The notes under the pieces are model-generated. The model made no database searches and was not told the origin of the DNA. It was given only the letters and a program-made list of their open reading frames with translations. From positions 1-38,240 of IMG/VR virus record IMGVR_UViG_3300003322_000545: 38,240 bases of DNA, one strand, 5' to 3'. The translations under genes and the position numbers were made by a program. This document shows, in pieces, positions 1-38,240 of the stretch (positions are counted from its first letter, which is position 1; every line of letters starts with the position of its first letter). This stretch comes from a virus.

Positions 1-24
1 GGCCATCCTGATAATGGAAAATAT
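1..24. repeat. Terminal direct repeat, left copy
   Basis: These 24 bases are identical to 38217-38240 at the other end of the window. Such an overlap is what an assembler leaves when a contig closes on itself, or it may be a very short true terminal repeat. Removing one copy keeps the primase-helicase frame open across the joint, which supports circular closure. Confidence 0.95.
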
Positions 25-565
25 ATTCTCCATCATTGGGTGTAGAAGGCCAATACATCAATCTTTCCGGTTGGAAAGTAGTGTTATCGAATATCTCAAT
101 ATCTAAATGTCCCGCGATCTTACGAGCTATTGGTTGATATTCCTCGGGGTCTATTTCCCGATCAAGTGGTAGTACAATGCGCAGCCGGGGGTTATCAGCT
201 CTGTGGGAGTGTGTTGAATAGATACAAGCCGCATTATTATAGAGCATTTGAAAAAGACCCCAAACATCTAAATCAAATTTCGCATAATCAATATCTAGAG
301 TAATCAATGTGCGAAATGTTATTGCTCCTTTTTTTCTCCTTCCACCACTTATGTTACCCCCAACAAAACCTCCTACATCTTTTATGCGGTCACAATCTTT
401 CTTTGGTAGATTGGCATATTCTTTTTCAGTCTCTACGGTTCGATGCGTCTTGCTTAATCTCTGAAGGAGCTCTGACCAAAGTAAAGTTTTATTTTTCCAT
501 TTAATAGAGTCTTTACTTGCTCCAACGGAGATAGTTATTTTTTTGTCGTGCGCTACGTTAATCAT
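1..565 (-). CDS. Primase-polymerase/VapE helicase, N-terminal part (continues at 38216)
   Basis: This is the start of a replication protein whose remainder lies at 36331-38216; joined across the circle the gene is 2451 nt, 816 residues. The ATG at 565 lies 4 nt after the polymerase stop codon (570-572), so the two are co-translated. The first 188 residues look like an archaeo-eukaryotic primase (AEP) domain: D91 and D93 (TLDIDYAKF) fit the metal-binding acidic pair, H119 and H121 (STHSHRADNP) the catalytic histidine region, and FQPERLMYWPS follows, as in phage AEP primases fused to VapE/VirE ATPases. The expected role is primer synthesis coupled to DNA unwinding at the phage fork. The domain call is from motifs only; the frame continuity is directly seen. 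Confidence 0.85.
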   Translation of the reverse strand, partial: MINVAHDKKITISVGASKDSIKWKNKTLLWSELLQRLSKTHRTVETEKEYANLPKKDCDRIKDVGGFVGGNISGGRRKKGAITFRTLITLDIDYAKFDLDVWGLFQMLYNNAACIYSTHSHRADNPRLRIVLPLDREIDPEEYQPIARKIAGHLDIEIFDNTTFQPERLMYWPSTPNDGEYIFHYQDG

Positions 566-569
566 TGGC

Positions 570-2567
570 CTAATTTTTCCGATAGTACGGGGACGTGAAT
601 ATATCGCTTTTAAGGATTAGCCCATTTGCCCAGGAGGGGGCATTGTTCATTATTTTTTCCACAGCCTCTATAGCATATTCTTCTTCAATGTGTTCAGGTA
701 CTTCCGCTACAATCTCATCATGAACATGCATAACGACAGGAAACAGTTGAACTACATTTTTAAGCCCCTCCGCTAATATATCTCTGGCAATTGCTTGCAC
801 AGCGTTTTCGACGATCTTACCCCCATATAGCTGCGTTCTCTTCCATTTTTTATTAGTTTGATCGATACCCCAATAGCTTATCTCCCCCTTTCCTTTGGCG
901 TCATAGCTCGCATTCGGATAAAATAACTGTCTGCTTGACGGTAAGGTGAATATCAGTGAGCCCCCTTTGAATTGTACTGCTAACCTTTGTTCCGCAAATC
1001 GAATGATCTTGCCCGGGTACTCAAAGGCCGCAATAAATGCTCTTTCACACCTTGCCCAAAGACCATGCTGCCTGTGTGCAATCTCAGGATTTTCATTACG
1101 CCATGCCATTGCTATGGGGGCAAGCTCATCCTGACTTAGCCCCATTTCAAGCGCCCCCATGCGGACAAGAGCAGGTACCCAGCCCTGGTAACCAAGAGCG
1201 AGCTCGGCAACCTTTCCTTTATCGCGCTCTTTACTCGGTTTCTTGATGAGCTCGATAGGCACCTTTAGCATTTTAGCGGCTGAGGCTTCATAAATTTTGC
1301 CGTGAGTGGCAAATACCTCCATGCGCCATTTACAGTTCGATAACCAGGCTAAAATACGGGCTTCAATGGCCGACCAGTCCGCAATGAGAAGGTAATGACC
1401 CTCCCGGGCGACAAAAGCCGTACGCAAAAGTAGTTTAAGGGTGTTCAGAACGTCTGAGAAGAGCATAGTTAGGGTTTCGCAGTCATGGAGGGGGCTTATA
1501 GCCTTCCGCATGAACGTGATCTCTTTGGGGTTATAATCGCCTTGCTTGGGCAGGTTATGCACCTGTACACCTCTACCGGCCCACCTCCCTGTACGATTGG
1601 CGCCATAAAACTGGGTAATACCCCTTATAATACCCTCTACGTCCGCCATTCGGAGCATTACAGCGTATTTTTTTACGGATGAAAGAGAAAGCTCTTTGCG
1701 AATGTCAATCACTTCCTTGACTTCTCTTCGTATTCCTGGCTGGGATAAGAATTTGTCAAGGCTCTCCACTTTAACAGAAGTTATAACCAATCCTGTTCTT
1801 TCCTGTAACCACTTCATTAATTGGGTAGGAGAGTTAGGATTATCAAGACCCGTAATTAGCTGGCTTCTTTTAAACAGGTTTGCAAAATGCTCTTTAATAA
1901 GCTCAAGGGCTTTACGGATCATTGGCAGATCGGTTCGTATACCTCTCTCGTTAATACGGTAGTCCAGGACAAATAATTCATACTCTTGCGGAGGTAGTTC
2001 TACCGGTAAGGCATAGTCTATTGCTACTTCAACTTCAACGTCTGTGTTATTGTATTTTTTAAAAAGCTCCCATCGTTCAGGCGAATGATGGGGTAATTTT
2101 CTCGTAGCGTAGTTTAATTTCTTTGTGGGTTTAGTAATAGGGGTGCAAAATTCTTTAACTAATCTGCGACCTTCGGCCATTTTACCGAGGCTTAATTTAA
2201 GAGCAATAGCAGAAGATTCTAACTTTAAAGGGTATCCGTTATATGCGGCTTTAGTCATAGTGCAATACCAATTAAAGAAATTTAAAATAATATGGTATTT
2301 CTGTTTGAAATACTTTTTAAGGCATGTATACTCAAAAAACACATTCCAGGCTTTTTTTACTTCTTCCCTTCTAGTAATATGTCTAACTACCTCTTTTGGT
2401 AATTCTTCGCCATTTAACAAGTCTATGGTTGTGGTAAACAGTTCATCAGAAAATCGGTATGAGAAAAGAATGATTTCAAAGCTCTCATGCCTAACGTACT
2501 CGAACATACCTACTTTGGTGATATCAAGCTCGCAGAAAGTTTCTATATCAATGTGGAGGGCTCTCAT
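570..2567 (-). CDS. Family A DNA polymerase with 3'-5' exonuclease domain
   Basis: The 665-residue protein replicates the phage genome. Its N-terminus carries a DnaQ-like proofreading exonuclease: D7-I-E9 (ExoI), an NVFFE element near residue 75 (ExoII) and a Y-x3-D element in KKYNNTDVEVE near residue 172 (ExoIII). The polymerase domain has motif A around D397 (ADWSAIEARIL), a motif B-like KGKVAELALGYQG, and motif C with H616-D617-E618 (MHVHDEIVAEVP). The length and layout match phage Pol I-like enzymes linked to DUF2815 and DUF2800 genes. The ATG at 2567 is chosen because the ATG at 2575 meets a stop after three codons. It is separated from the ssDNA-binding gene by a hairpin (2592-2629) that could lower its expression. 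All catalytic residues appear intact. Confidence 0.96.
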   Translation of the reverse strand: MRALHIDIETFCELDITKVGMFEYVRHESFEIILFSYRFSDELFTTTIDLLNGEELPKEVVRHITRREEVKKAWNVFFEYTCLKKYFKQKYHIILNFFNWYCTMTKAAYNGYPLKLESSAIALKLSLGKMAEGRRLVKEFCTPITKPTKKLNYATRKLPHHSPERWELFKKYNNTDVEVEVAIDYALPVELPPQEYELFVLDYRINERGIRTDLPMIRKALELIKEHFANLFKRSQLITGLDNPNSPTQLMKWLQERTGLVITSVKVESLDKFLSQPGIRREVKEVIDIRKELSLSSVKKYAVMLRMADVEGIIRGITQFYGANRTGRWAGRGVQVHNLPKQGDYNPKEITFMRKAISPLHDCETLTMLFSDVLNTLKLLLRTAFVAREGHYLLIADWSAIEARILAWLSNCKWRMEVFATHGKIYEASAAKMLKVPIELIKKPSKERDKGKVAELALGYQGWVPALVRMGALEMGLSQDELAPIAMAWRNENPEIAHRQHGLWARCERAFIAAFEYPGKIIRFAEQRLAVQFKGGSLIFTLPSSRQLFYPNASYDAKGKGEISYWGIDQTNKKWKRTQLYGGKIVENAVQAIARDILAEGLKNVVQLFPVVMHVHDEIVAEVPEHIEEEYAIEAVEKIMNNAPSWANGLILKSDIFTSPYYRKN

Positions 2568-2591
2568 GGGGGCATGTTTTTAAGGTTACAG

Positions 2592-2629
2592 AAAAATTAA
2601 GCCAGGCGGTAATTTTCCCGGCTTAATTT
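2592..2629 (-). terminator. Intrinsic terminator or attenuator between ssb-like gene and polymerase
   Basis: A perfect 10 bp inverted repeat (AAATTAAGCC at 2594-2603, GGCTTAATTT at 2620-2629) with a 16 nt loop is followed on the minus strand by a run of five T. It lies in the 69 bp gap inside the replication operon. Because the polymerase must be transcribed through it, it probably acts as a partial terminator that keeps polymerase below its ssDNA-binding partner. Confidence 0.65.
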
Positions 2630-2636
2630 CTACTTA

Positions 2637-3203
2637 CTAAAAGAATTCACTACCGGGTTCCTCTTCTTCCTCGAAGTCATCTTCAATAGTAATGTCCTTA
2701 AAATCACTTTCAGCTGAACCGCGCCCGGTTAATGGATCGCCGTCTTTAACTTTCATAACGTGATTCAGCCCTACGCCAATGCCTGCATTACCTTTCTTGT
2801 TATAGGCAAAGAAATTAATAGAGGCATAGCCATGACAGCCGGAATAAAATTCCCGTTGATCGGTGATTGGGTCAGGGTCACCATCGGATGAATACTGTAC
2901 GATACCAGGTTGTTGTTCTGAACTTGCGTTTAAGAACATAGCGCCTTCATATGCTCCATCTCCTTCGCGTTCCTTGTCACCGTCACGCAAGGGATTACGG
3001 AGGCCTTTCTTACCCTTTAGCGTTGTGGCTCCTGCCTCCATAGCGGCAGCAATAGCCGCCTTAATTTTCTTGATGGTCTTAGTATCACTTTTGTCAATGA
3101 TGAGCGAAGCACTGTACTTTAAAGTGCCGTCGTCATTTGCTTTCGGCTTCCACACATTGACAAAAGAAAACCGACAGGGGATTTGAATTTTTGTCGTACT
3201 CAT
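2637..3203 (-). CDS. DUF2815-type single-stranded DNA-binding protein
   Basis: This 188-residue protein resembles the DUF2815 family, which serves as ssDNA-binding protein in phages with this replication module. The body has the expected small-domain features (IPCRFSFVNVWKP start, a central GAMFLNASS segment, a GCHGYASINFFAYNKKGN segment). The C-terminus is a strongly acidic tail (EDDFEEEEEPGS) ending in two phenylalanines, the arrangement that bacterial SSBs use to dock partner proteins. It follows the DUF2800 gene by 3 nt and precedes the polymerase. The likely role is coating of ssDNA at the fork; the tail function is inferred by analogy. Confidence 0.88.
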   Translation of the reverse strand: MSTTKIQIPCRFSFVNVWKPKANDDGTLKYSASLIIDKSDTKTIKKIKAAIAAAMEAGATTLKGKKGLRNPLRDGDKEREGDGAYEGAMFLNASSEQQPGIVQYSSDGDPDPITDQREFYSGCHGYASINFFAYNKKGNAGIGVGLNHVMKVKDGDPLTGRGSAESDFKDITIEDDFEEEEEPGSEFF

Positions 3204-3206
3204 TGG

Positions 3207-4379
3207 TTAAATTTTTATATTCTTAAAATCTTGTTTTGCGCCTTCTTTGCCATTTATCGACTTACGTCGATCAGACTCAGGAACTAGTGTAGGTATGCCC
3301 GGAGGTTTAATTATGTACTTACCCAGTAATTTATTAAGCTTACCCTCGCCTAAGAGCTTAGTCATTTCAGTAATGCCTATCAATGAAGATTTTTCAATTT
3401 GCTCCTTTTTATAGCCTGCCTTTAATAATGCCTTTACTATCTCTTCCTGTTTGCTATCGGCATATTTACGCATAGACTTACCAGCTACTAATTTAAAGCC
3501 GGGAACTTTAACGCCCTTTCTTGCTTCTTCAGAAGCATATTCCTTTATTGCGTTATACCAGTTGACTAAGCTTTCCCCAATCAGCAAAGCCTCCGCGATT
3601 TCTTCTATATCCATTTCGTAAGGTACTTTGAAATCATACTTTGCTAATGATGTATGATAATCAGTAGAAGCCTTACAGTTTATCTTTGCTGGGCACCATC
3701 TGCAATGTGTTCCGGCTCTGAAATCACCTTCGCCGTTATAGGCCAGTTGCGCTGCCTTCTTAACAGTGGTATTACCCCAACGTATATATTCCTGGACTGT
3801 ATTAGTGTAAGTACTGATATTGTCAATACGGGGCTGATAGATGTGGAGATTAACCTTCTCAAACTCATCATAAAAAAGTGTAGCCTCAATCACTCCTAAA
3901 GCATATAAACCTAACTGAACGTTAGCAATAGCCGAAACCGGTATACCTTTTCCATACTTAAAATCTATCACATCTATTATACTTGGTGAAAGTATACACA
4001 CATCAAGATGGCCGTATCCTTCAGGCGCAATATGACTATAATCTATGCGCTTTTCAATCCATATATCAACGCAGCCTTTTTGTTTATAGACATAGTAGAG
4101 ATCAAGCACATAACTTACAAAGCCTTCAGCGTAGCGTTCCATTTCATCCTTGTAAAGCTCGTGATCACGATGAAAAGCAAGCTGTTTTTGATAATCCTTT
4201 TTTGATAGCCTTCCGAGCCTACAATTGAGTTGATCAGTTGCGATAGAATGGCATAGCGTACCCTCATCAGCGTAATTACTGGTTTTCTTCTCGAACTTCT
4301 CCGCAAAACGGGGAGCTCGCGTACAAGTCAACCATATATTTGCCGATGAGGGATTTAAAAGGCTATGCTCTCTTTCCAT
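3207..4379 (-). CDS. DUF2800 family, RecB/Cas4-like nuclease-fold protein
   Basis: The 390-residue protein matches the DUF2800 family of phage replication modules, which belongs to the PD-(D/E)XK nuclease superfamily. Visible signs are the opening HSLLNPSSANIWLTCTRAP, a GHLDVCILS segment, the VIDFKYGKG motif holding acidic and lysine active-site candidates, a conserved glutamine in NVQLGLYALG, and a cysteine cluster CRWCPAKINC near residues 227-236 that could hold an iron-sulfur cluster with a further cysteine, as in Cas4/AddB. It probably processes DNA ends or recombination intermediates together with the DUF2815 protein just downstream. The exact biochemical role of DUF2800 is not established. 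Confidence 0.87.
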   Translation of the reverse strand: MEREHSLLNPSSANIWLTCTRAPRFAEKFEKKTSNYADEGTLCHSIATDQLNCRLGRLSKKDYQKQLAFHRDHELYKDEMERYAEGFVSYVLDLYYVYKQKGCVDIWIEKRIDYSHIAPEGYGHLDVCILSPSIIDVIDFKYGKGIPVSAIANVQLGLYALGVIEATLFYDEFEKVNLHIYQPRIDNISTYTNTVQEYIRWGNTTVKKAAQLAYNGEGDFRAGTHCRWCPAKINCKASTDYHTSLAKYDFKVPYEMDIEEIAEALLIGESLVNWYNAIKEYASEEARKGVKVPGFKLVAGKSMRKYADSKQEEIVKALLKAGYKKEQIEKSSLIGITEMTKLLGEGKLNKLLGKYIIKPPGIPTLVPESDRRKSINGKEGAKQDFKNIKI

Positions 4380-4388
4380 AATTGAAGG

Positions 4389-4763
4389 CTATTTTTGCTT
4401 TTTGGTTAAGGGTAGAAGCTCGTTGTAAAATTTAGCATATACGGCTTCTTTAAGGTTACTAATTGTTTTCGCCTTATACTTGGTAAAAAGAGCGGCTACT
4501 TTCGCTTTATTACCGGCTGAAACCGCTTTACCAACGGCCTCCTTAATCATATCAGCGTCAACCTCGCTTTCTTCATCTTCACTTTCTTCCTCGTCGCTTT
4601 CGTTTTCCACATCTCCGAATTCTTCTTCCTCGAAAGCTGCTTCGGCTTTCTTTGAGGTTTTTTTAGTTGCTTTTTTTTCAGTAGAAGAAATAAAAAGCTC
4701 TTCAAGTGTTTTGCTCAAATTGGCTTTAAAATCTTCCGTTGAAAACTCAAGTATTATTTTCAT
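4389..4763 (-). CDS. Unknown protein with acidic linker, in replication operon
   Basis: This 124-residue protein has a short ordered N-terminus (MKIILEFSTEDFKANLSKTL), a Lys/Thr-rich stretch, a central run dominated by Glu, Asp and Ser (about residues 44-70), and a helical C-terminal third rich in Lys and Ala that ends KKQK. It lies 9 nt upstream of the DUF2800 gene, where related phages often carry a small protein of similar charge layout. It has no enzymatic motif. A role as an accessory DNA- or protein-binding factor is only inferred from position and charge. Confidence 0.8.
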   Translation of the reverse strand: MKIILEFSTEDFKANLSKTLEELFISSTEKKATKKTSKKAEAAFEEEEFGDVENESDEEESEDEESEVDADMIKEAVGKAVSAGNKAKVAALFTKYKAKTISNLKEAVYAKFYNELLPLTKKQK

Positions 4764-4795
4764 GTTATATAACGGCTACCTATACGCCGAAAGGT

Positions 4796-4984
4796 TTAAT
4801 TAATGTGAGTAAATTCTTTTCTTGCCTCTTTCTCGATGAGTTCGAGCAATTCAATTTCTTCCTCGGTAAATACCGGGAGAATCTTATTATAATGAGGAGT
4901 TATCCGGGCAACTTCAATATAGCTATCTGCGTTAACAGATATGACATGGGCTATATACTTGCGTAGCAATTGTTGAAAATCCAT
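4796..4984 (-). CDS. Small early protein, unknown
   Basis: This 62-residue protein has an acidic C-terminal helix (EEEIELLELIEKEARKEF) after a short mixed N-terminal region. It has no cysteine pairs, membrane segment or recognised domain. It sits 32 nt upstream of the acidic-linker gene in the same transcription unit. The ATG at 4984 is the first in frame and follows the candidate 24-residue gene by 10 nt. Confidence 0.7.
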   Translation of the reverse strand: MDFQQLLRKYIAHVISVNADSYIEVARITPHYNKILPVFTEEEIELLELIEKEARKEFTHIN

Positions 4985-4994
4985 AATAAAGGTT

Positions 4995-5069
4995 TTAAGA
5001 TTGATGATTTTTACGCATAAGATTAAAGAGGATAGTAAGTACTACCCAACAAAAAATATGATTTAGCAT
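4995..5069 (-). CDS. Candidate 24-residue membrane peptide
   Basis: An ATG 2 nt after the stop of the 99-residue gene opens a 24-codon frame (MLNHIFCWVVLTILFNLMRK, then NHQS) that ends 10 nt before the next gene. It fills an otherwise empty 87 bp gap almost exactly. The peptide is one hydrophobic segment of about 15 residues followed by basic residues, as in small single-pass membrane peptides. No family is recognised and conservation is unknown. Confidence 0.4.
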   Translation of the reverse strand: MLNHIFCWVVLTILFNLMRKNHQS

Positions 5070-5071
5070 GC

Positions 5072-5371
5072 TTAATCCTTTGAGAAGCCTTTTATTGTAC
5101 GTGTTTTAAAACTTACTCCCAAAAGTGAAGCATACGTATTTAAAAGAGAGATAGGAATTTTGCGTCCATATTGCTCAAAGAAGCTTTTAGCCTCCCCTTC
5201 CCAAAAAGTTAACTCGGCCAAAGTTTGAGAGTTAATAATGCCCAAGGAGATAGTACGATAATCGTTAAGGGCCAAGTGAAGATAAAGAGCCGAACGAAGT
5301 TCCTTATAGATGAAATAAGCAATACTAATAAGAGCGCTAATAAGTGTTACGCTAACAATCAGACTTTCCAT
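5072..5371 (-). CDS. Early protein with N-terminal membrane segment, unknown
   Basis: The 99-residue protein starts with a membrane-spanning segment (about residues 3-22, LIVSVTLISALISIAYFIY) followed by KELRSALYLHLAL and a soluble C-terminal part of about 65 residues. The charge pattern (Glu before, Lys/Arg after the segment) suggests a single-pass inner-membrane protein with a cytoplasmic tail. It lies in the early cluster of unknown genes, where superinfection exclusion or host-takeover proteins are often found; that function is not shown here. Confidence 0.7.
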   Translation of the reverse strand: MESLIVSVTLISALISIAYFIYKELRSALYLHLALNDYRTISLGIINSQTLAELTFWEGEAKSFFEQYGRKIPISLLNTYASLLGVSFKTRTIKGFSKD

Positions 5372-5410
5372 AAAAGAAGATTTGAGAAGTTTAAAGGTAA
5401 AGGAAAAAAG

Positions 5411-5656
5411 TTATTTAAGCGATTTTAAAGTGTCAAAAGTTAAGGCGATATTTTCACCCATATGACTGCTCAATTGAGCAATTTGAATGCTGCGAAAAAA
5501 GCGACACTTATAAGAGTCATCAACTTTTTCGACAGTAGCCCCATAGTAATCCCGGTTACTTTTTCGGGTATACCTAACCGAACCATCTACGATCAATTCA
5601 TAGATGTATTTATGCTTCTTGTTTTTACTACGGGTTTGCCGTAATTCATATATCAT
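5411..5656 (-). CDS. Small basic early protein, unknown
   Basis: This 81-residue protein has a beta-rich look (KYIYELIVDGSVRYTRKSNR) and is basic in its first half. No domain is recognised. It belongs to the run of small early genes with short gaps on both sides (12 nt to its upstream neighbour, 39 nt downstream). Confidence 0.72.
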   Translation of the reverse strand: MIYELRQTRSKNKKHKYIYELIVDGSVRYTRKSNRDYYGATVEKVDDSYKCRFFRSIQIAQLSSHMGENIALTFDTLKSLK

Positions 5657-5668
5657 AAGTTAACAATT

Positions 5669-5917
5669 TTATTCTTCGCAATAATCAATACCCGTATATC
5701 TAACTCTGCATGCATGTATTAAAGCCGCGATATCCATTAAATCAGTAGACGAAAATGTTTCCAACATGGCTTCATACACCCACCTGTGTTCTGTCTTTTG
5801 GTAAATGAGACCGATACACTCTTCGTTGGTGCGCCTGAAAATTTTAAAGGTATTACTTTTAGTTTCATCGGTGCAAACTGCCCGGAAAATTTTACAGGAG
5901 GATAAGAGTATAATCAT
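5669..5917 (-). CDS. Small early protein, unknown
   Basis: This 82-residue protein contains a FKIFRRTNEECIGLIYQK segment and a C-terminal helix with a cysteine (IAALIHACRVRY). The first ten residues (MIILLSSCKIF) are mildly hydrophobic with a cysteine, but too short and without the charge pattern of a clear lipoprotein signal. It follows the candidate 29-residue gene by 3 nt. No family is recognised. Confidence 0.68.
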   Translation of the reverse strand: MIILLSSCKIFRAVCTDETKSNTFKIFRRTNEECIGLIYQKTEHRWVYEAMLETFSSTDLMDIAALIHACRVRYTGIDYCEE

Positions 5918-5920
5918 AGA

Positions 5921-6010
5921 TTAAGGTTTTAATTTGATCTGAAAAATTGCTACTATGCTACCCCCATTATATTGAATTAGCCTACCTCTCTCATCGGCGA
6001 AAACACTCAT
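5921..6010 (-). CDS. Candidate 29-residue early gene
   Basis: The frame begins with ATG at 6010 and reads MSVFADERGRLIQYNGGSIV, then AIFQIKLKP, before TAA. It ends 3 nt before the next gene, and it is the only sizeable frame in the 217 bp between 5917 and 6135. The strong terminator at 6086-6114 lies just upstream, so a promoter between 6085 and 6011 is expected, though none of consensus quality is visible. The composition looks protein-like, but the length makes the call uncertain. Confidence 0.4.
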   Translation of the reverse strand: MSVFADERGRLIQYNGGSIVAIFQIKLKP

Positions 6011-6085
6011 TAATAAATTCTACCATACTAATATACCTGGTGAAAAATAAAAGTAATTAGAGATCATATTATGAATAATTAGAGT

Positions 6086-6114
6086 TAAAAAAAATCCGGT
6101 TATACGATACCGGT
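6086..6114 (-). terminator. Rho-independent terminator after the first early genes
   Basis: On the minus strand, CCGGT and ACCGG (6109-6113 and 6096-6100) form a stem extended by TAT/ATA pairing with one bulge, followed by eight consecutive T (6094-6087). It lies 21 nt after the stop of the gene at 6135 and divides the early region into two transcription units, or attenuates the first. Confidence 0.75.
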
Positions 6115-6134
6115 AAACGTTCCACTCCACTGAG

Positions 6135-6377
6135 TTAGTGAATAACTCCCTTTGGTGGGTCTCCTGTAATTATCTTAAAAGAAGGTTGTTGCCCTTTGAA
6201 TTGACAATATTGGCGATACGATCCATCCTCAAAAATATCAAGACATTCACCTTCATAGATGCTATCTTTCTGATTATTAATTAGGATAGCACCTTCTCCA
6301 TTCTCATTCCAGGTGTTAGTATAAATTTCAAACCCTGCGTTAATGGCATGAGTTATGCGTTGTTGATATAGCGGCAT
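6135..6377 (-). CDS. Small early protein, unknown
   Basis: An 80-residue protein starting MPLYQQRITHAINAG. I chose the ATG at 6377 because it lies 1 nt after the stop of the preceding gene; the longer frame from 6401 would need a TTG codon and overlap that gene. The C-terminal half is rich in aromatic and acidic residues (DIFEDGSYRQYCQF). No domain is recognised. The gene is followed by a strong terminator. Confidence 0.72.
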   Translation of the reverse strand: MPLYQQRITHAINAGFEIYTNTWNENGEGAILINNQKDSIYEGECLDIFEDGSYRQYCQFKGQQPSFKIITGDPPKGVIH

Positions 6378-6378
6378 A

Positions 6379-6612
6379 TTATATAGATTTAACGTAATCA
6401 ATAGCTTTTAAGAGCTGAATTTTTCGCCCTTTTATTTGGGTATGCAGTTGTGCTTTTTGAGACACAATGGTCGGTAAAAGCTCTTTGCGAAGCTCAGGAG
6501 CGCATAATACCTGCTCGGCTACAAGTACCGCCAATTTGCGGCGGTACTTTTTCACTAAGTGGTCATCATTGAAGAGGTTATCAAGCTGTGAAGCATTTTC
6601 GAGGATGGGCAT
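6379..6612 (-). CDS. Small helical early protein, unknown
   Basis: The 77-residue protein is predicted by eye to be almost wholly helical, with a basic C-terminal half (KAQLHTQIKGRKIQLLKAID). It lies 3 nt after the first early gene and 1 nt before the next, so the three are one translation unit. There is no known domain; the positive charge would suit nucleic-acid or protein binding, but that is inference. Confidence 0.75.
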   Translation of the reverse strand: MPILENASQLDNLFNDDHLVKKYRRKLAVLVAEQVLCAPELRKELLPTIVSQKAQLHTQIKGRKIQLLKAIDYVKSI

Positions 6613-6615
6613 AGC

Positions 6616-6987
6616 TTAAGGTTTAGGGTTTGTGATTGCTTCAATAGTGTGCTTTCTGTCGCCTTCAATAACCACTATCTTATCACCAGCTTTGCCGCCT
6701 TTAGGGGCATCATTAAAGGCGTTGAAGTTGAAGCCGGCAGTACCGAGGAGCATAGCTACCCGTGATTGCCAGGAGGTAGAAGAAGAGTGACGACCTGAAC
6801 CGGTATTCTTACCGCATGAGATGGCAATGCCGGGGGTCTCGATTGCTTCTTTAGCAGTCTTATAGGCGAGAGAGTTCTTTGCAACAAAGATTCTTTTAGC
6901 GGCTTCATCGAGGCGTTGAAGGTTAGCGCGTTCATCGGCTGCGTTTATAAGGGCTTGCAAAGGAGCTGAAGGTGTGATCTTACTCAT
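6616..6987 (-). CDS. First gene of the early operon, unknown
   Basis: This 123-residue protein is the first product of the promoter at 7038-7068, about 45 nt downstream of the likely start of transcription, so it is probably among the earliest and most abundant phage proteins. Residues 1-50 are helical (LQALINAADERANLQRLDEA). A Ser/Gly-rich patch follows (CGKNTGSGRHSSSTSWQSR), then a Gly-rich compact segment and a beta-like end (DKIVVIEGDRKHTIEAI). No family is recognised. Confidence 0.8.
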   Translation of the reverse strand: MSKITPSAPLQALINAADERANLQRLDEAAKRIFVAKNSLAYKTAKEAIETPGIAISCGKNTGSGRHSSSTSWQSRVAMLLGTAGFNFNAFNDAPKGGKAGDKIVVIEGDRKHTIEAITNPKP

Positions 6988-7037
6988 AGTAATAATTTTT
7001 GACGTTAAAAATACTTGTTTTGCGGTAATTTCTTACA

Positions 7038-7068
7038 CAAATATACCTCTTTCGAGTGTATTTCCAAA
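7038..7068 (-). promoter_or_regulatory. Bacteroidota-type promoter for the early operon
   Basis: On the minus strand TTTG (7068-7065) is followed after exactly 19 nt by TATATTTG (7045-7038). This fits the -33 TTTG / -7 TAnnTTTG consensus of the Bacteroidota primary sigma factor. It lies directly after two terminators and about 50 nt before the first early ATG. It is the clearest promoter in the window and supports a Bacteroidota host. Confidence 0.8.
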
Positions 7069-7086
7069 TCTTTTTGGGAAATAATT

Positions 7087-7121
7087 AAAAAAAAAATCCC
7101 GGCACCGTAGAAACGTCCGGG
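7087..7121 (-). terminator. Second terminator after the lysis genes
   Basis: On the minus strand CCCGG (7121-7117) pairs with CCGGG (7102-7098), with a few further inner pairs, and is followed by one A and ten T (7096-7087). It backs up the terminator at 7185-7218 and insulates the early promoter from late transcription. Confidence 0.8.
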
Positions 7122-7184
7122 AACTTGCTCTTACTAAAACATGATAATGAAAGGCTGGAAAGTAAATAAAAAATCTGGGCTTTT

Positions 7185-7218
7185 ATAAAAAAAGCCGAAC
7201 CCGCGATAAGGTTCGGCT
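7185..7218 (-). terminator. Main late-operon terminator
   Basis: A perfect 9 bp stem (AGCCGAACC at 7193-7201, GGTTCGGCT at 7210-7218) with an 8 nt loop is followed on the minus strand by a T tract (7193-7187). It lies 32 nt after the endolysin stop. A smaller hairpin, GTTACC-AACC-GGTAAC, lies between them. Confidence 0.9.
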
Positions 7219-7249
7219 ACCTGGTTACCAACCGGTAACGGGTTACATA

Positions 7250-7807
7250 CTATATCACACGCTTTAGCCAGCCGCGTAGAAACTCTTCCTGCGAAGGGTC
7301 TTTTTCGCAGATAGCAATGTAATAAGAGAGTTGCAGACCGTTCAGCAACTTAAGTAATGCGTCCGGGTATGGATGCTTGTTAGTAAGGTCTAACGTTTTT
7401 ATACCTAGTATCTCATCAACTGATATATCTTCATATAGTTCACCATTCCGGTTAAGCAGGTTTAAAGCTGTCTGAAGAAACCGAACTGCTTTTTTCGGGT
7501 GAGCATTAACACCGGTATCGAATAGCTCATTGGCTATTTTTTGATTGATTATATTGGAAAGGCTTATACGATCCCAAAAATTTTCACGGTAGAAGCGTTC
7601 AACCAGGTAATCAAGCTTTGAAACGTCATCCGGGTGAATATTCGACCAGTTATTGAGCCAACGATCTACTATCGACCATCCTTCCCAATAGGGCCATGCT
7701 TTTCGAGAGATACCTTTGTAGGTAAATCCTCCGCGATCTTTTGGATTGTTGGAAATGCCCCCTTCAATGCCGAGCGTTTCCCTCAAAGCTATTTTAAAAT
7801 CAGCCAT
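7250..7807 (-). CDS. Endolysin, GH108-type peptidoglycan hydrolase
   Basis: The 185-residue protein cleaves host cell-wall glycan at the end of infection. The N-terminus has the glycoside hydrolase 108 signature: IEGGISNNPKDRGGFTYKGI, with E15 of the E-G-G motif as the catalytic acid, followed by the peptidoglycan-binding-like C-terminal half (ANELFDTGVNAHPKKAVRFL). It has no signal peptide, so it depends on a holin to reach the wall. It is the last gene of the late operon, directly after the membrane lysis proteins and before two terminators. Confidence 0.93.
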   Translation of the reverse strand: MADFKIALRETLGIEGGISNNPKDRGGFTYKGISRKAWPYWEGWSIVDRWLNNWSNIHPDDVSKLDYLVERFYRENFWDRISLSNIINQKIANELFDTGVNAHPKKAVRFLQTALNLLNRNGELYEDISVDEILGIKTLDLTNKHPYPDALLKLLNGLQLSYYIAICEKDPSQEEFLRGWLKRVI

Positions 7808-7878
7808 AGGGGTTAGTTTTATTGAATAATTTATTGTAATATTGCATTAACTTAATTCTAGTAAAGTATTTGACGGAC

Positions 7879-7908
7879 GCCCTGTAGCTCTCTACAGGGC
7901 TTTTTTTT
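7879..7908 (+). terminator. Strong hairpin-T8 terminator facing against the genes
   Basis: A perfect 9 bp stem (GCCCTGTAG at 7879-7887, CTACAGGGC at 7892-7900) with a CTCT loop is followed by eight T on the plus strand. The T tract overlaps the stop codon of the minus-strand gene ending at 7907. On the minus strand there is no T run after the stem, so it should terminate only plus-strand (antisense) transcription. Confidence 0.8.
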
Positions 7909-8542
7909 ATTTACCGAATATCACAGCTATAAGCGCCCCTATTGCAGCCCCAACAACGCCCCAACTAATAAGCCTTTTACGCTCTTGCTTTTTATTCGAC
8001 ACTTCTTTCGTGGCATTATCTTTTATCGAAGTCTCAAGGCCGTTTGATAAATTGTTAATCCGCAATATGCTGCTATCTATTACCTTAGCTTGATAGTCAA
8101 CCCAGCCGCTATATTTATTAGTGAGCGAATCAGTGCTATTACGTAGAGTTGTATCAACGGCTAAATAATCTGGAATATATGTATAAACGATACTATCACA
8201 TATGCTAAGAGCTTTTTCAACCTGTTGCTCTTGTCGCTGCTTTGCATACCTTTTATTAGCTTGCAATAGCTCTTCAGTCTTTCGGTTAAGCTCTATAGAT
8301 AGCCTTCCATTCTCGACCTTATAAGACATAAGGGTGTCGAATAATCTTTCCTTTTCGGCCCTATAATGATCTGCACGAATAGAATCGGCAAAACGCTCAG
8401 TTTTTAAAGAATCTAGTTGTTTGGTTGCTTTACTATCTTCAATACGCTGAAGGTCTTTATTAAATTCACTATTTAGAATAAAGCCTAAGCCTATTAATAG
8501 AAAGCCAGAAAAGAAACCAAGAATAAACCATTTGATAGACAT
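7907..8542 (-). CDS. Coiled-coil protein with terminal membrane segments, spanin-like
   Basis: The 211-residue protein has a membrane segment at residues 4-23 (KWFILGFFSGFLLIGLGFIL), a long mostly helical charged middle part (about 28-185) with coiled-coil character, and a second, glycine-spaced segment near the C-terminus (WGVVGAAIGALIAVIFG). It lies between holin-like genes and the endolysin, where Gram-negative phages keep spanins. Unlike a classical unimolecular spanin it has no lipobox cysteine at the N-terminus. A role in joining or disrupting envelope layers is inferred from topology and position. Confidence 0.6.
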   Translation of the reverse strand: MSIKWFILGFFSGFLLIGLGFILNSEFNKDLQRIEDSKATKQLDSLKTERFADSIRADHYRAEKERLFDTLMSYKVENGRLSIELNRKTEELLQANKRYAKQRQEQQVEKALSICDSIVYTYIPDYLAVDTTLRNSTDSLTNKYSGWVDYQAKVIDSSILRINNLSNGLETSIKDNATKEVSNKKQERKRLISWGVVGAAIGALIAVIFGK

Positions 8543-8565
8543 AGTATGTATTTTAAGGTGAGTAA

Positions 8566-8811
8566 TTAATTTTCTATTTTATCCAGCTCCCCTTTTTTGC
8601 GATCTATCTTAGACGCCCCAAAGAAATAGGCGATTATCGACCCCTGAAGACCGAGAGTAAGCACTACCGTAGTTATGATTATATCATGATTTTGTGCAGG
8701 CATTGGCCTAACAATAATCAATACTTGAACGGCAAAACTTAGCAATATTACAAGGATAGCTAAGACGTTGCGGATTTCTGCTTCTTTTAAAGAGGCAATA
8801 AAGCGTTTCAT
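8566..8811 (-). CDS. Holin-like protein with two membrane segments
   Basis: This 81-residue protein has two hydrophobic segments (about 15-34 and 44-68), a short linker, a charged N-terminus and a charged C-terminus (SKIDRKKGELDKIEN). The end of the second segment (IIAYFFGASK) resembles a motif common in small phage holins. Its ATG overlaps the stop of the upstream 59-residue gene (ATGA). It probably forms the inner-membrane lesion that releases the endolysin; which of the two small membrane proteins is the holin cannot be decided from sequence. Confidence 0.65.
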   Translation of the reverse strand: MKRFIASLKEAEIRNVLAILVILLSFAVQVLIIVRPMPAQNHDIIITTVVLTLGLQGSIIAYFFGASKIDRKKGELDKIEN

Positions 8812-8987
8812 TTGGTACGGTTTTTTTTGATTTGATAATAATAATTAATAATAGCCATGATTGAAGCTATAGAGCTCAATAGCATGGGTAACCAGTTGAG
8901 TGAGACAAATCCTATAAAAGCGAAATACCAGCCCATAAAGAGCCCTATAACGCCCGTGGTGTGCTCGTTCATAGTAGTACGGATCAT
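8808..8987 (-). CDS. Small membrane protein, holin or antiholin candidate
   Basis: The 59-residue frame from ATG 8987 reads MIRTTMNEHTTGVIGLFMGW and has two hydrophobic stretches (about 12-30 and 32-48) with a basic tail (QIKKNRTK). A second ATG at 8972 is possible and would give the dual-start layout seen in some holins. It fills the gap between the tail fibre and the 81-residue holin-like gene and overlaps the latter by 4 nt (ATGA), which suggests coupled translation. Confidence 0.65.
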   Translation of the reverse strand: MIRTTMNEHTTGVIGLFMGWYFAFIGFVSLNWLPMLLSSIASIMAIINYYYQIKKNRTK

Positions 8988-9020
8988 TTTGACACAATTT
9001 AAATAAAATGTATATACGCT

Positions 9021-12000
9021 TTATTTTTTCGTAACAATTATATTATAAGTTCTTGCCCCGATCGTCCCTGACCCTGTACTGAAATTATTAGCGCGTACGG
9101 TAACTGTGTTAGCCGATGACACCCACGCATCGTATATTTCCCCATTCGCCATACCTGCACCATCTGAGGTAGTAATCTGGACAGGATCGCCAACAGCCGC
9201 CCCGGTAACTGTGAGCGTTGTGGTTGTACTGCTTCCTGCGCTTATCGACCCTGGTGTCCAGGATAAGGAGCCTTTTAGTATTGTTATCTCGGACCCTAAT
9301 TTTACATAGTCAAATTGAACGGATGGCGTTCCGCCGGTAAATCCTGGCTTTGTGCAAACCCAATGATCTATTGAATCGTTTGGCGAATACGATCTATCGT
9401 TATAGATAATATCTCCTTTACTAAAGGCGATTTGGCTCGTAGCAAATGGGAGATAACCACATCTTAATTCTTGTGATAAATCAGCGTCTTTCAACTCAAC
9501 ACTATCTGTTGTAGATGTGGCGTTTCTGTTAATCGTTACGGTTGTACCAGATATTCCTGTAATTCTACTACCTTGCGGTATTCCTGTTCCTTTTACCCAA
9601 TCGCCGACTAGCGGTTGCCAATACGAAAAATGACAGCCAGTTATAGAACTTGATCCGCTTGTTATATTACCGAAAAATGTTGGCAGCACGTGCGGTATAC
9701 GAGTTATTATAATTGAATAAGTCGTAGTCTCATCAAGACCGAATGGGATATACTTAATATGTATCGTATCGTTACTTATGGAGCTAATTTGACCTAAGAC
9801 GGTAGGACCACTTTGGAATAGTGAATTGTCCCCCGACCACGACACAGCATTACCAATGGTCATAACGTCGTCTACCTGATACTGTAATGGGTCGCTTGAA
9901 ACAAAGTACGCCGTAGCTGTTGGCGTATCAATATTTATAGTTGCGAAATCTGAATTAAAATACTCAATTTTTGGCGAACGGCTACTAAGCGTAACACGTC
10001 TGTAAACATCTTCGGATACGTATTTTACGCCCGGCAATATTACAGTTGAGTTTGATAATACAGGCTGAAAGCTTGAAGTATTTATAATATTCGACTGCCA
10101 ACCATTTCCTGATTGCCCACTCCCGAGAAACTGGCAATTATCAAATTGCGTTCTATTTAATTTCCCATCGAAAAGACTTGCATCCATGTTTACTGGCAAG
10201 CATAATAATGCGACGCCATCAAATGATAGGTTGCCAATATTAAAAGCTACTGCCATTTTAGACACATTATCAAAGTATCCGAATCTACCGCCTTTAAACG
10301 AAACCTGACTTCCTTCGGCTACGCGTTGCGGTTGAAACCCGACCGAGTGATCCGCGTTTAATATTAACTCGCAATCTGTAAACTGGACAGGAGAAGAGCA
10401 CTTACCTAATGAAAAAAGGCTTTCGCTATAACACTGACTAAATGTTATACCCCCAAACGTGCCGCTTGTAGAATATAAATATTTTGTCGCGCCAGCAAAG
10501 TTACAACGTTTCACGTTTGGTGGCGTACCAGTTTGAGCGCCGTAATCAATGCCGTTTATTATGTATTGGTGAAAAAGAAAATAGCAATTCTCTATTGTGT
10601 TTGCACGTGATTGTGTTTGACCGCACCCCCATGCAACGCGATTAGATTCAAAGTAACAGTCCTGAACCTTTATGTTATCACCATTAGCTACGGCACCGGC
10701 AGCGCCTTCCAATACGCCTACAACAAACCGCTTAAATGAACAATTTCTTATTGTTAACTGAGATGTTCCGCCCGTACCACTATTTGAATAGTACGATGAC
10801 ATGCCAGGATACCTATTCCCCGAGGCAACACTACTATGATACCCATCTATCACAATGGCCGCATGAGGCGAGTTAATATTATCCCTTACACCTGAAGCCC
10901 ATTGAGAGCGGGTCCATGTTACAATATTACCTATACTTGGATTGGGGCTATTACCTATAAAAGTTATATTATCAATCTCTACTTGTCTGCCTATCATTAT
11001 GTGGAATCCAAATCCATCCACATTATTTACACTTATGATTGTAGCATGACCGACAAGAAACGAGGCACCAGAAATTCTAAGCGTTACAAACGTGTATTCT
11101 GAGCCTGATTTCTTTACTATGTTTATATCATTAGCTAAATACGTGCCGCCTGAAAATCTAACAGTTGGCGCTTTGGCTGAAGCAATAGCAAAATTGATAG
11201 CTTTCTGTATATAGTAAGAATCGTCAGTGCCGTCATCAGGAACAGCGCCGAACCAGTCTACTAATATGTAGTCTTCATAATAACGGATAAATCTACCTAC
11301 GGATATTCCTGTTCGTTGTATCACCATTACACTGTCATCTGTTGCCGTGCTTGTTGCGTCATAGTAGAAATCCCCGATTATTTTATTTTGTATAAGCCGG
11401 TATACAACGTTTGTTGATACGTTGTTCATTGTTCGCAAATCTGAAACAGAGTTAATTATCTCAATTTTATCTAACTTCTTTTTATCAGATGCGGATAACA
11501 CCCCTGCTTTTATCGTGTCTGCTTTTAATATTAATGCATCAGTGCCCGTACTGCTTAATATTGTAACCGTAGTATCAGTTCTGAGACTATCTAAATTTGT
11601 TGAACCCGTAGCTGCTGGTATTTTTATAATGGCTTCAAGCCCCGTAACGGGATCAATCCTTGTCGTCAGCATACTATCGCCCGTAGCGGCTCTTACTGGC
11701 AGGATCAAAAGACTATCACTTATAACCATCCTTGTCTTTAATATGGAGCTGTCTTTTGTGGTTGTAGCTATTACGATCTTTGTACCTTGCGTCGAGTCTG
11801 TCCAGTCTTGGGTTGTTTGGGCATACATTGTAGCCCTGCTACTACTTGTATATACCGTACCCGTATACCCCCTTCCACTGAAGTTCCATAAATCAGTGCC
11901 TACAGTTATAGCTAACGGAGTGCCAATCGTTCCTAAAGCTCTCCTGAATACGATTGTGTTAGTACCTGTACCAAAGGCCGATAAGGCCATTGCATTCATG

Positions 12001-12470
12001 TTATCACTGGTAGCGTTTAATTTAGCTAATCCGCCAGAGTTAATAGCAGTCGGCCCTATAATAAGCCGACCGTTATTCAGACCTTGACTCCGGTCATAGA
12101 TAAAGTTTGTATCGTTATTAAAACGGCTTAACCCATTACTGAAAGGTATTTGGTATACACCTCCTGCGCCTTGAAGCCCCCTTATAATAAACTGCCTGAA
12201 TACTCCATTCTTTTTATAATGGAAAATAGAGTCTTGGGTTACATATAAGGTATCAATGCCCAGGGTGACCGAACCGCCGCGGGAGCTATCAATAAAGTCG
12301 ATCATTCCCGCAATCAAATTATGAAGCCTTAAATTTGTAAAGGCTTTACTTGCATTATTGTCAATAAAGCGGTTATTATAATTGCGCAAGGAATCTGTAC
12401 CCGTGAATTGAGCTGTAACCGTGAGGCTCATAAGGCCGAAAAGAAAACTTAAGATATATTTCATAAACAT
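9021..12470 (-). CDS. Tail fibre/spike with beta-helix domain and N-terminal signal peptide
   Basis: The 1149-residue protein is the last and largest tail gene and is likely the receptor-binding or glycan-degrading spike. A central pectate-lyase-like right-handed beta-helix begins near residue 400 ([20 protein letters not shown], then AINFA and a [12 protein letters not shown] strand) and continues with repeated short strands. Residues 60-330 are rich in Ser/Thr/Asp with [10 protein letters not shown]-type repeats, and the end is a small beta domain rich in Ser, Thr and Gly. The N-terminus is a typical Sec signal peptide (basic MFMKY, hydrophobic [13 protein letters not shown], then TAQ), very unusual for a virion protein that assembles in the cytoplasm. 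ATGs at 12470 and 12464 are both possible. Confidence 0.85.
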
Positions 12471-12473
12471 AGT

Positions 12474-13853
12474 TTAGCTGTGCGTTTCTGCTCTTACAAA
12501 ATAGGTTTTAGAAGCCGCTGTTGTCCAGGTAAAAGTTAAATTAGTCGGTGAATTATCAACGTCATACATAATAATTGTATCCGTTACATTTACTACGTAT
12601 AGCTTTCTCAGATTTGTTACTCCTATGACGTTTATCCCCAAGCATTGAGCCTCTATAACGTCCCCAGCGTTTACTGTGAACTCTCCGCTTTCTCCTATCG
12701 AAGAGTCTATAACTAATACTGAGTTAACATAAATACGTAGTATGCCAGGTCGCGCTACTGTATGAAAATATTGCATTGTTACGGCAGTAATTGGAGCGGC
12801 AGCAATATCAATCGTATCAAAAAGCGATGTAGTTCCGCAAGCATTCGTAACGTCAAAAGATACCTGTACCCCCGTACCAGCTACATCAGGTACGCCGCTT
12901 AATACGATCGTATCGTTTAATAGCGCGATATTCATCCAGGCAGGCTTTACTACATTACTTACATTGAAGGGCTGTGTACCACTTATTACGACATTCTGTG
13001 AATAAGTCTGCCCAACTTGGCCATCGGGTAAGGTTGCCCCTGAAGCAATTGCAGGCGCAACACAAGTAGGAGGTGGTGCATTTGTGCCAATCTCAACCGA
13101 TACCTCCCTGTCGCTATTAAAATCATATAATTGAACTCCGTTCGAGGTTTCATTATAAATGCCGCTATTAAATGTAGAAGATTTAGTAGGAGGGGCATTT
13201 AATGAAAACACGTTACCGATAGCATTTGTATCCATTTGAAACCAATAATACCAACTACCTTTTGGTACTGGCACCGTTATGTCAATGGGGTTTGCGAGAT
13301 TGCCCCCATTTGCCTGCGGTAATATATCACTTTGAAATATTGCTGTACCGTTTGTATCGATAAGTTGAAACTTGAAAAATGCCTGTACCGATGGATTACC
13401 GAATAGCAATATTCGTAAGTTCACTGTTTGCGGTAATGCATTCTCTATTTTATACTCGCCAGAAGCCAACAGTTCGGCTGTACCACTTCCTATCTGACCA
13501 GCCGAAGCGTCAATATTAGCGTTAGTCACTATGCAGAGCGCCGTAAATACTTTGGGTTGACCGATCTCGTCAATAAAGACCGCTCTTACTTTGAGCTCCA
13601 AAAAGTTCAATTGTGCCTCTGCAAAATCAAACATTGTGTTTGTTGTCAAGTCTCGAATAAGCACGCCGTCAACATTTACCCGAGCTGAGAGCTGCGAATA
13701 GTCAAAAGATTTGAATTTCCCATCTACAGGAGCCGTAATCTCCTTTTCAGTTGTAATGGTATTTACGCTAAAATTACGTATGCACATAATAGTAACATAT
13801 GTACCATCTCTATCTAATTGGAGTAAACACTTATTTGATTGTATAATTGCCAT
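12474..13853 (-). CDS. Tail tip/baseplate protein with tube-like N-domain and Ig-like domain
   Basis: In this 459-residue protein the first 150 residues have a layout like the phage's own tail tube protein: short strands, then CIRNFSVNTITTEKEITAPV compared with CVTNYNRNLSATLTETETLN in the tube, and then an FD-S element. A middle beta domain (about 150-260) is followed by a putative Ig-like (He_PIG-type) domain (PDGQVGQTYSQNVVISGTQP, later LSGVPDVAGTGVQVSFDVTN), then a last beta domain. It lies between the hub and the fibre, separated by 3 nt on each side. It may cap the tube and hold the fibre; that role is inferred. Confidence 0.6.
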   Translation of the reverse strand: MAIIQSNKCLLQLDRDGTYVTIMCIRNFSVNTITTEKEITAPVDGKFKSFDYSQLSARVNVDGVLIRDLTTNTMFDFAEAQLNFLELKVRAVFIDEIGQPKVFTALCIVTNANIDASAGQIGSGTAELLASGEYKIENALPQTVNLRILLFGNPSVQAFFKFQLIDTNGTAIFQSDILPQANGGNLANPIDITVPVPKGSWYYWFQMDTNAIGNVFSLNAPPTKSSTFNSGIYNETSNGVQLYDFNSDREVSVEIGTNAPPPTCVAPAIASGATLPDGQVGQTYSQNVVISGTQPFNVSNVVKPAWMNIALLNDTIVLSGVPDVAGTGVQVSFDVTNACGTTSLFDTIDIAAAPITAVTMQYFHTVARPGILRIYVNSVLVIDSSIGESGEFTVNAGDVIEAQCLGINVIGVTNLRKLYVVNVTDTIIMYDVDNSPTNLTFTWTTAASKTYFVRAETHS

Positions 13854-13856
13854 TTA

Positions 13857-15908
13857 TTAAAATTTATATTTAAACTCATGCAGATTACCTTCCTGGTTCC
13901 CGTCATTCAAACCAGGCGCATAGCTCTCTCGAAACTTTGCGGTAATAGAACCGGCTGTATAATCAATTGTCAAAGGAGGCACGAGCTGAAAGTAAGAGCT
14001 TGCTACTTCCTGCACCCCTGGAAAAATAAAATGCTTATGAAACCCAAGGGGTAACCGAATGGCCTGGTTATTTGCAGGATAATAACCAAGTCCGCCGAAT
14101 GAACCGGTGATCTCCCAAAATCGTCGATAGGCCATGTTGTACCGTGCGAGATTTATAAGCTCCTTATAGCCCCTATTTTCATTAACGCCGAATCTATGCC
14201 ATGCTCTTGTTGTAAGATCGCCTGAAGCCCTTAGAATAGCTCCCTGAAGCACTTTAATTTCTGAATCAGAGATTAATACTTCCTCGTCGATCTCATCGAG
14301 ATAAGCCGCATTTTGCTCAGTATTCCAATAATCTCCTTTCGCCTCTACGTAACCCCCTGCTACAAACGGGTGGTATGTAAGGGAGAAATTTCTATAAAAT
14401 GCTTTTGTGTGAGAGCTATCATAGTTTAAAAAGTCGATAATTAGATCACCGTCAATCGGTGCGGCTGGTATTTCCATGCTGATAGTACTCCAATCCTGCC
14501 AATTTTCGCCTTGATAGAATTTACTTGGGAATTTAAGAGCATTGCCCGACGACCAAAAGAACGGCCCTCCACCATCAGGGGGGTTGTTATTATTTAACCG
14601 GTAAGTACCTGACGGACCCTGAATAGAAACCATTATGTAATCCATAGTACCTGTCCCACCTGGTTCCCGCCTAAAGTCGAAATCGATATCGAGTTTATCG
14701 CCTGCTTTAATTGGGAAAGCAGAAGACCGGAGAAAGCGATGACCAGCACCAGGGTCATTAAAATGACTTTCTAATACTACTACTCTGGCTATCTCAACTC
14801 CGTATATGTTATAGGTCGAAAGCCTGTAAGCCAAGTCTGTAGTTGATACAGGCGCATTACCTGGAACTACTCTGTAATAAGTCCAGTCATCTATTGTGTA
14901 GGCTCGCTGTGTGGTGTGATTTATCGGATCATTTACTCCAATACCTGGGATGAACGTCCCTCTCTCAAATGTATTATTTTTCGGCAATTCCTGCCACGGG
15001 TTATAATTGTAGGTATGACGTGCCCTTTTAACTGAATAACTACATGAAGCATTGAGCTCCCCGCCTATTGGGTGGAGCGTTTGTTGTTTATCTACTATTG
15101 CAGGATCATTTAAATACTGCTCAGAATGGATAAGGGTTGCATCATAGGCATATTCTGTTGACCATATTTTCGGCCCCGCACTCCCTTGCATTTCCCCTAA
15201 TCGAGTTATAACCCATTTACCATTCCATTGCTCAAGCATATAACCCTCTGACAATATCGCTAATAAACTGGTATTGCAATCTTTCCAGTTTAAGGGGTCA
15301 GTCATGAACATACGATAATCAAGCCAATACTGATTGAACGTCTCACTATCAGGATTAGTGTTCCTGTCAGGCGTTGCGCCTTCATATAGATTCGCATATA
15401 CCTTGACATTAAGCTGTAGCCCAGTTTGCGCTAATGCCCCGCAGATATAATCTATAAAACGGTGCTTATCTCCGCCCTGTCGCCAATCTACTCCATCCCA
15501 ACGCTTGAAAGGTGCTTTCTTCAGTAAGCCAAGATTATCACTTGCGGATAAACTAATCTCTCTACGGATACCAATCAACGAAGCGGACCCTTCATTTGGT
15601 GTGAGAAAACCTATAAACTCAATTTGGTTATCCAGGTATAATATAACTTTCCACTCATCGTGAAAGGAGACGATGAAATCCCCCCACTTCGCTGTATTGG
15701 CCTCAGTAAGCCATATACCGAATGTAAGCTCATTTGATATGATCGTATCAGCCCCGTTACCATCCCCCGACAAAGCTTGTTTCTTGGTAAAGGTTAAACG
15801 TAGGGGCTCTACAGTGAAAGATACATCGCTCTTTTTATAGAGCTCGATCTTCACTTGTTCAGTGACTGGTGTATTAAATTCGGCAGTATGTTTTAAAAAG
15901 TAGCTCAT
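13857..15908 (-). CDS. Tail hub/tail-associated protein
   Basis: The 683-residue protein directly follows the tape measure, the standard place for distal tail or hub proteins. It opens with a beta-rich region (FNTPVTEQVKIELYKKSD, EFIGFLTPNEGSA) similar in style to baseplate hub proteins of Bacteroidota siphophages, followed by a region rich in Trp and Tyr (DYRMFMTDPLNWKDCNTSLL, GYMLEQWNGKWVITRLGEM) and a C-terminal beta domain. Its start overlaps the tape-measure stop by 1 nt (TAATG). The name rests mainly on order and size. Confidence 0.65.
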   Translation of the reverse strand: MSYFLKHTAEFNTPVTEQVKIELYKKSDVSFTVEPLRLTFTKKQALSGDGNGADTIISNELTFGIWLTEANTAKWGDFIVSFHDEWKVILYLDNQIEFIGFLTPNEGSASLIGIRREISLSASDNLGLLKKAPFKRWDGVDWRQGGDKHRFIDYICGALAQTGLQLNVKVYANLYEGATPDRNTNPDSETFNQYWLDYRMFMTDPLNWKDCNTSLLAILSEGYMLEQWNGKWVITRLGEMQGSAGPKIWSTEYAYDATLIHSEQYLNDPAIVDKQQTLHPIGGELNASCSYSVKRARHTYNYNPWQELPKNNTFERGTFIPGIGVNDPINHTTQRAYTIDDWTYYRVVPGNAPVSTTDLAYRLSTYNIYGVEIARVVVLESHFNDPGAGHRFLRSSAFPIKAGDKLDIDFDFRREPGGTGTMDYIMVSIQGPSGTYRLNNNNPPDGGGPFFWSSGNALKFPSKFYQGENWQDWSTISMEIPAAPIDGDLIIDFLNYDSSHTKAFYRNFSLTYHPFVAGGYVEAKGDYWNTEQNAAYLDEIDEEVLISDSEIKVLQGAILRASGDLTTRAWHRFGVNENRGYKELINLARYNMAYRRFWEITGSFGGLGYYPANNQAIRLPLGFHKHFIFPGVQEVASSYFQLVPPLTIDYTAGSITAKFRESYAPGLNDGNQEGNLHEFKYKF

Positions 15909-18022
15909 TAATTTATACGGTTAAATCGTTTAGTCTCTTGTGTTATAAGGGCTACTAACTCTCTTCCTTTTATGCCTAATGTGCTATTAAGTATTACGGT
16001 ATTACCGCCCCGGTTACCTATCATATCCGGCAATCGGTTAAGGGGGATAATAGCTTCTTTACCTGCTTCACCAACTAGCCCTATTGTCGGACCTGTTACT
16101 ATGCCCCCTTGCGCAAATTTCGGCCCTGAGAAAGTGGCATTTTTAAGAGCACTTCCCGCAGCAATTAGCCCAACTCCTGCAAGGATCGCAAGAGCAGGGT
16201 TAGCAATCGCCCATTTTTCTAAAGTCTGCTTAAGTATTTGTATTTTAATCGCAGCGGAAATAACGTATTTACCAATCTGTTGTAATGTACTCCCTAATAC
16301 GCCAAGCATGGCCGAAGCCGCTTTTCTTAGCCCCTCGGTAAGATCACCCCCTTGAATGGCTGTAGAGAAAGCTTCCCCTAATGACTCTCCTAACGTTGAA
16401 GCAAGGTCTATTTTCAGATTGGTGATAGAATCATTTATTTCTTGACTTAATTGCTTGTTTATAGCTTCTGTATTCTCAATTATTTTTGTTGCTTTCTCAC
16501 CAAGAAATTTAACCCTTACATCATGAAGAGTAATAGTTATTTTTTCTTTGCCTGTAGCTTTGCTAATTCGGTCAGTAATTACGGCAGGTATTTCAGCTAA
16601 AGTTACAGGCGAAAAAGTTACTTTAGGACTGAGCTCTAAAGATAATGCCTGGTTTAAGAATGCAGCATTTAGTTCTTTTTGAAACCCCTGTATCTGTTGT
16701 TGTAACTCCTTATCGCTAATATGGTCCTTACCTTTATCTCTAATCGCAATTTTTACCTGTAGATCAAAAATACTTTCCTGAATACCGACCAGCGCGTTAA
16801 CGTCTTGGGTAGCTTTCTTAAGTCGTTCGAGAGCTTCGAGGCGTTTCTTCAACTCATCGGTTGAGGCTTTCGCTTTGGTATCGGAGCCGGATATTTGGAA
16901 ATTTTCATTAGCCTTTTGCAATTCAACAAGCCCGGCAATCTGCCTATCAATAGCCTCAATTTCTTTGTCTGTGTCAGCCAGGTCAAAAACACGAGCGGAT
17001 TTCAGTTTATTGATTCGTAGTTCTAGGTCTGCCCTCTTCTTAAGGTTTTCATTTAAGAATATAGCCCCTGAGTTATCAGCCCTTTCAGCGGCAGTCAGTG
17101 GGCCGCCTAATTTAGCGAGTTGCTTTTTATAATCGCCTATTTGCCTCTGTACATCTCCGCTCGTAGATGCTTTAAAGTTAGGATCAATTGATAGCTGTAA
17201 CGATAATTTCTTATCGAATAATTTAGTTAGCTGAGCTTCGAGGGCTTTAGCGGTAGCGATTGAATTAAGCCTTTGCAAGTACCCATCATAGGCGACCTGC
17301 AACCCTTCAATAACTCCTTTCTCATCTTTTAGGCTACCAAAGTACTCCTGATTCTGTTGCTTTAATTCATCTAGGGCTTTCTTGCGTTGAGCAGTATTCA
17401 ATGTTCCTGACGTAAGAGCGTTAACGAGAGTTGTAACCCGACTGGCTGATTTACCTACATCCTCAGCAACATTGTTTAATGTCTTGCCGAGCTCTTCCGT
17501 TTCTGAGGCAGCTTTCTTGGCTGCCGCTCCTGAACTGCCTAACCCTCTTGACCAAGCCCCAAAACCTGCACTAGCAAAAGTAAAGATAGCCGTAACAGCG
17601 GATAAGGCTAACCCTAATCCCCCCGCGCCGATTAAGGAAGAGCCGAGCGCCTGGATAGCAGCTTTGCCCGAACCTGTCTCAGCTCTCAAGCGCTGGAAAG
17701 ATTCGAGCAATGGGTTAAGGTTATTCGATATTGCTACAAAGCCGAAGGGTAAATCTTGTAATACACGCCCGAAATTAGTGGTTGCAACCGTAGCCTGGTT
17801 AAGCCCATTAGCCGCGCTGGGCGGGACAATTGGCCCTAAATTCTTTATTCGCTTAACTTCATTCTCTGTCTCCTTAAGCTCCTTATTGAGATTGACAATA
17901 GCTACAGGGTCTTTTGTACTCCCGAGCTCGAAAGTAATTTCCTTTATCCGGCTTTTTAAATCCTGCAAGCTCTTAGTTATAGGGGCTATATTCCCCCCTA
18001 CTTCAATCTCAAATTGTGGCAT
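15908..18022 (-). CDS. Tail tape measure protein
   Basis: The 704-residue protein sets tail length and helps DNA delivery. It opens with coiled coil (KSLQDLKSRIKEITFEL and following), then a hydrophobic Gly/Ala-rich segment (about 125-160, SLIGAGGLGLALSAVTAIFT), long helical stretches, and a second hydrophobic segment (ANPALAILAGVGLIAAGSAL) before the C-terminal signature GGIVTGPTIGLVGEAGKEAI common in tape measures. At about 1.5 angstrom per residue the tail would be roughly 100 nm. It is relatively short, with no lytic domain visible. Its ATG overlaps the stop of the frameshifted chaperone extension (TAATG), which supports that extension as a real gene. Confidence 0.93.
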   Translation of the reverse strand: MPQFEIEVGGNIAPITKSLQDLKSRIKEITFELGSTKDPVAIVNLNKELKETENEVKRIKNLGPIVPPSAANGLNQATVATTNFGRVLQDLPFGFVAISNNLNPLLESFQRLRAETGSGKAAIQALGSSLIGAGGLGLALSAVTAIFTFASAGFGAWSRGLGSSGAAAKKAASETEELGKTLNNVAEDVGKSASRVTTLVNALTSGTLNTAQRKKALDELKQQNQEYFGSLKDEKGVIEGLQVAYDGYLQRLNSIATAKALEAQLTKLFDKKLSLQLSIDPNFKASTSGDVQRQIGDYKKQLAKLGGPLTAAERADNSGAIFLNENLKKRADLELRINKLKSARVFDLADTDKEIEAIDRQIAGLVELQKANENFQISGSDTKAKASTDELKKRLEALERLKKATQDVNALVGIQESIFDLQVKIAIRDKGKDHISDKELQQQIQGFQKELNAAFLNQALSLELSPKVTFSPVTLAEIPAVITDRISKATGKEKITITLHDVRVKFLGEKATKIIENTEAINKQLSQEINDSITNLKIDLASTLGESLGEAFSTAIQGGDLTEGLRKAASAMLGVLGSTLQQIGKYVISAAIKIQILKQTLEKWAIANPALAILAGVGLIAAGSALKNATFSGPKFAQGGIVTGPTIGLVGEAGKEAIIPLNRLPDMIGNRGGNTVILNSTLGIKGRELVALITQETKRFNRIN

Positions 18023-18393
18023 TATATTAACCCTCTATTTTTAAAATCCGCTAATACATTTCGTGCAAACTGGTCATCTTTTTCTGCTTGCTCTTCTTTT
18101 GCTTCTTTCAGAAGCTCTATTCTTTCTTCAAGTGTTGGGTCATCGGGAAGAGGGAAGAAATCCCATATACTTTTCTTACCATCGCTTTGCATATAAGCAA
18201 TAACACGGGCTTGCCTCCACGATTCTAAGTTATGCGCTCTAAATAACTCTACTTTTTCCGTTTGCTCTTCGGCTTTGTTACGTTCGTACCCCTCTTTCTT
18301 GAACTCGAACTCTCGGTAAGTGCAGGCGTAGTACTGTTGTTGGCTGAGTCCGAGTTCAAAGAGTGCAAAAGATTCGATGTATGCCCAATCAAC
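18022..18393 (-). CDS. Tail assembly chaperone extension (gpT-like), made by -1 frameshift
   Basis: This open frame of 123 codons without its own suitable start lies in the -1 frame after the A9 run at 18402-18394 and ends at TAA 18024-18022, overlapping the tape-measure ATG. It reads VDWAYIESFALFELGLSQQQ, continues with YYACTYREFEFKKEGYERN and a SWRQARVIAYMQ motif, the usual pattern of gpT-type tail chaperones. Fused to the first 131 residues of the upstream protein it gives a 254-residue product (764 nt plus one re-read base). As in lambda gpG/gpGT, the fusion should bind the tape measure and recruit tube subunits. Confidence 0.85.
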   Translation of the reverse strand, partial: VDWAYIESFALFELGLSQQQYYACTYREFEFKKEGYERNKAEEQTEKVELFRAHNLESWRQARVIAYMQSDGKKSIWDFFPLPDDPTLEERIELLKEAKEEQAEKDDQFARNVLADFKNRGLI

Positions 18394-18785
18394 TTTTTTT
18401 TTGCTTCTTCCTCAGCTCTCTTTAAGACCTCGCCTGCTTGCTCTGTAGCCTTTCGGGTGTATTTAGATTCCTCGAATACTTTAACGGCATTTTCGAGCTC
18501 TTGAGGGGCTTCTAAGATCATATCTTCAACGAAAACAAGAAACTTACCAGGTTGTAGTATTATTTCTGCATCTTCAGCGAGACAATTATTGACGTAACCT
18601 GCATGCAAAAGTTTGGCTATACCCAACGGTGTTAAAGCAGTCTTATTAATGTACTTTTCGCTATCTTCAGAAAGTATCATTTCATAAAATGCCTGACAAG
18701 CGGGTAAGCCAAACCGCAATTTTATTTTTTCTCCTTCGATCATGATGTATGTAACGCCTGAATTATTAACTATACCGGTTGTCAT
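18249..18785 (-). CDS. Tail assembly chaperone, gpG-like (unshifted product)
   Basis: The 178-residue zero-frame product lies between the tail tube gene and the tape measure, the fixed position of gpG-like chaperones. Residues 1-125 are the probable chaperone domain (MIEGEKIKLRFGLPACQAFY, LGIAKLLHAGYVNN, FLVFVEDMIL). After the slippery site the zero frame continues into a low-complexity Ser/Thr/Asn and basic tail (SSSSRKRGTNVTKPKSKRKK) that looks like accidental coding, as expected for the unshifted product. Excess unshifted chaperone over fusion is normal for this system. Confidence 0.85.
   Translation of the reverse strand: MTTGIVNNSGVTYIMIEGEKIKLRFGLPACQAFYEMILSEDSEKYINKTALTPLGIAKLLHAGYVNNCLAEDAEIILQPGKFLVFVEDMILEAPQELENAVKVFEESKYTRKATEQAGEVLKRAEEEAKKKLIGHTSNLLHSLNSDSANNSTTPALTESSSSRKRGTNVTKPKSKRKK
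18393..18402 (-). promoter_or_regulatory. Programmed -1 frameshift site (A AAA AAG)
   Basis: The minus strand has GC, nine A and then G. In the zero frame the codons are GCA AAA AAA AAG, giving the heptamer A AAA AAG, the same as the efficient slippery site of E. coli dnaX. Both tRNAs can re-pair after a one-base slip. The long A run would also allow transcriptional slippage. No clear stimulatory hairpin is visible just downstream. Confidence 0.85.
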
Positions 18786-18789
18786 GTGA

Positions 18790-19233
18790 TTATGGGGCTA
18801 ATTCAGGAATACCATTCCCTTTGAGTGAAAAATCGAATTTAACCAGGTCATTAGGTGAGTTCTTTTGATTTACGCTCTCGACCTTTACTTCGCCTTTCAG
18901 GTAGAGTAAAGAGCTCACAGAGCCTGTAGCCGGCCAACGAGTACGAGCTTGAACAGGAACTCCCACCCCGTTATATTGGTTCAAGATGGCGAGCTCTAAA
19001 TCTTCCTGTGAAACCTGTGAAGCGCTCGGATTAATATCCGTTACTGCTTCACCGGAGAAATCGAACTTCGGAGCGCCCGAGCCTTGCAGGGTGCCGCAAT
19101 TGAGCGTTTCCGTTTCGGTCAGAGTAGCAGATAAATTACGGTTATAATTGGTAACGCATACCAAAGTTTTCCAGGTAACGCCCCCATCAAACGAAAGCTC
19201 AACTGGGTTCGCGGATGAATTTACATACTGCAT
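18790..19233 (-). CDS. Major tail tube protein
   Basis: This 147-residue protein forms the tail tube. It is almost all short beta strands (VELSFDGGVTWKTLVCVTNY, FDFSGEAVTDI, LLYLKGEVKVESV) as in the gpV/TP901-1 tube fold, and ends with a strand pattern KFDFSLKGNG common in tube proteins. It sits between the tail terminator (1 nt gap to its start) and the tail chaperone (4 nt gap), as in lambda-like gene order. A single tube gene and no sheath gene support a siphovirus. Confidence 0.85.
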   Translation of the reverse strand: MQYVNSSANPVELSFDGGVTWKTLVCVTNYNRNLSATLTETETLNCGTLQGSGAPKFDFSGEAVTDINPSASQVSQEDLELAILNQYNGVGVPVQARTRWPATGSVSSLLYLKGEVKVESVNQKNSPNDLVKFDFSLKGNGIPELAP

Positions 19234-19701
19234 TTACGATATTTTAGAGATTAATAATGAGAACACAAGTTGCTTATAGACCACTGTTTCAGCTCTGTTT
19301 TGCCCAAAATTTAATGGGTAGCTTTGTGCGCTTTCTAATTGCACATTTCTAAAGTCCCACCCAGGCTGAGGGGTCAATAAATTATCAGGAGCTCCGTAAA
19401 TTGGTTGAGTGGGTAATATTAAAGATTCGATCTTCTCACTAATAGTATCAACGAAATCATAGTTCGCTGAATTTTGCTGGGTATGATAGATTTCTATAGT
19501 TATATTTTCTTTCCAGCGATAAACGGCCATATCTGACCGATTCTGACCAAATTGGTTAGTAATAAGAACATAAACAAGTTCGTCACTCTCATTTTTGTTC
19601 GAGTAAATAGGAACAGCAAGAGAGCCCTCACCAGGAAGGTCTACTATCATGCCTTTTAAGGACTGGTAAAAACCCTCTCTTACTGCTTGTTCTCTGTTCA
19701 T
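19234..19701 (-). CDS. Tail terminator protein
   Basis: The 155-residue protein is located between the HK97 gp10-like gene and the tail tube, where tail terminators (lambda gpU-like) are found. Features compatible with the family are an N-terminal helix (REQAVREGFYQSL), a strand-rich core (VYVLITNQFGQNR, NITIEIYHTQQNS), a helix (FVDTISEKIESLIL) and a final strand pair. It would cap the tube and contact the head connector. The call depends on order more than on motif. Confidence 0.65.
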   Translation of the reverse strand: MNREQAVREGFYQSLKGMIVDLPGEGSLAVPIYSNKNESDELVYVLITNQFGQNRSDMAVYRWKENITIEIYHTQQNSANYDFVDTISEKIESLILPTQPIYGAPDNLLTPQPGWDFRNVQLESAQSYPLNFGQNRAETVVYKQLVFSLLISKIS

Positions 19702-19706
19702 AGTGG

Positions 19707-20240
19707 TTACGAGTTTAATAGGTTCCTTAACCTTGCTTCTAACTTTGCTGTTTCCTCGATAAAAGCCGGGATTAAAAACGGGTGAGGGTTGCGCCCTTTA
19801 TGTAGCACTTTCAAGTATACCCCATGTATAGCGTCCGGTTCTAGTCCTTTACGCGCGCCCCATAATTGGATTGCTTTCTGCAAAGTGAGCCCTCCATTAT
19901 CTATTTTAACTCCAATGAAAGGTCGAGCTACTTCTTCAAAGCCCGAGGGGATTGAAACCGAGCTACCGGATATACCCGAAGTACCGAACTCTGCAAAAGC
20001 ACTATACTGTGCTCCTGCTATTATCTGAAAATTTAATTTGCTCTTTTTTTGATAAGTTATTTCTCTTGCAAGTATGCCGAGCTCTTTACTTGTTTTTTGT
20101 TTGGCAACTCTTACAATATCAATCGCAGTTGCCTCCATCTCAAAAGATATCTCGTCTATTAACGCGCTGTTTTGCGCATCAATATCAGCGATGAGCTCAT
20201 TAACTCGGGCTGCATGTATTGATAAGAAAGATATTGCCAT
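19707..20240 (-). CDS. HK97 gp10-like tail completion protein
   Basis: I start this 177-residue protein at ATG 20240 (MAISFLSIHAARVNEL), which overlaps the upstream stop by 1 nt (TAATG); the longer frame to 20276 would overlap its neighbour. The sequence shows the HK97 gp10 pattern: a helical start, VAKQKTSKELGILAREITYQ, then AGAQYSAFAEFGTSG (a common YA-xxEFGT signature), and the end HKGRNPHPFLIPAFIEETA. It probably connects the head neck to the tail. Confidence 0.85.
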   Translation of the reverse strand: MAISFLSIHAARVNELIADIDAQNSALIDEISFEMEATAIDIVRVAKQKTSKELGILAREITYQKKSKLNFQIIAGAQYSAFAEFGTSGISGSSVSIPSGFEEVARPFIGVKIDNGGLTLQKAIQLWGARKGLEPDAIHGVYLKVLHKGRNPHPFLIPAFIEETAKLEARLRNLLNS

Positions 20241-20599
20241 TACTTGCCAAATTGTAATAAGGTGAAAACAAACCAAGTACTTTTATCTACTACTTGTATG
20301 TCATAACTATCTACTGTATACGTTTTCCCTTCTATACAAAATCGCGTTTGTAAATCCAGCACTGCCATTATTGCAACCTCATACCTAATTATAAATTCCC
20401 AAGTAACCGCTTGTTGGATAGTGCCATTACCGAGAGTTCTATTACCCTTTAGTTGGGTAAATTTCCCTCGCAAAACCCGGTAATCCTGGTATACGTCTTT
20501 ACGACCAGCCCCGACAACCCCCGACCCATACAGTATTTTAGGAGCGTTCGTTTGCAGCATTGCGTAAGTCCGTAACTCATTTATTGACGGTTTCTTCAT
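20240..20599 (-). CDS. Head closure/head-tail joining protein (SPP1 gp16-like)
   Basis: The 119-residue protein shows the beta-barrel pattern of head-tail joining proteins: an N-terminal segment, VYQDYRVLRGKFTQLKG, then WEFIIRYEVAIMAVLDLQTR, CIEGKTYTVDSYD and a closing strand STWFVFTLLQF. It overlaps the connector gene by 4 nt (ATGA) and the gp10-like gene by 1 nt. It is expected to seal the portal after DNA packaging. Confidence 0.75.
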   Translation of the reverse strand: MKKPSINELRTYAMLQTNAPKILYGSGVVGAGRKDVYQDYRVLRGKFTQLKGNRTLGNGTIQQAVTWEFIIRYEVAIMAVLDLQTRFCIEGKTYTVDSYDIQVVDKSTWFVFTLLQFGK

Positions 20600-21162
20600 A
20601 TAGTATACTGGGTTATTACATACGGTCTTAAATAAGTTTCTGCCGCTTCTGAAATACCTAGATCAAGATTCTTATCGCCTCTATTTTCGTACCGGTAAGC
20701 TATTTCGTGCAAAAGGGCAAGCTTAATAGCTTCGGGTAATTCGCCCGGGCCATATCCTGCCGTATATCTTAGATAAACAATACCGGTAGTTTCAAGTATC
20801 AGCTCGTCAGCAAACACCTCATAGTCATCAAGAGGTAACGACTCATAACCAGTATATCCGCGATCCACTTTAATTGAGACATCTGTTACTGAGATGGCCG
20901 GTAAACGAGGGAAATAAAGAGGGTTCTTACAGAAATCCATATATACCGTTACCTCGGTCGGCGTAAAAGGGCGTTTACAATAACTCTCTAAAGTCATAAC
21001 AGCCGCATCTATTATTCGCTGTATTACTGTATCGTCCTCATTATGGGTAACTATCAGCCAGTCTTTTGTCTCCTGCAATGTTAGATCAAGAACTGCCCCT
21101 TCTACTTTTTTAGTAGATACCGGTTTAATAAATCGGTTATCCCTGATAGTTTGACCACGCAT
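20596..21162 (-). CDS. Head-tail connector protein (gp6/gp15-like)
   Basis: This 188-residue protein has the typical connector opening: LTLQETKDWLIVTHNEDDTV, followed by IQRIIDAAVMTLESYCKRPF, and a later ITLKYTAGYG-like element (VYLRYTAGYGPGELPEAIKL). The helical C-terminus with YRYENRGD is also common in the family. Its start lies inside the end of the GT4 gene (26 nt overlap), tying the glycan cassette to the neck genes. It binds under the portal as an adaptor ring. Confidence 0.88.
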   Translation of the reverse strand: MRGQTIRDNRFIKPVSTKKVEGAVLDLTLQETKDWLIVTHNEDDTVIQRIIDAAVMTLESYCKRPFTPTEVTVYMDFCKNPLYFPRLPAISVTDVSIKVDRGYTGYESLPLDDYEVFADELILETTGIVYLRYTAGYGPGELPEAIKLALLHEIAYRYENRGDKNLDLGISEAAETYLRPYVITQYTI

Positions 21163-22177
21163 ATAATAGAAAGTTTTCTAACTTAGAAATCTGTTTAAAA
21201 TAGTCCTCTTCGAGTTCAAGAGACCTTTTTATCGCCGCTTCTGAATAGTGTGAATATTCTTCTGGACTGTCGAGTGAGTTAATAAAGTACTTAAAAAGAG
21301 AAGTATCATAGCTATCTCCATCGTGGGAGATAATTTCGCTGTAGTTATCTAATTTACGTTCGCCGCGAGGATTTACAAAAATAGCGCCCCCTTTACAATT
21401 CTCCAAAAGGCCTTTCGTCGGGCAGGCAATGACGGGTATACCGTTTAGCATAGCCTCAGTAGCTACACGGCCCCAAGACTCATAGCGCGAAGGTACTAAT
21501 AAAATTCGAGTTTGGGCATATATACTCTTAACGTCGGGGGAGTGGTCAATCACCTTTACATTTGGTAATTTTCTCAGTTCGGTAATTATGGTAGGTTGAA
21601 GCCCCCCATTGTCGTAAGAACCCGTGACCGCTAAAAACTTACGGTCAGGCATTTCCTTAGCAAGTTTTAGCAGTATGAGCCCTCCCTTATCTTCATTCAA
21701 GTTTATAAGGGCAATATACTTATTACTTGACGGGTCTTTGCCTGTCTGATAATTGTCAATAGGACAAGGGGGGTAAAGGACTATGCCAGGGTGTTTATAA
21801 TTGAGTTCTTCCTTTACCCAATTAGAATTGTAAACAATGAATTGCTGTTTTTCTGCTTCTTCAATTTCTGGATATTTAAAGCTATTATGAACGAAATGAA
21901 TTACCGGCTTTTTTAGTATACCCCCCACATTAATAGTAAACCGCGTGAAATCTAAATGAGTCAAAATAACATCGCCCCAACGAAAGGGATCAATCCCTTT
22001 TACATTGCCAAAGACCTCGACTCCATCGTGAGTGTAATAGGGTTCTTTACTTTGTAAGTTAAGTACTCTTACCTCATGACCTTGTGATAATAAGTACTTA
22101 TTGACGTTGTGAGCTACATATTCAGCTCCGCAATTATGGATCGGTGGATATAGATGTATTGCCCAAAGTATTCGCAT
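21137..22177 (-). CDS. GT4-family glycosyltransferase
   Basis: The 346-residue protein is a GT-B fold retaining glycosyltransferase. It begins MRILWAIHLYPPIHNCGAEY, the usual first strand and glycine-rich turn for acceptor binding, and has the C-terminal donor domain (KYIALINLNEDKGGLILLKL, ILLVPSRYESWGRVATEAML) with the E-x7-E motif formed by the glutamates of ESWGRVATE near residue 240. No membrane segment is seen, so it acts in the cytoplasm using a nucleotide sugar. It is the last gene of the glycan cassette and overlaps the connector gene. Confidence 0.92.
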   Translation of the reverse strand: MRILWAIHLYPPIHNCGAEYVAHNVNKYLLSQGHEVRVLNLQSKEPYYTHDGVEVFGNVKGIDPFRWGDVILTHLDFTRFTINVGGILKKPVIHFVHNSFKYPEIEEAEKQQFIVYNSNWVKEELNYKHPGIVLYPPCPIDNYQTGKDPSSNKYIALINLNEDKGGLILLKLAKEMPDRKFLAVTGSYDNGGLQPTIITELRKLPNVKVIDHSPDVKSIYAQTRILLVPSRYESWGRVATEAMLNGIPVIACPTKGLLENCKGGAIFVNPRGERKLDNYSEIISHDGDSYDTSLFKYFINSLDSPEEYSHYSEAAIKRSLELEEDYFKQISKLENFLLYAWSNYQG

Positions 22178-22181
22178 AAGT

Positions 22182-22370
22182 TTAAGAGTTTGTTTGGAAT
22201 GTGTAAGTTATTAATGCGCAGTAATAATATTTGCTGACGGAATATTGTATACTAATAACAGTTCCCGTTCCTCTGCTGTCTTCAAGCTGTGCTAATGCAT
22301 CATTGATTTTATTTTCAAAACGAGTCGCTTCGCCATCAATTATATGTTTTACTCTCGTGTTAATTTTCAT
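22182..22370 (-). CDS. Small protein, Cse60-like pattern
   Basis: This 62-residue protein lies between two glycosyltransferase genes with gaps of 3-4 nt. The pattern of an N-terminal helix holding a FENKINDALAQL stretch, then a strand pair VISIQYSVSKYYYCALITYT, is like small Cse60-type proteins found widely in bacteria and phages. Their function is unknown, and the link is by eye only. Confidence 0.6.
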   Translation of the reverse strand: MKINTRVKHIIDGEATRFENKINDALAQLEDSRGTGTVISIQYSVSKYYYCALITYTFQTNS

Positions 22371-22373
22371 GGG

Positions 22374-23186
22374 TTAAATAATTTTCCAATTATCGCAATA
22401 AATGTCTTTCCCATTAATACCCGCGTAGGCTTCACCAAACCAGTTTCTCGGCGCGATCACTTGTTTATCCGGATTGTCTGCCAAGATCGCAGCTGCCGCA
22501 CTGTAAGAGCTGTTACCTATTATGAAGTGCTCACATTTCTTCATAACTGCAAAGGAGGTAAGATAATTGAGATAGATCGGGTACAATCTGCTTGCTTGCA
22601 TAGTCATACCGTTGATCTCTAATTGATCGGTTAACTGACTTATAAACTTAGGATCATCGCTAAATACTAAATACTCAGTCATTAAAGGAAAATGCTTAAT
22701 CGCCTCTACGTAATACTGAACCGGTATTACTGGATGGTACTTATTATCATAGTCACCTCGCCTTGCATGAATAGCAACTTTCCCGTTATGTGAGCTCTTT
22801 GCCTCTATTACCATCCGCATATAATGCCGAACTTCATCAAGGCAGTGATTGAAATACTTGAGACTCTGGAAATGCCCCTGTAAATCCCAGTTACCAGGTA
22901 ATAAGGTTACATCATGATATCCCCATTCAACCGGATGGCTTTGCCATATCCAAGATTCTATAGGCAAATGCTCGTAATAAGTTGGTAACTGGTTTACCAT
23001 GTGCTCAAACACGTTAATATCCTCTTTAGACCCGAATTTTTCGTAATGATCCAGATTACGCCAAGTTGGAAATATCGGCTCCATGCCGTTTTTACGAGCA
23101 ATGCCGATAGTTCCAGCAATTTGAAACACCTGGTTTGCAAACCGGCCATACCTACCCAATTGGGTAAACGTACAGTACCCTTTCAT
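22374..23186 (-). CDS. GT11-type fucosyltransferase-like protein
   Basis: The 270-residue protein resembles alpha-1,2-fucosyltransferases (GT11). It shows GRYGRFANQVFQIAG at residues 11-25 (family pattern GRLGNQ-F), IHARRGDY near residue 140 (family H-x-RRGDY, GDP-fucose binding), and IGNSSYSAAAAIL near 225 (family SNSSFSWWAA). All three conserved blocks are in order and the length is normal. It would add fucose or a related sugar from a GDP donor to a galactose-ended glycan. No GDP-fucose synthesis genes are present, so the donor must come from the host. Confidence 0.9.
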   Translation of the reverse strand: MKGYCTFTQLGRYGRFANQVFQIAGTIGIARKNGMEPIFPTWRNLDHYEKFGSKEDINVFEHMVNQLPTYYEHLPIESWIWQSHPVEWGYHDVTLLPGNWDLQGHFQSLKYFNHCLDEVRHYMRMVIEAKSSHNGKVAIHARRGDYDNKYHPVIPVQYYVEAIKHFPLMTEYLVFSDDPKFISQLTDQLEINGMTMQASRLYPIYLNYLTSFAVMKKCEHFIIGNSSYSAAAAILADNPDKQVIAPRNWFGEAYAGINGKDIYCDNWKII

Positions 23187-23187
23187 A

Positions 23188-23304
23188 TTAAATAAATTTA
23201 TATTCGTTAAATGGAAAAATTAATGCATCTTGCAGCTTAGCAGCGATTGAGTTAAGGTCTGAAGTCGCTATGTAGATTATCTTTTTTTCGCCGACTGTCC
23301 CCGA
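23188..23304 (-). pseudogene. Startless reading frame upstream of the GT11 gene
   Basis: A frame of 38 codons ends at TAA 23188-23190, 1 nt before the GT11 ATG. It includes EKKIIYIATSDLNSIAAKLQ and ends FNEYKFI, which looks like a real protein tail, but there is no ATG, GTG or TTG start: the frame opens at a TAA inside the 10 bp hairpin at 23300-23324. It may be the remnant of a gene, a chance frame, or use an unusual start such as ATA. Confidence 0.3.
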
Positions 23305-23331
23305 TTAATTCTCTATTAATCGGGCTTTTTT
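23300..23331 (+). terminator. Hairpin-T6 terminator facing against the genes
   Basis: A perfect 10 bp stem (CCCGATTAAT at 23300-23309, ATTAATCGGG at 23315-23324) with a TCTCT loop is followed by C and six T on the plus strand. It lies in the 235 bp gap in the middle of the glycan cassette. On the minus strand it has an A run before and no T run after, so it should stop plus-strand transcripts only. Confidence 0.75.
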
Positions 23332-23395
23332 ATTATATTGCAGGCTGTAAAATTTCACTGGGATTATTTAGGTTTAAGGGGTTAAATCTAAGAAC

Positions 23396-23423
23396 AAAGG
23401 AGCTTTTCAAGGCTCCTTTTTTT
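23396..23423 (+). terminator. Hairpin-T7 terminator at the end of the methyltransferase gene
   Basis: An 8 bp stem (AAAGGAGC at 23396-23403, GCTCCTTT at 23412-23419) with an 8 nt loop ends in seven T on the plus strand; the T run overlaps the methyltransferase stop codon. On the minus strand the sequence after the stem is TTTGTTCTT-like, so weak bidirectional function is possible. Confidence 0.6.
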
Positions 23424-24162
23424 AGTCCTTTATCCAGCACCCATATACACAATCAGCCTCGTGAAACCCCTCAACTGAACCTCCTGCATATAGGTTGACA
23501 GACTGTCCAAACCAGTTTTGGTAATCTTCTAACGTATAAGTATGCGGGTGATATTCAGTAATGGGTTGATTAATCGGCTCAAAGAAGCGAATACGATTTG
23601 CTATTGTTTTCGCTTTCTCAATGAACAGAGCCGGATTAATGACGTGTTGCATAACGTTGAAAAGCCATACCTCGACTATACCTGAAGTATCGTTATTGAG
23701 CCCTGTAAACTCGAAAGGTTCAGTAACCAATGTAATACCTTTCTCTTTACAGATGGCTAGTAAAGGTTCACTCGGCATTGGTTCGACTATAACCCCGTTA
23801 AAGTTAACGCAATGCTGAAGGGCAGGAAAGTCAGCCGGACCTATCTCGATCACGTTAAGGCCATGCAGATCATTGCCCAAACCAACAAACCGGAAATAGT
23901 GTTTATAGGCTTTAGCATAATGTAGCACACCTTCAATGTAGCCAAGTTTGTGCTGCTCTCTTTCTGCTCGTTGCGCTTTCTCCCATCGTGCCATAGTGAT
24001 AGGCTTATTGCCTGGTGTATCGAAATCACCGATAAATTCAGGTGACGAATCGTTAACGATCCCGCCTTTCGGAAAGTCAGGTACGGGTGTTATGGCGCCC
24101 AAATCAATGGCTCCGGACTTTCCGCCTCCGGATTTCTTGGGGGCTCCTGTTTGTTTTGACAT
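23422..24162 (-). CDS. SAM-dependent methyltransferase with disordered N-terminus
   Basis: The 246-residue protein has a class I methyltransferase core: the SAM-binding strand and loop NVIEIGPADFPAL (about 103-115), an acidic strand end VIVEP, and a VEVWLFNVMQHVINP block typical of small-molecule or sugar methyltransferases. A final FFEPINQPITEYHPHTYTLE region probably covers the acceptor site. Residues 1-55 are low-complexity (KKSGGGKSG, then Pro/Asp-rich) and look disordered, odd for this family; they may tether the enzyme to a partner. It overlaps the 111-residue gene by 73 nt. In a glycan cassette it most likely methylates a sugar. Confidence 0.82.
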   Translation of the reverse strand: MSKQTGAPKKSGGGKSGAIDLGAITPVPDFPKGGIVNDSSPEFIGDFDTPGNKPITMARWEKAQRAEREQHKLGYIEGVLHYAKAYKHYFRFVGLGNDLHGLNVIEIGPADFPALQHCVNFNGVIVEPMPSEPLLAICKEKGITLVTEPFEFTGLNNDTSGIVEVWLFNVMQHVINPALFIEKAKTIANRIRFFEPINQPITEYHPHTYTLEDYQNWFGQSVNLYAGGSVEGFHEADCVYGCWIKD

Positions 24163-24425
24163 TGTATAAAATATTTAGAGTGAATGTAAGGTGCACTAAT
24201 CTCTTTAAGAAAAATACTGCCTTCTATTCTTCCAAAAACAGGATCATAGAAAGGCAATATTTGACCTGGTTGCGCCTCAATGAAACTCTCATGCTCAACT
24301 ATAAGTATATGTGTTGTTTCGTCAACTTCTAATTGGCGAATTAGAGTAAAGTTGTCTAAGAGAGTTTCAAAAACCTCAGGTATCGCAATAAGAAGCGGAT
24401 CAACGAGTAGGCAACCTTGTTTCAT
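24090..24425 (-). CDS. Unknown protein of the glycan cassette
   Basis: The 111-residue protein has a mostly beta pattern (IRQLEVDETTHILIVEHESF, GQILPFYDPVFGRIEGSIFL) and a Pro/Glu-rich end (NKQEPPRNPEAESPEPLIWAP) that lies in the region overlapping the methyltransferase gene. It overlaps the upstream glycosyltransferase by 4 nt (ATGA). No family is recognised. It could be a structural protein that is itself decorated, or an accessory to the enzymes; neither can be shown. Confidence 0.7.
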   Translation of the reverse strand: MKQGCLLVDPLLIAIPEVFETLLDNFTLIRQLEVDETTHILIVEHESFIEAQPGQILPFYDPVFGRIEGSIFLKEISAPYIHSKYFIQCQNKQEPPRNPEAESPEPLIWAP

Positions 24426-25228
24426 ACGTCTTTGCGTTGTTTCATGAACGTTTCAATTGTTTTCTCGCCATATTTATTAAAATCGGCTTTCCATTCCTCG
24501 TTTCTTCGACGATGGTGGTAAAACATTTGCGGATATTGATCGTCGGGAAACTCTTTCCGTTGTCCTTGCCAATATTGAGCAGGCCAATGGTGCAAAGGAA
24601 GATTATCCGCTATTTGGAGATTTGTTAAGATACTTTGGTCATTACGGTGCTCCCTGAACTCCGGCAATTGAGGGCCGCGAGGGATATCGTCGATAAACCC
24701 CGGGATACACGACCAAGCAAGCCAGCGGGAGCAAAATTCGCGAGTATAATCACTAACCCGAAACAGCATGACCGAAGCTTGCACTTGCTTCCATGATTCT
24801 CGTACATGCCTAGCAGTATCATAGAAATCAGGTAGCATATGGTTAATTACTTCTAACTTACACCAATCAATATGCCTATGCCCGTTAGAAAATAACATTA
24901 TATCGTTTCGCTTAAGGCCTAAATGGAAATGCTTTACTTCATTGATCCACTCTATCCCTGAATCACAATAGATCAAAATATCTCCATCAATCATGGTGCT
25001 TATGGCCTTGTTAACGATATAAGGTTTCCAAAGCCAATACCCTCTGCCGCCGCCTCGCTGAGTAGCTGTAAGTGTTTTAAAGTGAGTTCTCATGAAATCA
25101 GCGTCGATGTGCTGGGGCCCAAACGCGAAAGTAAAATCAATCTTACCAACTTCTTTCGCTGACTTGATACATAGCTGTTGCGAGATAGACATTTGCTCAT
25201 CTGCGTAACAAATTAAGTGCGTTTGCAT
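24422..25228 (-). CDS. GT-A-like glycosyltransferase
   Basis: The 268-residue protein has the features of a nucleotide-sugar GT-A enzyme: RGGGRGYWLWKPYIVNKAIS at residues 58-77, a block known from several bacterial and viral glycosyltransferases, followed by DILIYCDSG (residues 83-91) in the place of the metal-binding acidic motif. The C-terminal half holds many Trp, His and Arg residues suited to acceptor binding (DNLPLHHWPAQYWQ). No membrane segment is present. It overlaps the GT25-like gene by 16 nt and the 111-residue gene by 4 nt. Donor and acceptor are unknown. Confidence 0.8.
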   Translation of the reverse strand: MQTHLICYADEQMSISQQLCIKSAKEVGKIDFTFAFGPQHIDADFMRTHFKTLTATQRGGGRGYWLWKPYIVNKAISTMIDGDILIYCDSGIEWINEVKHFHLGLKRNDIMLFSNGHRHIDWCKLEVINHMLPDFYDTARHVRESWKQVQASVMLFRVSDYTREFCSRWLAWSCIPGFIDDIPRGPQLPEFREHRNDQSILTNLQIADNLPLHHWPAQYWQGQRKEFPDDQYPQMFYHHRRRNEEWKADFNKYGEKTIETFMKQRKDV

Positions 25229-25842
25229 ATGTGATTTAGTATTTTATCCGAACCTGTAAAAACCAAGTCATAGTTTGTAGTCGTATCCCAAATCAGGCTA
25301 TGGCCGGGGCGCTGGTAAGCGGCCATCGGTGAGACTATGTACGAATTAAGGCGAGTAAGGTTACCGGAAAGCCAGTTATCAAACATCTGTTCAGACTCCC
25401 CTGGTAAGTTTTCAAGGATGAAAGTAATGCATTTCTTGTTAAATGCCAAAGCATGAGTCGTCCAACCGCTGTAAATCCTGCACAAATGAGTGCTATAGCG
25501 GGTTGGCTTCGGCTCGGTATGCAGGATATTAGCCCCAAAATAGAGCAAATCCCAATCCTCCGGCAGTTCCTCTACTGCCTGTTCGATATGATCCAGCTTT
25601 ACAAATGTTACGTCATCTTCCAGGAATAAAAGCCGGTCATAAGGGCTTCGGTTAAACACTTCTAAGATCGTCTTTACAGAGCGATTAAAGGACTGGTGAG
25701 GGCCAATTGAGGGTAGCGCCTCAAATCTGACCACATTCGTAAGGCCTATCCGTTTAAATTCGCCTAAAGACAAACCCCATCGCTCGGTAGCGATGGGGTG
25801 ATTTAAGCAGACCTTAAACGGAAAAAAACTATTGAGAATCAT
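25213..25842 (-). CDS. GT25-like glycosyltransferase, coupled to the capsid gene
   Basis: The 209-residue protein resembles the GT25 group (bacterial LPS galactosyltransferases and collagen galactosyltransferases). Supporting blocks are NRSVKTILE, LLFLEDDVTF with E75-D76-D77 as the metal site, EDWDLLYFGANIL, and the C-terminal MFDNWLSGNLTRLNSYIVSP segment. Its ATG overlaps the stop codon of the major capsid protein by one base (TAATG), so it may be translated by ribosomes coming off the most heavily expressed gene. The acceptor is unknown; a virion protein is an attractive candidate. Confidence 0.85.
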   Translation of the reverse strand: MILNSFFPFKVCLNHPIATERWGLSLGEFKRIGLTNVVRFEALPSIGPHQSFNRSVKTILEVFNRSPYDRLLFLEDDVTFVKLDHIEQAVEELPEDWDLLYFGANILHTEPKPTRYSTHLCRIYSGWTTHALAFNKKCITFILENLPGESEQMFDNWLSGNLTRLNSYIVSPMAAYQRPGHSLIWDTTTNYDLVFTGSDKILNHICKRT

Positions 25843-27173
25843 TACGCTGTTTGGTAAGCAAAAGCCTCTAATCTACGCTGAAGCAGTGCTACCCGTGCTT
25901 CTACACGCATCGTTTGAATATTGTTGTATACTGCCTTATCGTGCTGAGTGAATATCTGCAATTTCAAGCCTTCACCTGTTACTTGCATAATACCCGCTTG
26001 CCTTGTGTCCCCGATCACGAACTTGGTATCACTCATTGCGTTGGTTGCGGTTGTGTAAAACGGCACCCCTACAATCGAGATCGTACCAAGAGGCGTAATT
26101 ACAACTGAGTTAACCGGTAAATTGTAATCGTTTGGCTTAGTAAGCAACAATGTGCTCCACAGGGCAGGACGGCCTACAATCATGTTTACCCGACGTTTGA
26201 TTTGACGCATAGCGGCTATGCTCTTAATCATAGTCTCCATTGGGTTCGCTCCGGTTGATACAGTCGGGCCGGTTGAAGCAGCGATCAACTCAGACCACAT
26301 GTTAAAGGTTTCCTGGTCAAGATAGTCCTCGATCAGCTCATTACCTACATAAGACTGTAACATAGGTACATCGGTTAAGGCTTGACGAGCTACATCTACA
26401 AATCCAGCCAGGTAATCGGCGTCTACCTTTACAGGTGTCAAGTCATAATCTTTTTGAGATTTAGCCGCACCTGGTGTTTGTTTTGTAATCGAACCCTCAC
26501 CAGTAGGTGTATTCGCACGATAGAAAACATAGCTACCTGTAGCGCTGTCAAAGATTGGGAAAATGTCACGGAAATGCGTTTCGTCATAACCGCGAGTAGC
26601 GATATTTTGATCGATGGTTGGTACACCTGCAATTGATACAGTGCCTACATTTCCTGAAATAGTGATAGTACCAGCGGCTTTCACTCTGGCTTGCTTACCG
26701 ATTGGATCAGTACCCCATGAGTGAGTGGTAACCTTGTCACATTTAGCGATCTCGGTAGCATTCTTTTCGATAGATTCCTTGATGAGCCCTTCAAAGCTCT
26801 TTACCTGTTCGCCGCCTTCGCCCCCGACGCCTAAAATACGGGTGCCCATTTTGGCTCGCATTTCCAGGACTTCTTTCTGTATTTGGCCGAGAGTTGCATC
26901 CTTTTCACCAAGTTTTTTGTTGAGCTCCTCTACTTTGTCGGAATGCTCTTTGGTGATCCGGATAACTTCGGCTTTGGCTTCAGCGGCCTCCTTTACCAAG
27001 CCTTTATTTTGTTCAACGAACTCTTTTACGCGTTCGTTAAGCTCGGCTACACTTGTCGGTTCGCCGTCTGATTTATAAGCTGCATGGCCTTTGCGATGTA
27101 CGCCAGGCATGCGACGCGTTACAAACTTTGGAGCATTATATTTGCTCGGTGGTACGAATTTTGAGTAATTCAT
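25842..27173 (-). CDS. Major capsid protein, HK97 fold, with delta domain
   Basis: The 443-residue protein builds the head. Residues about 35-110 are a charged coiled coil (AELNERVKEFVEQNKGLVKE and following), the usual scaffolding delta domain that the prohead protease removes. The remainder fits the HK97 coat fold of the phage_capsid family: FRDIFPIFDSATGSYVFYRA, then FVDVARQALTDVPMLQSYVG, DYLDQETFNMW and a C-terminal QIFTQHDKAVYNNIQTMRVE. The gene overlaps the protease gene by 4 nt (ATGA) and is followed without gap by the GT25-like gene. The mature N-terminus probably lies between residues 100 and 125, in a Gly-rich segment, but that is inference. Confidence 0.94.
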   Translation of the reverse strand: MNYSKFVPPSKYNAPKFVTRRMPGVHRKGHAAYKSDGEPTSVAELNERVKEFVEQNKGLVKEAAEAKAEVIRITKEHSDKVEELNKKLGEKDATLGQIQKEVLEMRAKMGTRILGVGGEGGEQVKSFEGLIKESIEKNATEIAKCDKVTTHSWGTDPIGKQARVKAAGTITISGNVGTVSIAGVPTIDQNIATRGYDETHFRDIFPIFDSATGSYVFYRANTPTGEGSITKQTPGAAKSQKDYDLTPVKVDADYLAGFVDVARQALTDVPMLQSYVGNELIEDYLDQETFNMWSELIAASTGPTVSTGANPMETMIKSIAAMRQIKRRVNMIVGRPALWSTLLLTKPNDYNLPVNSVVITPLGTISIVGVPFYTTATNAMSDTKFVIGDTRQAGIMQVTGEGLKLQIFTQHDKAVYNNIQTMRVEARVALLQRRLEAFAYQTA

Positions 27174-28102
27174 GAGTTTAAAAGTAGTTTGATGTTCATT
27201 AATGTAAGGTTATCGCTCTCACTACTTTTCGACTGCTCCTCCGGTTGCGCTGCCTCGGGAGTGTCGGCCATTAAAAGAAGCGACTCTATTCCTTCAGCTT
27301 CTTTGAGTACATTTTGAATGCACTCATCCGAAGCCGTGGTATTTCTGCAAAATGATTTTAACCGAGACAAGCGCTCGGAAAGTTCGTCAATAGTCCAGCT
27401 TTTTTGCCCATAGACTAATTGCCCTTTAAAGCGAGTGATTGTGTAGCTAAGGTCTGAAATGATACTGTTAACCCATGTGTAGATATCTGAGGTTTCGTTC
27501 AACTGTGCAGCAAAGTTAATTAAAGATATTAAATCCTCATTGAAACCGTTAATAAAATCTCTTAGGAAGGAAATTTCATCCTGTGTGAGCTGTTTTAAGA
27601 CCTCAGGAGCCGGTAAAAGATCACTCGCGGCTTTCTGTACCGCTACAATTTTAGACTCGGGATGAGCTCCCCAGTGCGTTAAAACGCTTACGTCTTTCTG
27701 CAATACTTCTCGCAGGTTATAACCTCCCGCCTCGTTTTTATCATACTTAAGCGGAACAAACCAAAAGGATGAGTCTTTAATTATGCCCTCATCCATCTGT
27801 TTCAGTACGTCATCACCTAATGTATGGGTGCCGAACCACATTTTTGCATAGGCATGGTTCTCATCTTCCCACAAAGACTTTTTAAAATCGTCCCCGAATA
27901 TCTTACCAGGTGCTTGCGTTTTATCGTGGTTCAGAAATACCCTTGTATCGGTAAACTCATTCCAGGATTTGGTAAACATACCCTTGAATGAGCGATCTTT
28001 ATCACGATCAAGTGACTTGTAAGTAGCGAATGCGGTTACGGCAGTGCGTTTACCTAGATCAACATCTTTGATACTGTTTGCTGCTGCTTTTACAGTTTTC
28101 AT
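27170..28102 (-). CDS. Prohead protease, HK97/S78 family
   Basis: The 310-residue protein cuts the capsid delta domain during head maturation. Catalytic candidates are H59 in VFLNHDK and S111 or S112 in IKDSSFWFVP, the normal H and S blocks of this herpesvirus-protease-like fold, with an early DRDKDRSFKGMF region. Residues 1-165 are the enzyme. The C-terminal 145 residues are helical and acidic (LTQDEISFLRDFINGFNEDL) and could serve as internal scaffold. It overlaps the MuF gene and the capsid gene by 4 nt each. Confidence 0.92.
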   Translation of the reverse strand: MKTVKAAANSIKDVDLGKRTAVTAFATYKSLDRDKDRSFKGMFTKSWNEFTDTRVFLNHDKTQAPGKIFGDDFKKSLWEDENHAYAKMWFGTHTLGDDVLKQMDEGIIKDSSFWFVPLKYDKNEAGGYNLREVLQKDVSVLTHWGAHPESKIVAVQKAASDLLPAPEVLKQLTQDEISFLRDFINGFNEDLISLINFAAQLNETSDIYTWVNSIISDLSYTITRFKGQLVYGQKSWTIDELSERLSRLKSFCRNTTASDECIQNVLKEAEGIESLLLMADTPEAAQPEEQSKSSESDNLTLMNIKLLLNS

Positions 28103-28953
28103 GCTGCAATTTTATTTTGTGTTTTTGGAATTAATCGACCTTTACTATCACGTTTAGGGATAAGAGCTTTTGTGCATCGGCAATTAATTATATTACCTGG
28201 TGTCGCGGAGGGATCGCCGGGGCCAGTCATTAGATCAATGCCTATTTGTAGCTTGCCCTTCATGACAGGTACATGGAAGTCAGCGTCGCCCTCAACTTCT
28301 ACGCCATCCATTTTTTCGTGTGAATCGCGTGTGCGGTTATCATGAACGCTTATCCAGGTCTTTATTACCGCGAATGGTACTTTGTCCTGCACCATCTTAT
28401 CTGCGAAATTTGAAGCTATGGTGAGCTCTGTACGCACGATCCTGCGAGCGCGAAAATCTGTTAATTCATCATTGCCAGAGCTCTCCAACTCCTGTATTAT
28501 TCGGTCAATGCTCCACCCCTCATTTTGACCTTGTGTGAGAATAGCTAATATCTGCTTTTTTGTACCCTCAGTAACCGGCAGCACTGCCCGAGTTAGTAAA
28601 AATTGATTAAGGTAATCGGTTATATCCCTGTTGAACTCTTCTGCTACTCCGAATGCGCCTCCATCTTTTCGCTTTTGCTTTGGCGCCCTCATTAATCGGT
28701 TATAGTTACGAGTTGCATAGTTTAACGCGAACTCCCTAAATAACCTGCCTAATACTTCAGTACTTTGGTCATGAAAAACGAATAGAGTCAAACTATTTTG
28801 TGCCGCCCGTAGCCCCTTCTCCTTAAGTATAGCGATAAACTCAGCTATTTGGGCCTTGATAGCAGCAGCCACTAAGGGCTCAAACTTATTCGCCCACCTG
28901 GTTGTTAACCGTAGGTACTGCTGACTTAATTCCTGCCGCTCTTTCAAGTTCAT
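28099..28953 (-). CDS. MuF/SPP1 gp7-like head morphogenesis protein
   Basis: The 284-residue protein is a minor head protein of the phage Mu gpF type. The signature is in the C-terminal half: RIVRTELTIASNFADKM, then WISVHDNRTRDSHEKMDG, a PGDPSATPGNIINCRC end with a Cys pair, and a basic tail. The helical N-terminus probably contacts the portal. There is no toxin domain after the core. It overlaps the upstream small gene by 68 nt in another frame, so a later start cannot be excluded, but the next in-frame ATG is far inside. Confidence 0.9.
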   Translation of the reverse strand: MNLKERQELSQQYLRLTTRWANKFEPLVAAAIKAQIAEFIAILKEKGLRAAQNSLTLFVFHDQSTEVLGRLFREFALNYATRNYNRLMRAPKQKRKDGGAFGVAEEFNRDITDYLNQFLLTRAVLPVTEGTKKQILAILTQGQNEGWSIDRIIQELESSGNDELTDFRARRIVRTELTIASNFADKMVQDKVPFAVIKTWISVHDNRTRDSHEKMDGVEVEGDADFHVPVMKGKLQIGIDLMTGPGDPSATPGNIINCRCTKALIPKRDSKGRLIPKTQNKIAA

Positions 28954-29149
28954 TTAAAACCGTTTTAAGGTTATTTTCTGAAAGCTGCCTTAGCTGCTTC
29001 TTCATTTGCCAAACGAAAGCTATGCGCTTATTGCGCTGTCCTATGCGGCAATTAACACACATATTATCCTCTATGGGGAACATGTGTTCCGCTATCGTTT
29101 CTAACCTTGCGATTTCGTCAGTACGTAATTCCCTGCTCATTGGTTGCAT
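28886..29149 (-). CDS. Small protein between portal and MuF gene, unknown
   Basis: The 87-residue frame begins at ATG 29149 (or 29140) inside the end of the portal gene and runs 68 nt into the MuF gene. It has a CVNC pair near the middle followed by basic RIGQRNKRIAF, then helical sequence with many Leu, Lys and Arg. The long overlaps on both sides are unusual in this compact genome, but the composition is protein-like and the cysteine pair suggests a small metal-binding site. Confidence 0.6.
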   Translation of the reverse strand: MQPMSRELRTDEIARLETIAEHMFPIEDNMCVNCRIGQRNKRIAFVWQMKKQLRQLSENNLKTVLNELERAAGIKSAVPTVNNQVGE

Positions 29150-30563
29150 TATTTTGTGCGTTATAAACGAAATCTTTCTTCAACTCAGATAATGGAAGTA
29201 TACCGGCAGGTATCCACGGTTCATTGAACATAGGATCAGGAGAAGGATCATAACCAAGCTCTACTAACTTCTGATTGGGTGTTATATACCATGCCAATTG
29301 AAAGGCTGTAATAAGAGCTACAGTATCTTTCTTCATTTCGGGTAGCCCTGAGCAGTCAGACCATATGATCGCAGTAGGAGCTCCGGAAGAATCAACCAGC
29401 CCAAAAGCCGGACATAACCGCTCTGTGAACTTCTGGTCTACATTTATACGTGCTGGTATGATAACGTTACTAACCCAGTTTCTTTGCATCTGCTCACGGA
29501 TATTCCCTCCTAATCCTGATGCAGATATATCAAAGAGCTCATAAGGCACCTTAAGTAAGAAGCAAAGTTTCTGCATGGTGAATTTTTCACCTTCAAGTAG
29601 CTTCTCATCAATACTGTCTTTAGCGATATTTAGGTAAGACCACTTACCGCCAAGTGTGGCCACAGCTCCTTTTACTTCTGCGCTATTGTTAATACGCTTG
29701 TCGATCATTTCGCGTATGTCCTGACGTTGCTTCTCCTCCAAACTATCCCACTTCATATTTTCGTTAACTAACACCCCCTTAGCACCGTCGTTCTTAAACA
29801 TGCGATCCATTGCTGCAACAGCGTCCTTATTTTCCTGAATCGTATGCCGACCAACCTGGAAAGGATTTATGCCTCTCAAGTGTTCGCCAGTTGCAGGATC
29901 GAATTTAGGGTTGGTCTTTTTCCAGTGGATCATGTCGCCTCTACGGATAACTGTCTTTTTGCCGTTTACTTCCAACCAATAGGCTTTAATGCCGAATACG
30001 TTATCGGGATCAGGTACGACGCCAACCCATCCGCTCGGTAATACGTACATTTCGATTACGGGCATTGCGTCAATCTCCTCATCTGTACGATCTCTGAAGG
30101 TGCCTTCCGTTAAAGAGCCATCTTGCTGCACAGTTGGAGGGATATATTCCTGCATTACATCGCCCCTGTTTAACCACACAAAACCATCTCCTGTGCAATC
30201 GTAGAATATCCTTAACAGCTCGTCGAACTCAGATCGTGAGAAATAAGGATTAGGGTTATCTAGCAATTTCTGAAGTGCTGAAGCGCCCGGACCCTTATCC
30301 ATTCGAGTCAGATATTGGCCCTGGCCATTTTTGCTTTTTGCGTCATATAGATAGCGCGGTATTGAAGCAAACTTCTCTGCGTCCATATTAACGATAGAAA
30401 AGAGCGCCGTGTTATCGGCGTATCCTTCTTCTATGGCTGTGCGCTTATCTATGTTAGGCCATACCTCAGATATAAACATGTTCCAGGCTATACCCATTGT
30501 AGCACCTGTTTTCTTGAATCGGCGGGTAATGCTTGCTGTTAATTGCGCTAATACGTTTGCCAT
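29118..30563 (-). CDS. Portal protein
   Basis: The 481-residue protein forms the ring for DNA entry and exit. It fits the HK97/SPP1-type phage portal family: a start with ALFSIVNMDAEKFASIPRYL, GDGFVWLNRGD, then MYVLPSGWVGVVPDPDNVFG, the RRGDMIHWKKTNP block and FMKLKVPYELF-like stretch (CFLLKVPYELFDISASGLGG) in the wing/stem region, and NIREQMQRNWVSNVIIPARI. Length and position (after terminase, before protease) are standard. Confidence 0.93.
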   Translation of the reverse strand: MANVLAQLTASITRRFKKTGATMGIAWNMFISEVWPNIDKRTAIEEGYADNTALFSIVNMDAEKFASIPRYLYDAKSKNGQGQYLTRMDKGPGASALQKLLDNPNPYFSRSEFDELLRIFYDCTGDGFVWLNRGDVMQEYIPPTVQQDGSLTEGTFRDRTDEEIDAMPVIEMYVLPSGWVGVVPDPDNVFGIKAYWLEVNGKKTVIRRGDMIHWKKTNPKFDPATGEHLRGINPFQVGRHTIQENKDAVAAMDRMFKNDGAKGVLVNENMKWDSLEEKQRQDIREMIDKRINNSAEVKGAVATLGGKWSYLNIAKDSIDEKLLEGEKFTMQKLCFLLKVPYELFDISASGLGGNIREQMQRNWVSNVIIPARINVDQKFTERLCPAFGLVDSSGAPTAIIWSDCSGLPEMKKDTVALITAFQLAWYITPNQKLVELGYDPSPDPMFNEPWIPAGILPLSELKKDFVYNAQNNATNEQGITY

Positions 30564-30566
30564 CGC

Positions 30567-30821
30567 TTAATTAAATGAGTTTGGATCAATTTTTAAATTG
30601 CCCGGATTATCACCGAGGTACTTCTTTGTGAGCCTATCAAGATATTGCTCTTGTAACTTTGGATTATTGCCTACATTCTTTTTTGCTTCAGCAATGAGCT
30701 CACGGGCAAAGTGTTTTAAAAGCATGTTAAGGGCATTGATTAAAATAATGGGGTGTATGTCGTCTGTTTGGCAGTCCATGCCGTTAATCTCTTCCGGGAT
30801 AACTATAGTTGCTTTTTTCAT
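30567..30821 (-). CDS. Small protein before portal, unknown
   Basis: The 84-residue protein has a DDIHPIILINALNMLLKHFA segment followed by a charged helix (ELIAEAKKNVGNNPKLQEQY) and an Asn-rich tail. Its ATG overlaps the stop of the signal-peptide gene upstream (ATGA), and it ends 3 nt before the portal ATG. No family is recognised. Confidence 0.72.
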   Translation of the reverse strand: MKKATIVIPEEINGMDCQTDDIHPIILINALNMLLKHFARELIAEAKKNVGNNPKLQEQYLDRLTKKYLGDNPGNLKIDPNSFN

Positions 30822-31096
30822 AATAGGTTTTTTAAAAAGTTAATTACTTTATCTCTCCATGAGCGCTTAAGCGCCTTAGTTATTAAGCGCTCTGCCTCTT
30901 TTCTCCTTTTTTGCTCGGGAGTAAGGGGTAGTTTAGGCGGGTAGTTAGTAGGTGTATATCCCATATGATTAGTTGTATCTTTGTAAACCCATTTACTTGG
31001 GTTAAATGTGCGTAGCGGCCCTTCGGCTACCTGAGCTTTTACACTTAGAGCTATTAAAAGCCCAAGCATTATAATAAACCACTTTAAAAACCCCAT
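30818..31096 (-). CDS. Small secreted or membrane-anchored protein between terminase and portal
   Basis: The 92-residue protein begins with a clear Sec-type signal (MGFLKW, hydrophobic FIIMLGLLIALSV, then KAQ), the AQ end being typical in Bacteroidota. The exported part has a Pro-rich segment (TPTNYPPKLPLTPEQ) and a strongly basic amphipathic C-terminal helix (KRRKEAERLITKALKRSWRD and a Leu-rich end). There is no lipobox. It starts 13 nt inside the terminase gene. Phage proteins at this place are normally cytoplasmic, so an envelope role such as blocking superinfection or altering the host surface is possible but unproven. Confidence 0.7.
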   Translation of the reverse strand: MGFLKWFIIMLGLLIALSVKAQVAEGPLRTFNPSKWVYKDTTNHMGYTPTNYPPKLPLTPEQKRRKEAERLITKALKRSWRDKVINFLKNLL

Positions 31097-32517
31097 ATTG
31101 TTAATTCAGGATCGAGTATAAATAATTCATGCATGCTTATCGCATCCCAATAGTCCGTTGACCTGCCAATGACCTTACGCACTTCCTTCTTTGGCAGTAC
31201 ATCAAGCTTGCCATCCTGGTCAACTTCTTTTTGCTTCACTTGTTCAAGGTCTTGCGTAAGGCGCTGCTGCTCGGCTTCTTCGCTTTCAAGCCCTGTAAAC
31301 ATGATCTCGACTGTGATTATCCCGTTATTTATTTTCTCCGCTGTTCGGTAGGTGCATTGAGCTTTAAGAGTTCGATAATTCTCCGGCTTCGCTTCTCCGG
31401 TTTCTTCATCTATGATCGGATTGACAGGAGAGGGGAAAGGAGCTGAAGCGTTTACAAATTGGCGGCAATCCAGTATATCGACTACCCCGCCGCCGACACC
31501 ATCGGCGTCAACTAATACCCTGTGCATGGGTACGCCGTGCTGTCGTGCTAAGATACGAATTTTTTCGGCAGTCTGTGTAACTGATAGATTTATGTATCTC
31601 CATAGCTTCACATGAAAGCCTTCCCATAGGGCAATAACTGTACTATCCGCGCCAAATCGCGCTACGTCGCATGTAATCCGCTTCTTTGGCTTATATTCAA
31701 CCAGGTTACCGGATACATCATTTACATAAGTAACGCCATCCTTGACTGTTAAAAGAGGCAAGCCGTTACGGAAAATTCGAGCAATAGCCTCAGTATCTAT
31801 CAGGGCCGTTGCGTCATTTTCGTACTCCCATACCCCGTACCTAAGGCGCTGTAGTTTGATACCTGTAAACCCCTCTAATTTCTTAGCGTAGCCGCTCTCT
31901 CCTTTCGTGTTATCCGTTACGAGGGCTTTTATAAATGCCTTCTCCTTCGGTAGCTTCTTATTTTTCCAGGGCAGATAAAACTTGTAGAAGAGCCAATTCT
32001 TTTTAGGGTTACAAGTAATAAGCGTTTTACCGAGAAGGTTATATTTGTCGTTGTACTGCCTACCTGTACGGCTGCTTATCATATCCGCCGCATCCTCGTC
32101 AATCTCCCCGCCTTCCTCGATCCAGCCTTGTGTATATTCGTATGATCCAAAGCGCTCGTAAAGTGGATCACTCGGGTAGTGCTTAAGTTCGAGTAGGTCA
32201 ATACGCGATCCGTTGCGAAACTCCAAACAACCCTCTTGCGGTTTGTACTTGAATATCCGCTCTTTCTTCAGCTTATGAAAATTGCAGACCTTATACATCG
32301 TTGGTATAGTAGATCGGCGGAGCTGCTTTAGCTCGCTACGACCAATAAAGTAAGTTGTTCCAGGGTAACGAATAGCATTAGTTAGTAGCCATTCGCAGCC
32401 AAGCCAGGACTTACCTCCGCCTGCTCCGCCGCCAAACACAACGCTTTCAGTAACGTTATCAAATAGCTTCTCATAAGCTAAATGCTGTTTCCATGAGGGT
32501 TCAATTATAGGCTCCAT
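31084..32517 (-). CDS. Terminase large subunit
   Basis: The 477-residue protein is the packaging motor. The ATPase domain has Walker A GGGAGGGKSW at residues 29-38 and a Walker B-like WIEEGGEIDED near 136; the nuclease domain has RITCDVARFGADSTVIALWE and VLVDADGVGGGVVD, holding acidic metal ligands. I use ATG 32517 (MEPIIEPSWKQH); a longer frame from 32535 needs TTG and would place the start inside a hairpin stem. It is separated from the small zinc-motif gene by a 174 bp gap with terminator-like hairpins. Confidence 0.95.
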   Translation of the reverse strand: MEPIIEPSWKQHLAYEKLFDNVTESVVFGGGAGGGKSWLGCEWLLTNAIRYPGTTYFIGRSELKQLRRSTIPTMYKVCNFHKLKKERIFKYKPQEGCLEFRNGSRIDLLELKHYPSDPLYERFGSYEYTQGWIEEGGEIDEDAADMISSRTGRQYNDKYNLLGKTLITCNPKKNWLFYKFYLPWKNKKLPKEKAFIKALVTDNTKGESGYAKKLEGFTGIKLQRLRYGVWEYENDATALIDTEAIARIFRNGLPLLTVKDGVTYVNDVSGNLVEYKPKKRITCDVARFGADSTVIALWEGFHVKLWRYINLSVTQTAEKIRILARQHGVPMHRVLVDADGVGGGVVDILDCRQFVNASAPFPSPVNPIIDEETGEAKPENYRTLKAQCTYRTAEKINNGIITVEIMFTGLESEEAEQQRLTQDLEQVKQKEVDQDGKLDVLPKKEVRKVIGRSTDYWDAISMHELFILDPELTIWGF

Positions 32518-32526
32518 AAATAATAA

Positions 32527-32567
32527 AGTCGGCAAACCTGATAGAGTATTCTACCAAGTTGCCGACT
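32527..32567 (-). terminator. Hairpin directly before the large terminase gene
   Basis: A perfect 9 bp repeat (AGTCGGCAA at 32527-32535, TTGCCGACT at 32559-32567) encloses a 23 nt loop that itself has a small TAGA/TCTA pairing. On the minus strand it is followed by TTATTATTT and, 9 nt later, the terminase ATG. It resembles a weak intrinsic terminator or a leader structure controlling terminase translation. Confidence 0.6.
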
Positions 32568-32691
32568 GATTTAAAAAGAGGCTGCTACATTTCTATTAAG
32601 TCCTTCCTCGCCTCCGGTTGCTAACCATCTTTCATTTTCGGAGAAGCGGACACCTCTTTATTAGTTTTTCAAAAAGTACTCTACACAGCAA
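32568..32691. other. Gap between zinc-motif gene and terminase
   Basis: These 124 bases hold no credible reading frame and no tRNA-like fold. On the minus strand GAGGC and GCCTC (loop about 30 nt) lead into five T, a possible but weak second terminator or structured leader in front of the hairpin at 32527-32567. Confidence 0.5.
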
Positions 32692-32910
32692 TTATGCCAC
32701 CCGGTTATATTTTCGCTTTTTACGATGTTTATACCCGCCGCCTCTGAGCTTAGATCGGCAAGCCGGGCAGAGATCGCGTGTACCAGTATGCCGCCAACCT
32801 TTGCCTTGCATTAGAGTTCGTTGCACTGTTGCAGGTAAGTGGCACATATCCGCATCAAGCACGACATTGCAGCCATCACAGACAATAACTGTTTCAATTA
32901 TCAGGGCCAT
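32692..32910 (-). CDS. Small zinc-ribbon-like protein
   Basis: The 72-residue protein has two Cys pairs in CDGC (11, 14) and CPAC (48, 51), with a further Cys23, suggesting a zinc ribbon, and a very basic C-terminus (YKHRKKRKYNRV) suited to nucleic-acid binding. Its ATG directly follows the stop of the 55-residue gene with no gap. Placed between the two terminase subunits, it could be an HNH-less packaging helper or a regulator; this is inference. Confidence 0.7.
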   Translation of the reverse strand: MALIIETVIVCDGCNVVLDADMCHLPATVQRTLMQGKGWRHTGTRDLCPACRSKLRGGGYKHRKKRKYNRVA

Positions 32911-33078
32911 CTAATGAGGTTTAACGTCTTTAATTCTACGTAGCCGTAGGCCGGTTTTGAATATGTAATTTTTTACCATCAATTGCAGATCGTAGCCTCG
33001 ATATTTGGGTTGTTTGACACCGTTAAATAATACCTGCAAATGACTGTATTTAGTATCAGTTTCGTATACTATTATCAT
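32911..33078 (-). CDS. Small 55-residue protein after the small terminase
   Basis: The frame from ATG 33078 starts 12 nt after the terminase small subunit stop, begins MIIVYETDTKYSHLQVLFNG and ends in a basic tail (TGLRLRRIKDVKPH) at TAG, directly abutting the next ATG. The tight fit on both sides and protein-like composition support a real gene. No family is recognised. Confidence 0.6.
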   Translation of the reverse strand: MIIVYETDTKYSHLQVLFNGVKQPKYRGYDLQLMVKNYIFKTGLRLRRIKDVKPH

Positions 33079-33090
33079 ATGTAACGATTT

Positions 33091-33666
33091 TTATTCTTCA
33101 TCGTCATTTGGTTTTTGTGGTGTGATATATTTAAATGCAATAATACCCATTTCATTACCTTCTCCTGGATCAAGGAAGTTACTGTCTTTCCAGCCCATAT
33201 TTTTCAATGCGAATATGCTTCCTGTCGGCGCTGTACCATGCAGGTTACGTTCGTAACGGTTCGATACTCTTAACTTTCCTCTTCTTACGACTTCGGAAAA
33301 TTTAGGGCCACGTTTCTCGTATTCCGTTAGTGCCTCAAGCGAAGAAAAACCGAGGAACAAAGTAAGCCCGGTTATAGTAGCTGGCTCAGGTTCGCGGATA
33401 CAAACCTCCTGTTTATATGGCTTGCGTTTCTTTGTTTTCGGGTCGGTAACGATTACCTCTTTCTCTTCGTATTCGCCTTTGATATAATCGAAATATTCAT
33501 CAATTTCTTTTTGCAGGGCTTCAGGCGTTTCATACATAAGAGGTCTACCAACTGCAAATGTGATACTATAACGGTGAGGCTTAACCTTGTATGTCTGTGC
33601 AGTTTTCTTCCTCTTATCATGTTTACCTGCTACTCTTCCTTTGCCTTTTTTCTTTGGTGTTGCCAT
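33091..33666 (-). CDS. Terminase small subunit
   Basis: The 191-residue protein should recognise phage DNA for packaging. After a very basic start (KKKGKGRVAGKHDKRKK) come RPLMYETPEALQKEIDEYFD and a PATITGLTLFLGFSSLEALT block, the DNA-binding helix-turn-helix pattern of this small-terminase group, then EVVRRGKLRVSNRYERNLHG, TGSIFALKNMGWKD and an acidic end (PNDDEE). The FALKNMGWKD element is very typical. It follows the Dcm-like gene by 22 nt. Confidence 0.9.
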   Translation of the reverse strand: MATPKKKGKGRVAGKHDKRKKTAQTYKVKPHRYSITFAVGRPLMYETPEALQKEIDEYFDYIKGEYEEKEVIVTDPKTKKRKPYKQEVCIREPEPATITGLTLFLGFSSLEALTEYEKRGPKFSEVVRRGKLRVSNRYERNLHGTAPTGSIFALKNMGWKDSNFLDPGEGNEMGIIAFKYITPQKPNDDEE

Positions 33667-33688
33667 ATGTACGGATTATATTGCCAAA

Positions 33689-34324
33689 TTACGAATATTT
33701 TTTCATTACAATATAGCTACCCCACTGCTCTGCCATTGCCGTCGCAATTCCGGGGTAAGTCTTTGATCTTATCTTAGCTCTCTCTTCGGAAGGCGGAAGT
33801 TTATATATACGCTGCTCTCTTCCACTAACTATGTTCGTGGGTTTCAAAAGAGGTAAGTTTTTAAGCCAAAGACACGTTGCTTTTTGTTCTCCGTGACCGA
33901 ACTGCCAAGGCTGAATAATTTGTGAAGGCTTCCAGGGAAAGCCAATACTGACCCCCTCTTCATATAAAATAGGAAACCACTTTTTAATATAATTTCCGCT
34001 ATTCATAATACCAATAGGGTTTTCAACCGCATCACTATAATTCCAAACATCTAAAAAAAACTTGATGGCTGCGGCTTGCGTGCCATCTTTTCTTTTCTCG
34101 TCAAACCACCGTGCCCCGGATACGGCTAAATGATCGCATGGCGGAAAGGAGATAACTAAATCCCAACGCCAATTATATCTGATTTTATAGAAGTTCTCCT
34201 GAAAATGATATTTAGGAAAACCTCCGGAGCATGGTTGCAGATCGCAGCTATAAGCGTCAAATTTTAAAGCTCTAAAGGCTTTAGTTACTTCCTGACTTTC
34301 TTCACAGCCAATTAATACATTCAT
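33689..34324 (-). CDS. Dcm-like phage protein, putative cytosine methyltransferase
   Basis: The 211-residue protein belongs to a common phage group annotated as DNA cytosine methyltransferase. MNVLIGCEESQEVTKAFRAL forms the SAM-binding first strand; DLVISFPPCDHLAVSGARWF has C63 in the place of the catalytic Cys of motif IV (PPC instead of PCQ); VENPIG near residue 100 matches the ENP motif; and a PWQFGHGEQKATCLWLKNLP block follows. It lacks a large target-recognition domain, so activity and target are uncertain. It overlaps the helicase gene by 4 nt and has no partner restriction enzyme in the window. Confidence 0.8.
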   Translation of the reverse strand: MNVLIGCEESQEVTKAFRALKFDAYSCDLQPCSGGFPKYHFQENFYKIRYNWRWDLVISFPPCDHLAVSGARWFDEKRKDGTQAAAIKFFLDVWNYSDAVENPIGIMNSGNYIKKWFPILYEEGVSIGFPWKPSQIIQPWQFGHGEQKATCLWLKNLPLLKPTNIVSGREQRIYKLPPSEERAKIRSKTYPGIATAMAEQWGSYIVMKKYS

Positions 34325-35688
34325 GAGTATTTTTTTATAAGTGCTTTGGTTGCATTCATTAAAGCATTCTGTCCTTTTTCTTTATTCAAGTCAGCCTCTA
34401 TTATTCGCTCATCAATGGTACCTATTGCTTTTAATTTAGAGCTCACGACAGTATACTTTTGTCCAGGCCGCATAAGTCGAGCGTCGGCTTGTTGCCTTAA
34501 TTCTAAACTCCATATAAGATCATACCATAGCTGCGTACAACCCCCGTGTTGTAAGTTAAGCCCATGCCCTGCGCTTGCGGGGTGTAAAAACATAATAGAA
34601 GTCTTACCTCTGTTCCATGTATCAATATCTGCATCGCTATTGAGTAATAAAGGTTTCAGTTTTTTGAATTTCCTTAAAAGAACCTCCTTTGTGTGCTGAA
34701 ACCAGTAAAAGACAATGAGGGGCTTACCAGTAAGGCAATCGACATATTCTTCAAGCGCATCAAGCTTATAACTGTGGACATTAAATGCTTTCTTATCCTC
34801 GTCATAAATAAATCCGCTACTAAATTGCCTGAGCTTATTAGATAAGGCGGCTGCGCTTGTAGCTGTTATTTCTTTTTCGGTATTCAGTAACTTCAATACT
34901 TGCTCCTTCTCAAAATCATAATACATGTCCATTGTCTTTTTCCCAAACTCGATATCAATAACTCTGTCAATCTTAGGGGGTAAGTCAATGTAGTCACGTG
35001 TTTTCATCGAGATGCAGATATCTTTTATGGCGTCATGTATCTTCTTATCTGCTCCCGGTAATAATTCGTAAGTTGCCACATAGTCGCTTACCATTCTTGT
35101 GACCCTGAAAAAGTTATCACGGTAATATGTAATCGTTTTACCAAGCCGCTCGCCCATGTCAAGTAATTTCATTTGCGCCCATAAATCCATAAGGCTATTA
35201 GGAGCTGGTGTTCCTGTTAAGCCGATCATGCGGTAGGTCTTAGGCCTCTTCTTCATAAGCGCTTTTGTCCGCTCGCTGCTCGGATTTTTAAAACTACTGA
35301 ACTCGTCACCAACCACGCAATCGAAAGGCCACTTCTCCCCATAATAAGCCACTAACCAGGGGACAAGTTCTCGGTTGATAATATAGATATCCCTTTTAAC
35401 CGCAAGAGCTTTTATACGTTGCTTAACGCTGCCCATAACACGAATGTAAGAGAGCCCTTTCAGGTGATCCCACTTTTCAATTTCATCCGGCCAAACCTTA
35501 GAGGCTACACGCTTAGGAGCTATGATTAACACGCGTTGTATCTCCATATAATGGTTAATAAGCCGCTCAATCGCTGTTAAGGTGATAACTGTCTTGCCTA
35601 AGCCCATTTCAAAGAGTAGGCCGCAATAGCGATTTTTATAAATATGCTTCTCGCCGTGTAGCTGGTATTGGTACGGTTTGTATCTCAT
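34321..35688 (-). CDS. SNF2-type DEAD-box helicase/ATPase
   Basis: The 455-residue protein has superfamily 2 motifs in order: MGLGKT at residues 28-33 (motif I), IIAPKRVASKVWPDEI (Ia), VVGDEFSSFKN with D128-E129 (II), GLTGTPAPN near 155 (III), and a C-terminal lobe with FLHPASAGHGLNLQHGG and QADARLMRPGQ (V and VI). This is the SNF2-like protein of the DUF2800-DUF2815-polymerase-VapE-VRR-NUC module. It probably remodels or translocates on DNA during replication. It overlaps the VRR-NUC gene and the Dcm-like gene by 4 nt (ATGA) each. Confidence 0.93.
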   Translation of the reverse strand: MRYKPYQYQLHGEKHIYKNRYCGLLFEMGLGKTVITLTAIERLINHYMEIQRVLIIAPKRVASKVWPDEIEKWDHLKGLSYIRVMGSVKQRIKALAVKRDIYIINRELVPWLVAYYGEKWPFDCVVGDEFSSFKNPSSERTKALMKKRPKTYRMIGLTGTPAPNSLMDLWAQMKLLDMGERLGKTITYYRDNFFRVTRMVSDYVATYELLPGADKKIHDAIKDICISMKTRDYIDLPPKIDRVIDIEFGKKTMDMYYDFEKEQVLKLLNTEKEITATSAAALSNKLRQFSSGFIYDEDKKAFNVHSYKLDALEEYVDCLTGKPLIVFYWFQHTKEVLLRKFKKLKPLLLNSDADIDTWNRGKTSIMFLHPASAGHGLNLQHGGCTQLWYDLIWSLELRQQADARLMRPGQKYTVVSSKLKAIGTIDERIIEADLNKEKGQNALMNATKALIKKYS

Positions 35689-36011
35689 TTGAATTGCATG
35701 TAGGTTGTAAAATTGCGATCAATATATTTTATATCCCGCTTTACCTTTTCTATAAATTCGTCAACAGCCAATTTACTATTAAGCACATAAATAGTATGGT
35801 CAATTGCAACTATCTTTTTATGTACTTGCTTTTGCTTTGGCGATAATGAGCCTTTCAAGCTCTTAGTCTCTACCAGGTAGGAAAGGCCATGCTCAAACAT
35901 ACAGAGCCTGTCGGGGTTGCCATTCTTACCCATTTTGATAGTAAGCCCTCCGGCCTTCTTCACCTCTTGCAAAAGGTACCTCTCAATATTCTTTTCTAAT
36001 CGTTCATTCAT
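35685..36011 (-). CDS. VRR-NUC domain nuclease
   Basis: The 108-residue protein is a stand-alone VRR-NUC nuclease. The core has GNPDRL with D34, VETKS with E48 and K50, and a following SPKQKQVH with Q60, the standard catalytic set of this PD-(D/E)XK family. I use ATG 36011 (MNERLEKNIERYLL); a longer frame to 36056 needs TTG and runs into the repeat-rich non-coding region. Viral VRR-NUC proteins act on branched or flap DNA, and this gene is paired with the SNF2-type helicase by a 4 nt overlap. Confidence 0.92.
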   Translation of the reverse strand: MNERLEKNIERYLLQEVKKAGGLTIKMGKNGNPDRLCMFEHGLSYLVETKSLKGSLSPKQKQVHKKIVAIDHTIYVLNSKLAVDEFIEKVKRDIKYIDRNFTTYMQFK

Positions 36012-36330
36012 GTTATAATTTTTTATATAGGTCCGCAGGGAACGGCCCAGGTCCAAAATATTTTCTATAATTGTCCCAGCTCAAACCCTTATCTGGACTG
36101 TGTTTGAGGCCAAAAAGGGGGTATATTAGGTCCGTGGTCCAGTTTTTTTCCATATACTATAATGGCATTTAACATTCTAACATATTTTCTATTTTATCTT
36201 AAACTGTTAAATCCCTTATTACTCTTTATTACTATTATAATTGGACCTATTGGACCTAATATAAGGAAAGATAAGCCAGATAAGGGTTTTGGTGGTCCAA
36301 TTGGTAGGGCCTTTTACCGGTCCATTATAT
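36012..36330. repeat. Repeat-rich non-coding region, candidate origin or control region
   Basis: This AT-rich 319 bp gap has nine copies of GGTCC or GGACC (36030, 36050, 36129, 36136, 36243, 36252, 36294, 36319 and, just inside the gene, 36337), most within a wider NRGGTCCAAT-like repeat in both orientations. It also has a perfect 14-nt inverted repeat: AAACCCTTATCTGG at 36083-36096 and CCAGATAAGGGTTT at 36276-36289. It lies between the primase-helicase and the nuclease-helicase genes. Such iteron-like clusters mark replication origins or binding sites of a phage regulator. No consensus Bacteroidota promoter is visible in it. Confidence 0.75.
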
Positions 36331-38240
36331 TTAATTGGACCGATCTAAATTTTTCCTTGTCTCATTAAGCAGAAATTTCGCCCCTTTAAGATTATTGCGA
36401 CGATACCCCCTTTCTCTTATTTCGCCATCCCTGAATCTTGCTGGTTCCCAATGCGGGATGGATCGCATCATGTCGTTAATCTCCCTGGTTTCCCGTTTAT
36501 TAATATCTTTTACAGAACCCCCGAAAAGCTCCTGCCATATTTCCATAGGGGTTATTTTATCGCGGATAATGGTACCGGTTACTTGTAGTGGATCACCTTG
36601 TACGTATTCTCGTTTCTGCCATATATCCATAGAAGCCCAATTCTCGGGAACTTTCATGTCTAAGTATCTAATTAGGTCAGGTAACCGTACATCTTTTTCA
36701 GTGAACTCACTTTGTATCGCGTTCGCTTCTTTTTCGAGTTGCTCATCCAGATAAAGGGGCTCCCCCACCCAGTATAAGTAGTGCGCCTCTGCCCATATTT
36801 GCGGAATGATCTCTTTAAATTCCTCCCATTTCCGTGCGCCTACTACCCTTACCGGCCAATAACGTCGCCCTCCTGTTTGATCCCTCAGAGGTGTTTCATC
36901 ATTGAACGATCCTACAAATATGCCTTGTCGTAAGTATTCCATTTTATACCGTCCGTATGCCGGCCGCATCTCATCTCGGGTGTTATCCATAAAGTTCTTC
37001 ACGGCATTATCCTCCGCTCTGCTTAACCCGGCAAGCTCCCCGACTTCATTGATCCAGGAGCCTTGCAACTGTTCGACAGCTTCTTTTTTACCGATCATAC
37101 TAAACGTAAAGTTCTTGTTATACCATTGCCCCCCGAGAGCGGCCCAAAAAGATGACTTCCTAATCCCCTGTGCGCCCTGTAAAGACAACATGTAATCGAA
37201 CTTGCAACCAGGTTCCATAACCCTATTAACAGCCGCTACAAGCGTTTTACGCATGACTGCACGGACATAAGGGGTATCCTCCGCCCCCATATAATCAATG
37301 AGCAGCGTATCTATCCGGCTCACACCATCCCAGTGCAGGTTATTAAGGTAATCCCGAACGGGGTGGAACACGTTCTCAGCCCCTATTATATCGATCGCGT
37401 CACGGACCTTATTTTGCCCTGTGATCCCGTATTTGCGTTCTAAATAGCGCCTGATATGTGCCTCGTCAGTATCTGCCCATAAATAACGATCCTGTTTATC
37501 CCACTTGAACCGCTTGCGTTTAATCATATTGTTGCGGAACTCGTCTATTGCAATGCGGTCTTTTATGAGAGGATCGTTTTGAAGAATAACTACAATATTG
37601 TCGATTGTACTTTTAATCCCGCCTTGCTTATCGACTTCCAGGTTTTCGATCCAGTCGTTAGTATTCTCCGTTTCGACCTCAGTTTGTCCCTCCAACTGTT
37701 CGGGATCGTCGGCCAATCCCTCAAGGCCCCTAAAATCATTTGCCGCCCTTTCAATCCTTTCAGAGACGATTGCTTTCCTAACCTTCTTATCTTCAAGGGC
37801 GAGCTCCCGCATTTGAAGGAATGATGGGCGCTTATTGATTGGCGTGTGGTCGTCTGTTTCTGTATCCTGATCGCCGAAAAGGTGAATCCGAACCAGGTCG
37901 AAAGCATTACAGAGTTTTTCAGAAATGGGGTCAGTCCCATGATGCGAGTACGCGAAAACGTCGTCGTAGATAATAAGACCCGCCGAAGTTGACCCTTGTA
38001 AATAAGTGTACCGGTTAGGTATGTCGGATTTCTCATATACCCCGTCGAGGTATTTTTCGATCGCCTCTTCGATCGTAAACGCTGTATTAAAAGCCCCAAC
38101 AATGCCGGGTTTTTCAAGGGGGTTACCCTGTTTATTAATACCACGTTTAACGGCTTCAATCGCCTTTGCGGATACAGGCCATTGTGATGCGTCTTTCCAG
38201 TCATAATAAGAGTTTGGGCCATCCTGATAATGGAAAATAT
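36331..38240 (-). CDS. Primase-polymerase/VapE helicase, C-terminal part (starts at 565 across the joint)
   Basis: These codons continue the gene at 1-565 across the joint (the last 24 bases repeat 1-24) and supply residues about 189-816. The region at 37812-38216 has no internal start until M324, consistent with read-through from the other end. A VapE/VirE ATPase domain follows: DYLNNLHWDGVSRIDTLLID, a P-loop region LQGAQGIRKSSFW (residues 534-546), ATPase motif WINEVGELAGLSRAEDNAVK, then FVGSFNDETPLRDQTGGRRY with the arginine finger region. The P-loop has Arg541 where the last Gly of GxxxxGKS is expected. The protein probably unwinds DNA as a hexamer and primes synthesis. It ends in the GGWCC repeat region. 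Confidence 0.92.
   Translation of the reverse strand, partial: IFHYQDGPNSYYDWKDASQWPVSAKAIEAVKRGINKQGNPLEKPGIVGAFNTAFTIEEAIEKYLDGVYEKSDIPNRYTYLQGSTSAGLIIYDDVFAYSHHGTDPISEKLCNAFDLVRIHLFGDQDTETDDHTPINKRPSFLQMRELALEDKKVRKAIVSERIERAANDFRGLEGLADDPEQLEGQTEVETENTNDWIENLEVDKQGGIKSTIDNIVVILQNDPLIKDRIAIDEFRNNMIKRKRFKWDKQDRYLWADTDEAHIRRYLERKYGITGQNKVRDAIDIIGAENVFHPVRDYLNNLHWDGVSRIDTLLIDYMGAEDTPYVRAVMRKTLVAAVNRVMEPGCKFDYMLSLQGAQGIRKSSFWAALGGQWYNKNFTFSMIGKKEAVEQLQGSWINEVGELAGLSRAEDNAVKNFMDNTRDEMRPAYGRYKMEYLRQGIFVGSFNDETPLRDQTGGRRYWPVRVVGARKWEEFKEIIPQIWAEAHYLYWVGEPLYLDEQLEKEANAIQSEFTEKDVRLPDLIRYLDMKVPENWASMDIWQKREYVQGDPLQVTGTIIRDKITPMEIWQELFGGSVKDINKRETREINDMMRSIPHWEPARFRDGEIRERGYRRNNLKGAKFLLNETRKNLDRSN
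38217..38240. repeat. Terminal direct repeat, right copy
   Basis: Identical to positions 1-24. It should be counted once when the genome is closed, giving about 38,216 bp. Confidence 0.95.

Follow-up and report, generated by a model that had tools for sequence, protein, structure and literature searches.

A GGWCC iteron array next to the AEP-VapE gene of a phage genome: a probable replication origin of the SaPI Rep-ori kind

A cluster of short GGWCC words lies immediately 3' of the AEP-VapE primase-helicase gene in the window, the 38,240-bp stretch of viral DNA analyzed here. The array is very probably a replication origin; the putative reader of its iterons is the winged helix at the C-terminus of AEP-VapE, the product of the adjoining upstream gene. 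An origin with initiator-binding iterons had been proposed in an earlier note made from the letters of this DNA, and is strongly supported by the position of the array, its AT-rich core and inverted pairs, a skeleton recurring at other loci, and the co-variation of word and winged helix. The closest fit is with the Rep-ori systems of Staphylococcus aureus pathogenicity islands (SaPIs; PMC7581432), of which the array would be a phage representative; all the defining features of this kind that can be tested by sequence were found in the window. The sequence evidence consists of the site cluster, the skeleton, the conservation of the latter with changed letters, the co-variation with the wing, and a layout common to SaPI1-type elements; from these we infer binding, ring assembly, melting and initiation.

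The array and its genome setting

The window carries an exact 24-bp terminal repeat (positions 1-24 and 38217-38240) and its record is that of a complete virus; the repeat closes the map into a circle of 38,216 bp. The contig, either circular or a circular permutation, is cut inside the AEP-VapE gene, which would therefore be split by annotation of the linear record. The gene is a single ORF of 816-841 codons, open across the terminal repeat, covering 562 to 1 and, past the contig junction, 38240 to 36331, with the stop codon at 36331-36333. The product is ~62-67% identical to the 808-aa protein of the nearest relative, locus L002 (67% over 798 aa). No Pfam hit was obtained in the N-terminal region of the protein, where a putative AEP domain is assigned from the annotation of relatives.

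The array fills the gap between the AEP-VapE gene and the VRR-NUC/SNF2 pair (Table 1), the nuclease being 59% identical to its L002 counterpart. The placement within replication genes given in the earlier note is correct, primase-helicase and polymerase residing on one side, nuclease and SNF2 helicase on the other. A DNA methyltransferase-like protein (phrog_757) is encoded at 33689-34324, with the SNF2 helicase gene on one side and the packaging genes on the other; the 1149-aa protein encoded at 9021-12470 has no match in PHROGs. The host is likely a member of the Bacteroidota, since the A2 profile found its best bacterial loci in Chitinophaga and in a Bacteroidetes MAG, and the module is common to Bacuni_F1.

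Table 1. Features of the array and of the surrounding replication genes (window coordinates; offsets are relative to the first core-flanking copy)
Feature	Position	Strand	Remarks
Family A DNA polymerase; on the circular map, the gene immediately 5' of AEP-VapE	570..2567	-	PF00476 E 1e-17; phrog_17
AEP-VapE primase-helicase gene, proposed initiator	36331..38240 (3' part) + 1-562 (5' part, across contig junction)	-	PF05272 E 2.8e-72
VapE C-terminal winged-helix region, proposed iteron reader	36334..36530	-	AF2 model; 7pds match; co-variation with word
Iteron copy GGTCCAA	36337..36341	-	Offset -85; within last VapE codons
Iteron copy, opposite orientation	36319..36323	+	Offset -67
Iteron copy, opposite orientation	36294..36298	+	Offset -42; conserved slot -42 to -48
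Arm of perfect 14-nt inverted repeat (CCAGATAAGGGTTT)	36276..36289	.	Between -42 copy and core-flanking pair
Core-flanking direct pair, copy 1 (AGGTCCAAT)	36252..36256	-	Skeleton scan
Core-flanking direct pair, copy 2	36243..36247	-	9 bp from copy 1; skeleton scan
AT-rich core, proposed unwinding element	36141..36242	.	80% A+T; imperfect inverted repeat 36164-36184 / 36195-36215
Far-side inverted pair, copy 1	36136..36140	+	TGGTCCA, one word base differs; skeleton scan
Far-side inverted pair, copy 2	36129..36133	+	7 bp away from copy 1; skeleton scan
Second arm of 14-nt inverted repeat (AAACCCTTATCTGG)	36083..36096	.	
Distal iteron copy	36050..36054	+	
Distal iteron copy	36030..36034	+	19 bp ahead of VRR-NUC start codon
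VRR-NUC-type nuclease, next gene of module	35685..36011	-	PF08774 E 0.004, below cut-off; phrog_93 endonuclease E 4e-18
SNF2-type helicase	34321..35688	-	PF00176 E 7.5e-24

Of the 19 GGWCC sites of the window, nine lie at 36030-36341 and ten in the other ~37.9 kb. Nine to ten copies in about 310 bp, where fewer than one was expected, had been reported; nine were counted, and the rate in the rest of the window predicts 0.08 copies in 312 bp. The Poisson probability of such a cluster is ~4e-16, and ~5e-14 once all window positions are allowed for. The nine copies span offsets -10 to +297 relative to the VapE stop. The perfect 14-nt inverted repeat already noticed was found again, and a perfect 12-nt inverted repeat is nested within it (TATATTAGGTCC at 36122-36133, GGACCTAATATA at 36252-36263). 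Between the inner GGWCC copies 82 of 102 residues are A or T. The region is non-coding, as described in the earlier note, except at the first copy, which overlaps VapE codons. A search of the window in Rfam gave no match to curated RNA families. An inflection of the cumulative GC skew, suggested in the earlier note as a mark of the origin, is absent at the array, the skew being monotonic; all large genes lie on one strand, and the skew is thus uninformative here.

Outside the array GGWCC, an AvaII-type site, is depleted (10 copies vs. ~37 expected from shuffles), as had been judged by eye; the same holds for the window as a whole (19 vs. 37 expected from shuffles), and 15.5 kb of L002 contain no GGWCC. 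Restriction avoidance could account for the depletion, as could the avoidance of sites acting as decoys for the initiator.

The skeleton at other VapE loci and at SaPI1-type origins

VapE loci sampled from viral and bacterial genome collections (138 in all) were scanned, regardless of the word, between -120 and +400 relative to the VapE stop. The scan required a direct pair of copies with 7-10 bp spacing, followed after 85-135 bp by an inverted pair, also with 7-10 bp spacing. It matched 60/138 loci, and 59 were kept as carriers of a strict skeleton; L097 was left out because its core is G+C-rich and the match probably due to chance. Typically, two direct ~7-nt words 8-9 bp apart, a core of 85-115 bp, AT-rich in most loci, and two inverted copies again 8-9 bp apart are found. 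Elsewhere in the same loci 23 clusters were detected in 1.54 Mb (0.008 expected per region), and none in 690 shuffled regions. In 87/138 loci no other 400-bp stretch is as rich in repeats as that following the VapE stop. Skeleton or repeat-rich signal is present in 95/138 loci; neither was found in 43, in many of which VapE is followed by a short gap or by none (median 191 vs. 296 bp).

Among 50 non-redundant loci, members of a pair are spaced by 9 or 8 bp, and the median distance between pairs is ~112 bp. Copies occupy fixed slots, + copies at approximately -86 and -77, - copies mostly at -42 to -48, the ++ pair at 0 and 9, the -- pair at ~112 and +9. In the window, copies reside at offsets -85, -67, -42, 0, 9, 116, 123, 202 and 222; those at -85, -42, 0, 9, 116 and 123 place the window under the slot rule. 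A cluster of short words arisen in an AT-rich gap by chance or composition is, in view of these data, a negligible prospect. The raw repeat score of the window array (z 4.1) is one of the lower ones, but the Poisson value given above, the lack of skeletons in the shuffled controls and the slots common to unrelated loci refute this explanation.

The letters of the word vary by lineage. Repeated GTGGACGT is found in the same gap of L002; L020 features GGAAACGGT and L012 TACAACAGA/TACTACAGA in the gap after VapE, both with inverted copies beyond the AT-rich core. GGTCCA in the window is replaced elsewhere by CGTCCA, GTTGCCG, GTATCCA, GGTAACA, GTGTCCA, GTGGGCG, TTGGACA, ACTACCG or TGTTGCAT, the register of several words being uncertain. 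The earlier note had made its reading depend on a clustered distribution of GGWCC and on a spacing conserved in related phages: the distribution is not uniform and the spacing is kept in relatives, the letters are not. As a consequence, a search of relatives for GGWCC arrays finds nothing. The lack of such arrays was dropped as an argument against the origin, as arrays made up by other words are present there.

The same skeleton, with different words, is found in VapE (VirE) phages of Staphylococcus, Enterococcus, Clostridioides and Paenibacillus and in Bacteroides phage Bacuni_F1, in which the order AEP-VapE, gap, nuclease and/or helicase matches that of the window. The gap is annotated as origin in none of the records of these phages examined, and no description of a VapE phage origin was found in the literature searched. 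Skeletons are present in Bacuni_F1, phiCDKH02, AE4_2 and AJG77; Corynebacterium phage Troy hosts a dense GGGACAA array without a strict skeleton. The skeleton is missing in the cultured Bacteroidota phages BF494P1, BV57P1, BO668P2, ARB14 and PM21P2 (L337-L340, L345), which have VapE proteins of 31-39% identity and other downstream layouts. VapE alone does not imply an origin of this type, as indicated by these phages and by the 43 loci lacking either signal.

The fold closest to the AF2 model of the window protein is 7pds, "PriRep1 with dsDNA" (Foldseek TM 0.72-0.80), also the only significant PDB relative by sequence (E 2.7e-127, A3 profile). From its name and from the SaPI1-type loci, we infer that 7pds is SaPI1 Rep. 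Loci around relatives of the 7pds protein form a SaPI1-type set of 41 distinct members, 36 of which carry the skeleton, with words of the TGTCT, TGTCC or TGTTC type. As in the window, a VapE-family initiator helicase is encoded and iterons lie directly 3' of the gene; as in the phages, a direct pair, a core and an inverted pair follow one another, and the lineage word is tied to the C-terminal wing. The VapE-family (PF05272) AAA+ initiator, the multiple short iterons directly 3' of its gene and the AT-rich core between opposed pairs (36243-36256 and 36129-36140) are all present in the window. The two groups differ in spacing, direct and inverted pairs of SaPI1-type loci having 8-bp spacing with 80-91 bp between pairs in most, those of phages 8-9 bp and ~100-120 bp. 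Gene-proximal copies run all in one direction in the SaPI loci examined, whereas in phages they are + at -86/-77 and - near -43. Moreover, SaPIs are satellites with a shorter Rep, while the window encodes an AEP-VapE fusion adjoining a phage polymerase.

An operator cluster, bound by a repressor, an activator or VapE itself and controlling VRR-NUC, SNF2 and then packaging, is improbable. The array is located upstream of a run of same-strand genes, one sigma-70-like match is found on the gene strand, and initiators often autoregulate too. Yet the sigma-70-like match is at chance level (1 found vs. 1.7 expected in shuffles), and no Bacteroidota-type promoter was found at the array. A symmetrical AT-rich core of ~100 bp between converging pairs is not expected of an operator, nor is the occurrence of this layout at SaPI1-type origins; in addition, the word tracks the primase-helicase, and no regulator gene was identified next to the array. 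The late-gene operator array envisaged as an alternative in the earlier note has nothing specific in its favor.

Other known systems share some features with the putative origin of the window. SCCmec Cch2 binds iterons downstream of its own gene through its C-terminus, as determined by gel shift, and its site has three iterons only (PMC7581432). SaPI5 Rep (7ola/7om0) and Cch2 have in common with the proposed system a self-loading initiator helicase, C-terminal iteron binding and a site 3' of the gene, but SaPI5 Rep, a D5-type primase-helicase, and Cch2 belong to another helicase family (D5_N / Primase_Cterm), and 7ola/7om0 match the window model weakly (TM 0.3-0.4). Iteron plasmid origins of the RK2/P1 type similarly feature short direct repeats adjoining an AT-rich region. 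In these plasmids iterons of ~20 bp are found on one side and Rep recruits the host helicase; in the window short words are found on both sides, and the proposed initiator is itself the helicase.

The VapE winged helix and the iteron word

The C-terminal end of VapE is predicted to be a winged helix, formed in the AF2 model (mean pLDDT 80) by helices 409-416 and 426-437 and strands 442-449 and 452-459. Residues changed between staphylococcal word classes, located in the last ~50 of VapE, fall in this predicted domain. VapE proteins of L098, L106 and L107 are 97-99% identical over residues 1-640. L107 differs from both L098 and L106 at 17 residues, 10 of which lie at 753-802, and the word is GTGTTACT in L098/L106 vs. 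GCGTCCCTT in L107. All four core-flanking copies and most of the others change word between L098/L106 and L107, slots and core being kept; some L107 copies carry a one-base variant of GCGTCCCTT. L246 is 99% identical to L098 over residues 1-640, yet has a third wing and TGTTGCAT. In more distant proteins, the GCGTCCC class recurs at L219 and L220, and the GTGTTACT class at L259. The Staphylococcus-type loci L098, L107 and L246, with near-identical primase-helicases, three wings and three words, are natural specificity switches.

The end of the gene adjoins the array, and linkage alone could therefore account for some of the association of word with wing. It is unlikely to account for all of it: the far pair, ~300 bp from the gene and past the conserved core, changes too.

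In SaPI1-type loci, Q two residues before R[FY]G is found with TGTCT, R at this position with R in GxQ is found with TGTCC, and L or P in GxQ with TGTTC, with no exception among matched wing types; two loci without a match to the wing pattern stand outside this comparison. Q facing A and R facing G would be in keeping with the usual chemistry of base recognition. Among the phages, GTC accompanies K or R at the GxQ position, and GTT accompanies other residues (4/0 vs. 1/12; Fisher P 0.002, relatedness ignored), a test only partly independent, as the hypothesis came from SaPI and staphylococcal data and staphylococcal loci are included in the count. The window, with R and GGTCCA, fits the rule. 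A universal correlation of word and VapE C-terminus was considered and set aside, being present but weak in a genome-wide Mantel analysis (partial r 0.125, 10/1000 permutations).

The best candidate for the domain recognizing the GGTCCAA iterons is the C-terminal winged helix of VapE. It is quite unlikely that the array is an origin read by another host or phage protein, VapE being just recruited to it. Small phage DNA-binding proteins exist, and the contact between VapE and iterons in the window phage is a predicted one; however, near-identical phages that differ in word have their VapE changes clustered at the C-terminus, two wing residues predict the word in SaPI1-type loci, and the GxQ association is seen across phages and fits the window.

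Proposed initiation and the AT-rich core

In the proposed mechanism, the C-terminal winged helix of AEP-VapE would bind the GGTCCAA iterons, and the converging pairs at either side of the AT-rich core would position helicase rings, probably two facing hexamers. The rings would melt the core, and the fused primase domain would then prime. The phage family A polymerase, encoded upstream, and the SNF2 helicase and the nuclease, encoded by the downstream genes, would act at the forks. Recognition domain and target adjoin in the DNA, and specificity can thus change by one recombination tract or by co-evolution; the word would drift, and the spacing stay.

The data lean towards a single origin grammar for AEP-VapE phages of Bacillota and Bacteroidota and for SaPI1-type satellites, with fixed positions and a free word that is predictable from a handful of C-terminal wing residues (K/R in GxQ with GTC, hydrophobic residues or P with GTT; in SaPI1-type proteins, T vs. 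C at the next base with Q vs. R at the second residue ahead of R[FY]G). Arrays would switch with the wing, giving replicon families with mutually exclusive origins. As far as the literature examined shows, the cross-phylum skeleton, the switching of word together with wing and the candidate code of two positions are new with respect to the SaPI Rep-ori description. Sequence alone would allow origins to be predicted in the large class of VapE-encoding phages and prophages, the signal being present at 95 of the sampled loci, and phage origins would be tied to those of pathogenicity islands. How an initiator and at least ten binding sites change specificity together is a puzzle, which can be tested because the near-identical L098, L107 and L246 differ at just the expected residues and bases. 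If the wing code is true, the compatibility of phage and satellite origins would be readable from sequence.

The window core may fold into a hairpin (z -5.0, DNA parameters). The hairpin was rejected as a universal feature, the mean z over 50 cores being -1.0, with five cores below -2, which denotes a tendency only. In 12/50 cores TTAGG precedes CCTAA, with a spacing of 29-30 bp that hardly varies (shuffle mean 0.29, maximum 2 in 200). The pair is not found in the window core, which has its own imperfect inverted repeat instead. Cores with TTAGG/CCTAA include those of L054, L062, L098, L109, L113, L115, L117, L133, L136 and L141, in which the positions of the two words are nearly fixed; the pair is perhaps a priming or melting element.
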